Source: Prorocentrum cordatum (Eukaryota; Sar; Dinophyceae; Prorocentrales; Prorocentraceae). From it: 64,000 bases of DNA. Below, in pieces: positions 1-64,000 of the stretch. The DNA is taken from the NCBI GenBank assembly GCA_963575745.1, contig CAUYUJ010020170.1, positions 1,280,325 through 1,344,324 on the forward strand, written 5' to 3'. The position numbers and the translations under genes were made by a program. Numbering within the stretch: the first letter of the stretch is position 1; each line of letters opens with the position of its first letter. The notes under the pieces were generated by a model, which searched no databases, was not told the origin of the DNA, and saw nothing but the letters and a program-made list of their open reading frames with translations.

Positions 1-504
1 ACGGCGTGCGCGCGCGAAGAAAAAACGAATGTGTCCCGCATGGTATTATTTGACAGGGATGATGGCCCTGGCAGGTGCGCAACCGTTGTCGCAGAAGTTC
101 GAAAAAGTTGCTCGCAAAAGCCCGTTTGACAGAAATGTTTAAAAAGTGTTGGGTTTCCTACGAATCCGCAAGAGCGCGCGGGATGAGATTTTGACATTTT
201 TTGTTGAAAAACCATTGGTTTTTTGATGTTTTTATGTTAAAATCGCTGCGAACACTAAGGTTTTGGAAGGATTTCGTCTTGCGCGCGCGAATGTCCACTT
301 TACCTTATTTTTTGCAAGGGATTCTTGAAATTTGATTATATTAGAACAAGAAATGTCATTTTCTATTGTTTTTTGCAAGGGAAAGCGGATTACAACAAAA
401 CAACCGGATCCTGTACACACCCTCTTTTCTGAGGCTTCCTCACGAAAATGATGAAAATGTAGCTGCGGCCTAGGCGGCGCAGGGGGGGCGCGCACCAGGG
501 GGCC
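1..504. other. Non-coding margin
   Basis: No gene is visible. The stretch is less GC-rich than most of the window and has T-rich patches between short GCGCGC-containing segments. Two similar pieces (around 140-185 and 258-300), each a hexamer GGTTTT or GGGTTT followed by a GCGCGC run, suggest old repeat debris. The ORFs here have no protein-like composition. Confidence 0.5.
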
Positions 505-538
505 CAACAATAATTATTCTTTAGAATAAATAATGTTC

Positions 539-608
<70 letters not shown>

Positions 609-610
609 TT

Positions 611-674
<64 letters not shown>

Positions 675-800
675 CTCATTATAATAGTGTTCGCTCTTAC
701 TTGCCCGCGTGTCATTCAAAACGAGTTCCCCACACCCTCGATACCCGCCCTTTTTGTCTTCGATCACACCCCCTTTTGGGGGGATTTGTTCTCTTTGCGG
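505..800 (+). repeat. CAA-bearing dispersed element, copy 1
   Basis: A perfect (CAA)n tract of about 140 bases (538-675), interrupted once by ATT, sits inside a larger repeat. Its left flank contains ACAATAATTATTCTT. Its right flank reads TCATTATAA, then TGTTCGCTC, TGCCCGCGTGTCAT, and a cytosine-rich part ending in a G-run. The same flanks in the same order recur at 3285-3478, and the left flank recurs at 4430-4460 and 4845-4870. The microsatellite is therefore an internal part of a dispersed element. Confidence 0.75.
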
Positions 801-895
801 GGGGCGGCGGGCTTAAACAAGCGGGCGAACCTGAACGGGTGGACATTCCTTTGTGGGCGTACATGTGCCCGCCACTGGAATTGCTGTGGGCCCTG

Positions 896-1078
896 CAAAA
901 GAAGAGGAGGAGAAAGACGGAGAGTGGGAGAAAGGGAGGGGGAGGGACGAAGGAAGAGGGATAACACCAGGAGAGAAAGAGCGAATACGGGGGCGGTTGC
1001 TTAGAGGCAGAGAGAGAGAGAGAAACAACATATCTAAGAGAGGTAGAGGAAAAGAGAGAGAGAGATATGGGAGGGAGG

Positions 1079-1109
<31 letters not shown>

Positions 1110-1273
1110 CAAGAAAGAAAGAGAGAGGGAGGAGGCAGGAGAGGGGAGGGAGAAGGGAGGAGGGAGAAGAGGGAGAGGGGATAGGGCAGAGAGGCATACG
1201 GATGAGGGAAGAGGAGGGCGAGAGAAGGGAGGAGAGGAGGGAGGAGGGAGAGGGAGGAGGAGCAGGAAGGTAA
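896..1273. repeat. Purine-rich GA/GGA tract
   Basis: Almost every base on the plus strand is G or A, with (GA)n runs at about 1010-1110 and GGGA/GGAG runs after that. Both strands give long ORFs (Arg/Glu/Gly-rich one way, Ser/Pro/Leu-rich the other). These are by-products of composition. Confidence 0.85.
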
Positions 1274-1329
1274 GAGCGTGAACGTTCGAGGAAGTCCTAG
1301 GCGAAAGCGCCGTTCCTGAAGGATGTCTC

Positions 1330-1840
1330 GGGCGGGAGCCCATGACGGGCAGGCGATCCCCTGAAGCTCCCTGTGGGGCCAAGAACCGCTGCCCTGGGTG
1401 GGGGAACCGCATGCGCCCACCCCCACTGAGCCCTTCGGTGGAGCTCCCTATGGGGCCACGAAACGCTGCCCTGGGTGTGAGAACCGCATGCGCCCCCCCT
1501 CACTGGGCCTATGTGGCCACGAAGCGCTGCCCTGAGTGTGGGAAAAGTGTGCGCCCCCCCTCACCGGGACCTTCGGTGGAGTTCCTTGTGGGGCCACGAA
1601 GCGCTGCCCTGGGTGTGGGAACCGCATGCGCCCCCCCTCACTGGGACCTTCGGTGGAGCTCCCTATGGGACCACGAAGCGCTGCCCTGGGTGTGGGAACC
1701 GCATGCGCCCCCCCTCACTGGGACCTTCGGTGGAGCTCCCTATGGGACCACGAAGCGCTGCCCTGGGTGTGGGAACCGCATGCGCCCCCCCTCACTGGGA
1801 CCTTCGGTGGAGCCCCCTATGGGGCTACGAAACGTGTGAG
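1330..1840 (+). repeat. ~77-bp tandem satellite, block 1
   Basis: Roughly six to seven tandem copies of a unit of about 77 bp. Each unit contains CCTTCGGTGGAGCTCCCTAT, then GGGGCCACGAAGCGCTGCCC, then TGGGAACCGCATGCGCCC. Unit length wobbles between 77 and 79, so all three frames stay open and give similar-looking peptides. Confidence 0.9.
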
Positions 1841-1980
1841 AGGTGTGCCGAGAGCAGAGACAAGGAGGGGGGGAGGAAGGAGGGGGAGGAGGGAAGGAAG
1901 GAAGGAAGGAAGGAAGGAAGGAACGCGGGGCACCGTCTCTTCAAAACGAGGACCCAACACCACAGGATGGTTGGGAAAAG
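1826..1980 (+). repeat. Satellite end block with AAGG run, copy 1
   Basis: This block closes the satellite array: ACGAAACGTGTGAGAGGTGT, a G/A-rich part with (AAGG)n, then GGGGCACCGTCTCTTC and CCAACACCACAGGATGGTTG. The same order recurs at 3127-3275 after the second array, so array plus end block was duplicated as a higher-order unit. Confidence 0.8.
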
Positions 1981-2084
1981 CAGGGTGCGAGCCCCGGGAA
2001 GAGCACTTCAATCGACAAAAAAATTAGCCTGATGAAGGACCCAACCATGTGCACTTGCGAGTACCGCATTGTGGGTACCGGTTT

Positions 2085-3140
2085 CGGTGGCCTTCCTATG
2101 GGGCCACGAAACTTGTGAGGGGTGCGCCGAAACTGGTGGCGCGGACGCATGTGGACACCGCCACTGGGGCCTTCGGTGTAGCTCCCTATGGGGCCACGAA
2201 GCGCTGCCCTTGGCGAGGGAGACGCGTGCATACTGCGCCATTGGGACCTTCGCTGGAGCTCCTTATGGGGCCACGAAGCGCTGTCATGGGTGGGGGAGAC
2301 GCATGCATACTGCGCCTCTGGCGCCTTCGGTGGATCTCCCTATGGGGCCACGAAGCGCTGTCATGGGTGGGAGAGACGCATGCGAACACCCCCACTGGGG
2401 CCTTCGGTGGAGCTCCCTATGGGGCCACGAAGCGCTGTCCTGGGCAGGGGAGACGCATGCGAACACCCCCACTGGGGCCTTCGGTGGAGCTCCCTATGGG
2501 GCCACGAAGCGCTGCCCTGGGTGGGGGAACCGCATGCGCCCACCCCCACTGGGGCCTTCGGTGGAGCCCCCTTTATGGGGCCACGAAACGCTGCCCTGGG
2601 TGGGGGAACCGCATGCGCCCACCCCCACTGGGGCCTTCGGTGGAGCTCCCTATGGCGCTACGAAACGCTGCCCTGGGTGTGGGGGAACCGCATGCGCCCA
2701 CCCCCACTGGGGCCTTCGGTGGAGCCCCCTATGGAGCCAAGAACCGCTGCCTTGGGTGGGGGAACCGCATGCGCCCACCCCCACTGGGACCTTCGGTGGA
2801 GCTCCCTATGGGGCCACGAAACGCCGCCCTGGGCGTGGGAACCGCGTGCGCCCCCCCTCACTGGGGCCTTCGGTGGAGCTCCATATGGGGCCACGAAGCG
2901 CTGTCATGGGTGGGGCAACCGCGTGCGCCCCCCCCCTCACTGGGACCTTCGGTGGAGCTCCTTATGGGGCCACGAAACGCTGCCCTGGGTGTGGGAACCG
3001 CGTGCGCCCCCCCTCGCTGGGACCTTCGGTGGAGCCCCCTATGGGGCCACGAAACGCTGCCCTGGGTGTGGGGACCGCATGCGCCCCCCCCTCACTGGGA
3101 CCTTCGGTGGAGCTCCCTATGGGACTACGAAACGTGTGAG
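2085..3140 (+). repeat. ~77-bp tandem satellite, block 2
   Basis: About thirteen further copies of the unit seen at 1330-1840, more diverged at the left end. The left-end units carry GTGAGGGGTGCGCCGAAA and GCGGACGCAT, the variant that also forms the inverted array at 29.2-30.0 kb. The right-hand copies match block 1 closely. Confidence 0.9.
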
Positions 3141-3275
3141 AGGTGTGCCGAGAGCAGAAGCAAGGAGGGGGAGGAGGGAGGAGGGGGAGGAGGGAAGGAA
3201 GGAAGGAAGGAAGGAACGCGGGGCACCGTCTTTTCAACACGAGGACCCAACACCACAGGATGGTTGGGAACAATG
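3127..3275 (+). repeat. Satellite end block, copy 2
   Basis: Second copy of the block at 1826-1980, with GTGTGAGAGGTGTGCCGAGA, a purine-rich AAGG run and CCAACACCACAGGATGGTTG. It differs mainly by small indels. Confidence 0.8.
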
Positions 3276-3284
3276 TGCACCAGA

Positions 3285-3478
3285 CGGGGGGGATCAACAA
3301 TAATTATTCTTCCGAAGTGAGAGTTCAACGACAACAACAACAACAATCATTATAAAACTGTTCGCTCCTATCTGCCCGCGTGTCATACACTATGCATATC
3401 CCAAACCCTGGATACCCGCCCTCTTCGTCTTCGATCGTACCCCTCTTGGGGGGGTATATTTTTTTCCCGGCAACATGT
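3285..3478 (+). repeat. CAA-bearing dispersed element, copy 2
   Basis: Left flank AACAATAATTATTCTTC, a short CAACAA tract, TCATTATAA, then the right flank with TGTTCGCTCCTATCTGCCCG, GATACCCGCCCT and a G-run, matching copy 1. The CAA run is about 20 bases here against about 140 in copy 1, so the run changes length within an otherwise conserved element. Confidence 0.75.
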
Positions 3479-4430
3479 AATTGGAGAAACGCGGGAGGCG
3501 AACCCGCAATCAGAGGCAGCGAGCTCTGGCACTTGTCGGTGAGACCCCATTCCACTTGTCGCAAGCAGATATCAGCGGCAATCCACGCTGTGACCCCATT
3601 TCATTAGCCATAACGCTGGGGTCACTGCGTGCAGGAAAGCGAAGTACGACAGTGGACAGTGTTTTTGCCCAGCGGCCCCGTGGGAGGTGAAGTCGGAACC
3701 CGACGTCATCAATCACATTGTTGGGGTTCGCGCGTGCGGGAATGTGATCAGCTATACACAATAACGAAGCGCCATTACTACAGCGCCAGGATCTGCTTGC
3801 GCGAACAGGGAGGGTAAGCCTCAGCAGCAGGCACTGGCGATGCTGCTCAGCGTGATGTGGAAGGCAACGCTCAAGGAGACGTGGGAGGTGAACTGGGGCC
3901 CGCCGTCGCCGGCCACGTTGGGGTGAGAGCTCTGGCAATGTTCGGGGGCACATGGGAGACGATACCCAAGCCGAACGTCACCAGCTGCAGCGCTGGTACC
4001 GACGCGTGCGCGGCAGGCCGGTTGTCCCAATGGGCTCTGGCGCTGCCCAGCGGGATGCCCAAGGCGAAGTTGGAACCCGATGGCAACGCCGAAGCCCGCT
4101 ATCAGCAGCTACAGTGCTGGATCAGCACGTGTGGGGAAGTCCTCAGATACAGCGACGGTGTGATAAAGATGGTTAGCGCGTGTGAAAAAGACGGGCAGCG
4201 GCTGGTGGTTATGGTGTTCGTCGGGGTGCCACCGATGTTCGAAATCGTTGCAAATCCGTTGTGTTTTTGACCATGACGTCGCGATCTGCGTGAGGGGTGC
4301 CACCGATTTTCAGAATTCCAAGGATGTCCCCAAAAAAAAAACGGCCGGAAAAAACCCGGACGCGGCCGCGCGGGGCCGCGCGGCCGCGCGTACGCACCAA
4401 TCGCCTCTGAGCTTTATTCCTTCGGAGAGG
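3479..4430. other. Degenerate repeat region, no gene assigned
   Basis: ORFs up to 147 codons occur on both strands but none is recognised. GAAGTCGGAACCCGACG near 3690 recurs in altered form near 4070 (GAAGTTGGAACCCGATGG) and near 3885, each next to a CAGCG-containing part. This suggests an old tandem repeat of a few hundred bases rather than a gene. A short GC palindrome (CGCGGCCGCGCGGGGCCGCG) lies near 4361. Confidence 0.4.
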
Positions 4431-4454
4431 CGCGCATGAGAACAATAATTATTC

Positions 4455-4722
4455 TTCAGGAATGAGGGTTTGAAGGAGGTCCCATGCGGGAGCGCCGTTA
4501 TGAGAGTTCAACGTAGGTCCGTTGTGCGGGAGGCCCCAAGCGGGAGCGCCGCTCCTTGAGTAAATTGTGCGGAAGTCTCAGGCTGGAGCGGGGGTCTTGA
4601 GCAAATTGCGAGGAATTCTCAGGCGGGAGCGCCGATCCTGAGTAAATTGTGAGGAAGTCTCAGGCGGGAGCGGGGGTCATGAGTAAATTGTAAGGAAGTC
4701 TCAGGCGGGAGCCGTTGTTGTT
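4455..4722 (+). repeat. ~41-bp tandem repeat
   Basis: About six copies of a unit containing TCTCAGGCGGGAGCG, a variable CCG or GGG, ATCCTGAGTAAATTG and TGAGGAAG. The right-hand copies are nearly identical and the left-hand ones degenerate. Confidence 0.8.
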
Positions 4723-4734
4723 GTTGTAATCCGG

Positions 4735-4878
4735 GGGGGCAACAATGCAGTTTGAGGATCAAGATTTTCCCTGTCAGAAAACAGGGTGCGAGCGTCGAGG
4801 GCCGCACTTTGATTGAGAAAAAACAGCGTGCACCGGTGGGGGGGATCAACAATAATTATTTTTCAGAAATGAGAGTTC

Positions 4879-4909
<31 letters not shown>

Positions 4910-4910
4910 G
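4735..4910 (+). repeat. CAA-bearing dispersed element, copy 3 (left part)
   Basis: GGGGGGATCAACAATAATTA, TTTCAGAAATGAGAGTTCAA, then (CAA)n at about 4876-4907. It matches the left flank of copies 1 and 2; the expected right flank is missing, so this copy is truncated after the CAA run. Confidence 0.65.
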
Positions 4911-5029
4911 AAACAACGACGCAACAAGCATAATCTTCACCACGCATTCTCTTTTCAGCCACGCACCCAGGACCAATTAATGGCCGTTCGGTCCCTTCAC
5001 TCTGATGTTTCTGTTGTTCTTGGTGGGCC

Positions 5030-6745
5030 TCTATACCGAAGACGCCTACGGCGAACCATAGCCGCCCCTGCCTTTTTCGAAAGCGCCTCTGTGACGGAAA
5101 GTTGGGCTAGGGCTTGGCCAAGCTATCGGACCATGTGTTCCCCCAGCCGTCGTTGAAGCCCTTCGGGGAACACGCGAGGAAGAGGAGGATAATTAGGAGA
5201 ATAAGGAAAAGGGAGGAGGAGGAGGAAGAGGACGAGGAGAAGGAAGAGAAGGAGGAGGGGGAGGAGACCTCTTGGGAGCCTCTTGGGACACTCTTGGAGT
5301 TTCCTGGGTACTTCCTGGGAGCCTCTTGGAGGCCTCTTGGGGGTCTCCTTCGGCCTCTTGGGGGCCTTTGGGGGCTTGTTAGGGGCCTCTTTGGCTGTCT
5401 TACGGCCCTCCTGGGCAGTCGGCAGCCGTCTTGGGGGCCGTTCTGGACCGTCTTGGGGCCCTTGGGGTGCTTCAGGGCCGTCTTGAATTGAAGGCCATCT
5501 TGGCCGTCATGGAGGCCTCTTGGGCCTGCTTGGACCCCATTCTGGGCCGTCTTGGGGGACTCTTCGACCGTTCTGGGGCCATCTTTGAGGTCCTTTGGGC
5601 GCTCTAGTGACGATGTGTGGGGCTTCTTGGGCCCTTTTGGGCCGTCGGAAGGTCGACAAGAAACACATGCCAAAATCCTTCCAAAACCCAAAGGGGATCA
5701 ATGATTCTTGCCTCTTCGGGCCCTCCTGGAAGACCTCTTGGAGGCCTCTTGGGCCGTCTTGGAGGACTCTTGGGGGCCTCTTGGGGGCCTCTTGGCCGTC
5801 TTGGTGGCTTCTTCGGCGATCTTGGAGGCATCTTGGACTCTCTTGGGCCGTCTTGGCGGCCATATTGGACCATCTTGGGCGAACTTGAGGGCCATCTTGG
5901 GCGTCTTGGAGGCTATCTTTGGCCAATCTTGGGCCATCCGGGAGCCATCTGGAGCAGGAAAGACCTTTGCAACCACTTCTGGGAGAGCCTTTCGGGTGGC
6001 TGGCGGCATCGGCCGAAGCCCCAGGGGGAGTTCTTTTTGGAAGAGCCAAAACCAACCCTTCAGGACATCCAGCACGCCAGACACCCCTGTGGCAAGCCAA
6101 CAGGGGGGGGGGCGGATCGAATGGCGTTCGGCCCATCCCGTCACCGTGCCTGGGTTGTGGGTCGCAGGCCTCTGGGATGTCCGTTGGGATGTCGTGGGGA
6201 TCTCTGTGGGGCCTCTGGGGTGCAGTATGGAGGCCTCTTGGGAGCCGTTTAGGGGGCCTCGTGGGTGTGACTTTGGGGGCATCTCGGGGATCTCTCGGGG
6301 CCTCTTGGGGGCTTCTTGGGGGCCTCTTAGAGTCTCTAGGGGGGCCTCCTGGGGCCGAAGGCTCGAAGTATTTTTTCGTGTTCCCCTCCGCGGCCTCGCT
6401 GAGGGTTCTCTTGGGCCGTTTCTGGGCCCTCTTGGACCCTTGCAGGGCCCCTTTGGGCCGTCTTGAGGCACTTTTGGGGGCCTCTCGGGGCGAACTTTGG
6501 GGCCTCTTGGGCCGATCTTGGGGGCCTCCTGGGCCTGGATGCTGCGAAAGCCCCAGAGGCGACTCTAATGACAATGCACGTGTTCCTAAGAGAGTGTGGC
6601 GATTTTTGCTTCAGGGGGCTCTCTTGGGGGCTGCTCTTGGGCGGTATTGTGGGCCTCTTGGGCCGTCTTGGGGCCACAGTGGACCATCTTGAAGCCGTCT
6701 TGGCCGCTCTGAGGATCAGTGTCATCTGAGGCGGTTCTTGAGACA
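5030..6745 (+). repeat. Composite decamer array, block 1
   Basis: It opens with a unique-looking leader (GACGCCTACGGCGAACCATA through CCTTCGGGGAACACG, 5040-5175), a GA-rich stretch, then about 1.5 kb of short imperfect units around GGCCTCTTGG and GGCCGTCTTGG. An A-rich spacer (about 5645-5705, with ACACATGCCAAAATCC) interrupts it. A second spacer at about 5995-6130 contains TGGCAAGCCAACAGGGG. The same leader, spacers and decamers recur in the same order at 12.32-14.25 kb. The ORFs (up to 355 codons, Pro/Arg/Lys- or Leu/Gly-rich) reflect the decamers. Confidence 0.8.
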
Positions 6746-8190
6746 CTCTCCAGAGTCTGGGAGGTCGTCTGAGGTCAGCTCAGGAGCTCCCAAGAGCTCC
6801 AGGAAGGTCCCGTGGGAGCTTCCGTGGGAGCTTCCGGGAATCCCCGGGAATCCATGGGAGCTCCCGGGAATTTGCAGATAACCGGGGGTCTGGGCCCGGG
6901 CCCTGAAGACCTGCTGGACTGCATGAGCCTTGGGGCACTCCACTGCGCGCTCAAGGCACGGTGGCGGATGACTCAGCAGAGACAGCGGGCAGGTGCAGCA
7001 CTGGCCAAAGCACCTCCCCTCATGGCGATCCTCACTCCCCCCCTCCACATGGCCTTGCGGGGTTTTCTAATCTTGTTGAGCAAGAACGGTTTGGCAAATG
7101 GTTTAAAACGCGGCTTATTGCATTCATTGAAACATTGTTTTTCGCGTTCACTCAAAAGCCGTTCTACACATGTCAGTCCACCCCCAGATTCATGGCCGTG
7201 CGGGGCGTTCCAAACATTTGCCTTCTTACATTCGTCGGAAGGCCAGCGGAGACAAAAAAGAGGGCGGCTCTGGCGGCGGAAGGTCAACGGAAGGTGGCGG
7301 CTCCAAGACATGCGCCGCAAAGAGGTGGCAAGTTTTTGGAGTCGGGGTTTCTGGAGCGGGCCACGTGACAGGCGGCCAGGGTGAGGTGCAATGACGGGTC
7401 AGATGCCCTTGCGCAAGCAAGGCCGCAGTCCCCGAGCAAGCCAGAAGCGGAGCTACAACCCTGCCACACCTCGTCTGCTGCAAGGGCCCAGGGGGTCGCG
7501 CCCGTCGCCCCACTCGGTTCCTGGGGCGCGGGGGGACGCGCCAGTCACCATGGTGGCCCAGGTCACTTTTCCAGCCCCCCCTCCTGTCTTGTCGGTTCTA
7601 AAGGTTCAGGGGGCGCGCTTATCATTGCGGCAGCCCCTGCTACTCTACTCGTCCACAAACAGGACAAGTTCCCTGAGAGCACAGCAGCTGGGAACGAGTA
7701 GATAGTGTCAGTACTGGGCGCCATTTCTGTTCCTCCAAGAGTGCAGGCGATCCAACTCGCACAAAATCATGCCCCCCCCCCCACGCAGTAAGCATGCTGC
7801 TCTGCCCGTGTGAGCGCTGCCTGTTGTGGCGCCTCACGTTGAGGCACGCGACTCCATACGTTTCATGTATATCAGCTTATACAAACACACATGTGCACAT
7901 ATATGAACATATACAGATATGCACATACGTATCTGTATATATATATATAATATATACGCATGCATGTGCAGCAGCAGGACCCTGCTCAGCATGAGGGCTG
8001 CTGGGAGGAGAGGCGCTCGCAGGTAGAACCACGGTGCGAATGGCCACGGCACGTGGGGCACGGTCGGGGGGTGCGGGGCTGCACCATCGTGGACAGCAGG
8101 CGGACAAGCAGCCCCCTCCTCGGGAGCCCGCGCCTCGTGGCACACTCCACTCTGCCTGGGCGGGGCCTCCCGCGTGCCCCCGCACTCGCA
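6746..8190. other. No gene seen; mixed low-complexity sequence
   Basis: It contains GGGAGCTCCCGGGAAT-like short repeats (6780-6870), unassigned ORFs and a TA/CATA-rich stretch (about 7880-7965). No domain, splice pattern or RNA gene was recognised. Confidence 0.4.
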
Positions 8191-8198
8191 GGGCAGCT

Positions 8199-8400
8199 CC
8201 TCCTCCTCCTCCTCCTCCTCCTCCTCCTCCTCCTCCTCCCCCTCCTCCTCCCCCTCCTCCCTCCCCTCCTCCTCCCCCTCCTCCTCCTCCTCCTCCTCCT
8301 CCTCCTCCTCCTCCTCCTCCTCCTCCTCCTCCTCCTCCTCCTCCTCCTCCTCCCCCTCCTCTCCCTCCCCTTCCTCCTCCTTCTCCTCCTCCACCTCCTC
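8199..8400. repeat. (CTC)n microsatellite
   Basis: About 200 bases of CTC triplets with occasional CCC interruptions. The poly-Glu, poly-Gly, poly-Leu, poly-Ser and poly-Pro ORFs over it are artefacts. Confidence 0.95.
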
Positions 8401-8459
8401 CCCGCGGATGGGCAGTGCGGCGGGAGGGGCAAAAGGCCACCAGCCCGCACGCGTGGGAG

Positions 8460-8740
8460 AGGCCACACCTGGACGGCGGGCGCGCCGTCCCTGTGGAGAT
8501 GGATGGCTCCGGCACGCATCCACGGACACCGGCTCCCGAGGTCCCAGGACGTCGGTCCACGAGGCGCCGCGTGTGCACGGCCCCCCCCCCCCCCGCAGCT
8601 AGGAGGAGGCGGCGGCGGGCCCGCTCCCCCCCCCCCCCCCCACGCAGGCGACGTCTCCGACCTCGCGCTGCGCTTCTGGCACGCGCTGTCCGTGGGCTGC
8701 AGGCCCACGGCCGCCGCCCACGCCCCTGGGTGGGGGGTGG
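8460..8740 (+). CDS. Candidate two-exon gene fragment, unrecognised
   Basis: Two pieces read as coding when joined. Exon a (8460-8547) encodes RPHLDGGRAVPVEMDGSG and on to PAPEVP. Exon b begins at 8648 and encodes DVSDLALRFWHALSVGCR followed by PTAAAHAPGWG. The proposed intron (8548-8647) has a GA donor and AG acceptor. CAG precedes both borders and GACGTC lies at both sites (GACGTC at the donor, GCGACGTC at the acceptor), the same pattern seen in stronger genes here. The joined frame is continuous and third positions are mostly G or C. Both outer ends are unknown. No domain is recognised, so this may be a fragment or an accident of GC-rich sequence. Confidence 0.3.
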
Positions 8741-8942
8741 TGAGCGGGCAGCTCCTGGCACGGGGGGTGCGGACGGGGGGGGGGCGAGGCCAAGCCAGGC
8801 GCGCTCGCGCCATCTCTGACGCTCCATCCCTCCATCCCACCCCTTCCCGCTGTGCTCACTGCTTCTCTATCCGCGGGCGCGTGTCATAGCCGACCTGGGC
8901 TCAAAAGATGAGTCCATCGTGCCATGCGCAATCTGCGTACAT

Positions 8943-9060
8943 AGGAGGAGGAGGAGGAGGAGGAGGAGGAGGAGCAAAAGGAGGAGGAGGAGGAGCAGCA
9001 GAAGGAGGAGGAGAAGGAGGAGGAGGAGTAGGAGGAGGAGGAGGAAGGACGAGGACGAGG
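8943..9060. repeat. (GGA)n microsatellite
   Basis: GGA triplets with occasional A or CA interruptions, ending in a GAC/GCA-rich part. Confidence 0.95.
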
Positions 9061-9164
9061 ACGAACAGCAGCAGCAAGAATTTGAGTGGAAAGAGTGAGA
9101 GGAGCAGAATGAGCAGGGGAAGGCGGAGGAGGGGCAGTGAGGGGGGTGGCACTGATGAGAAATA

Positions 9165-9310
9165 GTTCGGATCCAGAAAAGTGGCCCGCGCTGGTGCGAG
9201 AGCGCCGGTCCGAACGACGGGAGCGCAGCACCGATCCGAAAATGAGGCTCACGCCGCAGCGAGACGAAACACTGAGAGCAATCAAAGTGCAAAAACACAC
9301 AAGGGGGGAC
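9165..9310 (-). repeat. Dispersed repeat B', minus copy
   Basis: Read on the minus strand, this carries the cores seen in plus orientation at 53230-53400, 59455-59612 and 63285-63415: a cytosine-rich left part, a GATCGATCYG-like segment, then TGCACT/TTCGCGACGTCGGATC-like parts. It is diverged but keeps the order of motifs. Confidence 0.4.
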
Positions 9311-10660
9311 ACGCAGAAAGCTTGGAATCCTGTGTGTCAAAAGCGGCATGCGGAGAGGGCGGAGCATCTTCCGCACAGAGGGGAGATAGGAGAAGGTGCA
9401 GTTGTGGAAGGGGGTTGTGGGGCGTTCCAGACGCGGCCTCGCGTTGGAGGCATCGAGGGCTCGACATCTCTTTCCCCGCGGGAGAGTGGCAGACGCAGCA
9501 CGAGAGCGGCTTCGCTGGCGGAGGTAAATCTAACGACCACGAGAGGTCTTGGTGTTTGGACTCGGGGTTTCCGGCGACTGGCATGTGGTGGAGGGCAGAA
9601 TCAGGCAGCCCGGATGGCGTCCGCATTAGATGGGGTCCAGGCATCCCGCCGCAACGCCGACGCATCGGCGATGCTGGTCGATCTGGGCAGATGGAGGAGG
9701 GGGGGATGAGGAGGCGCAGGGGATGGAGGGAGGATGGGGTGGGAAGAGTCAGGCAGAGGAGTAATGATCAAGCGGCATGGGGAGGCTCAGCACTCAGGAA
9801 GCCCACGAATTCACGCAAGGCAGAGGGAACCAGCGGGCCCTGGATGTTGTAGTATCCGTGAGCGCGCGACGAGTGCGGACGGTGTGGGCGCGCACATGTG
9901 CAAGCAAATGCACCATGACGTTGCTGCCAGCCGAAGCTAGATTACCCGCCCCGAGGTGCAGGGAGGGTCCTGGACGGGCCCCAGCAGGTTGATCCTCGGC
10001 TCTGGGGGACAGTCGCGCCGTCGTATGGGGCGCTCAGATATCGAGAGGGCGAAGAGCAACCAAATGAGCGCGGCGAGGCGCTGGGGGGTGGGCAGGAGGG
10101 GGGGAGGCCCGAAAGGAACTGGAGAGAAGGGAGCGCCAAAAGGCAGCTTGCAGGCGTGCTGAAGGATGCGCTCGCTGAGGGGGCCCGCTGGAGCCTCGGG
10201 GCGGGCAGACTGGAACAGGGAGGAGGTGCGACGCTCCACTGCGTGCAGCCCATTTCGGCCCCGCCAGCGGGCGCATTCCTTCGGAGAACCAATTGCGTGC
10301 AGCCGATTCGCTACCCCCGCCGCTGCTATTCCCCCGTTCGTCCGCCCCGAGCGGCCATGCTGGGGAGGGGACTCCTCCCCCACTGGGCTCGAACTCACCA
10401 GAGCCACCCACCCCCCAACCTCGTCCCTGGCGAGGTAACTCCCACGTGCGGAGAGGGCGGCGACGATGAGAAAACCGTCGCGTTGTACGGGTAGATGCAA
10501 TGCCGATGCGCAGCGAAGTCACAGTTTACCACCCAAAGAGCCCAGGCCAAGAACTGAGGAGCTATCAAGCAATCATGGGGTGTGAGTATATCCTGAGGAG
10601 GTTCGCCCTTCAGGCCACTAGGCGTCCCATCCCCCCCTCTTGGGGACGCAGAATCATGCC
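9311..10660. other. No gene assigned
   Basis: Several ORFs of 60-190 codons overlap on both strands without a consistent coding frame, domain or splice pattern. Short shared pieces resemble repeats elsewhere in the window, but nothing firm is seen. Confidence 0.4.
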
Positions 10661-10675
10661 TCGCACGTGTTTTGA

Positions 10676-11174
10676 TCAGCACCAGCACGGTAGCACGCGT
10701 GGGCAATTATCGCCGATGGTGCTCAGCATCATTTCGCCAATTGCCTCTAGCAGGGCGGCTCTGATAGCGCACTTGGCCCCGACCTCGCCCAGCGTTTTGT
10801 TGAAGAAGTTCCGCACAAGCGCGGCGGCCGGAATGGAACGCTTGCCCGATGCGTCCAAGACAGTCCAGCAGGGCCGCGCTCTGGTCGCACAGGTGTGGTT
10901 CCTTCTCCCGCTGGCCGTACCACTTCAACCATTCCCGGAAGACGAACTTGGGTCCACACCTCTTCGATTCCCTGTCCCCAGGATCAGCTCCGCTTGCCAG
11001 TGCCTGAGCTCCTCGGAGGTCCTTGGTCTTGGTGTCCAGTCTGCTCCCGCGCTCTGACGGTTTGCTCACGCACCGCTGGATACACGCACGGTCAGGAACG
11101 TTTGCCCAGCGTGTCGCGTCGCCAGTTCCGGCCCACCACGCCTCGGCGCGGCTCGCTAACCAAGTCCTGGTCAC
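10676..11174 (-). pseudogene. Minus-strand coding relic with a one-base frameshift
   Basis: Read on the minus strand, a protein-like frame runs from about 11040 down, with KTKDLRGAQALASGADPG, then KFVFREWLKWYGQREKEPHL, then CDQSAALLD. There the frame shifts by one base near 10858 and continues as VLDASGKRSIPAAALVRNFF, NKTLGEVGAKCAIRAALLEA and IGEMMLSTIGDNCPRVLPCW to a stop at 10676. GC at third positions and the mixed hydrophobic/charged composition persist across the shift. One inserted T accounts for the break. No family is recognised. It is the only convincing minus-strand coding trace here and may be a decayed element ORF. Sequence error is the other explanation for the shift. Confidence 0.5.
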
Positions 11175-11260
11175 TAGGCGTTCACGTCCAATTTTTGTTG
11201 CCCAGCCCTCCGCCCCACAGAGCGGGGTGACACGCTATCGGTTCGCAAGGCATTATCATG
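11107..11260 (-). repeat. Dispersed repeat E, copy 1
   Basis: It contains GGCCCACCACGCCTCGGCGC near 11130 and GTGACACGCT near 11225. The same pieces, inverted or diverged, occur at 17985-18100 and 51170-51380 around GTGTCGCGCCGAAGCGTGG. Confidence 0.5.
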
Positions 11261-11814
11261 TCGACGGGGCCGCCGCCGAGACGCGCTGAGCAACAGTTCC
11301 TCAACGTATGCGGGCTGCCCAGGTTATGGCCCTTCGCGCGCATCTTTGCCAGTGCCCCGGGCCTGCTTCCGGCGCGGCCTCGGCCTCGGGCAGGTCTCGA
11401 GTCCGCGAGCCGCGTGCCGATGCACACCTGCCACATGATCCCCCATCGCCAGAGAACTCGCCTGGGCGGTTTCGACGAGCATGCTGACGATGTCTTACTG
11501 CTCGTGATCGAGTCGGGAGTCCGCGATCGAGCCCGACGCCTTGTTGCGGCCCGTGAGTTCTCGCTTGTTGCTCGGCGGCGGCATGTTGACAGGGGGGGCG
11601 CATTCAGTCTTCAGGTGTCTGTGCTCAAGCGTCGCCAGCCTTGTCGGACTTGCGGTTAATGGTGGCTGTCGAGGCTGGACCAGCAGAAGGCCATCGAGAA
11701 ATACCTTGTTATTGCACATTTGCTTGCAGCCTTTTCAATCATCGCCGGTGCATATTCGACAGACGAGAGGGGGGCCGATATGGTAGCGCGAGTAGCGTGC
11801 GCATGAGCAACAGC

Positions 11815-12060
11815 GAGGAGGAGGAGGAGGAGGAGGACGAGGAGGAGGAGGAGGGGTATGTAGCAGGAGGATGGGGAGGAAGAGATGGAGGGAGAATCAG
11901 GAGCACGAGAATGACAACGGAGGGAGAGAGGGCATGGATGAGGACGAGGTGGGGAATAGGAAGAGAAGGAGCAGGAGGAGGATGACATATGAGAAGGAGA
12001 AGGATGAAGGACGAAAAAGGTGGAGGGCTACTTCGAGTGAGAAGGAGGAGACGGAGAGCA
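11815..12060. repeat. Purine-rich GGA tract
   Basis: GAG/GGA-rich plus strand with scattered ATG and ACG. ORFs on both strands reflect composition. Confidence 0.8.
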
Positions 12061-12319
12061 CAGAGCGACAACGACGAAGGAATCGATTGGAGAAACCTGG
12101 TTCGCGCTGGGGCTAGAGCGCCATTCTGAACGACGCGACGGGAGCAAACGCGCCGATCCTGAAATGCAGCCTACGTTGTAGTGGGAGCACCAGCATCTGA
12201 AAGTCCGAAGATGCTCTGATTGGAAAACACCAGACCGAAAGGTATGATATCGGGGCAATTCCGTGTAAGACAACGTATGCCGGATAGGCGGTGGAACATA
12301 AACGCAGCATCAAGTAAGA

Positions 12320-13645
12320 TATCGAAGACGCCTACGGCGAATCACCGCCGCCCCCCTGCCTTTTGGAATCGCCCATGTGGCCGAACGTTGTGGCAAGAGC
12401 TTTGCCAAGTTGTCGGACCATGTGTTCCCCTAGCCGTTGTGGAAACCCTTCGAGGAACACTTGGGGGAGGATGGCGGGGAAGAGCAGGAGGAGGAGGAGA
12501 TGGGGGAAAGAGGAGGAGGAGTAGGAGGAGGAAGAGGAAGAGGAGGGGGAAGAGGAGGAGGAGGAGGAGGAGGAGGAGGAGGAGGAGGAGGAGGAGGAGG
12601 AGGAGAAGGGGGCATCTTGGGAGCCTACGGGGGTCACTCTTGGGGCCTCCTGAGAGAATCCAGGGAGCCTCTTGGAGGCATCTTGGGGGGCCTCCTTGTG
12701 CCTCTTGGCGGCCTTCGGGGGCTTCTCGGGGGCAAGGGCATTCCTGGCCCGTCGGAAGCCGTCTTGGGTGCCTCTCTGGGCCGACTTGGGGCCTTCATGG
12801 GGTGCTCCAGGGCCGTCTTGGAGGCCAGTTTGGGCGTCTTGGAGGCCTCTTGGGCCGTCTTGGGGCCCTCTTGGGGCGGCCTCTTCGGCCGCTCTGGGGC
12901 CATCTTGGATGCCTCTTTGGCGATCATGGTGCGATCTTTGGGGGCTCTTGGGCCGTCTCGGGCCTTTGGAAGTCCGAAAGGAACACATGCTAAAATCTGT
13001 TTAACATTTAAGGAACGTCCATGATTTTGGCCTCTTAGGGCCTTCCTGGAGGCCCTCTTGTAGGACTCTTGGGCCGTTTTGGAAATCTCTCAGGGGCATC
13101 TTGGGCCATCGTGGAGCCATCTTGGACCGTCGTGGTGGCCCCCTGGCCCGTCTTGCGCCGTCGGAAGCCGTTTTGGGGGCCTCTGTGGGCCGACTTGGGA
13201 TCGTCTTGGGGTGCTCCATGGCCGTCTTACCTTCTTGGATGCCTCTTGGGCGATCTTGGGCCGATCTTGGGGAGCTGTTGGGTCGTCTCCAGTTGTCGAA
13301 GAAGCAGAAAAGCAGAAAATCCTGAATCCTTCACAATCTTCTGAAACAGATAAAAAAAAAAAAAACAGACGTTTGGTTTCTTCGGGCCTTCCAGGAGAAT
13401 GTTTTGGAGGCCCCTTGGACCATCGTGGAAGCCTTTGAGGCCCCTCTTGAGTCCTCGTTGGCCATCTTGGGCCGTCTTGGGTGTATCTGGAGGTCAGATT
13501 GGGCTCTATTAGGGGCCATGTTGGCCGTGGTGGAGGGATCTTGGAGGCCATCTTGGGCAATCTTGGGCCATCTCGGCCCTCTGGGAGGCATCTTGGAATC
13601 CGTCTTGGGCCATCTTGGACGAGAAAGGCATTGACATGTACATGT
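12320..13645 (+). repeat. Composite decamer array, block 2
   Basis: Same order as block 1: a leader with GACGCCTACGGCGAATCACC and CCTTCGAGGAACAC, a (GGA)n tract (12480-12605), decamers around GGCCTCTTGG, and A-rich spacers at about 12970-13015 (ACACATGCTAAAATC) and 13280-13370 (ending in an A-run of 13). Confidence 0.8.
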
Positions 13646-13649
13646 TCCA

Positions 13650-14250
13650 GGTGGCCGGCGCGCTGGGCCGAACCCCAGGGCGGAGTTCCAAGAGAACCAA
13701 CGACCTCCTCAAGTTTGGCACGCCGGGCAACCCTGTGGCAAGCCAACAGGGGGCGGCGGATCGAAGACGTCTACGGCGAATCACCGCCGCCCCTGCCTTT
13801 TTGGAAGCGCCTGCGTGGCCGAAAGTTGGGTTTGAGCTTGGCCAAGCTATCGGGCCACACGTTTCCCGAGTGGGTTTCGAAAGCTTTCGGGGAACACGGA
13901 GTCGGGCGAGCTATTGGACCGGGTCGTTTCCGAGCTTTCGGGTTTCTTGGAAGGACGTCTTGGAGGGCTCTTGGGCCGTCTTGGAGGCCTCTGGCTGGCC
14001 TTTTGGGCAGTCTAAGGCTATATTCAGGCCATTTGTTGCCGTCTTGGGTGCATCTTGGGGCCATATTCGCCGTCTTGGAGGCCTTCTTGGCCGTCTTGGA
14101 GGCATCATGGAGGCCATCGCGTCCGTCTTCGATGCCATCTTGGGCGTCTTGGGGGCCCTTGGGCCGTCTTGGGGTCTTGTTTGGGCCCCTCTCGGGGTTC
14201 TCTTGGGCTGTCATAGTGCCATCTTAGAGGCCTTTTGTGCGCTCTAAAGG
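13650..14250 (+). repeat. Composite decamer array, block 3
   Basis: It starts with a spacer like that at 5995-6130 (TGGCAAGCCAACAGGGGG), repeats the leader (GACGTCTACGGCGAATCACC to TTTCGGGGAACACG, about 13766-13900) and continues with decamers. Tandem duplication of the whole composite unit explains blocks 2 and 3. Confidence 0.75.
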
Positions 14251-14321
14251 CGACGTGCTGAAGGCACGGTGGAGGATCAGAGTAGTACCGAGGAGGAGAG
14301 GGAGGGCACGTAAGGGAAATG

Positions 14322-14338
14322 AGCCATTTTGGCTCAAG
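14322..14338 (+). other. Relict dinoflagellate spliced-leader sequence
   Basis: AGCCATTTTGGCTCAAG matches the last 17 bases of the conserved 22-base dinoflagellate spliced leader exactly. It lies 67 bases before the ATG at 14405. A leader copy in genomic DNA is the known mark of a trans-spliced mRNA that was reverse-transcribed and reinserted. The five 5'-most leader bases do not match. Confidence 0.8.
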
Positions 14339-14379
14339 ACATTTTGAGTTCTAACGCTTGGCGAGCTCGACACCGCACC

Positions 14380-14396
14380 CCCTTCCCGCACCACAG
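14380..14396 (+). promoter_or_regulatory. Possible trans-splice acceptor
   Basis: A C-rich stretch ends in CACCACAG, eight bases before the ATG at 14405. It could accept the spliced leader in the present-day transcript. It is placed by position and composition only. Confidence 0.35.
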
Positions 14397-14404
14397 CCGC
14401 CGCG

Positions 14405-15703
14405 ATGTGCAACGCAGAGGCCGCTCAGGCACAGCGCCCCGACAGCGGCGGCCCCCCCACGGCCACGAAGGAAGTGTTGAGGCTGGAGAAGAAGTTGCGC
14501 GAGATGCAGAAGATCGAGGGCCTCGTGAACGCCGGCGAGCGGTCCGATCGAAATGGGTTCGAAAGCAACACGTTGCACGAACAGGATTTCTCCGAGCTCC
14601 GCGCGGATCTCTCGGGTCGGCACTGGGCCCCCCTGGCGGCTCTTTGGCGCCGCCCCCGTCGCGCTCCGCGCACCAGGGAGGGCGTGCCACGCATGGAAGA
14701 CATGGCGAGAGCAGAATCAACTGATCGACCGTGGTGAAGCTGCTGCGATACCCCCTCCTTGGCGCGCGGGGCGCGCCAGGGGCAGCGCCAGAGGCGCTGC
14801 CAGGGGGGCCAGCGCCGATCCGAGAAAGCCGCGCGGACCTCCGAGAAGGTATGTGAATGTTGTTTTCTGTTCCTCTCTGGGTACGGAACTAGAGGGCAGG
14901 AAGAGCGATGGTAGTTCCTGCCCATCTTGAGAAGGGCTGACTGTCGGTGTCGCCGCGGATCTTCTCCGTTCCTGGCCAAACGGCTTACCCAGCAGCGGCC
15001 GCTGTCGGTCTTGAACAACACCTGTTGTTTGGCGACGTGCTCGTTTTCTTCGACAAACCTTGCGGCTTGCCAAGGCGAGCGCGTGGACCCGCAGCAGCGG
15101 CAAAAGTTGGGGCGGAGGGCAGAGGTCGAGGCCAAGTTGGCGGAGGCCCTGCGGCTCACGGCCTGCGACGACACGACGACGGTGGCGTCGCACGACGGCT
15201 GCGCCTCCGACGGCTCGCCACCGACGGTGGCGTCCCACGACGGCTGCGCATTCCAGGAGGCAGACGAGCGCACGCAAGTCGACGACGCGGCGCACAGGCG
15301 GTGGGACGAGTCCGCCCGCGAGCAGCGGCAGCTGGCGTGCCCCGGCTGGCAGCAGGCGACCGCTGTGGGTGGGCAGGCGGCCCTGGCGGGCGGCCCGGCG
15401 CCCATGGTGCAGTGCTTGGTGCCCGTGCAGGCGCAGCAGGGCGCGCAACAGCTCTTCTGCGGGGCCGTCTGGGCGTGTGGCGCCTGGGTGCCGCAGGCGC
15501 TCATGTCGCCGATGGGCGCGAGCCAGGCGTTCGTGGTGGTGCAGCAGGCCACCCCGCAGGCGGCCTCGGGGGCCGGCCCGTGGCAGGCGGGCGCGGCGCA
15601 CCCGCGCGGCGGCGCCCCGCCCCAGGCCCAGCGCAGGGGAGGAGAAGGTGCCGATGCCGCTGGCCCTCCCTCGTCAACTCTGGCGGATGGTGAGGGTGGG
15701 TGA
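14405..15703 (+). CDS. PYM/eIF2A-C-terminal-like helical protein, two exons
   Basis: Exon 1 (14405-14534) starts MCNAEAAQAQRPDSGG and encodes the basic helix KEVLRLEKKLREMQKIEG. Exon 2 (15075-15703) continues ERVDPQQRQKLGRRAEVEAK and LAEALRL. Joined, this looks like the Lys/Arg-rich C-terminal helical segment of PYM (Mago-Y14 partner, ribosome-associated) and of eIF2A; that assignment is by motif only. The rest of exon 2 is Ala/Gln/Gly-rich and contains a tandem TVASHDGCA. The intron (14535-15074, 540 bp) has a GC donor and AG acceptor with GGCGAGCG repeated across both sites, so frame is kept. The model gives about 252 residues. A GT donor just before the stop (near 15690) could extend the gene. 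A spliced-leader relict upstream points to an mRNA-derived copy. Confidence 0.6.
14555..14877. mobile_element. Foldback element family A, two broken copies in an intron
   Basis: Arms resembling CTCCGCGCGGATTT and GGATCGGCGCTGG, a CCCTGGCGGC-type core, and the inverted arm CCAGCGCCGATCCGAGAAA are present. The first copy (to about 14705) lacks its right arm and the second (about 14750-14877) lacks most of its left arm. The right tail GAATGTTGTTTTCTGTTCCT matches other family A tails. Confidence 0.7.
14878..15072. mobile_element. Dispersed element family C, copy 1
   Basis: It carries CTGTCGGTGTCGCCGCGGAT, AGCAGCGGCCGCTGTCGGTC and ACAACACCTGTTGTT. The same pieces in the same order occur at 38383-38590. 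In both places the element fills an intron up to the 3' splice site. Confidence 0.7.
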
Positions 15704-15714
15704 CCCACACGGGT

Positions 15715-15763
15715 GGTGAAGAAAGGGGCCCTACAGGGCCCTTTCGGGGCCCCCTTCTTCACC
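15715..15763. repeat. Inverted repeat (stem-loop) between genes
   Basis: GGTGAAGAAAGGGGCC at 15715-15730 pairs with GGCCCCCTTCTTCACC at 15748-15763, with one mismatch and a 17-base loop. It lies just after the stop of the upstream gene. It could fold in RNA, but no U-tract follows and its role is unknown. Confidence 0.6.
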
Positions 15764-16061
15764 CCCCAAGCAGGCCACCCCCAATTATCACCCGCCCGAT
15801 CAACACCGCCAGACTCGCCTCGAAATCCCGGGCAGCACGCACCCTGGGAGAGGCCCGGGGAGCAGCGGCGGGGGCGTTCGGTAAGGAACGTGCCTGGAGG
15901 CTTCAGACCCTGGAGGATTCTTTATCTAATGAGGGCGGCGGTGATATCCAGCCAATCCACGATTGGAGTTCCACCTGCTTCCAGACCCTGAGTTTCCCTA
16001 TCTGATGGTTCTTTATCCAACGCCCTCACCGTAACTCTGCAGCGGAGTAGTTTGGAGGAGG
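15764..16061. promoter_or_regulatory. Intergenic region with likely trans-splice acceptor
   Basis: About 300 bases separate the two tandem genes. CTTTATC occurs twice (near 15920 and 16011), and near-repeats of CCTGGAGG/CCACCTGC follow CTTCAGACCCTG-like pieces. CTCTGCAG ends at 16042, 20 bases before the next ATG, and is a plausible spliced-leader acceptor. No TATA-like box is seen. Confidence 0.35.
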
Positions 16062-18412
16062 ATGGAGCGCAGCAGCGGCAGCAGCAGCAGCAGCATGAGT
16101 AGCATGACGGGCCACAACTCGGGATCGGAAATCTGCACGGTTGCAGCTCAATTCAACACTCATGCCTGCCGCACGAGACCTTCGGGGCCGGCTGCACGCG
16201 ATCGCCAGGGGACACCTCCGCGCTGAATGCTCTCCTCTTCACACAGCCTCACCTCAGCGGTATGGGCATCGTTCGGCCCCCCAACCAGCAGCGCCACCGC
16301 GGGTGCAGCGGCAGGGCGGGCGACCGCGAGGCGGCGGTGCAGCAGAACAACTGCCAGCGCCTGCTGGAGGGCCTCGACGCCGGCGGCCCGGCGCGGGCCA
16401 GCGCCCTGGCCAGCCTGCTCGGCGAGGTGCGGCGCCTCGCCGCGGACCCCGCCGGGTGCCGCGTGGTGCAGCGCGCCCTGGAGGTTGCCGACCACGTTTC
16501 CGCGGCGGAGCTCGTCCAGGACCTGCACGGCCACGTGCGCGACCTCATCTCGGCGGCGAGCGAGGGGGGCAAGTGAGAGAAGGCGAAGGCCTGCTCGGAA
16601 GGCGGCGGGACTCCTCAGAGGTCCTCGCGCCCTCTGAGAAGTTCCTGTGCCCGCGAGGGCGGCGCAGAAGACTTCTCAGAAGGCCAGGGGACTTTGAGCC
16701 GTCTGGGGAGCCCTTCTCCTTCTCACTTCCCCCCCCGGCTCGCCGCCGATCGTCCGCTCGCCGCACGGCAACTACGTGGTGCAGAAGGTGGTGGAGGTCT
16801 TGGCGCCTGGGCAGGTGGACTTCGTCGCGCGCGAGCTGCGCGGCTGCGCCGCCGAGACGGCACGACACCGATACGGCTGCCGGGTGGTCATCCGGCTCAT
16901 CGAGCACTGCGCGGACACGCTCGCCAACGCGGGGAGGGCTGCGCTCGTAGAGGAGCTGCTGGCGGAGGTGGCCGGCCTCTGCCGCCACGCGCTCGGGCAT
17001 CACGTGATCAAGGCCATCGTGGAACACGCCCACCCCGTGCAGCAGCAGAGGGTGCTCGCCTTCCTCTGCGCCGGGGCCGCCGACAAAGCCCGGAACCACT
17101 ACCACTGCTACGTCGTCGAGGCTGCCCTGGACATTTGCGCGGCCGAGCACGCGGAGCCCTTGGCCCTCGCGCTGGTCGGAAGCACGCAGGCGAACGTGAT
17201 CTCGCTGTCCCAGGCCCGCTGCGGCTGCAACGTCCTGCGCGCCCTGCTGAGGCTCGAAGGAGACAAAGATGCAGAAGCATCGACTTCGGAGTTCCGCACG
17301 GATGTCCTGGATCGGCGTTCAGTCCCGTGCCATTCGTCCAGTGCTGCCATCATGGGCATCCAGAAGGGCCGTCATAGTTAGGCACATCGCATTCCCTTCG
17401 AGACCGTCAAATAGGCTCGTTTTTGGAAGAAGGGCCGTCATAGGCTATCGCACTCCACAGCACATGCGGAGTCATAGAATTCAGCCTCGGAGGATCTTGG
17501 GCCCGAGGCTGACAAATGCGTGAGGGTCAAAGGGACAGCGAGGTGGTTGTGCCCTTTTGCTGGTATATTGCTCTGTGTCGGAGCTCCTTCTCCTCCTCCT
17601 CCTCCTCCTCCTCCTCCTCCTCCTCCGCGCCTTTCTATGCACCGTCTGTCCTGGCGACTGTTCACTTTCCGGGATGCTACGTTGGGCTGCCTAGCAGGAC
17701 GTTCCCCCGGGGCGTGTTGCCGCGAGGTGGCGGCAGCAGCGGCGGCACACCTCGCTTGGGGACCGCCTTCAATGCGTGGCATGCTCTCCCCCTCACTGGT
17801 GCGCGGCGCCGCCAGGGGGTCCCAGCGCCGACCCAAGGAAGCCGCGCGGAGCTCCGATAACTTGTGCACACGGTCGGGAACTTTGGGATAGTTTGTCGCT
17901 CCGTACGTTCTGGCCTACGCTAATTAGATCGGCCCGTGGCCCGGACCTTTCGACTCGGCGCCTGCGCTTCCGCTCGCGCCCGCGAGGAAAAAGTTCTGGC
18001 CCACCACGCTTCGGCGCGACACGCTTGCCGCCGCCCACTCCCAAAGCGGCAGCGTCTCGAGTTCTTCCGAGCCCCCTGCCCGGCGGAGCGGAGCGACGCG
18101 CCCTTGCAGGGCACGGCGTGCCGCCGGGCTGCTGGGGCAGCACGCGGACAAGCAGCTGCTCCCGACCGCATGCTGATTCGCTCTTAGGGGGCCACATGCG
18201 AGCCCCACCCCCGCCCCTCCCACTCAGAAGTCGTTGGGGGGGGGGCAGGGGTACGGCTCGCATGTGGCCCCCCAGAGTCCTCCCTCTCCCTCCAGAGGCG
18301 CCCCGGCGCCGCTTCCCAGAAGGCCCGCGCGGTGCTCGCCACGGCAGCCCACCGCCTGCGGCAGAGCCCGGACGGCCAGCGCCTGCTGAGGGACGCGGGG
18401 CTGCCGGCCTGA
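16062..18412 (+). CDS. Pumilio/PUF-family RNA-binding protein
   Basis: PUF proteins bind single-stranded mRNA 3'UTRs through tandem three-helix repeats and control decay or translation in the cytoplasm. Modelled exons: 16062-16139 (MERSSGSSSSSMSSMTGHNS), 16247-16568, 16711-17261, 18296-18412; about 355 residues. Six repeat cores are visible: DPAGCRVVQRALE, SPHGNYVVQKVVE, HRYGCRVVIRLIEH, HALGHHVIKAIVEH, YHCYVVEAALD and QARCGCNVLRALLRL. NYVVQ matches a canonical PUF recognition helix; the others are diverged. The last exon encodes the helix KARAVLATAAHRLRQSPDGQ and ends LRDAGLPA. Donors proposed are GT, GC and GA, all with AG acceptors, and frame is continuous. Exons 2-4 are well supported by protein pattern; exon 1 and the exact 16569-16710 borders are less sure. 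Canonical PUF domains have eight repeats; here six are clear. Confidence 0.8.
16571..16728. mobile_element. Foldback element family F in a PUF intron
   Basis: AAGTGAGAGAAGG at the left end and CCTTCTCCTTCTCACTT at the right end form terminal inverted repeats. Internal CTCAGAAGG/CTTCTGAGAAG-like pieces recur. The element nearly equals the intron between PUF exons 2 and 3. Related copies lie at 25010-25130, 34525-34632 and 34873-34990. Confidence 0.65.
17262..17330 (+). mobile_element. Family A left arm at the start of the last PUF intron
   Basis: From the proposed GA donor the sequence reads like the left end of family A: GACAAAGATGCAGAAGCATC, TTCGGAGTTCCGCACGGATG, then GGATCGGCGTTCAG. The right arm of a family A copy lies 450 bases further on (17765-17880) in the same intron, so the element was split or two fragments remain. 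Confidence 0.6.
17585..17625. repeat. (CTC)n microsatellite inside the last PUF intron
   Basis: About forty bases of CTC triplets, ending in CGCGCC. Confidence 0.9.
17765..17880 (+). mobile_element. Family A right half
   Basis: GCGGCGCCGCCAGGGGGTCC, CAGCGCCGACCCAAGGAAGC, then CGCGCGGAGCTCCGATAACT: core and inverted right arm of family A, within the 1034-bp last PUF intron. Confidence 0.7.
17985..18100. repeat. Dispersed repeat E, copy 2
   Basis: It contains TTCTGGCCCACCACGCTTCG and GCGCGACACGCTTGCC, the inverse of AGCGTGTCGCGCCGAAGCGT near 51317. Confidence 0.55.
18187..18272. repeat. Perfect 18-bp inverted repeat near a 3' splice site
   Basis: GGGGGCCACATGCGAGCC (18187-18204) and its exact complement GGCTCGCATGTGGCCCCC (18255-18272) flank a 50-base loop. 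The structure ends 23 bases before the last PUF exon. If it folds in pre-mRNA it would present the acceptor right after a stem. Confidence 0.75.
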
Positions 18413-20640
18413 GGAGCGGCCTGCCGCCTTGGCCCGGCTCGGCCTGGCAGCTGGGAGCGAGGGCGCCCTGTCCTCTCCCCGCACCTCTGCCCATGACCAG
18501 AGAGCGGTGCCAGTGCCCGCCCTGTCCTGGGAGAGTGCAGCAGCGACGCAGGCCGAGCGCAGCGACTCAGCGCCAAGCGTGCTCTCTCGGTCTTGTCGTT
18601 GCGCAAACCGGCAGAGTTCCGGCCAGCATTTCGAAGAGTTGCGGCACCCTCGTTTGGCTTCGGGTCGGACGAGGGGGGGGGGGGGTCGCGCAGGGGGGCG
18701 GTGTTCGGACCGATTCTCCATGCAGCTCCCCAGACTTCCAGCATTGTGATTCTCTCGTTCTGGGCATGTTTCCGGGATGTCGGCTTCTTACCGACCCTTG
18801 GGACCATCAAGAGCTGATCGTGGACAAACGACGGCTTTCAGGGGAGGGGTCCGGAGCCCTGGGGCCGAGAGCTGAAAACACAGTTCGGGGGATGTCTGGG
18901 TGGTTTCGGCCAGCCGGTTTTCCTCGATGCACAGGTGCATCCAGCGCCGTGAGGCGCCGGGAAAGCCAGCTGAGCGACGGAAGAAGACGCGGTCGTTTGC
19001 GCCGACATTGGCGCGCAAGCTGCCCGCGCAAGTTCGCGCGTGCGCGCCCTCGTCTCCAGTGTAGCATGCCTTGCTGGCGGCCCGCGTACGCCGCGGCGTA
19101 AGGCCGCTGCGTCATCTCGCGTAAGGCCTGTCTCTTTTCGTCGCTCGGCTGTGCAAGCCGCGTCGCTGAGCCGCCCTCGGCTGTGCGAGATGCCCCCCGC
19201 TTCGTCGGGCCCCGTGGGAGGGCCGACGGGCCACGCCACTGGACACGTCGGCGCACCCAGGCCTGGTGATGCCCTCCCAGCACAGTTCTAGTCTCCAGAT
19301 GCCCTCTCTCCCCTCGCTCGTCCTCCCCTGCCCCCCTCTGACACTGGCAACAGTCGACGAGCCAAGAGACGGCAAAAGTCCGCGCGGATTTCTTGGGTCG
19401 GCGCCTGAGATCCCCTGGCGGCACCTCCGGCGCCGCCCCGCGGCGCGCTCCGCGCGCCAGGGAGGGGGTTCAGCGTAGGTCAAATCCGCGCGGACCGTCA
19501 AAAGTTGATGTTTATGCAGTTTTTTATTCCTCTACTCCCGTCCTCCCCCGCCCCCTCTGGCACTGGCAATGAGGGCTCTGAAGATCGCAGCCTATCCACA
19601 GGAAATAAAATCAAGCAGCGAAAGGAAAACGCGCAGCTGGTTAGGTGCCCCCTTCCCCCCCCCCCCAAGAACACCATCGCAGCCCGAGACTGGTACCCCC
19701 CGTGGAGCACCCCGGACTCCTCGAGACCTCTCCCTCTTCTCCTCCTCCTCCTCAGCTTTCAAAATGTGGCCCTCGCCTTAGCGCCGCGCACATTCGTTAA
19801 CACAAAAAGCTACAAGAGCTTTGCGGATGGAGGGCGGTCCGTTTTCAAAATGTGGTTCTCGCCTCAGTGTTGCTCATGTTCTTTTTTTAAGTCTGCAAGA
19901 GCTTCATGGATGGAGGGCGGCTCCTTTTCAAAATGTGGTTCTTGCTTTAGCGCCTGGCATAGTCGTCTTCAGAGTTCGCAGCAGCTTCAAGAGTTCTCAT
20001 GGTTAGCAGCCCAGAAACCGTGTTTGGGTACGATGTCAGAATGCCAGGGCGCAACAGTCACGTTGTTTTGGGGTGTTTAAGTCCCAGGGACGGCGTTCTG
20101 GCACGATTCAAGACCGTCAAGACGTAGCAGTAGCGGTGATTCGCGGCTCCCAGGACTGGCGTTCTGGTGCAATTCCGGATTTTCAAACGTTTGTCTGTCT
20201 TTCAACAGGGGCATTTCCTTGAATGAAAATGAATCCGTGTAGGAGCCAACGAAGAGGTAATTTGGAGGGAGGGTTTATTGCAGTATCGTTGATGTGTCTT
20301 GGAATTACATTGGTCCTTCTCCTCCTCCTCCTCCTTCTCCGCCTCCTTCTCGAGGCTCGAGGCTACGCGCTGGTTCCTCCTGTCGGGGCGAAGCCCTCGC
20401 CCCCGCCCCTCGTCGCCCCAGCAGCAGAGCATCGCTGGCGGGGGGCGGGCGCTGTAACAGGCGGCGGCGCCACAACCAAAAGGTGCGGCGGCCCCAGGCA
20501 GGAGTGAGACCGACGGACCGGGACGACACGGGAAGACACAGCAAGAAAAGGAGGAGGAGGAGGAGCGAGAGAGGCTCCTTCTCCTCCTCCTCCTCCGCCT
20601 CCTCCTCCTCCTCCTGTCTTCCTTAGGGTTCAACCCGGGG
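18413..20640. other. No gene assigned; one foldback element and CT-rich pieces
   Basis: Long ORFs exist on both strands but none shows a consistent protein pattern. A copy of family A lies at 19365-19550. TTTTCAAAATGTGG recurs three times (19757, 19841, 19925) within about 170 bases, marking a short tandem repeat of about 84 bp at 19740-19960. CTC-rich patches lie near 20318 and 20578. Confidence 0.45.
19365..19550 (+). mobile_element. Foldback element family A, copy at 19.4 kb
   Basis: Left arm GTCCGCGCGGATTTCTTGGG, core with CGCGCTCCGCGCGCCAGGGA, right arm CAAATCCGCGCGGACCGTCA, and tail GTTTATGCAGTTTTTTATTC. Both arms and the tail are intact, but no flanking exons are recognised. Confidence 0.75.
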
Positions 20641-20643
20641 GAC

Positions 20644-21050
20644 TTGAGGTCCTTGCCGATTGGGGAGGTGACGGTCCTGCATGCCGAGTCGCCATTTGGA
20701 CGAAGAGGCACCGCTTGCTTGGAGCACGCCGCGTGGCGGCGGTGCCCGCAGGCATTGTTTTCGCTCCGCGAATCCCCCAGCTGCGGCTTAAGCCCCGCGC
20801 TGGCACTTCACTTGCTTACAGCACCCGAGCAAAAGCTCCTCCTCAGGACGCGGCTGCATTCAGCCCGCGGCCGCCGCGGCCGACCACGCTCGTGCTGCGG
20901 CGGCGCGGTCCAGCAGGGAGCTCGGCGGGGCGTCCAGAAGCCGGCGCCCGCCCGCGTGCGTGGCCCGACGGGGCTGGCGTTAGTTCGCCTGCCCACCCCC
21001 GGGCATCCGAGGGAGGGTGCAAGTGTCGGGGGCGCCCAGGAGAGGGTTGA
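20644..21050 (+). other. Open region before the GT array, unassigned
   Basis: Two overlapping plus frames are open for 110-165 codons and one runs into the GT array, where it becomes Cys/Val repeats. The stretch TTLVLRRRGPAGSSAGRPEA in one frame has plausible composition. No domain or splice signal decides between frames. Confidence 0.2.
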
Positions 21051-21057
21051 GAGCACT

Positions 21058-22402
21058 CGGTGTGTGTGTGTGTGTGAGTGTGTGCGTGTGCGTGTGAGTG
21101 TGAGTGTGAGCGTCTGCGCGTGTGTGGTGTGGGTGTGAGTGCGTTTGTGTGCGTTTTGGTGTGTGCATGTGTGTAATGGTTTATGTGTGTGTTGGTGTGT
21201 GGTTGTGCGTGTGTGTGTGCGTGCGTTGTATATGTTGTGTGTTGTGTGTGCGTGTGTGTATGTGTGTGTGTGTGTCTGTTGTGCGTTGTGTTGCGTGGAT
21301 TGTGTGTTATGTGTTGTGTGTACGTTGTGTGTGTTGTGTGGTGTGTGTGTGTGTCTGTGTGTTGTGTGCGTGTGCTGTGTGTGTGTTGTGTGCTATGTGT
21401 CGTGTGCGTTGTGTGTTGTGTAATGTGTGTGAGTGGGTGTGTATGTGTGTTGTGTGTTGTGTGTTGTGTCTGCGCTCTGCGTTCGCTCTGTGTCCGACTG
21501 TATCCGCCCCGTCGCTGCGCGCGAGGCTGCTATCGCCAACAAGTTTGCGTGTGCGTGCGTGCGTGCTTGCGTGCTTGTGCGCGTGCGTGTGCATGTGAGG
21601 TTCGGTGTGGGCATGGGTGTGTGTGGATGTGTGTGCCGGTGTGTTTTTTGTGTCAGTGTGCTTGTGGGTGTGGGTATGGGTGAGGGTGTGGGTACGCATA
21701 TGCGTGTGCATGTGCGCGTGGGTGTGTGAATGTGTGATGTGTGTGAGTGTGTGTGTGTGTCGGTGTGTGTGTGTGTGTGTGTGTCAGTGCGTGTGTGTGG
21801 TTGTGTGTTTGTGTGTGTGCGTTGTGTGTGCGTGTGTATGGGTGCGCGTGTGTGTTTGTGTGTGTGAGTGTGTGTGTTGTGTGTGTGCGCGTGTCTGTGT
21901 GTGCCTATGTGTGCCTGCGTGGGTGTGTGTGTGTGTGCGCGTGCGTGTGTTTGTGCATGAGTGTGTGCGTGTGTCGATGTGTGTGTGTGCTTCGACGTAC
22001 CCCGCCTCGTCGCCGCGCGCCAGGCCTCAAGAAGTGGTGCATGTGTGGGGTGCGTGTGTGTTGTACATGTGTGGGTGTGTGGGTCCGTGTGTGTGTGCGT
22101 GCGTGGCGTGTGTGTGTGTGTGTGTGCGTGTGTCTGTGCGTGTGCGTATGTGTGCGTGTTTGTGTATGTCTGTGTGTCTCTGCGTCGGGGTGCTTCTGTG
22201 TCGTTGTGTCGGTGTGTCTGCGTGTGTGTATGTGTGTGTGTGTGTGGCTGTGTGCGTGTGTGTCTTTGTGTCGGCGTGTCTGTGTGTGTCTGGGCATGTG
22301 AGTGTGCATGTGTGTGTGGGTGTGCGGGTGTGTGGGAGTGTGTGGGCGTGTGGATACGTAGGTGTGTGGGTGTGCGGGTGCGCTCGCGTGTGCGTGTGCA
22401 TT

Positions 22403-22436
<34 letters not shown>

Positions 22437-23001
22437 CGTGTGCACGTGTATGTTTGTGCGCGTTTGCGTGTGCGCGTGCATGTGCGTGTGCGCGTGCGTG
22501 TGCCTGTACGTGTGCGTGAGGTTGTGCGTGTGCGCGTGCGCGTCAGCGTAAGCGTAAGCGCAAGCGTAAGTGAAAACGTAAGTGTGTGTGTGTGTGCGTT
22601 TGCGTGTGCGTTTGCGTGTGCGTGTGCGTTTGCGTGTGCGTGTATGTGTGTGTGTGTGTGTGAGTTCGTGTGCGTGTGCATGTTCATGTGCATGTGCGTG
22701 CCAGTGTGCATGTGCATGTGCGTGTACTTCGTGTGTTGTGTGTTATGTGGTGTGTGTGTGTGTGTTTGTCTGTGTGTTGTGTGTGGTGGTCTGTGTTGTG
22801 TGTGGTGTGTGCTATACTTTGTGTGCGTTGTGTGTGGTGTGTTGTGTGCGTGCAAGTGGGTGTGTGTGTGTGTGTTGTGTGGTGTGCGTTGTGTGTGTGA
22901 GCTCTCTGCGTTCGCTCTGTGTCCGACTGCCTCCGCCCCGTCGCTGCGCGCGAGGCTGCTATCGAAAAAAAGCGCGTGTGTGTGTGAGGGGGGGGGGGGG
23001 G

Positions 23002-23049
<48 letters not shown>

Positions 23050-24465
23050 TGTGTGTGTGTGTGTGTGTGCGTGTGTGTGTGTTTGTGTGTGTGTGTTTGT
23101 GCGTATGTGTGCGTGTGCATATGTGTGTGCATTGGGCGTGCGTGCGTGTTTGTGCGCGTGCGTGTGCGTGTGCGTGTGCGTGTTAGTGTGCATGTGCGCC
23201 TGAGTCTGCGTGCGCGTGCGCGTGCGCTTGCGCATGCACTTGCGCGTGTGCGTGTGCGTGTGCATGTGCGCGTGCGCTTGCGCGTGCACGTGCGCGTGTG
23301 CGTGTGCTTGTGCGTGTGCGCGTGCGTGTGCGCGTGCGTGTGCGTGCGCGTCTGCGTGTGGGTATGGGTGTGTGGGTGTGCGTGTGGTTGTGCGCGTGCT
23401 GTGCTCGTGCGTGTGCGTGTTCGTGTGCGCGTGGGTGTGCGTGTGCGTGCGCGTGTGCGTGTGGGTATGGGTGTGTGGGTGTGCGTGTGGTTTTGCGCGT
23501 GCTGTGCTCGTGCGTGTGCGTGTTCGTGTGCGCGTGGGTGTGCGTGTGCGTGTGCGTGTGCGTTTTTGTGCGAGTGCGCGTGCGTGCGTGCGTGCGTGTG
23601 TGTGTATGTGTGTGTTGTGTGTTGGTTTGTTTGTGTGTCCTTCTACGCCTCGACGCTGCGCGCAAGGCCGCGACGCCAACAAGTGTGTGTGTGTGACTTG
23701 TGTGTGTATGTGTTGGTGTGTGTGTGTGCGTGTGTGTGTTTGTGTGTTTGTGTGTTGTGTGTGCGCGTGTGTGTATATGTGTCTGTGTCTGTGTCCGTGT
23801 GTGTTTTTGTGCCTGTGTCAGTGTCTGTGTCTATGTCTATGAATGAGTGTATGTGTGTGCGTGTGTACGGGTGTGTGTGTGTGTGCGTGTGCGTGTTTGT
23901 TAGCGTGGGTGCGTCTGTGTGCGTGCATAGTCGTAGGCCAGCCCCTGTCGGCCAGCCTACCGAGGGCAGCCCCTCCGGCAGCCCGGCTCGTCGGATCATC
24001 AGCCCGGGCGCATTCTCCGCACCCCATCGACGTCGTTCGTCGGGTACCACCGTCTCCGTTTGCGGACGCTGCCTCGATTTTCTCACTCGCCACCCACGCC
24101 GGGTGGCTCATGTACGGGCGGCCCAAAAGTGGTCCCTCTTCAGGGGGCTCTGCCGCGCGCGTTAGTTCCGTGCCGCTTGCTCGACTTGCTCCGCCTCGTC
24201 GCTGCGCGCGACGCCACGACCGCCCAAATGTGTGTGGGTGTGTGGGTTGTGTGTGTGGTTGTGCTTGTGCTTGTGCTTGTGCTTGTGCTTGTGCTTGTGC
24301 TTGTGCTTGTGCTTGTGCTTGTGTGTTGTGCTTGTGTCGGTTTCCATGGGCGGACTCGGCATGCCCCTGCTGCCTCCGAGTTGGTTTCGGTCCGCGTATC
24401 TTCTTCAGCTTTAGCCCGGATCCGCTGCGCTGCGGCGCGCGTGGCCGCGACGCCACGGAGTAAGT
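21058..24465. repeat. GT-rich array with recurrent GC-rich islands
   Basis: More than 2.8 kb is almost pure GT/GC dinucleotide and GTGTGC-like repeats. It is punctuated by short islands at about 21474, 21992, 22903, 23638, 24162 and 24405. Islands share CCGCCTCGTCGCTGCGCGCG or parts of it. The first and third are nearly identical over about 60 bases (TGCGTTCGCTCTGTGTCCGA and CGTCGCTGCGCGCGAGGCTG). GT repeats resume after most islands. ORFs rich in Cys/Val or His/Thr are artefacts. Confidence 0.9.
24259..24327. repeat. (TGTGCT)n hexanucleotide repeat
   Basis: About eleven perfect TGTGCT units inside the GT-rich region. Confidence 0.9.
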
Positions 24466-25005
24466 GCGTGGAGTGGATATCATGACCAGGGCCATGAGAT
24501 CTCCTAGAATTCAGCGTCCTTCGCCTGAACACGTCCCCTGCCCATCCCTCGTCCATGCACACGCCTCGGGCCACGAATGTGGTGCACACCCTCTTACTGC
24601 CTGGGCCCCCTCTCCCTGGCCCCTCTCCCTCGGCGCACCCGACTGTGAGGGAACGCTTTGCTTTCAGCGAAGGCACTTCCCGCTTCCGCAGCCAGGAGGT
24701 GGCCCGACGAGATGTTTCAATCCCGGGCGGAGTACCTGACAAGCTGTGGCCGCCGATCGCAAAGACACGAGCCGCCCTCCGCCCCCCCCCGCCCCGCGCG
24801 CGAAGCCGAATGCGGGCAGATCTTCCAGCTTCGACGGAGCCGCCACTGGCTGGCCGACCCGCCAGGCGAAGGGCGGGCCAGCCGACACCCCCGCGCGCTC
24901 CCCAAGCCTTCTGCAGCCTCGCCGCCGCCTCCGCACCGCCCTCACCGCTCCGCCCGCCCCCGCGTCTTTATTGAGGCACGCGCAGAAAAGGGGGAGGGGG
25001 GCAAG
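24466..25005 (+). other. GC-rich open region, unassigned
   Basis: One plus frame encodes MFQSRAEYLTSCGRRSQRHE and, further on, AECGQIFQLRRSRHWLADPP, which looks protein-like. Two other plus frames are also open across the same bases. Without a domain or clear splice borders no CDS is called. Confidence 0.2.
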
Positions 25006-25009
25006 GGGG

Positions 25010-25130
25010 AGGCCTCTTAGAAGCACCCCTGCTTCTCAGCAGGTGCGCGCCTCGTCAAATTTACAGATGCGAGGCCGGCACCTTCTCAAAGCAGCCTCGT
25101 TCTGAGAAGCCTTCCCCCCTCCCCATGCTC
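25010..25130. mobile_element. Foldback element family F, copy at 25.0 kb
   Basis: CTTAGAAGCACCCCTGCTTC TCAG-type left part, AAATTTACAGATGCGAGGCC in the middle, and TTCTGAGAAGCCTTCCCCCC at the right. A closely similar arrangement lies at 34525-34632. Confidence 0.6.
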
Positions 25131-25439
25131 CCTTATGCCCGCCGCCAAATACGCACGAACTTGCGGAGCGTCGCGCAGAGTTCCTGAGTCTGCGCTGGAA
25201 CCCCCGTGCGGCGCCTCCAGCCGGTCGTGGGACCCAGGGAGCCTCCCAGAGGCCGAAAAAACGATGGAACACCTCCGTCTTGATTGGAGAGGCCTGCGCC
25301 AGTCCGCCGACCCCCGAGGAGGGCAGGAGCAGGCACGAGAAAGCCGACGACAAGGACCAGGAGAAGGAGTGAGAGGAGACGAGGGAGGAGGAGGAGGAGG
25401 ATCTGGGCCTCCTCGATGGGGTCCGAGTAGATGGGGTCG

Positions 25440-25620
25440 GAGGATCGAGCCGCGTCGTCGATGCATCGGCGATGCGGCTCGATGTGCCGCCCGGTTTTCT
25501 CCACGCCGACGTCGCCAATACATCGCCGATGTCGACAATGCATTGCCGATGCATCGCCGGTGCATCGTCGATACAGTGGCGATGCGGCGCGATCCTCCGA
25601 CCCCGACTGCGCATCTGCGC
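25440..25620. repeat. GATGCATCGCCGATG-type repeat H
   Basis: Many overlapping copies of CGATGCATCG and GCATCGCCGATG, several palindromic. Related patches lie at 48820-48905, 50045-50085 and 51850-51970. Confidence 0.7.
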
Positions 25621-25747
25621 GGACCCCATGTAGGAGGCCTCTAAAGGAAGAAGAGAAGGGTAAGGAGGAGGAGGAAGGAGGAGGAGGCGGAGGCGGGGGA
25701 GGAGGAGGAGAAGGACGACGACGTCGTGGCATCATTCTTTCAGGGGG

Positions 25748-25774
25748 CGAACACACACACACACACACACACAT
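25748..25774. repeat. (CA)n microsatellite
   Basis: Short ACAC run. Confidence 0.85.
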
Positions 25775-25997
25775 TGCAGCGCCCAGATCTCAGCCGCCGG
25801 GGTGCGCTTCCGCTCGCCGAGCTGACGCCCCGGGCCCGCCGGGGGGGGCTGCCCGCCGCCTCGATGGCATGGCGCCGAAGGGCGGTGGCGCGGCCCGGCC
25901 CGGGCCGCTGCCGGCGTGCGGCTTCCTCGTGCAGGCCTCGAAGGCCTCGCAGCAGGGCGGGGGGGGGGGCTCAGAAGGGCAAACATTTACCCCAGTC

Positions 25998-26049
25998 CCC
26001 TCCTCCTCCTCCTCCTCCTCCTCCTCCTCCTCCTCCTCCTCCTCCTCCT
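25998..26049. repeat. (CTC)n microsatellite abutting the relict leader
   Basis: About fifty bases of CTC/CCT triplets, ending directly at the relict spliced leader (26050). Confidence 0.9.
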
Positions 26050-26071
26050 TCCGTTGCCATTTTGGCTCAAG
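26050..26071 (+). other. Relict dinoflagellate spliced leader, near full length
   Basis: TCCGTTGCCATTTTGGCTCA followed by AG matches the 22-base dinoflagellate spliced leader at 21 positions. The single change is T for A at leader position 6. It lies 102 bases before the ATG at 26174. By established precedent this marks integration of a trans-spliced mRNA. Confidence 0.88.
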
Positions 26072-26173
26072 TTTCTTGAGCTGGGCAGCTCGCAGCCGCA
26101 CCGCGCGCCCGCGAGCGTTCCTCCTTGTCGCGAGGGGGCGGTCATCTCCGCGCGCGCGGAGCTCCATGGCGCC

Positions 26174-27397
26174 ATGAGGCTTCTGGGCGCCGTGGCCACG
26201 TTCATCGCATTCGCGGTGCTGAACTACACAATGCACGGTGCTGGCGGCTCGCTCCTCGCTGCTTCTGCGGCGTTTTCTGCTTCGCCGTCGACCTCTTCTA
26301 CGGCTCCGACTGCTCCTCGTCGGAGAGGCGCCCGCTCTGCGAGCAAAGTCCATAAGCGTCGGCGACGTGCGTACGAGATGGGCTTCATCCCGTACCCACC
26401 CGATCGGCGACAACGGGGCATGCAGCTGCAGCACGCCTCGGGCCAGCCAGTGAAGCATGACAAGGACAAGCCGCAGAACTGCAGCACTGACTCGGAGCTG
26501 GACGACACAGCGGCACAACAGCCGCAGCTCGCCTACGTCAAGGAGCAGGGGAAGTACCAGGGCGCCAACTGTGACGAGGCAATTGAGAAGCACATGAAGA
26601 AATACGTGAAATGCGAATCGCTAGACCAGCTCACCACGGACTTGCTCAGCACGCTCACGAAGACCATAGAAGACATCTCCATACAGATCACCGATATGGT
26701 CGTCACGAGCTTGCAGAAGAATAGCACGGAGTACATCAAGGAGCTGGCCGTGCTGACACAGCGCGTGGAGGCTATGGAGGCCGCTCAGGTACAGCGCCCA
26801 CAAGACGATGGTGTTGTCCGTAACAGACTGCCTGGGCGTGAGCTGGACCAGGGTGACAAGCATGACGTCCTCTTGCAGATGTTCGAAGAACAGAAGCACA
26901 ACATGAACAAGTTCACCAAACTCGTCGAGGAGACGGGCTTGATCAAGGAGTCCGCTTTCGTCACCTTCGCGGACCTGGACATCCGAGATGCAGAGTGGCG
27001 GGAGGACCTCGCACAGATCATGCACCAAACCAAGAATTGCGAGCAAACAAGGGAGGAGGCTTCTTCAGCGGCGTGCACGGCTCCTACCACGTCGTGCGCC
27101 TCCTCTCCATCGACGGCGGCCCTGTACTACGACACCCTACTCGCAAGCTTCCAGGGCGAGGAGTGCATCAACCAGTTCAACAACATCCTGGACGACCAGT
27201 TGGTTGGCTCGCTGGAGCTCTGGCCCTCCTCTGGTGGTTCTTCCTCGCCGCATTCTGCGGCGTCATCAAAGTCTTCTACACCAATGTCGCCCTCGGTGGC
27301 GTCTCCTGCGGCCTCGACGGGGTCGCTTCCATATTCATATTCGGCGGTATCTTCGACGGTATCATCTGAGTGCCGCTTTGCGACGCTCCGCCGCTAG
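26174..27397 (+). pseudogene. Intronless mRNA-derived gene copy, unrecognised protein
   Basis: One frame is open for 407 codons from ATG 26174. It starts with a hydrophobic segment (MRLLGAVATFIAFAVLNYTM), likely a signal anchor. The middle is charged and helical with coiled-coil character (DLLSTLTKTIEDISIQITDM, ELAVLTQRVEAMEAAQVQ, VLLQMFEEQKHNMNKFTKLV). Composition and lack of introns differ from every other gene here, and a spliced-leader relict precedes it. Three stretches read better in another frame: RCFCGVFCFAVDLFYGSDC (about 26258), GFFSGVHGSYHVVRLLSIDG (about 27058) and, at the end, ALLWWFFLAAFCGVIKVFY with GVASIFIFGGIFDGII to a stop at 27369. In the main frame these become Ser/Ala/Thr-rich. 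The simplest reading is a retrocopy of a membrane protein that has taken several frameshifts without gaining stops. Confidence 0.6.
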
Positions 27398-27426
27398 CCT
27401 GCACCGTCCCTCCCCTGGGTACGTGC

Positions 27427-27470
27427 GCTCCTCCTCCTCCTCCTCCTCCTCCTCCTCCTCCTCCTCCTCA
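27427..27470. repeat. (CTC)n microsatellite
   Basis: Perfect CTC triplets just after the retrocopy. Confidence 0.9.
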
Positions 27471-27599
27471 TCATCGGCCTAAACGCCCTGGAGGGACAGG
27501 GGTCGGAAAAAACTCATGACCTGCCGCGCGTCCACGATCGGGCGCGGCTCGGGCCGCCGGGGGGCAAATCTCCGACGATGTGTTGTCTCCCACCCAACC

Positions 27600-27795
27600 C
27601 AGACCTCCAACGTCTCGAGAAGCTCAAGGCGTATGGCTTTCGCAGTTCTGGGTCTCTGGGGGCCTCGCTGGGCCCCGGGACCGCCAAGAAACGACTCAGG
27701 CCGGATGGAGAGCCGGCACAGGGGAAAAGGTCCAGGCCTCTGGGGACCCCGCATGGAGAAAGTCAAGACATCGGATATCTGGGAATGGCGTTCCG
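27600..27795 (+). repeat. Dispersed repeat B, copy 1
   Basis: GGGGCCTCGCTGGGCCCCGG, CCGCCAAGAAACGACTC, GGGGAAAAGGTCCAGG, and CAAGACATCGGATATCTGG. The same order occurs at 28110-28262, 38030-38168, 51715-51830 and 55065-55210. Confidence 0.7.
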
Positions 27796-28109
27796 CAAGA
27801 GGGTTCTACAGAGCCAGCAAAGGAACGCAGAGGAGTCTCACAAGGGGGGTCGGGGAGCCCTAGACCGCCCAGTCCGGCAGCCCCACCGTTTCGCCTGAGA
27901 CCTCCTCACAATTGATTCAGGAATCGCGCTCTCGCCACAATGCCAGCTACATTTTTGGTTCGGACGGCCACGGTCCCATATCACAAAAATACGACAAAGT
28001 CCCCATGGTTGTGCGGTATCTCGACCTCCTTTTTCTCGACACGCTTCTTCACCTTCGCTGATATTAGGGGGCTTTGCTGGGATATTTTTTCAGTCTGTGC
28101 GATGTTCCT

Positions 28110-28262
28110 CGATTTCGGCTTCTAGAGTCCGTGGTCGGGCCCCAGCGCTATCAGAAACGGATCCAGGGCGAAAAAACTCCCCACCAGGGAAAGGATTGGG
28201 AGTTCTGGGGCAGCGGTTCGAAAAATCAGATCGGAGGATGTTTGGGGGGGGGGGCCCTGCGA
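28110..28262 (+). repeat. Dispersed repeat B, copy 2
   Basis: GGGCCCCAGCGCTATCAGAA, GGGCGAAAAAACTCCCCACC, GGGAAAGGATTGGGAGTTCT: diverged copy of B. Confidence 0.6.
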
Positions 28263-28554
28263 TCCACGAGTTGTCATTTGTTTCGCGGGGTGCCCGAGCC
28301 GTTCCGAACCACCGCCGGAGGCCCGAATGACAAGCCGGGTGAGCTTTCGCCGTCCCTTGAGACCCAGGAGGTGCACTTTTGTTTCCCATTGGGCGTTTTC
28401 GCCCAGCTTCGGGCCCCTGCCGGGTCCCTATAGACCGATCGGCTTCGAAAAGTGATTTAAGACAAATGGGTTTTCGGGCTTTGGTCATGCAGTGTCACCG
28501 ATATTGTATGTGTTGGTCGCGACGTCAGATCTCAGCGGGGACCATCGAATCACA

Positions 28555-28632
28555 TCAACAGCATCATCAACAACAACAACAGCAACAGCAACAGCAACAG
28601 CAACAACACCAACAACAACAATAACAACAAAA
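28555..28632. repeat. CAA/CAG microsatellite
   Basis: Short triplet tract of CAA, CAG and CAT ending in CAATAACAACAAAAGG. Confidence 0.9.
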
Positions 28633-28639
28633 GGCACTG

Positions 28640-28805
28640 CCATGATTTTTCTGAGATCCGCACGGGTTTCGTGGATCGGCGCTGGCCAACCCCTGGCGGC
28701 GCGCCACTCCGCGCGCAAGGGAGGGGGGGGCCCAGCGCCGATCCAAGAAATCCGCGCGACCCTCGAAGAAAGCATGTGAATGCCATTGGCTGCTCTTCTA
28801 GTCCA
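28640..28805 (+). mobile_element. Foldback element family A, copy at 28.7 kb
   Basis: Left arm GATCCGCACGGGTTTCGTGG, ATCGGCGCTGGCC, core CTGGCGGCGCGCCACTCCGC, right arm CAGCGCCGATCCAAGAAATC, tail CATGTGAATGCCATTGGCTG. It ends in CTTCTAG, a good 3' splice-site shape, though no exon is recognised after it. Confidence 0.75.
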
Positions 28806-28969
28806 GGGACATGTGTTTGGTTATCTGTGTTTCCCCTATCCTCCTGTGTGTTGGGTCCTCATTTTGAATTCGCAGCGCCGCGCGTCTCATTCTCCTTCTC
28901 CTGCTCCTCCTCATCCTTTCTGCTTCTCCTTTTTTCTTTCGCCTTCTTCTTCACCCTTGTCAGCATCAG

Positions 28970-29170
28970 CACCACCACCATTATCATAACGTGCACCATC
29001 ATTATCAACAGCATCATCATCAGCATCATCAGCATCATTATTATTTTCGTCATCATTATCAGCAGCAGCATCATCAGCATCAGCATCAGCATCATCAGCA
29101 TCATCACCATCTTCACCATCATCATCAGCAGCAGCATCATCATCATCTCGAATGCGCACAACCACCATCA
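28970..29170. repeat. CAT/CAG triplet array
   Basis: CATCAT, CAGCAT and CAGCAG triplets in irregular order, open in all frames. Confidence 0.9.
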
Positions 29171-29184
29171 TCACCATCATCATG

Positions 29185-30005
29185 AAGCTTTCGGAGTACC
29201 CTTCACAAGTTTCGTGGCCTCACAGGGAGCACCACCGAAGGCCCCAGTGATTGCGTCCGCACGGTGACTCGACCCATGTCGGCGCACCTTTCACACGTTT
29301 CGTGAGCTTCATGGAAAGCTCCACCGAAGGCCCCACAGGCTGCGTCCGCATGATGACTCGCCTCCTTGCGGTGGCCCTCACACGCTTCGTGGCCCCATAG
29401 GGAGCTCCACCGAAGGCCCCAGCGGCTGCGTCCGCACTGTGACTCGCCAAATTTCGGCGCACCCCTCACACGTTTCGTGGCCCCACAGGGAGCTCCACCG
29501 AAGGCCTCCGTCGCTGCGTCCGTATGAGGATTCGCCGAATTCCGGCGCACCCCTCACACGCTTCGTCGCCCCAAAAGGAGTTCCACCGAAGGTCTCCGTG
29601 GTTGCGTCCGCATAGTGGCTCGGGTCAATTTCGGCGCACCCCTCACACGTTTCGAAGCCCCCGAAGGCCCCAGTGGCCGCGTCCGCATGGTGACTCGCCC
29701 CATGTCGACGAACACCTTACACGTTCCGTGAGCGCTCTATCGGGAGCTCATAGGGAGCTCCATCGAAGGCTTCAGTGGCTGCGTCCGCATGGAGGCTCGG
29801 GTCCATGTCGGCGCACCCCTCACACGTTTCGTGGCCCCACACGGAGCGCCACCCAAGGCGTCAATGGCTGCGTCTGTACGGCGATTCGGGTCAATCCCGG
29901 CACACCTCTCACACGTTTCGCGGCTTGAGAGGGAGCTCCGTTGAAGGCCTCAGTTGTTGCGTCCGCACGGTGATTCGCTAAATTTCGGCACACCCCTCAA
30001 GAGCC
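29185..30005 (-). repeat. Inverted array of the ~77-bp satellite family
   Basis: About ten units of roughly 78-84 bp in which the minus strand matches the 2.1-kb variant of the satellite: CCTTCGGTGGAGCTCCC, GTGGGGCCACGAAACGTGTG, AGGGGTGCGCCGAAAT and GGACGCAGCCACTG. The family thus occurs twice, 27 kb apart, in opposite orientations. Confidence 0.85.
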
Positions 30006-31260
30006 GTCTTGAAGCCATCTTGGGCCGTCTTGAGGCCCCCGTGGGCCCCAAGGAAGCCCAAGAGGCCAAAATCAGTGATTTTACGTTGGTTTGAATAATT
30101 AGGTTTGTGAGTGAGATTGCAAAAGTGGTCGGCATGTGACGGCGATTCGGCGGAGGCCCTGGGGGAGATTGAGGGGGGCTTGCTTTGCAAAGGATCATCA
30201 GACAATGCATCACAATTGGGCTTCTCTGACGCATCGTGACCAGCCCCTTGCGTCACACTCCCATCCTCCCGGACTGCCGAGATGCGTCATTGCAGTCTGG
30301 ACGTGGGTTCAAGAGGTTTACGTTTTCCGCCGACCCCCCGAGGAGACAGTAAGTCCACGCTCTCTTGGACTATCTTGGCGCTCTGCGTGGGCCCCCTTAG
30401 GGCTCCTCGGAGGCTCCAGAAGCCCCGGGAGACGCGTCGGCGAGCTCACGGGGGGTGGGGGGGAGAGCGGCTTCAAACAGAATGCTGGACCCCGGGGGGC
30501 GGGGGAACGGGGGAGGGGGACAGCCAGACGCCTCGCACGCATTGTCACCCCTGGCGAAAGCGGGGGTCGGCGGAGTTCGGCGTCCCGGAGACCACCGGAG
30601 AAGGGATCCAGGATGGAATGCCGGGTGCCACTTGCGGTCGGGAGCTCTGGGGTCGCGGATGCAGGTCTGTCTCGTGTTCTGTGTTCGATCACACGGTGCC
30701 GTTTTAAATGTATGCTCCGCGTGCGGATCATGCATTAAAAATGCAGGGATTCAGTATTAAAAACAGCGATGAGCTCATGCACAAGTTGGTCCATAAATTA
30801 GTCATGTATTCAAATCCTATATGTTTAAAACTCCTATGTGTTAAAGACTGCCCTGTAGCTTGCCCGCGACGGTGTCTGTGCTCCTGCCTCGTCCGCCAGC
30901 CGAGTCCACGTTCGAGGGACACAAGCCTGGACCCCCCGCGGCAGAGGACCCCAGACGTCAGCCAGAGCCGAAAGCTGTTCAACACGGAGCTTGTGAGTCG
31001 GATGAGATGTGTGGTCTTCCCGGGCCTTCGCGAAACTCGTAGCGCTATCTCCCGAGCGCCAGAACCCCGCGCAGCCAGCCGCGGGCTCCAGAACATGTCG
31101 CGGTTCTCCAGGAGGCATCCGAAGAATTCCCTGTCCCCGAGAGCCGACCCAAAGTACCCCTGGCTCCTGACTCGAGCACGTTCCTGGATTTCCCGCAGGA
31201 GAAGGAGGAGGAGAAGGGATAAGAGGGCGAACAGGAGCAGGAAAAACACGGGGAAGATAA
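30006..31260. other. No gene assigned
   Basis: A short decamer remnant (30005-30065), then mixed sequence with an AT-richer patch (30700-30850). ORFs up to 252 codons run into the next GGA tract and have no protein-like pattern. Confidence 0.4.
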
Positions 31261-31263
31261 TGA

Positions 31264-31440
31264 GGGAGAAGAGGAGGAGGAGGAGGAGGAGGAGGAGGAG
31301 GAGGAGCTGGTCGACGAGGGGGAGGATGACGGTGATGATGAGGTGGAGGAGGAAAAGGAGGACGGTGAGGAGGAGAGGGGGGGAAGGGGGAGGAGGAGGA
31401 GGAGGAGGAGGAGGAGGAGGAGGAGGAGGAGGAGGAGGTT
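31264..31440. repeat. (GGA)n tract
   Basis: GAG/GGA triplets with one mixed insert near 31310-31375. Confidence 0.95.
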
Positions 31441-32290
31441 GGAGGGCCCAGCCTACCTGCTTTTAGAACACTCGCATCTCGGGCGTAGGCCAAATATCGT
31501 TCTGACGTTCTAGCTAAAAGCGTCTACGGACACAGTGGGTGCTGTTACGTCGACATACGCATTCGGGCTGGATACGTCTACAAAGCGGCACGGTGGCGGA
31601 TAGACCATATGGCCGTTGCGTTCGACGCAGTACAAGGTCAGGGAAATGTAGATCCGTCTACGGTATGTGGTACCCGAGGAGGAGTTACTTGTTGTTCCTG
31701 CGGGATTCAGCCACCATGGGTTCCCCAGCGTGTGAGCAGCCCGATTAGCAGAGATCCCCGACGTGGCGCCGCACAGGTCGCAGCAAGAAAAATCAAGTCA
31801 AAGGCCGTGGAGACCACACCACCACACCGCAAGCCCAAACCCCCGACGTTTTGATTTGGTCTAGACGTCGACTCCCAGGTGTCTCGACCCATTCCCCAGG
31901 ACCGGTTTTCTGTCTTCAGTAGTTGCTGACAGTCCTAGGGCCTTGCGATGGCCCCCAGGGGCCGAAAACAGCAACAAGAAACAACGTCAGTCGTAATGAC
32001 GTCTCGGCGCAAAGGGGTCCCGGTGGAGAGACCGCACCAGAGGGGGGGAGGAGGAGGTGGCGGAGGAGGCGGCGGGGAAGCGGCGCGAAAGGGCGGCACG
32101 CTGCCTATCTCGGTGGAGAAGCGCGCCTTGGGCAGCGCCGCCCCGCCCGCGCGGCCGCGGCCTCGCTGCCCAGCGCTCTTCTGCTGTTCCTGCCCCCTCC
32201 TCCTGTTCCTGCCTCCTCGTCCACCTCGCCTCCCTTCCCGTCCTCCCCGCCGCCCTCCTCGGATTGTCCCTCCTCGCCCCGATCTTCTCC
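31441..32290. other. No gene assigned
   Basis: Mixed sequence. GTCTACGG occurs at 31526 and 31656, suggesting a small old duplication. From 32045 on it is GGA- and then CCT-rich. Confidence 0.35.
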
Positions 32291-32562
32291 TGATGTTCTG
32301 CCCCTGCTGCCTCGCTCCTTCGCCACCTCCTCCTCCTCCTCCTCCTCCTCCGCAGCCTCCTCGTCCTCCTCCTCCTCCTCGCCCCTCTCCTCATCATAAT
32401 CATCACCATCAGCAGAAGCAGCAGCAGCAGCAGCAGCATCAGCATCGGCATCAGCAGCAGCATCCGCAGCATCAGCATCATCATCATCATCATCATCAGC
32501 GTCATCATCATCATCATCATCAGCTTGGTCATCATCATCCTCATCATCGTCGTCATTATCTT

Positions 32563-32593
<31 letters not shown>

Positions 32594-32604
32594 ATTACCA
32601 TCAG

Positions 32605-32674
<70 letters not shown>

Positions 32675-33425
32675 GTTATCATCGCCAGCATCATCAGCAG
32701 CATCATCACCACCGGCATCATCATCAGCATCACCATCACCATCAGAATCAGAACCATCACCATCGTTATCATCGTCATCACCATCAGAATCAGAACCATC
32801 ACCATCACCATCAGCAGCAGCAGCATCCGCATCGGCATCAGCAGCATCAGCATTACCATCAGCATCATCATCGTCATCATCATCACCATCACCAGCATCA
32901 TCGGCATCGTCGTTATGATCTGCATCATTATCAGCATCATCAGCAGCAGCATCATCACCACCATCATCAGTTTCATCATCGCCAGCATCATCATAATCAT
33001 CAGCATACTCACAATCATCATCATCAGCATCATCATCACCATCATCATCAACATCATAAGCATCGTCGTCGTCAACATCAGCATCAGCATCAGCAGCCGC
33101 AGCAGCAGCAGCAGCAGCATCATCATCGTCATCATCGTCATCGTCATTATCAGCATCGTCATCATCATCAGCATACTCATCATCATCATCACCACCATCA
33201 TCAGCAGCATCATCAGCAGCATCTCCAATATCATCATCGGCATCAGCATCAGCAGCATCGTCATACGCATCATCAGCATCGCCACAAGCATCGCCACCAC
33301 AACCACCATAACCGTCATTATCAGCATCATCATCACCACCATCATCATGATCAGCATCATCACCACCATCATCATGATCAGCATCATAAGCATCAGCATC
33401 AGCAGCAGCATCAGCATCAGCATCA
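32291..33425. repeat. CAT/CAG triplet array, about 1.1 kb
   Basis: After CTC-rich sequence, from about 32390 it is nearly all CAT, CAG, CAC and CGT triplets. Sub-blocks repeat (for example ACCATCAGAATCAGAACCAT near 32740 and 32786). ORFs of 450-600 codons on both strands (poly-His, poly-Ile, poly-Met, poly-Asp/Ala) are products of this array. Confidence 0.95.
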
Positions 33426-33725
33426 TCCCCCTCCTGGGGACGCACCCTCTACCCGCCCCGTGCAGGCTTCTCTGTGCAGCCCCGTGCAGGCTTCGTACTT
33501 CCACACTGCAGGGCGTGGCCCCTGCTTGGCGGCCCCCTGCCCATGCGGCCTCCGGCAGCCCGCGCCGAGCCGCGCGCTCCGCCGGCCAGCCGCGCGTGGA
33601 CCACTCGCCTCTCGCCTACTGCTCGCTCGCTCGTTCGCTCCCCTGCCCCCTCTCCCGCTTCCCGCCCCCCCGCCCCGCTCCCCCTCCTCCGCATACTCCT
33701 CCTCCCCGTACTCCTCCTCCCCTTC

Positions 33726-33826
33726 TTTTGGATTCCCTTCGGGGATCATCCGTTAAAATTGTAACGATACAGAGAAGACTAGCATGGCCCCTGCGCAAGG
33801 ATGACACGCACAAATCGAGAAGTGTA
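33726..33826 (+). ncRNA. U6: U6 spliceosomal snRNA copy, probably retro-inserted
   Basis: A 5' stem-loop (GATTCCCTTCGGGGATC) is followed by the conserved core: ACAGAGA at 33769-33775, which pairs with the 5' splice site, the AGC triad at 33781-33783, and GGCCCCTGCGCAAGGATGAC with ACGC after it. Compared with the conserved eukaryotic U6 core there are changes near TTGTAACG and GACTAGC. The 3' end runs into TATACTCC with no T-run, so a Pol III terminator is missing. A 17-base direct repeat (TACTCCTCCTCCCCTTC) flanks it exactly, at 33709-33725 and 33827-33843. That is what a retroposed snRNA with target-site duplication looks like. The CTCC-rich surroundings also contain TACTCCTCCTCCCC at 33693, so chance or local duplication cannot be excluded. 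Confidence 0.85.
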
Positions 33827-33859
33827 TACTCCTCCTCCCCTTCCTCCGATGAGGCGTGG

Positions 33860-34240
33860 TGCCTGCGAACCTCCTGTCGCTCAGCACTCGCCTCAGTTTC
33901 CCCCCCCCCCCCTCCCGCCTCGTCCCTGCCGCACGTGCCCGCAAACTGCTTTGGCCGCGGCTGGACCGCCTGCGCCTTTTCACGACCTCCTCGAGAACTG
34001 GGGCATGGGGAGGCGGGGGCATCGCCAACGAAAACTCCCGCCCTGCCCCCGCCGCTCGGCCGCGCGGCCCCTGCCAGATCGCCCGCCGCCCACCCACCCC
34101 TCCCCTGGGCGGACAATGTGGCAACCTGGGGTCGGTTTTTGGCAGATTGTGAGAGATTTGACCCTTCGTTTTGAGAGCCCAGATTTCTATTCCCTGCAGC
34201 CGATCATGGCGCGCGTCATGGTGCAATTCTCAGGGCTGTA
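33860..34240. other. No gene assigned
   Basis: GC-rich sequence with C- and G-runs. Short open frames on both strands have no recognisable product. Confidence 0.35.
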
Positions 34241-34359
34241 GCTGCAGCACAGCTCTCGAAAATTAGGAGCACCCCCCCGACCACCAGTGGCTCGGCGTTC
34301 CGCCGCGCGGCGCGCGGTGCCCTCCGCCGCCCGGCGCCCCGCGACGCCGCGACCGCACG

Positions 34360-34502
34360 GAAGAGTGGCCCCTCGCCGGAGTGAGCTCCTGGCGCGGGCC
34401 CACCGGGCCACCTGTCAGCCACGCGCATTACGTAAGAGTGGCCCCTCGCCGGAGTGACCTTCTGGTGCGGGCCCACCGGGCCACCTGTCAGCCACGCGCA
34501 GC
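34360..34502 (+). repeat. ~70-bp tandem repeat G
   Basis: Two adjacent copies of AAGAGTGGCCCCTCGCCGGA, GTGAnCTnCTGG, GGGCCCACCGGGCCACCTGT and CAGCCACGCGCA. A single related piece (GAAGAGTGGCCCTTCGCCGG) lies at 51632. Confidence 0.85.
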
Positions 34503-34524
34503 AGAGGGGTAAGAGGGAGGGGGA

Positions 34525-34632
34525 CGGTTTCTTAGAAGCACCCTGCTTCTCAGAAGGCGCGGGCCTTGTCCATAGATGTAAGGCCGCCGCCGTCTAAGAA
34601 GCGGCTTGCCTCTAAGAACTTCCCCCCTCCTC
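34525..34632. mobile_element. Foldback element family F, copy at 34.5 kb
   Basis: CTTAGAAGCACCCTGCTTCT, TAGATGTAAGGCCGCCGCCG, CTAAGAAGCGGCTTGCCTCT: close to the copy at 25010-25130. Confidence 0.6.
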
Positions 34633-34872
34633 CTGCCCCCGTGCGTGCGTGGCTGACACTGGTTGCCAAATGTCCGACACGAAAGCACTGCAGCGATGCG
34701 AACCGATTGATTCGCTGTGATGTTGGGGCCGACGCTGTTCGCTCGTTGGCGGGTCAGACTCGCAGTCTGGTGGCTCCCGGAAGGAATCAGGACCAGCGAA
34801 GCTGTCTCACGTCCGTCCTTGTCTCTCCCCGCACTCCTCAGTCCCCCCTCTCCGCGGCGCGCCTGGGGGGGG

Positions 34873-34995
34873 GAAGTGAGAGGGGGCGGGCCTTCTCGGA
34901 AGGCTTGGAAGTCCCCCAGCCTTCTGAGAAGGGCTTCCGAGAAGCCCCGCCGCTGTCTGAGAGCGCCTTCTCCCTCTCGCTTCCCCCCTCGCCCG
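34873..34995. mobile_element. Foldback element family F, copy at 34.9 kb
   Basis: Left end GAAGTGAGAGGGGGCGGGCC and right end GCGCCTTCTCCCTCTCGCTT mirror each other. Internal CTTCTCGGAAGG and CTTCTGAGAAGG recur. The ends match the element in the PUF intron at 16571-16728. Confidence 0.65.
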
Positions 34996-35059
34996 CGGCC
35001 GACCTTCCCTGCAGCCGAGACTGATGAGCAGGTCGACCCTGCCAAATCACGGGTACCCT

Positions 35060-35505
35060 CGTGTCCTGAGCTTCGCCACCCATGCATTCCTACATTCCTA
35101 TGACAATGTGGCCCTCGGAAGGGTCTTGTGACCGCCCTCGGAAGGGTCTTGTGACCTCTCGCGTGTCCTCTCCAATCAGCCCCGACTGTATCCCATCTCC
35201 TCCCTCCCCGTCCTCATCTGCCCCCGCCTCTCTGCTCCCTGCCCGAGCGCAGGGGTCGCCAGCAAAAGCGATGCGTTCTACCCAGAAACGCCATCTAGAT
35301 TGCCGAGGTTTAGCACAGCCCGTACACATTGTTCAGTTATATTTCTTCGAAAGTTCTTTGATTGTTTGAGGTGCCAAGATCCTTTCATTCCCTACCTAGG
35401 CTCTGCCTAGAGGGTTCTTACTCTCTTAGCTTAAAGGGGCCAAGCAGTGTTCCCCGCCCCGGGTGGTTCCCCCAGTATCCACCCCGCGGTTCCCCCAGCT
35501 GCGCC
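35060..35505. other. No gene seen
   Basis: GGAAGGGTCTTGTGACC repeats at 35116 and 35137. The rest is unique-looking sequence leading into the pentamer array. Confidence 0.4.
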
Positions 35506-35507
35506 CC

Positions 35508-36300
35508 CTTAGCTTAGCTGGGCTTACCTCATCTTAGCTTAGCCTAGCTCAACTTAGCTTAGCTTAGCTTCATCTTAGCTTCGCGTAGCTGTAGCTTAGC
35601 TTAGCTTAGTTTAGCTCAACTTAGCTTAGCCCAGCTCAGCTTAGCTTAGTTTAACGCAGCGCAGCATTAGCATAGCACAGCATAGTATAGCATATCATAG
35701 CATAATATAGCATAACATAGCGCAGTATAACATAGCGCAGCATAGCATGTAATAGCATAGCATAGCGCAGCATAGCATAGCATACCATAGCATATCTTAG
35801 CATAGCACAGCGCAGCATAGCATAGCATAACATAGCATATCATCGCATCGTATAACGCAGCATGGCATAGCATAGCATAGCGCAGCATGGCATCGTATAT
35901 CATAGCATAGCATGGCGCAGCATTTCATAGCATAGCATAGCGCAACATAACATGTCATTGCATAGCCTAGCATAGTATATCATAGCGCAGCATAGCATAG
36001 CATGGCATAGCATGGCATAGCATAGCGCAGCATAGCATAGCATAGCATAGCACAGCGCAGCATAGCATAGCATAGCCTAGCGTAGCATAGCGCAGCCTAG
36101 CATACCCTACCCTAGCATAGCCTGGCATAGCGTAGCATAGCGCAGCATTGCGCTGCATAGCATAGCAAATCATAGCATAACATAGTATAGCATAGCATCA
36201 ACGCAAAGGCAAAGCAACAGCAGCAACAGCAAATCAAAGCACAAGCAACGCAAAGCAAATCAAAGCAAAAGCAAAAGCAAAAGCAAAGCACAGCAAACTC
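35508..36300. repeat. Pentamer array (AGCTT, then AGCAT, then GCAAA)
   Basis: About 790 bases of pentanucleotides that change along the array: TTAGC/AGCTT at 35510-35650, CATAG with CGCAG interspersed at 35650-36200, and GCAAA at 36200-36300. Minus-strand ORFs of Met/Leu/Cys/Tyr/Ala repeats are artefacts. Confidence 0.95.
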
Positions 36301-36991
36301 CTAGGTAGGGTCGCTCTGGGATATTTCTAATTGTTCTATCCTGGGCCTCTTCCTGGCCACTAGGGGGCCAGGAACAATTAGAAACGAGCACAAAGATATG
36401 AGCACGATTAGAAATGAACGACGTGTAGGTTTCAACCCACCCCGAGCTGAGCAGACGCGCGATCTCCACGAGCCCGACCCCGATCCCGATCCTCTGCTCC
36501 CTCGTTCAGCCGTTGCCCTCCCGCTCCCTCCCTCTTCCGCCCCGTTCCCATCTCGGGTGTTCCCCCCCTGCCTGCCCTCGCCATCATCCCCCTCCTTGCC
36601 CTCCCAGCAGTGGCGCCCTCGAGGGCGCGAAGTTGCTCGCGCTTCGCGCCTCGCGCTTCGGCTCCGCTTTCTCGTCCTCCTCTCCTCCCCCTCGGGGGCG
36701 GCCCGAGAGCGCGAAGCTGGGCGCCCGTGTCCCGGGGGCCTGACCCATCTCCCCCCCCCCTTCTGCGACGCCGCGACGGCGGTGGCGACGACGGAGACCG
36801 CGAGGACACGACGCCAGCCCCAGACATGCTCCGATCTGCTTCCCTCGATGCGCGGGCCCCCTCCCCCGGGTGCAGCCCTGCCCTCCCGGACCCATGCCTG
36901 CTGGCCATCTCTGGGGCCCTGCCACGGGCCCCGGTGGCCCTCTTCGGGGCCGGGCCACGGGCCTCGGGGCAACCTCGCCCGGGGCTGCCAG
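36301..36991. other. Region upstream of the SUI1 gene, exons not resolved
   Basis: CCAGGAACAATTAGAAA and TAATTGTTC form a short inverted repeat near 36335-36385. GC-rich frames such as DREDTTPAPDMLRSASLDAR (36800-36860) could be an upstream exon, but none connects in frame to the SUI1 exons. The start of that gene is not identified. Confidence 0.3.
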
Positions 36992-37722
36992 AACGGCCGC
37001 GTCGAAGCGTTGGGGACGACCAGCGGCGGCGACGGCGACGCTGGCGAAGAGGCCCGCAGGCGAGCGCGTGACCCCTCCCGCCCACCGCGGCGCGGCGCGC
37101 CCCCAAGCCCCCCCCCCCCCATCCTCGATCCTCCTCTCCCCCCCCTCCTCGATCCCCCTTCCCCCCTCCTCGATCCCCCCCCTCCTCCTCTCCCCCCCTC
37201 GATCCCCCCTCCTCGATTCCCCCCCCTCCTCCCCCTCCTCGATTCCCCCCTGGGTCCTCGATCTCTCTTTCTCCCTCCCTCTTTCCCCCACTCACCGCGG
37301 CGCCACTACGGGGCGGGGAGCGCCCCCGGCAGGCAAGCGCGTGACCATCGTGGCGGGCGTCTGCGGCAACGCCCGCGCCCTCTGCACCGCGCTCACCACG
37401 CTGCTCGGCACCGGCGGCACGGTGCACCCGCGCGGGGCGCAGAGGGCCGACGTGGAGGTGCAGGGCGAGCAGGTGTCGAGGAGCAGAAAACGGCATCAAC
37501 ACAAACTTGTGGCGCTCCGCGCGGGTTCCTTGGATCGGCGCTGGGCCCCCCTGGCGGCGCCTCCAGCGCCGCCCCTGGCGCGCTCCGCGCGCCAGGGAGG
37601 GGGGCCCAGCGCGAATCCGAGAAATCCGCTCGGAAATCCAAAAGTTTGTTTATGCCGTTGTTTATTCCTCTGAGGTGGAGCGCGTGGGGAAGGCCCAGCA
37701 AGGGGTTCCGCATCGATTCTAG
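36992..37722 (+). CDS. SUI1-domain (eIF1/DENR-type) protein, 3' exons
   Basis: SUI1 domains act at the 40S ribosomal P-site in start-codon selection (eIF1) or reinitiation (DENR, eIF2D). The exon 37333-37472 encodes KRVTIVAGV, ALCTALTTLLGTGGTVHPRG and ADVEVQGEQ, matching the SUI1 pattern of K-VT-V-G, helix, GG-V, then hydrophobic-QG-[DE]-Q. The last exon 37675-37722 gives VERVGKAQQGVPHRF and stop. The intron between (37473-37674) is one complete foldback element. An upstream intron (37060-37332) has a GC donor with GCAGGCGAGCGCGTGACC at one end and GCAGGCAAGCGCGTGACC at the other. The exon before it (36992-37059) is read as TAASKRWGRP... in frame but is uncertain. N-terminus not found. Confidence 0.65.
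37473..37674 (+). mobile_element. Introner: intact family A foldback element equal to an intron
   Basis: The 202-bp intron is the element. Its left end GAGGAGCAGAAAACGGCATC mirrors the right end, whose complement is CTCAGAGGAATAAACAACGG. Arms with CGCTCCGCGCGGGTT and GATCGGCGCTGGGCC pair with the right half. An inner perfect hairpin CCTGGCGCGC TCCG CGCGCCAGG lies in the middle. AGGTG stands at both exon borders (CAG|GTG and GAG|GTG), as a target-site duplication would. Removing it joins ...VEVQGEQ to VERVGKAQQG in frame. Confidence 0.8.
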
Positions 37723-37742
37723 ATCCTCCTCGAGCGTCGGTG

Positions 37743-37958
37743 TGTCGCCGCGCCGCTTGTTCCGACGCGCGGCCTTCCGTCTTGGGGAGGGCTCCTCGGC
37801 CACCAGGGCAAATTCCGCCTCGGGCGCAGGGCTTGCCGTGGGGTTTGCCGCGGTGCCGGCGTCGTCTACTGGGGCGCGGGACGCAGGACTTGCCGCGGTT
37901 CTGCCGTGGTGTCAGCGTCGTCCATTGGGGCGAGTCGAGAACAAGCGGCGCGGCGACA
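37743..37958. mobile_element. Element D with perfect 20-bp terminal inverted repeats
   Basis: TGTCGCCGCGCCGCTTGTTC (37743-37762) and its exact complement GAACAAGCGGCGCGGCGACA (37939-37958) bound 216 bp. Outside lie near-identical direct repeats, GATCCTCCTCGAGCGTCGG at the left and GATCCTCCTCGATCGTCGA at the right. The inside has a diverged tandem repeat around TTGCCGCGGT. No ORF is inside, so it would be non-autonomous. Confidence 0.7.
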
Positions 37959-38029
37959 GATCCTCCTCGATCGTCGATGTCCTCGATCCCAGACGTCCAG
38001 CAGCGTATTGAACAAATCAAGGCGGCGGT

Positions 38030-38168
38030 TTTCACCCGTTTTCGGCCCACGGGGGCCTTCCTTGGGCCCTGGTATCGCCAAAAATGTGTTCGGGGCCGAA
38101 AAACCGGCCCTGGGGAAGGGGCTGGGGCTTGCGGACCCCGTGTTTAAATCCAAGACATTGGATCTCTC
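38030..38168 (+). repeat. Dispersed repeat B, copy 3
   Basis: TTGGGCCCTGGTATCGCCAA, GGGGCCGAAAAACCGGCCCT, GGGGAAGGGGCTGGGG, CCAAGACATTGGATCTCTC: same order as the copies at 27.6 and 55.1 kb. Confidence 0.7.
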
Positions 38169-38230
38169 TCTGGGGTCCTCCTCGACCCTCGACCCTCCTC
38201 CATCGCGACCGCCCGTCGTGACCGCCGAAG

Positions 38231-38718
38231 GCCCTGTCGCAGTTGGGTTGCTTGCGCGGGCTGGCCGGCGAGAAGGCTGGCGGCGCGGTGGCATTGGTGG
38301 CGGAGCGGGACTGCGGCTACGACGAGTTCCTCCGCCGCACCGAGCCCCGCAGCAAGGCCCGGCACGCCAAGGCTCTGGAAGGATCGAAAGGGGCACGGAG
38401 AGAGTGGTGGCGAAGACCAGCAGCAGTTACCGCCCACCTTGAGCAAGACTCGCTGTCGGTGTCGCCACGGATTTGGTGCTGTTGGGGCAGAGAGTGGCCT
38501 GCTCAACAGCGGCCGCTGTCGGTCTTGGACAGTATTCGTTGTTGAGCATCGTTCCAGTTGTTTCCGTACCGCTCTCGAGCGTGCGAAAAGGCGCAGGGGC
38601 CAGACGCCAAGCTCCCGGAGCCGCCAGAGGACGCCCCGTGCCGCAAGTGGCACGGCTTCTGGCTCTACTGCACCGGCGCATGCGAGCAGGTGGTCGACGA
38701 TGGCGTGTGGCTGGAGGC
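38231..38718 (+). CDS. Two exons of an unrecognised protein
   Basis: Exon a (38231 to about 38380) follows an AG acceptor and encodes ALSQLGCLRGLAGEKAGGAV, ALVAERDCGYDEFLRRTEPR and SKARHAKALE. Exon b (38591 to about 38718) encodes AQGPDAKLPEPPEDAPCRKW and HGFWLYCTGACEQVVDDGVW followed by LEA. Both have G/C third positions and normal protein composition, and the second has four cysteines. No family is recognised. The intron between is a family C element. Its 5' border is unclear: the natural GA donor after CTGGAAG would shift frame by one relative to exon b, so either the donor is unusual or there is an indel. Neither gene end was found; downstream sequence is TA-rich microsatellite. Confidence 0.45.
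38381..38590. mobile_element. Dispersed element family C, copy 2, filling an intron
   Basis: CGCTGTCGGTGTCGCCACGG, CAACAGCGGCCGCTGTCGGT, then TTGGACAGTATTCGTTGTTG. It matches 14878-15072. The left end GGCACGGAGAGAG and the right end TTTCCGTACCGCTCTCGAGC are roughly inverted. Confidence 0.65.
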
Positions 38719-38734
38719 TCCGCCACACTATATC

Positions 38735-38832
38735 AATAAACATATCCATCTATATATAGATATATATATATATACACATACATACATATATACACATATT
38801 TGTATACATGCATATATTCACATGTACAAGAC
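38735..38832. repeat. TA/TACA microsatellite
   Basis: ATATAT and ATACAT runs. Confidence 0.9.
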
Positions 38833-39265
38833 TGCATTGGCGCTTCTCGCCATGCGCTTTGTTCCAGACCCTTCCCGGCAAAGAAATAAAGCATCGCTTG
38901 CTTCACCGGGGGGGACCTCGAAGCCTGGACGGGCGACTGGCTCATTTCTCTTATATCCCTAGTGCCTGCTGACACGGCGTTCACCCGATGCGCTTGCACG
39001 CTTGTGCGCAGGAATGGGGGAGGAATGAGGGTTTTTCACGCGCGAAGGTCCTTTGAGGAAGTGAGTTCCGAACACATCGATATTTGGTGGCTTCCTGAAT
39101 GCCTGGAGGGCTCCAGGGACTCAGGAAATCTTCGATCGTCGAACTTCGAATCTAGATCCATGGCCATAGCCTGTCTCTCTCAATCGAGGAAATTATACCT
39201 CGAGCCTCAAGCGCGGAACCAAGATCGTCGGGTCAGCTCGATTTACTTCGTAGGAAAACGCCGTT
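38833..39265. other. No gene seen
   Basis: Unique-looking sequence with AAATAAAGC near 38884 and short palindromes such as CTTCGATCGTCGAACTTCGA near 39130. Confidence 0.35.
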
Positions 39266-40480
39266 TGGGCGTTTTCTGGCGTTTTGGGGGGCCGTCCTGT
39301 GGCCCTCTTGGGCCGTTCCGGGGCCTTCATAGGGCCGTTTTGGGGAGCTCCTCCAGAGGTCTTCTGAACCCATCTAGGGCCCTCTTGGGGGCATCCAATG
39401 GCCGTCCTGGGGGTCTCCCATGGCTTTCGTGGGTCTCTCTTGGGAGCCTTCTGGGGGCATCTTGGGCCTCTTGCGGGCAGTCTCGGTGCTCTACGGGGCA
39501 GTCTTGGGGCCCCCCTGGGCCGTCTTCAAGCCCTCTGGAGGGCCTCTTGGGCCGTCTTGGGGCGATATCGGGGGCCCATCGGGCCGTCATGGACGCTGCG
39601 AAATCCCAAACAGTTTATACATTTTCCTTAGGGATTTTGGCCCTTCTGATCGCCTTGAGTCTGCTCGCAAGGCCGGGCAAGGCGCCCTGGAAGGCCCGGA
39701 AGGGCCAGCGGACTTTTTTCCAAGGGCGTCCAGGGGGCCGTTGAGACGTCCGAAAGGGCGTCCAGGCGTCTTTGGGGGGGGGGTCTGGTTTAGGGAAGGG
39801 GGTGGGGGGGGTCCGGGTAATAGAAATATAGGAATAGGAACAAGGGTATTCGGTTCGGCCCATCCCGCCACTGTGCTTGGGTTGTGGGTCAGGCCTCTTG
39901 TGGCCGAGACCTCGAAATGTCCGCTCGGGCTCCCCATCTGGGCCCTTTCTTGAGGCCGTCTTTGGGCACCTGTTGGGCCGTCTTGGGCGCCTTTTGGGCC
40001 GTCTTGGAGCCTTTTTGGGTCGTCTTGGGGCCCTGTTTGGGGCCTCGGGAGCCGTTTTGGGGCGATCTTGGGGGCCTCGTGGGCCGTCGTGGAGCGTCGG
40101 GGAGCCGAAAAGGCGAGAACGCCAAAACCTGTCAAAGGAACGTCCGGGTAATCAAGGATCCGTGCTTCTTGGAGCCCTCATGGTGGGCCTCTTGGAGGCC
40201 TTTGGGCGTCTTGGAGGCCTCTTGGGCCATCTTAGGGCCATCTTGGGCGTCTTGGACCGATCGTTCGGCGACTCGGGGCCCTCTTGGAACGTCTTGAGGG
40301 CCTCTTGGGGCCCTCTGGGCCTAATTATCTTGCGGCCCTCTTGGGCCCGAAAGACTTACACGAGAAGACGCGACAAGCCCCAGACGAGACGCGACAAGAC
40401 CCGAGAGATTTGAGAATTCGGAGTCTCGGCCCCTGGAAGACTCCTCAAAGTGAGGATTGAGGCTTCGACGATTGGGCCCA
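39266..40480 (+). repeat. Composite decamer array, block 4
   Basis: GGCCTCTTGG/GGCCGTCTTGG decamers with A-rich spacers at about 39595-39650 and 40095-40165 (GAACGCCAAAACCTGTCAAA). The piece at 39840-39910 (TTCGGCCCATCCCGCC, TTGGGTTGTGGGTC) matches 6127-6165 in block 1. Confidence 0.8.
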
Positions 40481-40526
40481 GGACCTGATGACACGCCCCC
40501 TGCGTGCCCAGAGGCACGGTGGCGTG

Positions 40527-40620
40527 TGTGTATGTACATATATATAAATAAATAAATAAATATATCTATATGTATACTAGAACCATCGCGCGCGCTTCGC
40601 GCGCGCTCAAGTTCTAGCCA
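40527..40620. repeat. TA-rich microsatellite
   Basis: ATATAAATAAATAAATAAAT and TATATC runs, then a GCGCGC palindrome. Confidence 0.85.
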
Positions 40621-40624
40621 GGAT

Positions 40625-40925
40625 CCTCACCATCGTCATCATCGCAATCATCACCATCGTAGTCATCGTCATGGTCGTGTTCACCATTACCATCACCAGC
40701 ACAACCATCATCATCACCACCATCATCGTCAGCATCGTCAGCACCATCGTCATCATCGTCGTCGTCATCGTTGTCCTCACTATCATCGTCGTCGTCATCA
40801 TCATCAGCATCATCATCGTCAGCATCAGCATCAGCATCATCATCATCATCATCATCTTCGTCGGCGCCGTCGTTGTGCTCGTCATCCTCATCATCAGCGT
40901 CGTCGCCGTCATCATCATCGGTCTA
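40625..40925. repeat. CAT/CGT triplet array
   Basis: CATCAT, CGTCAT and CAGCAT triplets, open in all frames. Confidence 0.9.
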
Positions 40926-41255
40926 CTCCAGTCTTCCAGCAGCCCCCATCCTCTCAAAGCTAACATGTGCACGCGTGCACGTAACCACCAATGGCAGGAG
41001 CATGAACTGGAGAGGTAACAATGGCGCAGACCGAACAGGGCCGTAGTACACACGAGGGCGCACACAGACGTATCGAATGCAACGCCATGCAGACCAATGC
41101 GAGTAGTAAAACAAACGCCAAACGTTGCAAATGCAGCGCGATTCACAGCATTATTGTTGAATTGAAATGCAATGCACATGCTACTCAATGCAGGCAGCTC
41201 AACGGAACGGATCGGAAGGAAGAAGGGGTGCATATGAAAGTGTCCGAAATCGCAT
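40926..41255. other. No gene seen
   Basis: Several short direct repeats of GCAATGC/ACGCCA type; otherwise unique-looking. Confidence 0.35.
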
Positions 41256-41840
41256 GGGGCTCGTTTCGGTGCCTGCTCGGGGGCTCTTGGGGGCCTCCCG
41301 GGGGGCTCTTGGGGGCCTTTGGGAGCCTCTAGTGGTTTCTGGGGATGCTCTTGGGGCCGAGGGCCCGTAAAGTGCGCTCGGATCCCGCGTCTGGGCCCCT
41401 TCTTGGAGCCGTGTTGGGACTCTCTTGGGCCGTCTTCGAGGCCTCTTAAGCGGTCCCGGGGCGCTCTTGGGCCGTCTTGGGGCCGTCTTGGTGGCCTCTT
41501 GGGCCGTCTTGGGGCGATCTTGGGTGCCTCTTGGCCGTCTTGGAGCGCCAGGGAGCCCAAAAGGAGAGAAAGCCAAAAACATCGAAAAACACAATGGAAA
41601 ATCAACGATTCGAGCCTCTTGGGGCCCTCTTGGAGAGCCTCTTGGAGGCCTCTTGGGGCGTCTTGGAGGCCCCTTGGGCCGTCTTGGGACCATCTTGGGC
41701 GTCTTGGAGCGATCTGGGACCGCCTCGGGGCCCTCTTGGACCATCCTGGGGGCCTCCTGGGGCCGTCTTGGAGGCCTCTTGGGTCGTCTGGAGGCTCCTT
41801 GGAGGCTCCTTGGAGGCCCCGGGGAGGGGGTATTAAAAAG
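41256..41840 (+). repeat. Composite decamer array, block 5
   Basis: GGCCTCTTGG-type decamers with an A-rich spacer at 41555-41620 (GAGAAAGCCAAAAACATCGA). Confidence 0.8.
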
Positions 41841-41904
41841 CGTTCCCCGATGGTTGCGGAGTGGGCGGCCCCGCCGGGGGAGGGGGGGGCCTATTTGTTT
41901 ATAT

Positions 41905-42400
41905 TATATATATATACGCATGCATACATACATACATACATACATACCTACATACATACATACATACATACATACATACATACACACACACACACGCGAT
42001 TATACATACAATGACATTATATTTACATATATATATATATAGAGAGAGAGACCGGGAGGCTGGGGGGGAAGGGAGAGGCAGAGATTTGCGATGATTCTGG
42101 GTTCTTCGGTGGCACCTTCAATTTTCTATTCTCGCGCACATTTGCCCATGTATATCTATATATATACTGGCCGATCTATGTAAACTTCTATTTAGTCGAT
42201 CTGTATGTTCATATATATACACACATATATATATATGTGTATATATGTAAATGTGTATATATGTTGAATCGTGTTTGGGTCTATCGATCTATCAATCGAA
42301 CTGTATAACTGTAAATATGTATATATACATATCGAAGTATCTATCGACCGACTGATCTAACTATCTATCTCCCTATCTGTCCATCTATGGTGGTGACTGG
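41905..42400. repeat. TACA/TATC microsatellites
   Basis: (CATA)n at 41925-41985, then ATATAT, ATCTATC and CTATCGATC runs. No gene. Confidence 0.85.
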
Positions 42401-42702
42401 TCGTGGTGGTGATGGCGGTGATGGCGGTGACGGTGATGCTTGTGACACCGCGCCGATCCCCCAGTGCCGCCGCTGCGCCGCATCGATTCGATTCAGGTGC
42501 CATGAGCGTCTGTGAATGATGATGGTGATGATGGCGATGATGGTGCTACTGGTGCCTGTGTGCCCATCTGTCTGGGAGAATCATCGGGGCAATCTACCTG
42601 TCTATCTATCGATCTAAATTGTATACCTATATATCTGCCCATCTGCCTATTGATCTACCTATCTAACTGTCATCCTGTCACTGTGTATCCACCTGTCTGG
42701 GT

Positions 42703-44077
42703 CAACCGTCAGGACACCCATCAGGACACCCATCGGGACAACCATCGGGACAACCATCGGGACAACCGTCGGGACAATCATCGGGACAACCATCGGGACA
42801 ACCATCGAGAAAACCATCGGGACAACCATCGGGGCAATCGTCGGGACAACCATCAGGACAACCATCGGGACAATCGTCGGGACAACCATCGGGACAACCA
42901 TTGCGACACCCATCTCTGCAACCATCGGGACAACCATCGGGACAACCGACGGGACAACCATCGGGACAACCATCGGGACAGCACCATCGGGACAACACCA
43001 TCGGGACAACCATCGGGACAACCATCTCTGCAACCATCGGGCCAACCATCGGGCCAACCATCGGGGCAACCATCGGGACAACCATCTCTGCAAGCATCGG
43101 GACAACCATCTCTGCAACCATTGGGACAACCATCGGGGCAACCATCGGGACAACCCCATCGGGACAACCATCGGGACAACCATCTCTGCAACCATCGGGA
43201 CAACCATCGGGACAACCATCGGGTCAACCATCGGGACACCCATCGGGACAACCGTCTGGACAACCATCGGGACAACCGTCGGGACAACCATCGTGACAAC
43301 CATCGGGGCAACCATCGGGGCAACCATCGGGTCAACCATCGGGACAACCGTCGGGACAACCATCGGGAACACCATCGGGACAACCGTCGGGACGGCCATC
43401 GGGACAACCATTGCGACACCCATCTCTGCAACCATCGGGACAACCATCGGGACAACCGTCGGGACAACCATCGGGACAACCATCGGGACAGCACCATCGG
43501 GACAACACCATCGGGACAACCATCTCTGCAACCATTGGGACAACCATCGGGCCAACCATCGGGGCAACCATCGGGACAACCACCTCTGCAAGCATCGGGA
43601 CAACCATCTCTGCAACCATCGGGACAACCATCGGGGCAACCATCGGGACAACCCCATCGTGACAACCATCGGGACAACCACCGTGACAACCATCGGGACA
43701 ACCATCGGGACAACCATCGGGACAACCATCGGGTCAACCATCGGGACACCCATCGGGACAACCGTCTGGACAACCATCGGGACAACCATCGGGACAACCA
43801 TCTCTGCAAGCATCGGGACAACCATCTCTGCAACCATTGGGACAACCATCGGGACAACCATCGGGGCAACCATCGGGACAACCCCATCGGGACAACCATC
43901 GGGACAACCATCGTGACAACCACCGGGACAACCATTGCGACACCCATCGGGACAACCATCGGGTCAACCATCGGGACACCCATCGGGACAACCGTCTGGA
44001 CAACCATCGGGACAACCATCGGGCCAACCATCGGGACAACCATCAAGACAACCCGCGGGACAACCATCGGGGGCCGA
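42703..44077. repeat. 12-bp satellite (ACCATCGGGACA) with higher-order repeat
   Basis: About 115 units of the 12-mer over 1.37 kb. Variants such as CCATCTCTGCAA, ACCATTGCGACA and CAGCACCATCGGGACAACAC recur in the same order at 42895 and 43403, giving a higher-order period of about 508 bp. As 12 is divisible by 3, all frames are open (Gly-Gln-Pro-Ser, Asp-Asn-His-Arg and Thr-Thr-Ile-Gly repeats on plus), including a 787-codon ORF. No start context or splice signal supports translation. Confidence 0.95.
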
Positions 44078-44234
44078 GCCCGGCCGGGGGGGCGGGGGGA
44101 TTGGCGATCTCTTTGGCTCCATGTGGCCTCTACATCTGCAGAAAATCGCGCAGTTTCACCCCGCCCGCACGCACGACACGAACCAAATCCGAAACAGATT
44201 CCCCGCTTGGGGTCACTTCCGCTCACACACCCCA

Positions 44235-44474
44235 ACTTCAGAGAGAGACATATATATATATATATGTATATACACATACATAAGTCGAGAGAAGAAGCGA
44301 TATACCTACCAACCAAGGTACTTACCAACCGACCGACCTACCGACCGACCCACTTACCTGCCTTCCTACCTACAGACATACAGACATACATCACAGCATC
44401 CAGACGTACGTACATGCATGCATGCATGCATGCATACATACGCACTTGCGTGCATACATACATACATACATACA

Positions 44475-44505
<31 letters not shown>

Positions 44506-45190
44506 GTTCATACATACATACATACATACATACATACATACATACATGCATGCATGCATGCATACAAACATTCATGCATACATACATACATACATGCAGA
44601 CGTGCATGCGTGCATGCGTGTTTGTACATGTGCATACATACATGCATCCATGTATTCATACCTACATAAACAAATCCACGTGCATGCATGTATGTGTACA
44701 TATGATACTGGTAGTCATACGCACGTGCATGGCTGCGTACATACCTATATGCATGCAGGCAAACATTTATACACACATACTTGTTTGCATACCTGCATGC
44801 ATGCATACATACATACATGCTTATAGACATATACAGAATGTAGGTGTATACATGCATGCATACATGCGTGCATGAGGTCATGTGCATGTATGGTTACACA
44901 TACATGAACGGATGCGTTAACATTAACATATGCACATATATGAACATTCCCATCTTTGTGTGCACACACATATCTATGCAAACTCATCATATGCACATAT
45001 GTATATATAGATATAGGTGCGTATATGCACATCTAAATACCCACGGCTACACCTCACACACACACACACACACGCACACCTACCGATATACCTTTATACA
45101 TGTGTAAATGAATATGTACATATCGACTATTTGCAAAAAAAGAATAGTCACCTAGACATACCTATAGATCTATACAGCTATAGACAGAAC
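44235..45190. repeat. TACA/TGCA microsatellite region
   Basis: (CATA)n and (CATG)n runs, densest at 44380-44600, with CA runs near 45058. ORFs rich in Tyr/Ile/His/Thr or Met/Tyr/Val/Cys are artefacts. Confidence 0.9.
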
Positions 45191-45194
45191 AGTG

Positions 45195-46235
45195 TACGAT
45201 GGCCTTCGGCCCGTCCGGCCATCATGCATGTGTTATGGATCTGAAGCTTATTGGGTGGTCGTTGGGATCTCGTGGGGGGCTGCTCGAGGGTCTCTTGAAG
45301 GCAGGTTGAACACATCTTTGGGGCCGTTTGGGGGCCGTTTGGGGCCTCTTGTGGGCCTCTTGGGGGCCTCTTGGGGCCTCTTGAGGGCCCCTTGAGTGCC
45401 TCCTGAGGCCTCCTGGGCGCCTCTTAGGGCCTTCCCGCGGGGCGACCCTGGAGGGCCACCCGGGGCCCAGACGGCATCCCAGTCGACGCCGCGCGTTGAG
45501 CCTGCAGGCCCGACACATTGCCGCTACCTTTTTACGGGTGCCGTGGTGACCACCATTGGGGCACTTCTGGAGTATCCAGAGGCTCCTTCCGAGGTGCCTG
45601 GGGGGGGATCCTGGTCGCAGTGGTCCCAAGCGGGTGCACAGTGGCCCCCACGCCACTCGCCCCCGCCGGGTAAGCTGCATCTCTTGGAAGAGGCCTGGGG
45701 CCATCTCCACCTAGGGAACCTTCCTCGTCCTCCTCATCCTCGGTGCCCCCCCCTGGTGGCGGCTCGCGCATGGCTCGGATGTTCGGTTCGTGGTCCCTCT
45801 TAGGGGCCTCTTTGGGGGCCATCTTGGGGCCCTCTCGGGCCGTTTCGGGTGCCTCTTGGGCTGTCTTGGGGCCCTCTCGGGCCGTTTTGGCGCCCTCTTG
45901 GAGGCCTCTTGGGGCATCTTGGGGCGGTCTTGGAGGGCCGCCTGGGAGCATCAGAAAGCCGAAACGGCGAGAACGCCAAAACCCTTCAAACACCTTACGA
46001 ACACCAATGAGATTGGCCTCTTGGGGCCCTCTTGGGAGGCATCTTGTAGGACTCTTTGGGCGCCTTGAAGGCGGCCTCGTAGGCCGTCTGGGGGGCCATC
46101 TTGGGCTTCGTGTGCAGATCTTTGGCCGTCTCGGGGCTCTCTTGGGTCGTCTTGGAGGCCGCTTGAGGCCCTCCAGGCCCGTCCTGGGGCCCTCTTGGGT
46201 CCGAAACAGTCATGCGACAAGACGCGGGCCGCCCC
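45195..46235 (+). repeat. Composite decamer array, block 6
   Basis: A leader resembling TTCGGCCC...GTCGTTGGGATCTCGTGGGG is followed by GGCCTCTTGG decamers. An A-rich spacer lies at 45955-46010 (GAACGCCAAAACCCTTCAAA), the same as in block 4. A unique-looking insert lies at about 45500-45770. Confidence 0.8.
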
Positions 46236-46259
46236 ACTCCGTGCCCAGCTGCACGGCGG

Positions 46260-46330
46260 CGGATGTATGGGATGGAATGGAATGCAATGGAAAAGAATGG
46301 AATAGAATGTAATGGAATTGAATGTATGTA
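46260..46330. repeat. (GGAAT)n-like pentamer tract
   Basis: GGAATGGAATGCAATGGAAA and similar pentamers over about 70 bases. Confidence 0.85.
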
Positions 46331-46399
46331 TGTATTTGCGTATGTATATGTGTGTACTCTCGAATATTATGATGAAGACCCCCCCGTACATCAATTCAG

Positions 46400-47035
46400 C
46401 CTTGGGCGTTCCCATCGGGGCCCTCCAGGCCATCCCAAGACGCCAAAGCAGAGCAGGCCCAGGATCGCTTCCCCGACCATCCAGCGGAGCACCGAAACGG
46501 CCCAAGACCGTTTCAGAACGCCCAAGCTGGTCTCAGGACGGCCTATGAGGCCTCCAAGACGCCCCACGAGAGCCAAAAGATGGCCCCCCAAGACGGCCCC
46601 AGACGCCAAAATTCATTGATGTGCCCCAGGTTTTCGAATGGTGTTAACGTTCTCGATTTGTTCGAGCTTCCGACCGCGCAAGACGGCCCCCAAGATCGCC
46701 TCGAGACGACCCAAGTGGCTCGCAAGAGGGCCCCAAGACGGCCCCAAAGGCGCCCAAAACGGCCCAAGAGGGCCCCACGACATCCCAAGAAGCCCCGCCA
46801 TACGGCCCAAGAGGACCCCAAGAAGGACAACCCGAGCTGACTGTTCGAGCCTTTCCTCCTAACGTGGCCCCGGAGACGGCCGAGGGGCCCCCAAGGCGCC
46901 CACAGAGACCCCCAAGAGGCCCACAAGAGGCCTCCAAAGCCCCCAAGGCGTCTTCAAAAGACCCCCCAGGGAAGTCCCAGAAATGCTTCAATGATCTGAT
47001 CTCGGGGGCCCCCAGCAGACCCCAAGAAGTGTCCT
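46400..47035 (-). repeat. Composite decamer array, block 7 (inverted)
   Basis: CCAAGAGGCC/CCAAGACGGCC decamers, that is, the minus-strand form of the other blocks. Blocks 6 and 7 face each other across the GGAAT tract. Confidence 0.8.
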
Positions 47036-47049
47036 ACACAGGCCCCTGC

Positions 47050-47705
47050 AAGTCCCTCACCTTTCACAGGTGCCAGTGGTCTCGCAGGTTTCAGAGGCCC
47101 CACAGGTCCCGCACGTTCGACAGGCCCAAAAGGTCTCGCAAGTCCCCCAGGTCCCACAGGTCTCGCAGGTCTTCCAGATCCCACAGGTCTCGCAGGTCCC
47201 ACAGGCCCCACAGGTCCCACAGGTCCCACAGGTCCCGCAGGTCCAACAGGTCCCACAGGTGTCGAAGGTCCCTCAGGTCCTATAGATTCTACAGGTTCCA
47301 AAGGTCCAACAGGCCCTACAGGTCCGACGGGTCTCACAGGTCTCGCAGTTCTCGCAGGTCCTACATGCCTCACTGGTCACACAGGCCCCACGGGTCCAAC
47401 AGGTTTACAGGTCTCGCAGGACTCACGATTGCCACAGGTCTCGCATGTCCCACAAGTCGCACTGGTCCCACAGGTCCCACAAGCGTCGCACGTCTCGCGG
47501 GCTCCACACGCACAACAGGTCCCACAGGTCCCGCACGTTCCACAGGTCCCAAAGGTAGTGCTGCAGATATCGCAGGTACCACAAGTGTCACAGGTTCCAC
47601 AGATCCTGCAAGTCCTACTACTGGTGTCGAAGGTACCGCAGTTCCCACAGGTGTCGCAAGTCTCATGGGCCCCACAGGTCCCACAGGTCCCGCAGGTCAG
47701 GTAAA
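47050..47705. repeat. 9-bp satellite (GTCCCACAG)
   Basis: About 70 imperfect units of CACAGGTCC/CGCAGGTCT. The 353-codon ORF on plus (His-Arg-Ser repeats) and the Gly-Pro-Val ORF on minus come from the 9-base period. Confidence 0.9.
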
Positions 47706-47937
47706 CCCGCAGGTCCCACAAGTACACCAGGTCCAATGGGCCACCTTTGCTGTTATTAGAATGCTTTGCTGGGGTAATCGTGATTTCCGTGTTGTCAGAA
47801 CTCCTCTACCACGATTGAAATGTAATGCTTCGATCCAACCGTCCAGCGTTCGTGTTCCCCGAGAGGAGAATGAGGCAGTGGAGGAGGATAAGGAGGACGA
47901 GAAGGAGGAGGACGGGGCGCTGTAGCAGCACTTGCAG

Positions 47938-48030
47938 GAGCTGCCCAGTTCCAGCTCCAGTTCCAGCTCCAGCTAAGCTCCAACTCAAGTCCCAGATCCA
48001 GCTCGAGCCCAGCTCCAGCCCCAGCACCAT
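47938..48030. repeat. CAGCTC hexamer repeat
   Basis: CCAGCTCCAGTTCCAGCTCC-like hexamers over about 90 bases. Confidence 0.85.
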
Positions 48031-48319
48031 GAAACATGAACCTCAGGGAGCTTTCCGTTCCTGTTGAAACCAATGAACCACGCATGCCGTTCAAACTCCA
48101 GGAGACATGTGACCATGTGACCCTCATACAGTACAAACCTCGTGCGCCCCACAGCCTTCTGGGGACCTTCCAGACCCGTGGCACCCGCCACCTCGAAAAG
48201 CTCTGGGACCGCGTCGCCCCATTCCCCCATTCCCAATTGACGGCAGTGGCGGTCGCAGCGCACCTCGCTGGCGCGATGCGACCAAGATCGTGCCAGCGAA
48301 GCGTAGCGAGCCGGGAAGC

Positions 48320-48465
48320 AGAATGTACTCAAGCTCCCCTCCCCCGCTGGCGGCGCCTTCGCCGCCGAAGGCGCCGCCAGGGGGGACCAGCGCGGATCCA
48401 AGAAATCCGCGCGGAGCTCCGAGAGTTTGCCTGCACGTGTGCCGCTTGCTGCTCCTCCGGCACAG
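48320..48465 (+). mobile_element. Foldback element family A, copy at 48.3 kb
   Basis: Core GCTGGCGGCGCCTTCGCCGC, right arm CAGCGCGGATCCAAGAAATC and GCGCGGAGCTCCGAGAGTTT, tail ending TCCGGCACAG at a good 3' splice site. The left arm is shortened. Confidence 0.7.
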
Positions 48466-48620
48466 GCGCTCGACCAGGCCCCTCCGGCGGCGCCGCGCCC
48501 CCCGGCCAGGCCCGCAGCGGCAGCGCAGCTTGCGTCGGCGCTGCGGGGGCTGGGCATGCTGGCGGAGGCAGGGCACGCGGCGCCTCCGGGCACGCTCGAG
48601 AGGGGCGCGAGCAGAGTGGG
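48466..48620 (+). CDS. Candidate exon after a family A element
   Basis: Directly after the acceptor of the family A element the frame reads ALDQAPPAAPRPPARPAAAA then QLASALRGLGMLAEAGHAAP and PGTLERGASR. Third positions are almost all G or C, and the second half looks helical. It may be an N-terminal exon of the zinc-finger gene that follows, but the 5' splice site was not settled. Its 3' border (near 48600-48620) is a guess. Confidence 0.35.
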
Positions 48621-48699
48621 TCGGGGGATGGCGCCGCGTCACCGCTGCATCATGAGAATTTTCTGAGGGTGGAGGGCTCAGGGTGAAATCCAGATGGGC

Positions 48700-49602
48700 T
48701 TATGACCTCGAGAATCAATCCGTCTTGTGATTCACCTTTTGCAGATCCGAACCCCGAAAATCCATCGAAACTGCATTTCAGATTTCACCCTTTGCCCTCC
48801 ACCCAAAGAAAATTCTCGGACATCGGCGATGCGGCTCGATGTGCAGCCCGAGCTTCTCCACGCGGACGGCGCCGATGCATCGCCGACGTCGCCCAGGCAT
48901 CGCTGGGGTATCTGCGATGGCATTCCCAGATATCCGGGGATGCCCAGAGGCAGAGATCTCTGGTGCTCACGGCTCCGGGTCCCCTTCTGATGGTCCTGGG
49001 GCTCGATGGCGGGCCGAGATCGAGAACCGCAGGATTTGCGGTTGATCGGAAATTTTGTGCAGAGTATGCGTAAAGATAAGGAATGATTCTTCCCTGACGC
49101 TGGTGTCCGTCAGGAGCCGACACGGTGCAGGCAGCGCTCTTGGCCCCTCCCTTGGGGCTGATGTTGCGAGGATGTACCGAGCGAGGGCGCTAGTTTGAGA
49201 TTTGGCCCGGATTATGTCAGATTCGCTGGGGACGATGCAGGAAGCGCAGTTGTTGGCCCCACTGCATCGCGCGCAACGGTGAGCTCCACGGAGACTTCCC
49301 CCAAAAAGGAAGCCCAGATCGTCGGAGAGATGGGCTGGCGATGCGGCGCGGCCATGCGACCCCGCCTGCTCGGTCCCCACCCTGTGGGATGCCCCCCCAG
49401 AGTCGGGGGCTGCGGAAGGCGTCCCTGCCCCAAGGTGCCCCCAGCGTCTCGGCCCGTCCTGGAGCCCCTGGGCCCCCATGGGCCTCGTCCGGGGGTGCTG
49501 GGGGGGCCGTGCGGGCCTCCCTGGAGAAGTGGGGCGGGGCCGGGACGGGGATGAATAACTCGTCCCCGAGCCTTCTGGAGCGCTCCCAGAGCAGTCGGGG
49601 GT
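48700..49602. other. No gene assigned
   Basis: A repeat-H patch (48820-48905), then mixed sequence. No coding frame is convincing. Confidence 0.35.
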
Positions 49603-49766
49603 GGATAGACCTCCTACCCTGACACGTCGATTAAGGAATTGGCCGTTTTCGGTTCGAGAGAGGGCGTCGCGGCCGTCATTTCTGCGGGTCCAGGTCCGTC
49701 GGTTTCGGTCCCAGGCCGTTTTCACTAAGGGGAGGTTTACTAAAGGGAGGTTTGTCCACCGCCGGA
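49603..49766 (+). repeat. Dispersed repeat I, copy 1
   Basis: AGACCTCCTACCCTGACACG, GAGGGCGTCGCGGCCGTCAT, GTCCAGGTCCGTCGGTTTCG, ACTAAAGGGAGGTTTGTCCA. Roughly 90 percent identical by eye to 56196-56358. It stops about 20 bases before a zinc-finger exon. Confidence 0.8.
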
Positions 49767-49789
49767 GCAGTCTGGAACGCTCCATGCAG

Positions 49790-50451
49790 GCCGCGGCGCC
49801 CGAGACAGCCTCCAAAAGCCGCCGGAGCACGGAGATCTCCGACCCGTCCCAGCCCGAGGTTTGTCCTCTTGCCTTGGCACAACTTCATGGTGATGCGGGT
49901 CGCCCGAAGAAGCAGGGGCAACGGCGGAGGGGGGATGCGCTCAGGGGGGCCGCACCGGTCCCCAGTCGCCCATTGATCGCCCAGAAGGGCCCGATGGCCC
50001 ACCCCGCCCAGGAACGTACGGACTCGCCATCGGGGGCCTCTCGCCGATCTGTGGGCGATGCATCGCCGACTCCAGGTCGATGCTTCCCCCCCTGGGGCCA
50101 GTCCCCCCCCCTGTCGTCTTGGCACCGATCGGATCTGTGTGCGTGTTTTGGTTTCTCGGCGAGGGCCATCGAGGGGCATCCTGGAGCACCTCGCGAGGAA
50201 GCAAAAAAAACGAGCGACACCGAAGAGCGCACGGGGGACGGCCGCCCGAGCGAGGGCGAGCCGCTGCCCCTCCGTCAAGCCGGGGGCCCACCTTCGGCCG
50301 GGGCCGCTGCCGGCAGCGCCCGGCCCGAGGTGCAGTGGCCTTCGTCGAGGCCTCGTCGTCGTCGTCGTCGAGCTGTCGTCGTCGTGGTCGGCGTCGTTGT
50401 CGCCGTCGCCGTCGTCGTCGTCGAGGCGTCGTCGTCGTCGCTGTCAACATT

Positions 50452-50512
<61 letters not shown>

Positions 50513-53500
50513 GGTGCTGCAGTGGCAGCGCGACGCGGGCGCCGCCCGCGGCGGGGAGCGGCCGCGGCCCGCCCCGGGGCCGGCGGCGAGCGGGCCCCAG
50601 CGGGTGGCGGCCCAGGACGGGCAGCTCGTCTGCGAGGAGCCCGGCGGCGCGGAAGGTCTGGGGGGAACGAACACCTCGGCATCGCTCGGACGTGCGCACT
50701 TTTCCTTCGGCGAGGGCCCTCGAGGAGCATCCTTGATCATGTGGCGAAGAAGCCACGCGCGAAGCCGAAAAGAGCACAGGGAATGGACGTCCGAGCGATG
50801 GCCAGACACTGACGTGAGCATAAAAGCTCGGAGGTCCGCGCGGATGTCTCGGATCCGCGCTGGATGCCCCCTCCCGGGCGCGCAGAGCTCGCCAGGGGCG
50901 GCGCCGGAGGCGCCGCCGGGGGGCCCCAGCGCCGTTCCGAGAGGTCCGCGCAGACCTCCGAGTTGTCATGTTTATGTCATTCTTGGTTCCCCTAATGTCG
51001 GAGCATGCGCTGCCAGCCAAATGGATCGAACCACCACGAAGGCCATCTCAGACCCCAGAGGGTGAAAGTGGCCAGGGGCGGAGGCGAGGGCATGTGTACG
51101 CATGTCCCCAGACACCCCACGGCCCCCAGCCCCGTCTAGGCCACCGAAAGCCTCAAGATGACGGTCGGGAACTGTTGCACAGCGTGTCGCGGCGGCGTCC
51201 CTGGCGACACGCTGCGCCTTGCAAACACCTGCTAGCGTGTCGCTCTGCTCCGCGCGGCGGGAGGCTGGGAAACGGTCGAGACGGACGTTGACGCTGAGGG
51301 ACGGCGACGCGCTTAGCGTGTCGCGCCGAAGCGTGGTGGGCCAGAACCAGCGGCGTGACACGCTGACAACAAGTTCCTGGCCGTAGCCCTCAATTTTTGT
51401 AGGGAGGGCCACCCCCCGTCCTCTCTCAGGGGGGAACAGCGGCGGCGAACAGATCGTAGTCTTCCCCCCTAGGCATTGTGACCCCTGGCCGGCGTTTGAG
51501 TTGCTGCTGCCTGTTACGATTTGCGTGATGTCCAGAGCCGTGGCTCAAGCGTTCTTGGGCCGCTGGAACATCATTATATTGTTCTTGGCCCCAGCGCTTC
51601 TTGTATAGCTCTTGGCTTGGACTCACGTTGAAGAGTGGCCCTTCGCCGGAGTGCGGCGTTGGTGCGGGCCCTCCCAGATCTCCGACGACATGATGTAATT
51701 ATTCAACCCTGGCCTTGTTCCTCGGCTTCGGCCCCTTGGGCCCGCTGTCAGGCCTCAGGGCCATCCAAAACGAGTCCTGGGCGAAACATTGCCCCTAGGG
51801 AAGGGGTCGGGATCTCTGAGGCCTCCAGGGCAACGATAGGGGGGGATGCGCACGGGGGATGCATCAACCTCGAATGGTCGATACATCGAATATGCATCGT
51901 TGATATCAGGGCGATGAATCGACGATGTCTTGACGATGCATGGGAGATGGATCGGCCATGCGAGGTCGATGCATCCCCTCTTACGCCTATCCCCCACTAT
52001 CGCTGCCCCTCAGGGCCGCGCTGGTGAAAGCCCACTGGTCCGATGCTGGTTTCGGGGGCCTCCTTCGGGCCCACTGTAACGGGTCCGTGCTGCTCTGGTC
52101 TCCATCTCGGCCCTACTTCGACTCGAGCTCGACTCGAGTCCGATTCAAGTCCGACTCCAGCTCTAGTTCGACTCCAGTTCGGCTCGACCCGTGGAGCCCT
52201 TTGTTGGGGGGCCCCTCCCTGCGCGGGCACGGCCTTCGGAGGAGTGCGGCGCCACCTTCGGGCAGCGGCGCACGCTCGAGCTGCACCGCCGGCAGCACCG
52301 CGCGGAGCGGCAGCAGGAGCCTCTCTCGGCGCTCTCGGCCCCTCTTGGCCCCAGACGTCGAGAGACAGACGTCGAGAGACAACAGAGAAGGGCACGAGCT
52401 GCTTTACCGAGCAGTTCCCCAGCCCGCTGCTGGATCCAGAGCATGAGCCCTGACCACGAGGAGAGTTCCCGAGAGGAGCGTCGGGTGGCATCCAGTTGGG
52501 CTCCGCCTTTTCATGTTGGCTGATGTCGAGGCGCTGGGACCCCCCCCGTCGGCGCCGCCCCTGGCGCGCCCTGCACGCCAAGGAGGGAGGTCCAGCGCCG
52601 ATCCGGGAAATCCGCGCGGAACTCCGAAAGTTCATGTTTGTGGCATTTCAGATTGGAGCTGGCTGGGGGTCTGAGGTGGCCCAGCATTGGTTCTGGCGAG
52701 CAGGAAGGGTGGGCGAGGTTCGTGGAAAAAAAGATGGTTGCCATTTCCTGCCTGCGGGGGCCATTTTGGAGCCCCAGATCGTCAAAAGCAGATCTGGGAT
52801 GAAAAAGTAGCCCACCTTCACCCAAGGGGGGGTCTGGGGATCGATTTTGACCGGATTTGATCTGACCCCCCACTGCCCTCCTGACCGATTTTCTCAGGGC
52901 CCAAATCCCGGTGCAGATATCGCTGGGTCCCGCAGGCGGTTGAGCTGGCGGCGGGGCGCGTGCGAAGCGAGATGAGCGCAGAGGCAGAGGAAGGCGGGAG
53001 GAGAGGGGGGGGGGAGGGCCGCGGGACGACCCGCGCACCCTCAGAACGTAAAGCGCGACGGGATGTGCCAGAGGCAGGCTCACGTAGCCGCCTCTGTCAG
53101 TGCGGGGGGCAGGTCAGGACCGCAACTCCAAATGAGTCGTGCGACGAGGCCCCTTTCCCGACATCCGACCTCGTGATTTTTGTCATGGAGTGGCTCCGCT
53201 GAGATCCGGGCGTTGTTCTTCTGTTAGCAATTGGCGTTTTCGCACGGAGCTTCTGGCTTGGAACCCTCGCAGATCGATCCGACCCGAGAGATACAGCAGA
53301 AAGATTGGCTCCAGGGCTCCAGTCGTGATGTTCCGCGATGTTGCACTGTGTTTCGCGACGTCGGATCTCGGGGTCCCCAGAGGTCTGGATGGACCCTTGC
53401 CCCAGGGCTGGCTTATCGTCCCCTGTCGTTTTGTGACGGTCTTTGAGCCTCGGCGACGGCCCCAGCGAGAATGTCTGAATTCCCCGACGATCAACGATCG

Positions 53501-53546
53501 ACGGCGGCGACCGACGATCGGCGGCGGCGGCGATGACGAGGCTGAA

Positions 53547-53605
<59 letters not shown>

Positions 53606-53628
53606 AGGCGGCGGCGGCGGCGGCGGCG

Positions 53629-53691
<63 letters not shown>

Positions 53692-53713
53692 CGGCGGCGA
53701 CGGCGGCGGCGTT

Positions 53714-53751
<38 letters not shown>

Positions 53752-54294
53752 CGGCGGCGACGGCGGCGGCGTTGGCGACGGCGACGGCGACGGCGACGAT
53801 CGGCGGCGCCGGTGACGACGACGACAACGGCGGCGCCAGCGACAACGACAGCAACGGCGGCGGCGGCGGCGATGGTCGGTGGGTGCCCGTGGTCGACAGG
53901 AGCCTCGCCTCCGACGCGCGGGTCCGTGGTTCCTCTCTCCTTCTCCCTCCTCGACATTCCTGCTCTGCCTCCTCCCTCCTCGACCCTCCTCCTCCTCCTC
54001 TCGACCCTCCTCGTCCTCGACCCCCCTCATCCTCCTCCTCCTCCTCGACCCTCCTCCGCCTCCTCGACGCTCCTCCTCGGCCATCCTTCCCCCCTGCCTC
54101 CCCCTGGCGCCTTTCTCCGCGACGCGCCCGCCTGGCGGCAGGAGGAGGCCCAGCCGCGGCACCCCCCCGCCGCCGCGGCCGGCGCTGCGTTCGCTCCGAG
54201 CGGAGGCGGAGGCGCCCCCGAGCGCTCGGGATACTCGTCACCGCCGACGCCGTCGTTGCGGCCGCCGCCGTCGGCGGCTTCGCGCTGTCGCTGA
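49790..54294 (+). CDS. C2H2 zinc-finger protein, five modelled exons
   Basis: Exons 49790-49858 (AAAPETASKSRRSTEISDPS, QPE), 50255-50329 (GEPLPLRQAGGPPSAGAAAG, SARPE), 50514-50636 (VLQWQRDAGAARGGE ... QDGQLVCE), 52242-52316 (ECGATFGQRRTLELHRRQHR, AERQQ) and 54142-54294 (EEAQPRHPPAAAAGAAFAPS ... to stop). All joins are phase 0 after GAG or CAG, with GT, GT, GA and GA donors and AG acceptors. The joined product has one finger, C-E-E-C, 12 residues, H, three residues, H, with the phenylalanine at the usual place. C2H2 fingers bind DNA or RNA; a single finger tells little about target. The first three joins are well supported by repeats across splice sites, and the finger itself supports the third. 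The last exon is the least certain. More 5' exons are likely. Confidence 0.6.
50330..50513. repeat. Intron made of (GTC)n
   Basis: This 184-bp intron of the zinc-finger gene is nearly all GTC triplets. Its start GTGCAGTGG and the following exon start GTGCTGCAGTGG resemble each other. Confidence 0.75.
50815..50995 (+). mobile_element. Foldback element family A, copy at 50.9 kb
   Basis: Left arm GAGGTCCGCGCGGATGTCTC, GATCCGCGCTGGATG, core with GGCGGCGCCGGAGGCGCCGC, right arm CAGCGCCGTTCCGAGAGGTC, tail GTTTATGTCATTCTTGGTTC. It lies within the 1.6-kb intron that splits the zinc finger. Confidence 0.75.
51170..51380 (+). repeat. Dispersed repeat E, copy 3 with inverted ends
   Basis: AGCGTGTCGCGGCGGCGTCC at the left and AGCGTGTCGCGCCGAAGCGT then GGCGTGACACGCTGAC at the right. 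GCGACACGCT and AGCGTGTCGC occur repeatedly as inverted pieces. Confidence 0.6.
51715..51830 (+). repeat. Dispersed repeat B, copy 4
   Basis: TCGGCCCCTTGGGCCCGCTG, AGTCCTGGGCGAAACATTGC, AGGGAAGGGGTCGGGATCTC: diverged B. Confidence 0.6.
51850..51970. repeat. Repeat H patch
   Basis: GATGCATC/CGATACATCG-like palindromic short repeats, as at 25440-25620. Confidence 0.6.
52510..52668 (+). mobile_element. Foldback element family A, copy at 52.6 kb
   Basis: Core CCCCTGGCGCGCCCTGCACG, right arm CCAGCGCCGATCCGGGAAAT, CCGCGCGGAACTCCGAAAGT, tail TCATGTTTGTGGCATTTCAG. The tail ends in TTTCAG, a canonical acceptor shape. The left arm is largely lost. Confidence 0.7.
53230..53400 (+). repeat. Dispersed repeat B'
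   Basis: CGCAGATCGATCCGACCCGA, AGATACAGCAGAAAGATTGG, TTCGCGACGTCGGATCTCGG. Related copies are at 59455-59612 and 63285-63415. Confidence 0.6.
53520..53885. repeat. (GAC)n and (GGCGAC)n array
   Basis: GACGAC triplets (53545-53605), then GGCGACGGC-type units. A block of about 75 bases with GTGACAGCGGCGGCGACGGC occurs twice (53684 and 53744). Confidence 0.95.
53886..54135. repeat. CTC-rich tract in the last zinc-finger intron
   Basis: CTCCTCGACCCTCCTC-like units without a recognisable gene. Confidence 0.75.
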
Positions 54295-54299
54295 AGGGA

Positions 54300-54690
54300 A
54301 GAGGGGCGGAGGGTGGAGGGAGGTGGGAGGAGGGAGGGGGAGGGAGGAGTCGCCCTGCTGCCCACGATTTTGGGACGAGATCTCGCGCTGCCAAGACGAG
54401 GTCTATACTTTCATTATTCACCGTCCTCTATTCGTGTATGTTCTGAACGTTGGAATTTGAATGTGCGCGGCACCACCAGGTTTCGATATATCCGTGGCAC
54501 GTGTCAGAGAAGGGGAGGGGAGGAGATGGGAGAAGAAGGAGAAGGAGGAGGGAGGAGGAGTGGAGGGAGGCCCCTCCACCCCTCACGCCTCCTCGTCCTG
54601 CTCATCCTCCACCTCCTCCCTCTCTCCCCCCCTCGTCCTCCTTTTTGCCCTCTACACGGTCTCGCTGCTCGAGCGCTCGGCTGCGCTCCC
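54300..54690. other. No gene assigned
   Basis: GGA-rich, then a unique patch (54360-54500), then CTC-rich sequence leading to an exon acceptor. Confidence 0.4.
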
Positions 54691-54701
54691 CTCCCCCCGA
54701 G

Positions 54702-55000
54702 ACTCCTGGCGCTACGACGGGGCCTACAACTCCAGGGAGGCGGCGCTCGAGGAGGAGCAAAGAACCAAAGCATGGCATAAGCATAAACTTTCTCGGAGCT
54801 CCGCGCGGGTGTCTTGGAGATGGGCGCTGGAGCCCCCGAGGCGGCCTCCGAGCAATCATGTGTATATGCCGTTTTGGGTTCCTCTGGAGGAGAGCGCATG
54901 GGGACTCCTGGGCAACACCGCGGGTGCCGCCGCGGACGACGACGGCCGCGCGCCCCTCCGCGTCTCCTTTGGCGGCTGGCCCGCTCGTCGGCAGTCGGTG
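54702..55000 (+). CDS. Two exons around a foldback intron, unrecognised protein
   Basis: After a C-rich tract and AG acceptor, exon a (54702-54754) encodes SWRYDGAYNSREAALEE. Exon b (54890 to about 55000) encodes ESAWGLLGNTAGAAADDDGR and APLRVSFGGW. The intron 54755-54889 is a family A element with GA donor, AG acceptor and GAG on both sides of both borders. It is 135 bp long, a multiple of three without stops, so the unspliced frame also stays open. No family is recognised. It could be further exons of the zinc-finger gene upstream. Outer borders are unknown; exon b may end at a GT near 54989. Confidence 0.5.
54755..54889 (+). mobile_element. Introner: family A element equal to a 135-bp intron
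   Basis: It starts GAGCAAAGAACCAAAGCATG, has left arm TTTCTCGGAGCTCCGCGCGG and GGGCGCTGGAGCC, a short inverse arm GGCGGCCTCCGAGCAATCAT, and tail TATATGCCGTTTTGGGTTCC with TCTGGAG at the end. Start and tail match the intron element at 37473-37674. Confidence 0.75.
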
Positions 55001-55064
55001 CAGAGTGCTCGTTTCTGCTTGTCGGGCCAGGCCGCTCAGCGCTTGGCCCTCGACCCCAGTTTTT

Positions 55065-55210
55065 TGCCACTTTCGGCCTCTGGAGGCCCTCGCTGGGCCC
55101 CGGCACCGCCGAAACGATTCGAGAAGAAAAGCCGGTCCTGGGGAAAGGGTCGGGGTTTCCGGGGGGCCCGCATTGGACAAATCAAGGCATCGGATCTTTG
55201 GATCAGCCGC
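55065..55210 (+). repeat. Dispersed repeat B, copy 5
   Basis: CTCGCTGGGCCCCGGCACCG, GAAAAGCCGGTCCTGGGGAA, AAATCAAGGCATCGGATCTT. Closest to copy 1. Confidence 0.7.
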
Positions 55211-55855
55211 ACACCGCTTAGGCCCCGGCCCAGGTCAAGCCCGCATGCGCACACGTTCGATTATGGCCGACTGGGCAACGGGCAAGGATATCTTGTGGAA
55301 CATCAGCTGGTCCAGAATCAGGGTACGGGGACGGATCCCGAGGCCATCCGCGTGGAGTCCGGCACCACTTGATTGTCAGAGTTCAGGCCGATTGTGTTTG
55401 GGTTTTTTGCGGTGGATGTCGCGATTGTGGTATAGTTGGCTTTACACGGATCTGGTCGACCAGCCTTTGGCCGACAGGGAGGTTTCACGTAAGGTTTCTG
55501 CGCGCCCGCATTTGGGCCAGCTTTCCATGCTGGGATGGGGCTCGCCATGCACATGTGTCCGACCAGTTGTAGTTTTATCTTTTTGCTACGAGTTTTTGGG
55601 CTGCCTGTTTACCATCAGCGTTGACAGTGCTTGCGCTAAGGGGCTCTTCATCGGTTTCTGAGCTAGTGCTTGGCATGCGTTTCCAGGTGTTCGACCAGTC
55701 GCCGCCCGCGGCGCCACGTGACCGCTTCGTGCGGTGGCAGGTTTTGCCAGATCTCAACCGGTTCGACCCCTCAGGCGCTGCGTGGTCGTTTCGTGGTCGT
55801 CTCGTGCGCTGGCCATCGTTGCGTTCTGTTTCAGCCGGTCGTACGCCGTGGCCAC
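55211..55855. other. No gene assigned
   Basis: Mixed sequence with several open plus frames, for example DYGRLGNGQGYLVEHQLVQN near 55260. No domain or splice pattern confirms any of them. Confidence 0.3.
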
Positions 55856-55859
55856 CTCG

Positions 55860-56195
55860 TATCACGCAGGTTGCACCACACGGATTGCTTCGCATTGCGC
55901 CATCCTGATTGGGCCATACGGATTGATATACACACGTTGCGCCATATAGATTGCTCTATGTATATTGCACCACGCAGGTGGCAGCACATCACAGGTTGCA
56001 CCACCTAGATTGCACCAGATCGATGGCTTCACAATCTGATTGCACCGCGCGGACAACGACAAGACAACCAGGCCACAGGGCAGCAGACAACCACGGTACA
56101 ACCGCGGGACGAGGACGGCACAACCACAGGGCAACGGCGGGACAACCGTGGGAGGGTCGCGGCGGGCACGGGTGGGGGACTGTCGGGGGAGGACA
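55860..56195. repeat. TTGCACCACA-type short repeats
   Basis: TTGCACCACACGGATTG and variants recur irregularly to about 56040, followed by GGGACAACC/CAGGGCAAC units akin to the 12-bp satellite. A similar inverse patch lies at 59700-60000. Confidence 0.7.
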
Positions 56196-56358
56196 GACCT
56201 CCTACCCTGACACGTCGATTAAAGAATTCGCTGTTTTCGGTTCGCGAGAGGGCGTCGCGGCTGTCATTTTTGCGGGTCCAGGTCCGTCGGTTTCGATCCC
56301 AGGCCGTTTTCACTGAAGGGAGGTCTACTAAAGGGAGGTTTGTCCACCGCCGAGACTG
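56196..56358 (+). repeat. Dispersed repeat I, copy 2
   Basis: Near-identical to 49603-49766, with a handful of substitutions. Confidence 0.8.
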
Positions 56359-56639
56359 GCGGGGGGAGCAATCTGACCATCTATGCGCATGGCCCGGAAG
56401 TTTGGCCGACGACTGTCATATCGGATCTGTTGTGGTCGGCGTTTCGGGGGGGAACGCGTAGATGTCGGACAGATTTGGGGCCTCGGAGGGGCCGCGAACC
56501 GGCGTGTTCCCCGCTCGGGCCTCTCCGAGCAGCGACGACGTCGAGAATTGATCTCCGCGCCCACAGACATGTCTCTATCTATACACATGCCTGTCCCCTT
56601 CTTCTATATTGTATTATCTGGGACCCTGCGACCCCCCCC

Positions 56640-57240
56640 TTATGAAGCGGGATCCCTCTGGATCCTTGGTCCCAGGGGCACCTTGGACGCCCTTGCAGAC
56701 GGTCCCCATGTGCTCTCCGGGGCTCCTGAGGCCCCTACCGGGCGAGGCAAGGGGCCCCAAATCGGTCAGGAGGGCGGCGGGGAGGCACCGCGAGAGCCCA
56801 CGCAGGTCCCAGGCACCCGCCAGACGCCCCAAGACGACCGAAGGGAGGCCCCCCAAAGGCAGTCGAAACGTAACAAACATTGATGTCCCATGGTTGTTGT
56901 ACGACGATGGGAATGTTCAGTTCTTCGGTCTCCCGGGCGTCCGAGACCGCCCGGGAGGCCAGAGAATCGCCTTCACTTTCATCAAGAAAGAGTCAGTGCA
57001 GTCCAAGAGGAGTTCCAAGACGGTCCAACAGGGCCCCAAGATGGCCCGAAGAGAGCCCCATGACGGCCCAAGATGACCCCAAGACGCTTCCCGAATCATT
57101 CCAAATCGTGACCCGGCCGTCCAAGGAGACCGCGGTTGGAAGCAGGGTGGGCCTGGGAACCCCTGGAGGCCCCAGAAGGAACCCAGGAGGCTTCCAGAAG
57201 GCCCCAACAAGCCTTTAAAAAGCTCCATGAGGCTTACAAG
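56640..57240 (-). repeat. Composite decamer array, block 8 (inverted)
   Basis: CCCCAAGACGG/GGCCCCAAGA-type units and an A-rich spacer (about 56855-56885 and 56985-57020). Minus-strand orientation of the family. Confidence 0.7.
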
Positions 57241-57545
57241 AGGCTCTCCTAGGATGACTCTTCGCAAAAAGAGCTCAGGATGGAGAAAAATTCGCAGGGT
57301 AGGGCGAGAATGAGGAAGAGGATGAAGAAGCATGAGGTAAGGAAAACGAACAACATGATGACAACGATTATGCCAGAAAAAACGACAACGAATTATCGGT
57401 AAATGTTATGTGTTGCCTTATTGCCCTCCTGTCTGCATGCCAAACCTCAAGGATCAAAGTGCATGGCGCGAAGCGTCAATGCAGTTTTGTATGTGTATAA
57501 TATAGATAGCTAGATCTATGTACATACACACACGTACGTAACCCC
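57241..57545. other. No gene seen
   Basis: AT-richer, A-rich patches and a TAGATA/CATACA run near 57500. Possible 5' end of the retroelement below, but no boundary was found. Confidence 0.4.
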
Positions 57546-57607
57546 TGACATTTCTGTTGTGGTCTCGAAGGAAATCGTTCCGTGTCTCCGCTGTTTTGGC
57601 TCTCTAG

Positions 57608-59450
57608 TTGAATGCCAGCCCGCGCGCGGCTTGGCTCGTTGCCGGCATTTTCTGCGGGGTGTTCATCACCGTCGCTGCCCTGGCGGTCGTGTCTTTGGTC
57701 CGCCAGCCCATCTCGCTGGCAGGTCGGGGGGGCGGCGTCAGGGTTGCGGTTGCGGAGGTCCCTAGAACTGCAAACGGCATCGTCGGCGAGATTACAGCTA
57801 CCCCATCGTCTTCGGGGAGGCGCAATAGCAGCTCGAACACGTGACGTTCCAGAACGGCAGATGCTGATCGATTTCTTTGACGGTCAAAACGGGTTCTGAT
57901 GGCACATGCATGAGATTGCTATAGTGGCGACGCCCAACCCTGCTCAATGGATTGTGTGCACGCCCGACCTGACTTCCCAGTTCCTCAACGTCGCCACTCG
58001 CACGGTGATCCCGCCCACCCGCGACTCGAAGTTCCCTCGGCGAGTCCGCGGCGAGGTCTCCGCCTTCGACCCCCTGTCGACCAAGAGCTCGTGCAGGTGC
58101 ACTTCGGGCCCAGGGACCTGCTCGCCGCGCACGGGTTCACAGGGGCTGCCGACGCGCAGACCGAGGGCGGGAAGTGGTTCATCTCGGACACCGCCCACCC
58201 GGGCTTCGGCGACCCCTTGCCTCAGACCGCGCTCGGGGGCCTGGAGTGTCTCGTGATTCGCGACGACACGGGCCTGGCCTACATCGACGAGGAGCGGGTT
58301 TCCGTCCAGCGCATCGCCGACGAGGACGTCGAGGCATGGCGCTTGAGGAAGGCGTCGGGCGCCGGACGCGACAGGCGCGCGCTCGGCCACGAGCGGATCA
58401 ACGGCGCCCGCCCCTCTCCCTAGCAGCCGCTGCCAAGATCAGCAAGCGGGTCGCTCGTCCTGGGTGGCCCTTCGCCAGTATCGACTCGGCTCCAGAGTTG
58501 GCGATGGCGCTTGCGGCCGCGGCGGGCGTCGTCTTCGTGGCCCACCGCCTCAATTGGAGGACCATGTCGGGGGTCAGCGGCACCTCTGGCGCGCGTCGCG
58601 CGCATCGTCGGATGCGCGAAGGCCTGGACCATTCGATCTGCTACGACCACCTCGACTACGCCAACTGCGCCGCGGTCGAGCATCTGGCCCGCTGGCCCCA
58701 CGAGGTGGGGTCGGCAGCGAGGCGGAATCCCAAGGCCGAGGATCTCACGAACACGGCAGGCATTTTCGCGGCCCCGATGGCGGACGACAGGCGCGCGCAG
58801 CCCCCCGGCTTCGCGAAGCGGGCGTCATCGCTGCGCCGCGACGAGGCGCAGATCACGAAGCAGGACCGCCTGTGCCACGAGGAGGTCGACAACGCCCGCA
58901 AGGCTGCCAAAAGCGACAACGGCGCCTGCTAGGCCGGCAGGACTGGCAAGGCCAGCAAGTCGCCCGAGGGCGGCGACTAGCAGTGCCCCACGGCCCCGGG
59001 GCGTCCAGGCCCACGGGGCAGGCCTCGGCGACGCCTGCTCCAACCACGCCCGATGCTTGGGCGCCCCATCTGTCGCACCTCTCGGCCTGCTGTCGCCCTG
59101 CGTCACGGCCGAAACGGGCGGTTCGACGGCGCCGGCGATAGCCCGCACCACTCAAGGGCGCCGTCACGGCGAACCACCCCCCCCCCCCGCCGCGCGCGGA
59201 GGCGCTCCCGCGCGCGGAGGCGCTCGCGCGCGGCGGCCGACGGGCCCGCTAAGCGGTCGCCAGCGCGGCGCTCGCGCGAAGCGATCAACCTCGGGCCGAT
59301 GTCGTTCGGAGGCGCAGCGCTCGATCCTTCGTCGCGTTAGCCGGCGCATCGAGACTTGCGACAAGCGCCCCGACGCGACAGCGCCCGACGCCTTCGCCGC
59401 CTTGCTCAGGGGCCAGGGCCCCCACTCCGGCCGGCCGCTCAACGCATAAT
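57608..59450 (+). pseudogene. Decayed dinoflagellate retroelement-associated ORF region
   Basis: Pieces in changing frames form one decayed open region. 57608-57844 encodes a membrane-spanning segment (AAWLVAGIFCGVFITVAALA). 57906-58080 gives MHEIAIVATPNPAQWIVCTP. A +1 shift leads to GGKWFISDTAHPGFGDPLPQ, TALGGLECLVIRDDTGLAYI, then ERVSVQRIADEDVEAWRLRK (to 58423). Another frame (58174-58932) carries MREGLDHSICYDHLDYANCA, VEHLARWP, then RRDEAQITKQDRLCHEEVDN. The last parts resemble a protein type common in dinoflagellate genomes and linked there to retroelement polyproteins: a CYD-L-----AVE-LAR motif followed by an acidic/basic KQ-RL--EE tail. That link is from recalled pattern, not a search. 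Weak continuation (KRSPARRSREAINLGPMSFG) runs to 59450. Frameshifts mark it as inactive. No reverse transcriptase is seen in the window. Confidence 0.5.
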
Positions 59451-59454
59451 TTCA

Positions 59455-59612
59455 AAACTGGCGCTTTCGCCCAACTTCGGGCCCCGGGACCCTCACAGAT
59501 CGATCCGGCACGAAAAATATTGCAAAAAGTTGGGGTCCGGGGTTCGGATCGAGATGTTTCACAATGTTGGCATTTTTCGCAACGTCGGATCTCAGGGCAC
59601 CTCGTTTCTCCC
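59455..59612 (+). repeat. Dispersed repeat B'
   Basis: CTCACAGATCGATCCGGCAC, AAAAATATTGCAAAAAGTTG, TTCGCAACGTCGGATCTCAG: the same order as at 53230-53400. Confidence 0.65.
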
Positions 59613-59699
59613 CCCCCCCTGCCCCCGGAAAGGAGGAAAGCAATCCGAGGAGGGGGGGATGACGAGGAAGGAGGTGGAGCTGTATAGGTGATCGGTTCC

Positions 59700-60000
59700 G
59701 AAAAATATGTTGCGCACCACAATACTTGCACCCGACAGTGCACCGCATAGCTTTCACAACATAGCTTTCACCAGACAGCTTGCACCTCATAGTTAGCCTG
59801 CACCACATAGCCTGCGCCACATAGATTGAACCACACACGGTGCACCACATAGATTACACCATATAAGTTTCAACCCGCGCCCTGTACCACACAGCTTTCA
59901 CCACAGGGCTTGCACCACGTACTTTGCTTCATATAGGTTGCACCACGTTGCTGACACCTGACAGCTCGCACCTCATAGCTTACACGTCCAGAGTGTACTA
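59700..60000. repeat. CACCACATAGCTTG-type short repeats
   Basis: CACCACATAGCTTGCACC and close variants about fifteen times, irregularly spaced. Confidence 0.8.
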
Positions 60001-61420
60001 AGTTCCTGCTTGGGGTCCAACTTGGCGAATGTCGCGTTATTTTTTGCTTGAACGGAATGGCAGTGAACAACCAGTTAAAACCACCGCGTCAAGGTCTTCG
60101 CATCATAGTAGATGTTGCGTTGCTCGGTAGGTACATAGTGCAGTTATTAACAGGTTGTTCTGAATCAGTCAATAAGTGATGTCCCCTACCTTTTTATCAG
60201 CCGAAGGGTGTTCATATAAGAAAACGGTATTGCAGTCGTGTTGGTGTTACAGTTGACTTGCAATGTTGAGTTTGAGCTATGTTTCGAGGTTCGCGTCACG
60301 GTTCGTGAGAATGTGATGTATTGCATGGTACCCGTTTGTATGTGTGCACGTGCATACCAAGCGCCAGGGTTCGGATGTAGTTTTAAAGACCAGCCTCATG
60401 TTAGGGCAAATATGAACCGCAATATGAGTCATCATCAAATTTCAGTTGCAACGTTTGCCCACAGTTGTATACCCAGTATGGGCTTCACACTTCTGTTCAG
60501 ATGATGGCTGGTTGTTAGCTCTTATTTTGGCTACGGCGACGATTAAACACATGTTCTATCACAATTGGGCATCAAGACCCCATCGAGCGTCAATCGGGAC
60601 TCATGGGGACACCATCGCACATCAATGTGAACACCATCGTGATAGAAACAGCATACAGCGGATTAGCCGGGACGCCACCATCAGGAATTGTTATGCAACA
60701 AATTCTTGGCCATCCCGTCTTGACCCTCATCCTCGTCTGCATCTCCGTCATCGGTCCTTATTCTCTTCATCCTTCGCTTGATCTTGTCTCCTTCCCGCCA
60801 TATCCACGGATCGTCTTTTTCCTGTTGCTCCTCTTTTCCTTATCATCCCCAGGCGATCCTTTTCCTGCGGATCTTTCGCCTGATCCTCCCCCCGCCCCCG
60901 GGCCAATCCTCAGTCTGTAGTCCTCCTCCCGCCCCGTCTTTGTCCTCATCGCCGTCGTCGTCCTCGTCGTTCCAATCTTCTCCTCCATCCCCTCACGGTC
61001 CTCCATGTCTTCTTACCTCCCCTTGCTTCGTCTTACCCCCTCCTATCCCCATCCTTCTGCTTCTGCCGACTATATCCTCATCCCTCATGCCACCTCCTCG
61101 TTTCCTCATGCGACTTCATCAATCTCCGTCATCCTGGTCAAATTTCTTCTCATAGTCCTGCTGACCATCCTCAGCAGCATCAGCATCGACATCATCATCA
61201 TCATCATCATCATCAGCATCATCAGCATCAGCATCATCGCCATCAGCATCATTACCTTATTCATCTTCACCTTCATATTCATCTCCTCACTCTTCTTCAT
61301 CATCACCTCCATCATCATCACACCCTCCTCCTCCTCCTCCTCCCCCTCCCCAATCCATTTGATGGTCCAAGATTTGGGGCTGAAACCTCCGTTGGTTGCC
61401 CCTTAGAGCACAGCATACCT
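60001..61420. other. AT-richer unique stretch, no gene seen
   Basis: 60001-60700 is the least repetitive and most AT-rich part of the window, with only short ORFs. From 60780 it becomes CT-rich, and 61165-61330 is a CAT/CAG triplet array. No RNA gene was recognised. Confidence 0.45.
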
Positions 61421-61431
61421 TGGTCCAGTCC

Positions 61432-63584
61432 ATGATGGCTGCAGTCGGAGGAATCTCCAATCATGTGGACCATGGTCTTTCGTGGGCGAGCCCGTCCTTG
61501 AACTGTCTGGGCCACGCTCCCAACAGCCTCCCGCTGGCGATGCCGGGCTGCGACTTCGACCGCAAGTTGCCGACGCCCTCGATGAGGAAGCCCCCCGCGT
61601 TGATGGCCAACAGCCTGCGCCAGCTCGACTCGTCTCCCACGGCCACTCCCTCTGCGCTCTGGCCGCCCACCCCGAGCCCCTCCTCGGCCATGCACGTGCG
61701 CCGGGCGACCGAGCTCGCCTTCCGCGCCGCCGAGCCCATGGCGTCGACGCGGGAGGAGGACCGCGGCGGCACCCGGGCCTCCACGCTGAACGCCGACGCG
61801 GGCGTGTTCGTGCCGATGGCTCACGCCGCGGCGGGGCTGAATGCCAGCGCAGGGGCGTTCGTGCCGCTGGCGGCGCCCGCGCCGCAGTGCTACCAGCCGC
61901 CGCCGGCCCCGCCCGTGCACCCCGCGCCCTTCCTGCCGGAGGCGCTCGGCATGGCGCTGCCCCCGCAGAGCCAGGTTCTCTCTTTTCCCTCTCGCTCTTT
62001 CTTTGTATTGTTCTTGTTTACTTGTGTTTCTCTCTCTCTCTCTTGCTCTCTTTCTCACTCTATATGTACTCTTAATTGTTCTTTGTGTGTCTCTCTCTCT
62101 CTCTCTCTCTGTCTCACTTTATTTCTATATATGTATATGTATGCATATCTCTCTCTCTCTCTCCCTCTCCCAATATGACCTCCCCCCTCTCTCTCTTTAT
62201 GGGTTGTGCTTGTTGCTCTATTTCTCTCTCTCTCTCTCTCTCGCTCGCTCTCCCCATCTGTCCTCCCTCATCTGTCTCGCTTTCCCTGCGCGTATCTCTG
62301 CATACATACATACATGTATTCATAGCTACTCATGAATGTGTATCTGCATACACACATCCGTAACTGCACAAATATATTTATCTGTATACACACATCTGTA
62401 TATACATATATAGATGTGTGTACAAAGTTGTGTGTAGATGTATGTATGTGTACAGATGTGTGTGCGTGTGTGTGCGTGTGCGTTTGTGTATCCACCTCCG
62501 CCTCCTGCTCGCCCTCCTCCGAGGTACCGGAGGAGCAGGGCGAGCTCGCCGCCCCCGCGGCGACGACTCCACGGAGCCCGCCGGCAGCCCTCGCCGCGCC
62601 AGCAGCCGCCCCAGGCGGCGCGGCGGCGGCCACGCTCGACCGCTCGCCCCGCGCCGGCGGCGCGCGAAGGGCGGCGCCCTCCTGGGCCGACGAGACGCTC
62701 GGCTCCGGCTCCGGCGCGGAGGGCGGCGCCGTCCTGGGCGGAGCGGGCGCGGGGCCGAGCAGGCGCTGGGGCCCGGGCGGCGCGCGGAGGGCGCCGCCCG
62801 CGTGGGCGGACCAGGCGCCCGACGCCGGCGGCGCGGAGGAGGCGGAAGTCGCCTCGGCCGGGTCCGCCGCGCACGGCAGCGGCGAGTGCCGGCCGTGCGC
62901 GTGGTTCTACAAGCCGAAGGGCTGCCAGCTGGCCAGGGACTGCGGCTTCTGCGGCCCGCTCGGGAGGCCTTCGATCGCCGTGGGGATCGGCGGCTCCGCC
63001 GGGTGCCGCTGAGATCCAGCCAGGGTTCGGACAGCGAAGGAGGTCCGCGCGGATTTCCGAACACTTGTGTTTGTGCCGTCCTTTGCGCATGTGTGTAGAT
63101 GTGCAGCCGATGGTCCTTGGATCTGCCTGGGTCGTGGCGGCTGCTCGGGCCCTCGATGGGCAGGGGTGTTGTCAGTTGTTCCGCGCTTTGGCGTGGATCG
63201 GGCTGGCTGGGTGAGGCGGGCGATCAGCTCGGATCGTGGGGGGGGGCCTGAGATCCTGGCGCTGCGTCTTTTTTTCACACTGGGCGGCTTGTCTGGGTCT
63301 CGGGCTCTGGAGGCACTCACAGATCGATCTGGCTCGAGAAATGACGCAGAAGGATGTGGTCTAGGTCTCCGGTCGTAAATTTTTGGCGATGTGACAATTT
63401 GTTCGAGACGTGGGATCAAGGGGGGGGGGGTCTGGGCGCTGCCTACGGGTCCTTCGCCCCCTGCTCCTGCTGCTGCTCCTATTCATTCTAAGGCCACTTG
63501 TGCCCCGAGGGCGAGCTGAAGATTCGGAAGAAGGCCAAGGTGGCAGCCATCCGGCAGAACCACTCGGGACCGACGACCCGCTGA
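61432..63584 (+). CDS. CCCH-type zinc-finger protein, three exons
   Basis: Exon 1 (61432-61974) gives MMAAVGGISNHVDHG... then MPGCDFDRKLPTPSMRKPPA and a Pro/Ala-rich tail ending PPQSQ. Exon 2 (62524-62950) is Ala/Gly-rich and ends with GECRPCAWFYKPKGCQLARD CGF. Exon 3 (63493-63584) begins inside the next cysteine codon, gives HLCPEGELKIRKKAKVAAIR, then QNHSGPTTR and stop. The joined motif is C-x8-C-x5-C-x3-H, followed by a basic helix. CCCH fingers of this kind bind RNA, and this C-terminal form is frequent in dinoflagellates. Introns: 549 bp (GT-AG, AG|GT at both borders) and 542 bp (GC-AG; splicing at TTCT|GCGGCC restores CGFCHLC). About 353 residues from ATG 61432, or 317 from 61540. The earlier ATG is less certain since CAACAG at 61526 could be an acceptor. 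Confidence 0.75.
61985..62505. repeat. Microsatellite-filled intron of the CCCH gene
   Basis: (CT)n/(TCTC)n at 62020-62260, TACA/TGTA runs at 62305-62450, GT runs to 62490. The intron has no other visible content. Confidence 0.85.
63025..63092 (+). mobile_element. Family A fragment in the second CCCH intron
   Basis: AAGGAGGTCCGCGCGGATTT, CCGAACACTTGTGTTTGTGC and CGTCCTTTGCG resemble the right arm and tail of family A. The rest of the element is missing. Confidence 0.5.
63285..63415 (+). repeat. Dispersed repeat B' in the second CCCH intron
   Basis: CTCACAGATCGATCTGGCTC, AGAAATGACGCAGAAGGATG, then GATGTGACA and GACGTGGGATCAAG. Same order as at 53230 and 59455. Confidence 0.6.
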
Positions 63585-64000
63585 TGCATCGCATCAGTCG
63601 GCAGCCTCTGCGGTGATGTATTGACAGAGGAGAACAAGCAGGAGGGCAGCAGGAGGGCATGGAGAAGGGATGAGTGGGGAAGAGGGAGGGGAGGGAGGAG
63701 GAGCAGGAGGAGTACACGCTGTCCCCCGCCTTGGGGGGATAGAGTACACCGAAGAAGCCTTGGCAGGCGGATGGCGTGCACAGAAGGGAACCTCGCGGGG
63801 TGAATCGCCTCACAGGGATACTGTCAACCCGCACATTAAGGATGGGCAACCTTCCCAAGGGTACCCCTGCATCCTTCCCTCCTCGGCCCATCTTTGGCCG
63901 CTCTCGTTGGCCGCGCCCCGCTCGCAAAGGGCCCTGGCATCCCTGTCGCGCGTCCTCATGATGCGGGTTGACTGTACTGGGTTGGAGGATGAGGGATGAT
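63585..64000. other. 3' margin, no gene assigned
   Basis: After the CCCH stop lie a GGA-rich patch (63655-63715) and unique-looking sequence. Short ORFs on both strands are not protein-like. Confidence 0.4.

Follow-up and report, generated by a model that had tools for sequence, protein, structure and literature searches.

A probable introner in Prorocentrum cordatum: a palindromic element with terminal inverted repeats coincides with one intron of a SUI1-domain gene

Introduction

Introners that carry terminal inverted repeats (TIRs) and target duplications are known from dinoflagellates and other algae, in the accounts on which we draw here (PMC9860276, PMC7789003, PMC10666404; review PMC11453091). 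In the dinoflagellate Symbiodinium microadriaticum, according to Gozashti et al. (2022, PMC9860276), they have TIRs and a short target duplication that provides the donor site. The introner elements of P. cordatum are reported to be introns with an inverted repeat at either end, accompanied by direct repeats of 3-5 nt (Dougan et al. 2023, PMC10666404). According to the latter source, the P. cordatum genome has a G+C content of 59.7%, uses 51.4% GC and 23.8% GA donors, and has introns enriched in introner elements. The window, by which we mean the whole 64-kb stretch of DNA analysed here, resembles that genome in its frequent GC/GA donors and in its base composition (55-66% G+C in 4-kb steps).

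This study concerns a 202-bp GT-AG intron of a SUI1-domain gene in the window (37473..37674, + strand) that shares the TIRs and short border repeats of these introners and, if its repeat is a target duplication, their way of obtaining the donor site. We conclude that it is very probably an introner: a short, non-autonomous TIR DNA element that inserted at a coding AGG of the gene and that the spliceosome removes as an intron. The evidence comes from blastn and profile searches, RNA folding and comparison with related proteins.

Results

The intron begins with GTG and ends with AG. A copy of AGGTG stands at each border: the 5' copy (37471..37475) gives the exon-final AG and the donor GT, and the 3' copy (37673..37677) gives the acceptor AG. 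Directly inside these copies lie two inverted arms, the left at 37476..37496 (+) and the right at 37652..37672 (-), which match at 15 of 21 positions without gaps. The similarity extends well beyond the arms: the intron and its reverse complement are 73% alike across 197 alignment columns, making it a near full-length palindrome. An earlier sequence-only reading had given these coordinates for the intron, with AGGTG at both exon borders, and had stated that the intron begins and ends with TIRs; these statements agree with what is found. On the + strand the right arm is T-rich and may serve as the polypyrimidine tract of the intron. In RNA folding, 37471-37677 gives a structure that runs from one end to the other, at -141 kcal/mol, compared with a mean of -85.7 kcal/mol for shuffled sequences (z -11.4; 0 of 200 shuffles as good). 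Two traits of a MITE, TIRs and short length, are thus present, in the form of the 15/21 arm match and the 202-bp length.

The gene around this element is assembled from six exons on the + strand, running from 25869 to beyond 38591. Exon 1 (25869..25943, MAPKGGGAARPGPLPACGFLVQASK) has borders picked to fit the relatives and splice rules, and exon 2 (32092..32131, GGTLPISVEKRALG, last codon split) has borders picked to fit the relatives. Exon 3 (37333..37472), which contains KRVTIVAG and ends in VEVQGEQ, is placed by the relatives and by its SUI1 match. The relatives also place exon 4 (37675..37692), which spans 18 bp and encodes VERVGK, and exon 5 (38231..38371), which runs from ALSQLGCLRG to RHAK. 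Exon 6 (38591..38740, with an arbitrary end) starts AQGPDAKLPEPPEDAPCRKWHGFW and follows the C-terminus of relative P0003 and relative P0013. Joined, exons 1-5 form a single open frame of 138 codons. As placed, all introns of the gene are GC-AG except 37473-37674, which is GT-AG; their border repeats are, in order, AAGG, GGCA, AGGTG, GAAGGCCC and AAGGC. Third-position GC is 1.0 in exon 3, 0.63 in the element and 0.94 in exon 5.

The SUI1 domain is split a second time, 18 bp past the element, by a 538-bp GC-AG intron (37693..38230, +) that the sequence-only reading missed; it is placed by the relatives and has the 8-bp direct repeat GAAGGCCC at its borders. A gene model ending at a stop near 37720 was rejected, as the relatives show this further intron there. 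The Pfam SUI1 score (cutoff 25.5 bits) rises from 19.8 bits unspliced to 25.4 bits with the element removed and to 26.3 bits with the next intron also removed. A search of the PDB with the SUI1 fragment gave no match.

Several other features lie within the introns of this gene. No inverted repeat was seen at the borders of the 538-bp intron. Inside it, perfect 20-nt inverted arms (37743-37762 and 37939-37958) are flanked by similar stretches beginning GATCCTCCTCGA, and perhaps mark a nested element. A further part of the same intron (38040-38134) resembles 55071-55162, just downstream of a second candidate gene discussed below (71.6% over 95 columns). The 219-bp intron before exon 6 may be repeat-derived, since its middle (38425-38531) matches 14913-15017, beside another copy of the element family (74%, 109 columns). 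Within the long intron that separates exon 2 from exon 3 lie a U6 spliceosomal RNA gene (33731-33836, +; Rfam RF00026, 95.8 bits) and, by eye, a long degenerate array of short AGCTT- and AGCAT-like repeats (35507-36210). Exact matches to a 15-nt sequence that we take to be the dinoflagellate spliced-leader core occur in the window at 14324 and 26057 (+). The match at 26057 lies in intron 1 of the gene and looks like a longer leader, and this stretch is perhaps a retroposed mRNA.

Related proteins were collected in steps. A two-exon peptide search returned one protein (P0001) alone, a three-exon query returned 9 of 260 candidates, and a profile of those nine, scored against the 8000 candidates sharing most words, returned 15 proteins (P0001-P0015). 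Removal of the element joins VEVQGEQ to VERVGK, and 13 of the 15 relatives (P0002-P0014) are continuous across this GEQ|VER junction, a count that leaves out P0001, which stops at GEQ, and P0015, which does not cover the junction. Because these 13 read straight across, the intron borders at 37473 and 37674 are supported by homology. Together with the gain from 19.8 to 25.4 bits, this upholds the earlier statement that removing the element restores the SUI1 frame.

The continuous relatives are of several kinds. P0002 and P0003 are named gene models, both from Symbiodinium. P0004, P0009, P0010 and P0013 come from contigs shorter than 4 kb and may be transcripts. The other seven (P0005-P0008, P0011, P0012 and P0014) are open reading frames whose longest contigs measure 5 to 517 kb, five of them at least 28 kb, and which we take to be unspliced genomic sequence that reads through the site. 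P0005, P0006, P0007, P0011 and P0012 have unlike tails after a KERWxAG stretch, P0007 and P0012 having the same tail, and unlike tails are what is expected of unspliced genomic reading frames. P0014 diverges at an earlier point, following CVRGG; P0008 comes to its end shortly afterwards.

The element belongs to a dispersed family. A blastn search with 37473-37674 finds ten other loci in the window, mostly broken, at E values of 1.1e-8 or better, in keeping with the earlier description of it as dispersed. The best three E values are 3e-34, 5e-32 and 7e-30, and the best alignments reach 80.6% over 160, 84.2% over 120 and 82.7% over 127 columns. A profile built from 37473-37674 and seven other copies places twelve other loci above the inclusion threshold, of which seven had served to build it; as profile matches to its own window seeds are circular, copies are counted by blastn. 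Three of the copies found by both methods lie in unannotated surroundings: 19348..19534 (+), 28623..28801 (+) and 50803..50994 (-). Partial copies, also found by both, lie at 14740..14876 (-), 14563..14689 (+), 52519..52654 (+), 48329..48457 (-), 17789..17868 (-) and 25150..25221 (+). Two of the 11 family loci, 37473-37674 included, are intron-like, and the other nine sit among unannotated genes. A scan for the core of the element that allowed up to 2 mismatches finds the 37473-37674 copy and two others in the window; the same scan of viral_contigs found none. From the divergence of its copies, the family as a whole was probably not amplified very recently.

The ends of the family agree closely with the ends of the intron. 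Other copies align up to 5 nt from the left end (the 14.8 kb copy) and 3 nt from the right end (the 19.5 kb copy), and the family core, placed by hand, leaves only 5 + 4 nt of the intron uncovered; in the table of family termini, also hand-placed, the rows for the 19k left, 28k, 48k and 50.9k ends are off by one to four bases. At the other family copies that were inspected by eye, no clear target-site duplication was seen.

The second intron-like locus (54755..54889, +), found by blastn and profile, is a 135-bp copy that retains both ends and has an inner deletion. It sits between a stretch ending CTCGAGGAG and one beginning GAGAGCGC, has AG|G at both borders and carries a 7-bp direct repeat, GGAGGAG. 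Third-position GC, in one frame, is 0.95 and 0.84 in the flanks and 0.60 inside. We regard it as a candidate GA-AG introner. Its fold is only mildly better than those of shuffled sequences (z -2.06), of which 4 in 200 do as well. Its length is a multiple of three and its likely frame has no stop, so retention would also be tolerated. No relatives of the candidate exons flanking it were found, no Pfam domain was found in the flanking peptides, and the PDB gave two weak, unconvincing matches for this second gene (E 0.085 and 9.7). In both two-ended copies, neither splice dinucleotide need belong to the element.

How much weight the border repeats can bear depends on what splice sites share by chance. 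Among random AG|G donor/acceptor pairs from the window (AGG[TCA] with AGG, 200,000 draws), 23% share at least 5 bp, 4.7% at least 7 bp and 2.7% at least 8 bp; the local values are 23%, 4.7% and 3.1%. As 23% of such pairs share at least 5 bp, AGGTG by itself says little for a target-site duplication. For the third MITE trait, a target duplication, the candidates are two repeats, AGGTG and GGAGGAG, whose chances given AG|G are 23% and 4.7%. Stronger points are that other copies align to within 5 nt (left) and 3 nt (right) of borders confirmed by the relatives, and that the second two-ended copy is arranged in the same way. The sequence-only reading had proposed that element ends, splice sites and target-site duplication coincide: the first two do, to within the 5 + 4 nt outside the core, and the duplication is the weak member of the three.

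Paired repeats and arms are not rare in the window, which calls for caution. Searching it for 5-bp repeats that adjoin 21-nt arms matching at 15 or more positions gave 45 hits (35 without low-complexity arms), as against 0, 1, 2 and 3 in four Markov-1 simulations; the element itself stands at the threshold score of 15 and is not among the top scorers. Another TIR element is present as two 171-bp copies (49595-49765 and 56183-56353) that are 93% identical, lie in unannotated surroundings and have the exact 5-bp direct repeats AGCAG and GACTG, neither of which is an AG|G splice border; we count them in favour of the introner reading.

The relative that stops at the junction deserves separate attention. 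P0001 is identical to P0002 and P0003 (the S. microadriaticum and the CCMP2456 protein) over 41 residues, VISG to VEVQGEQ, after which it reads ADSDKCCDFVEPET to its end, so that homology is lost exactly at the GEQ junction; its contigs measure up to 88,636 bp. The simplest reading suggests an exon of a Symbiodinium-like genome, followed by a GC-starting intron at exactly the position of the element, with a sequence that, as its translation indicates, would be unrelated. The DNA encoding P0001 was sought in viral_contigs and genome_contigs and was not found there. The sequence-only reading had named such an intron, in the same position in a distant dinoflagellate with unrelated sequence, as evidence that would refute it, and had proposed comparison with orthologues that lack the intron. 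The comparison divides: seven unspliced-looking reading frames run through the site, and P0001 stops at it. This leaves the identity of element and intron standing and weakens a simple, lineage-specific gain. In our view, P0001 bears on the timing of the gain and not on what the element is.

The coincidence of position can be given an approximate expectation. Ten AGG sites occur in exons 1-5, whose four inner junctions fall on AGG in three cases. If four introns here and two in the Symbiodinium-like gene are drawn at random over ten sites, at least one is shared in 67% of draws (51-79% for 14 to 8 sites), a rough figure, since one of the four junctions does not lie on AGG and the two Symbiodinium introns are deduced from a single protein, P0001. 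As most random draws share a site, the common position says little for common descent, and a leaning towards AGG in both lineages would suffice to account for it.

Discussion

The case for an introner rests jointly on the family, the palindrome and splice borders checked by homology, and these support the reading that element and intron are one. What the DNA and protein sequences show directly is the element and its family, the match of element and intron, and relatives that continue across the junction. The most economical account of how such an insertion would become an intron involves: entry of a non-autonomous TIR element at a coding AGG site by means of a transposase encoded elsewhere; a staggered cut at CAG|GTG that would duplicate about 5 bp, AGGTG; and division of the splice sites between the two copies. 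The left AGGTG would become the exon-final AG and the donor GT, and the right would supply the acceptor AG and the first bases of the next exon. What the element itself would then add is limited to the T-rich arm ahead of the acceptor and a hairpin, which may bring the splice sites together. Splicing of 37473-37674 in the host would restore the original mRNA. Since the element is palindromic and its reverse arm is also T-/C-rich (TTTTCTGCTCCTC in the reverse complement), either orientation might splice.

The position of the intron could be older than the element. An ancestor shared with Symbiodinium would have had an intron after GEQ, its sequence would have been turned over or replaced here, and the read-through lineages would have lost it, for example by gene retroposition. 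We consider this history possible and on balance doubtful. The departure of P0001 at the identical junction, after 41 residues identical to two Symbiodinium proteins, speaks for it, and the reference list of PMC10666404 includes a title on gene retroposition in Symbiodinium. It is opposed by the seven unspliced-looking reading frames that run through the site and by the rough calculation in which 67% of random AGG draws share a position. Moreover, with only 5 + 4 nt outside the core, it is unlikely that the element landed in an older intron, unless deletion removed the remainder of that intron. An old position and the introner proposed here are not fully exclusive. A related account, in which a TIR element entered a pre-existing ordinary intron that deletion later trimmed to the element, so that the match of the ends is secondary, draws on the composite adjacent 538-bp intron with its inner perfect 20-nt arms. 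It needs two independent deletions ending at the element ends, and the same again at 54755-54889, and is very improbable.

Equally remote is spread of the intron as RNA by reverse splicing and not as a DNA transposon. The direct repeats beyond AGG are short, which speaks for it, and reverse splicing is discussed for fungal introners in PMC9860276; the inverted terminal repeats and near full palindrome suit a DNA element better. The locus could also be a broken gene copy with a transposon insertion and no intron at all. Dinoflagellate genes are often multicopy, which we count in favour of this account. The single open frame of 138 codons across exons 1-5, the third-position GC of 1.0 in exon 3 and 0.94 in exon 5, and intron borders that, although chosen with the relatives in view, agree with the GT/GC-AG usage that has been reported in dinoflagellates make it very improbable. 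The earlier proposal that the intron was gained by insertion of a DNA-transposon-like element keeps its central parts, namely the identity of element and intron and the family, and the second two-ended copy adds to it; the target-site duplication and a simple, lineage-specific gain are weaker.

A broader version of the introner reading can be put forward tentatively, and taken as a whole we think it unlikely. A palindromic introner without splice sites of its own would be usable in either orientation, insertion at AGG would recur at the same place in the same gene in distant dinoflagellates, and the GT, GC and GA donors would mirror the base that follows the target AGG. The intron position shared with P0001 is, to us, the most interesting feature of the locus, as this apparent same-position intron in a Symbiodinium-like genome offers a testable case of recurrent gain at one site versus an old shared intron. 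More generally, the locus provides a case in which element, intron and protein-checked splice junction coincide, and it illustrates that a border repeat is weak evidence where splice rules already force AG|G.

Comparison with described systems places the locus among the introners, with differences of detail. The S. microadriaticum introners, as described in PMC9860276, have a 4-bp duplication and a 3' splice site of their own; here, in contrast, the repeat contains both splice dinucleotides, and the palindrome takes in nearly the whole element. In the P. cordatum account the introner elements are defined by pattern, without a named sequence family, so that the likeness to them is one of description (PMC10666404). 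The introner elements of Amoebophrya are reported to carry inverted repeats 8-20 nt long, to have their borders covered by direct repeats of 3-5 nt and to form a hairpin that joins the exon ends, all of which recalls the present element; they are reported mostly among non-canonical introns with varied borders, whereas 37473-37674 is GT-AG (Farhat et al. 2021, PMC7789003). In Florenciella, an unrelated alga to which the likeness is again by description, neither splice site lies in the introner and both come from the insertion site, as here (PMC9860276, Fig. 2E legend). Polarella glacialis is likewise a dinoflagellate, with many introner families (Roy et al. 2023, as cited in PMC11453091). On these likenesses, drawn from the descriptions of published introners and not from their sequences, we file 37473-37674 with the known introners.
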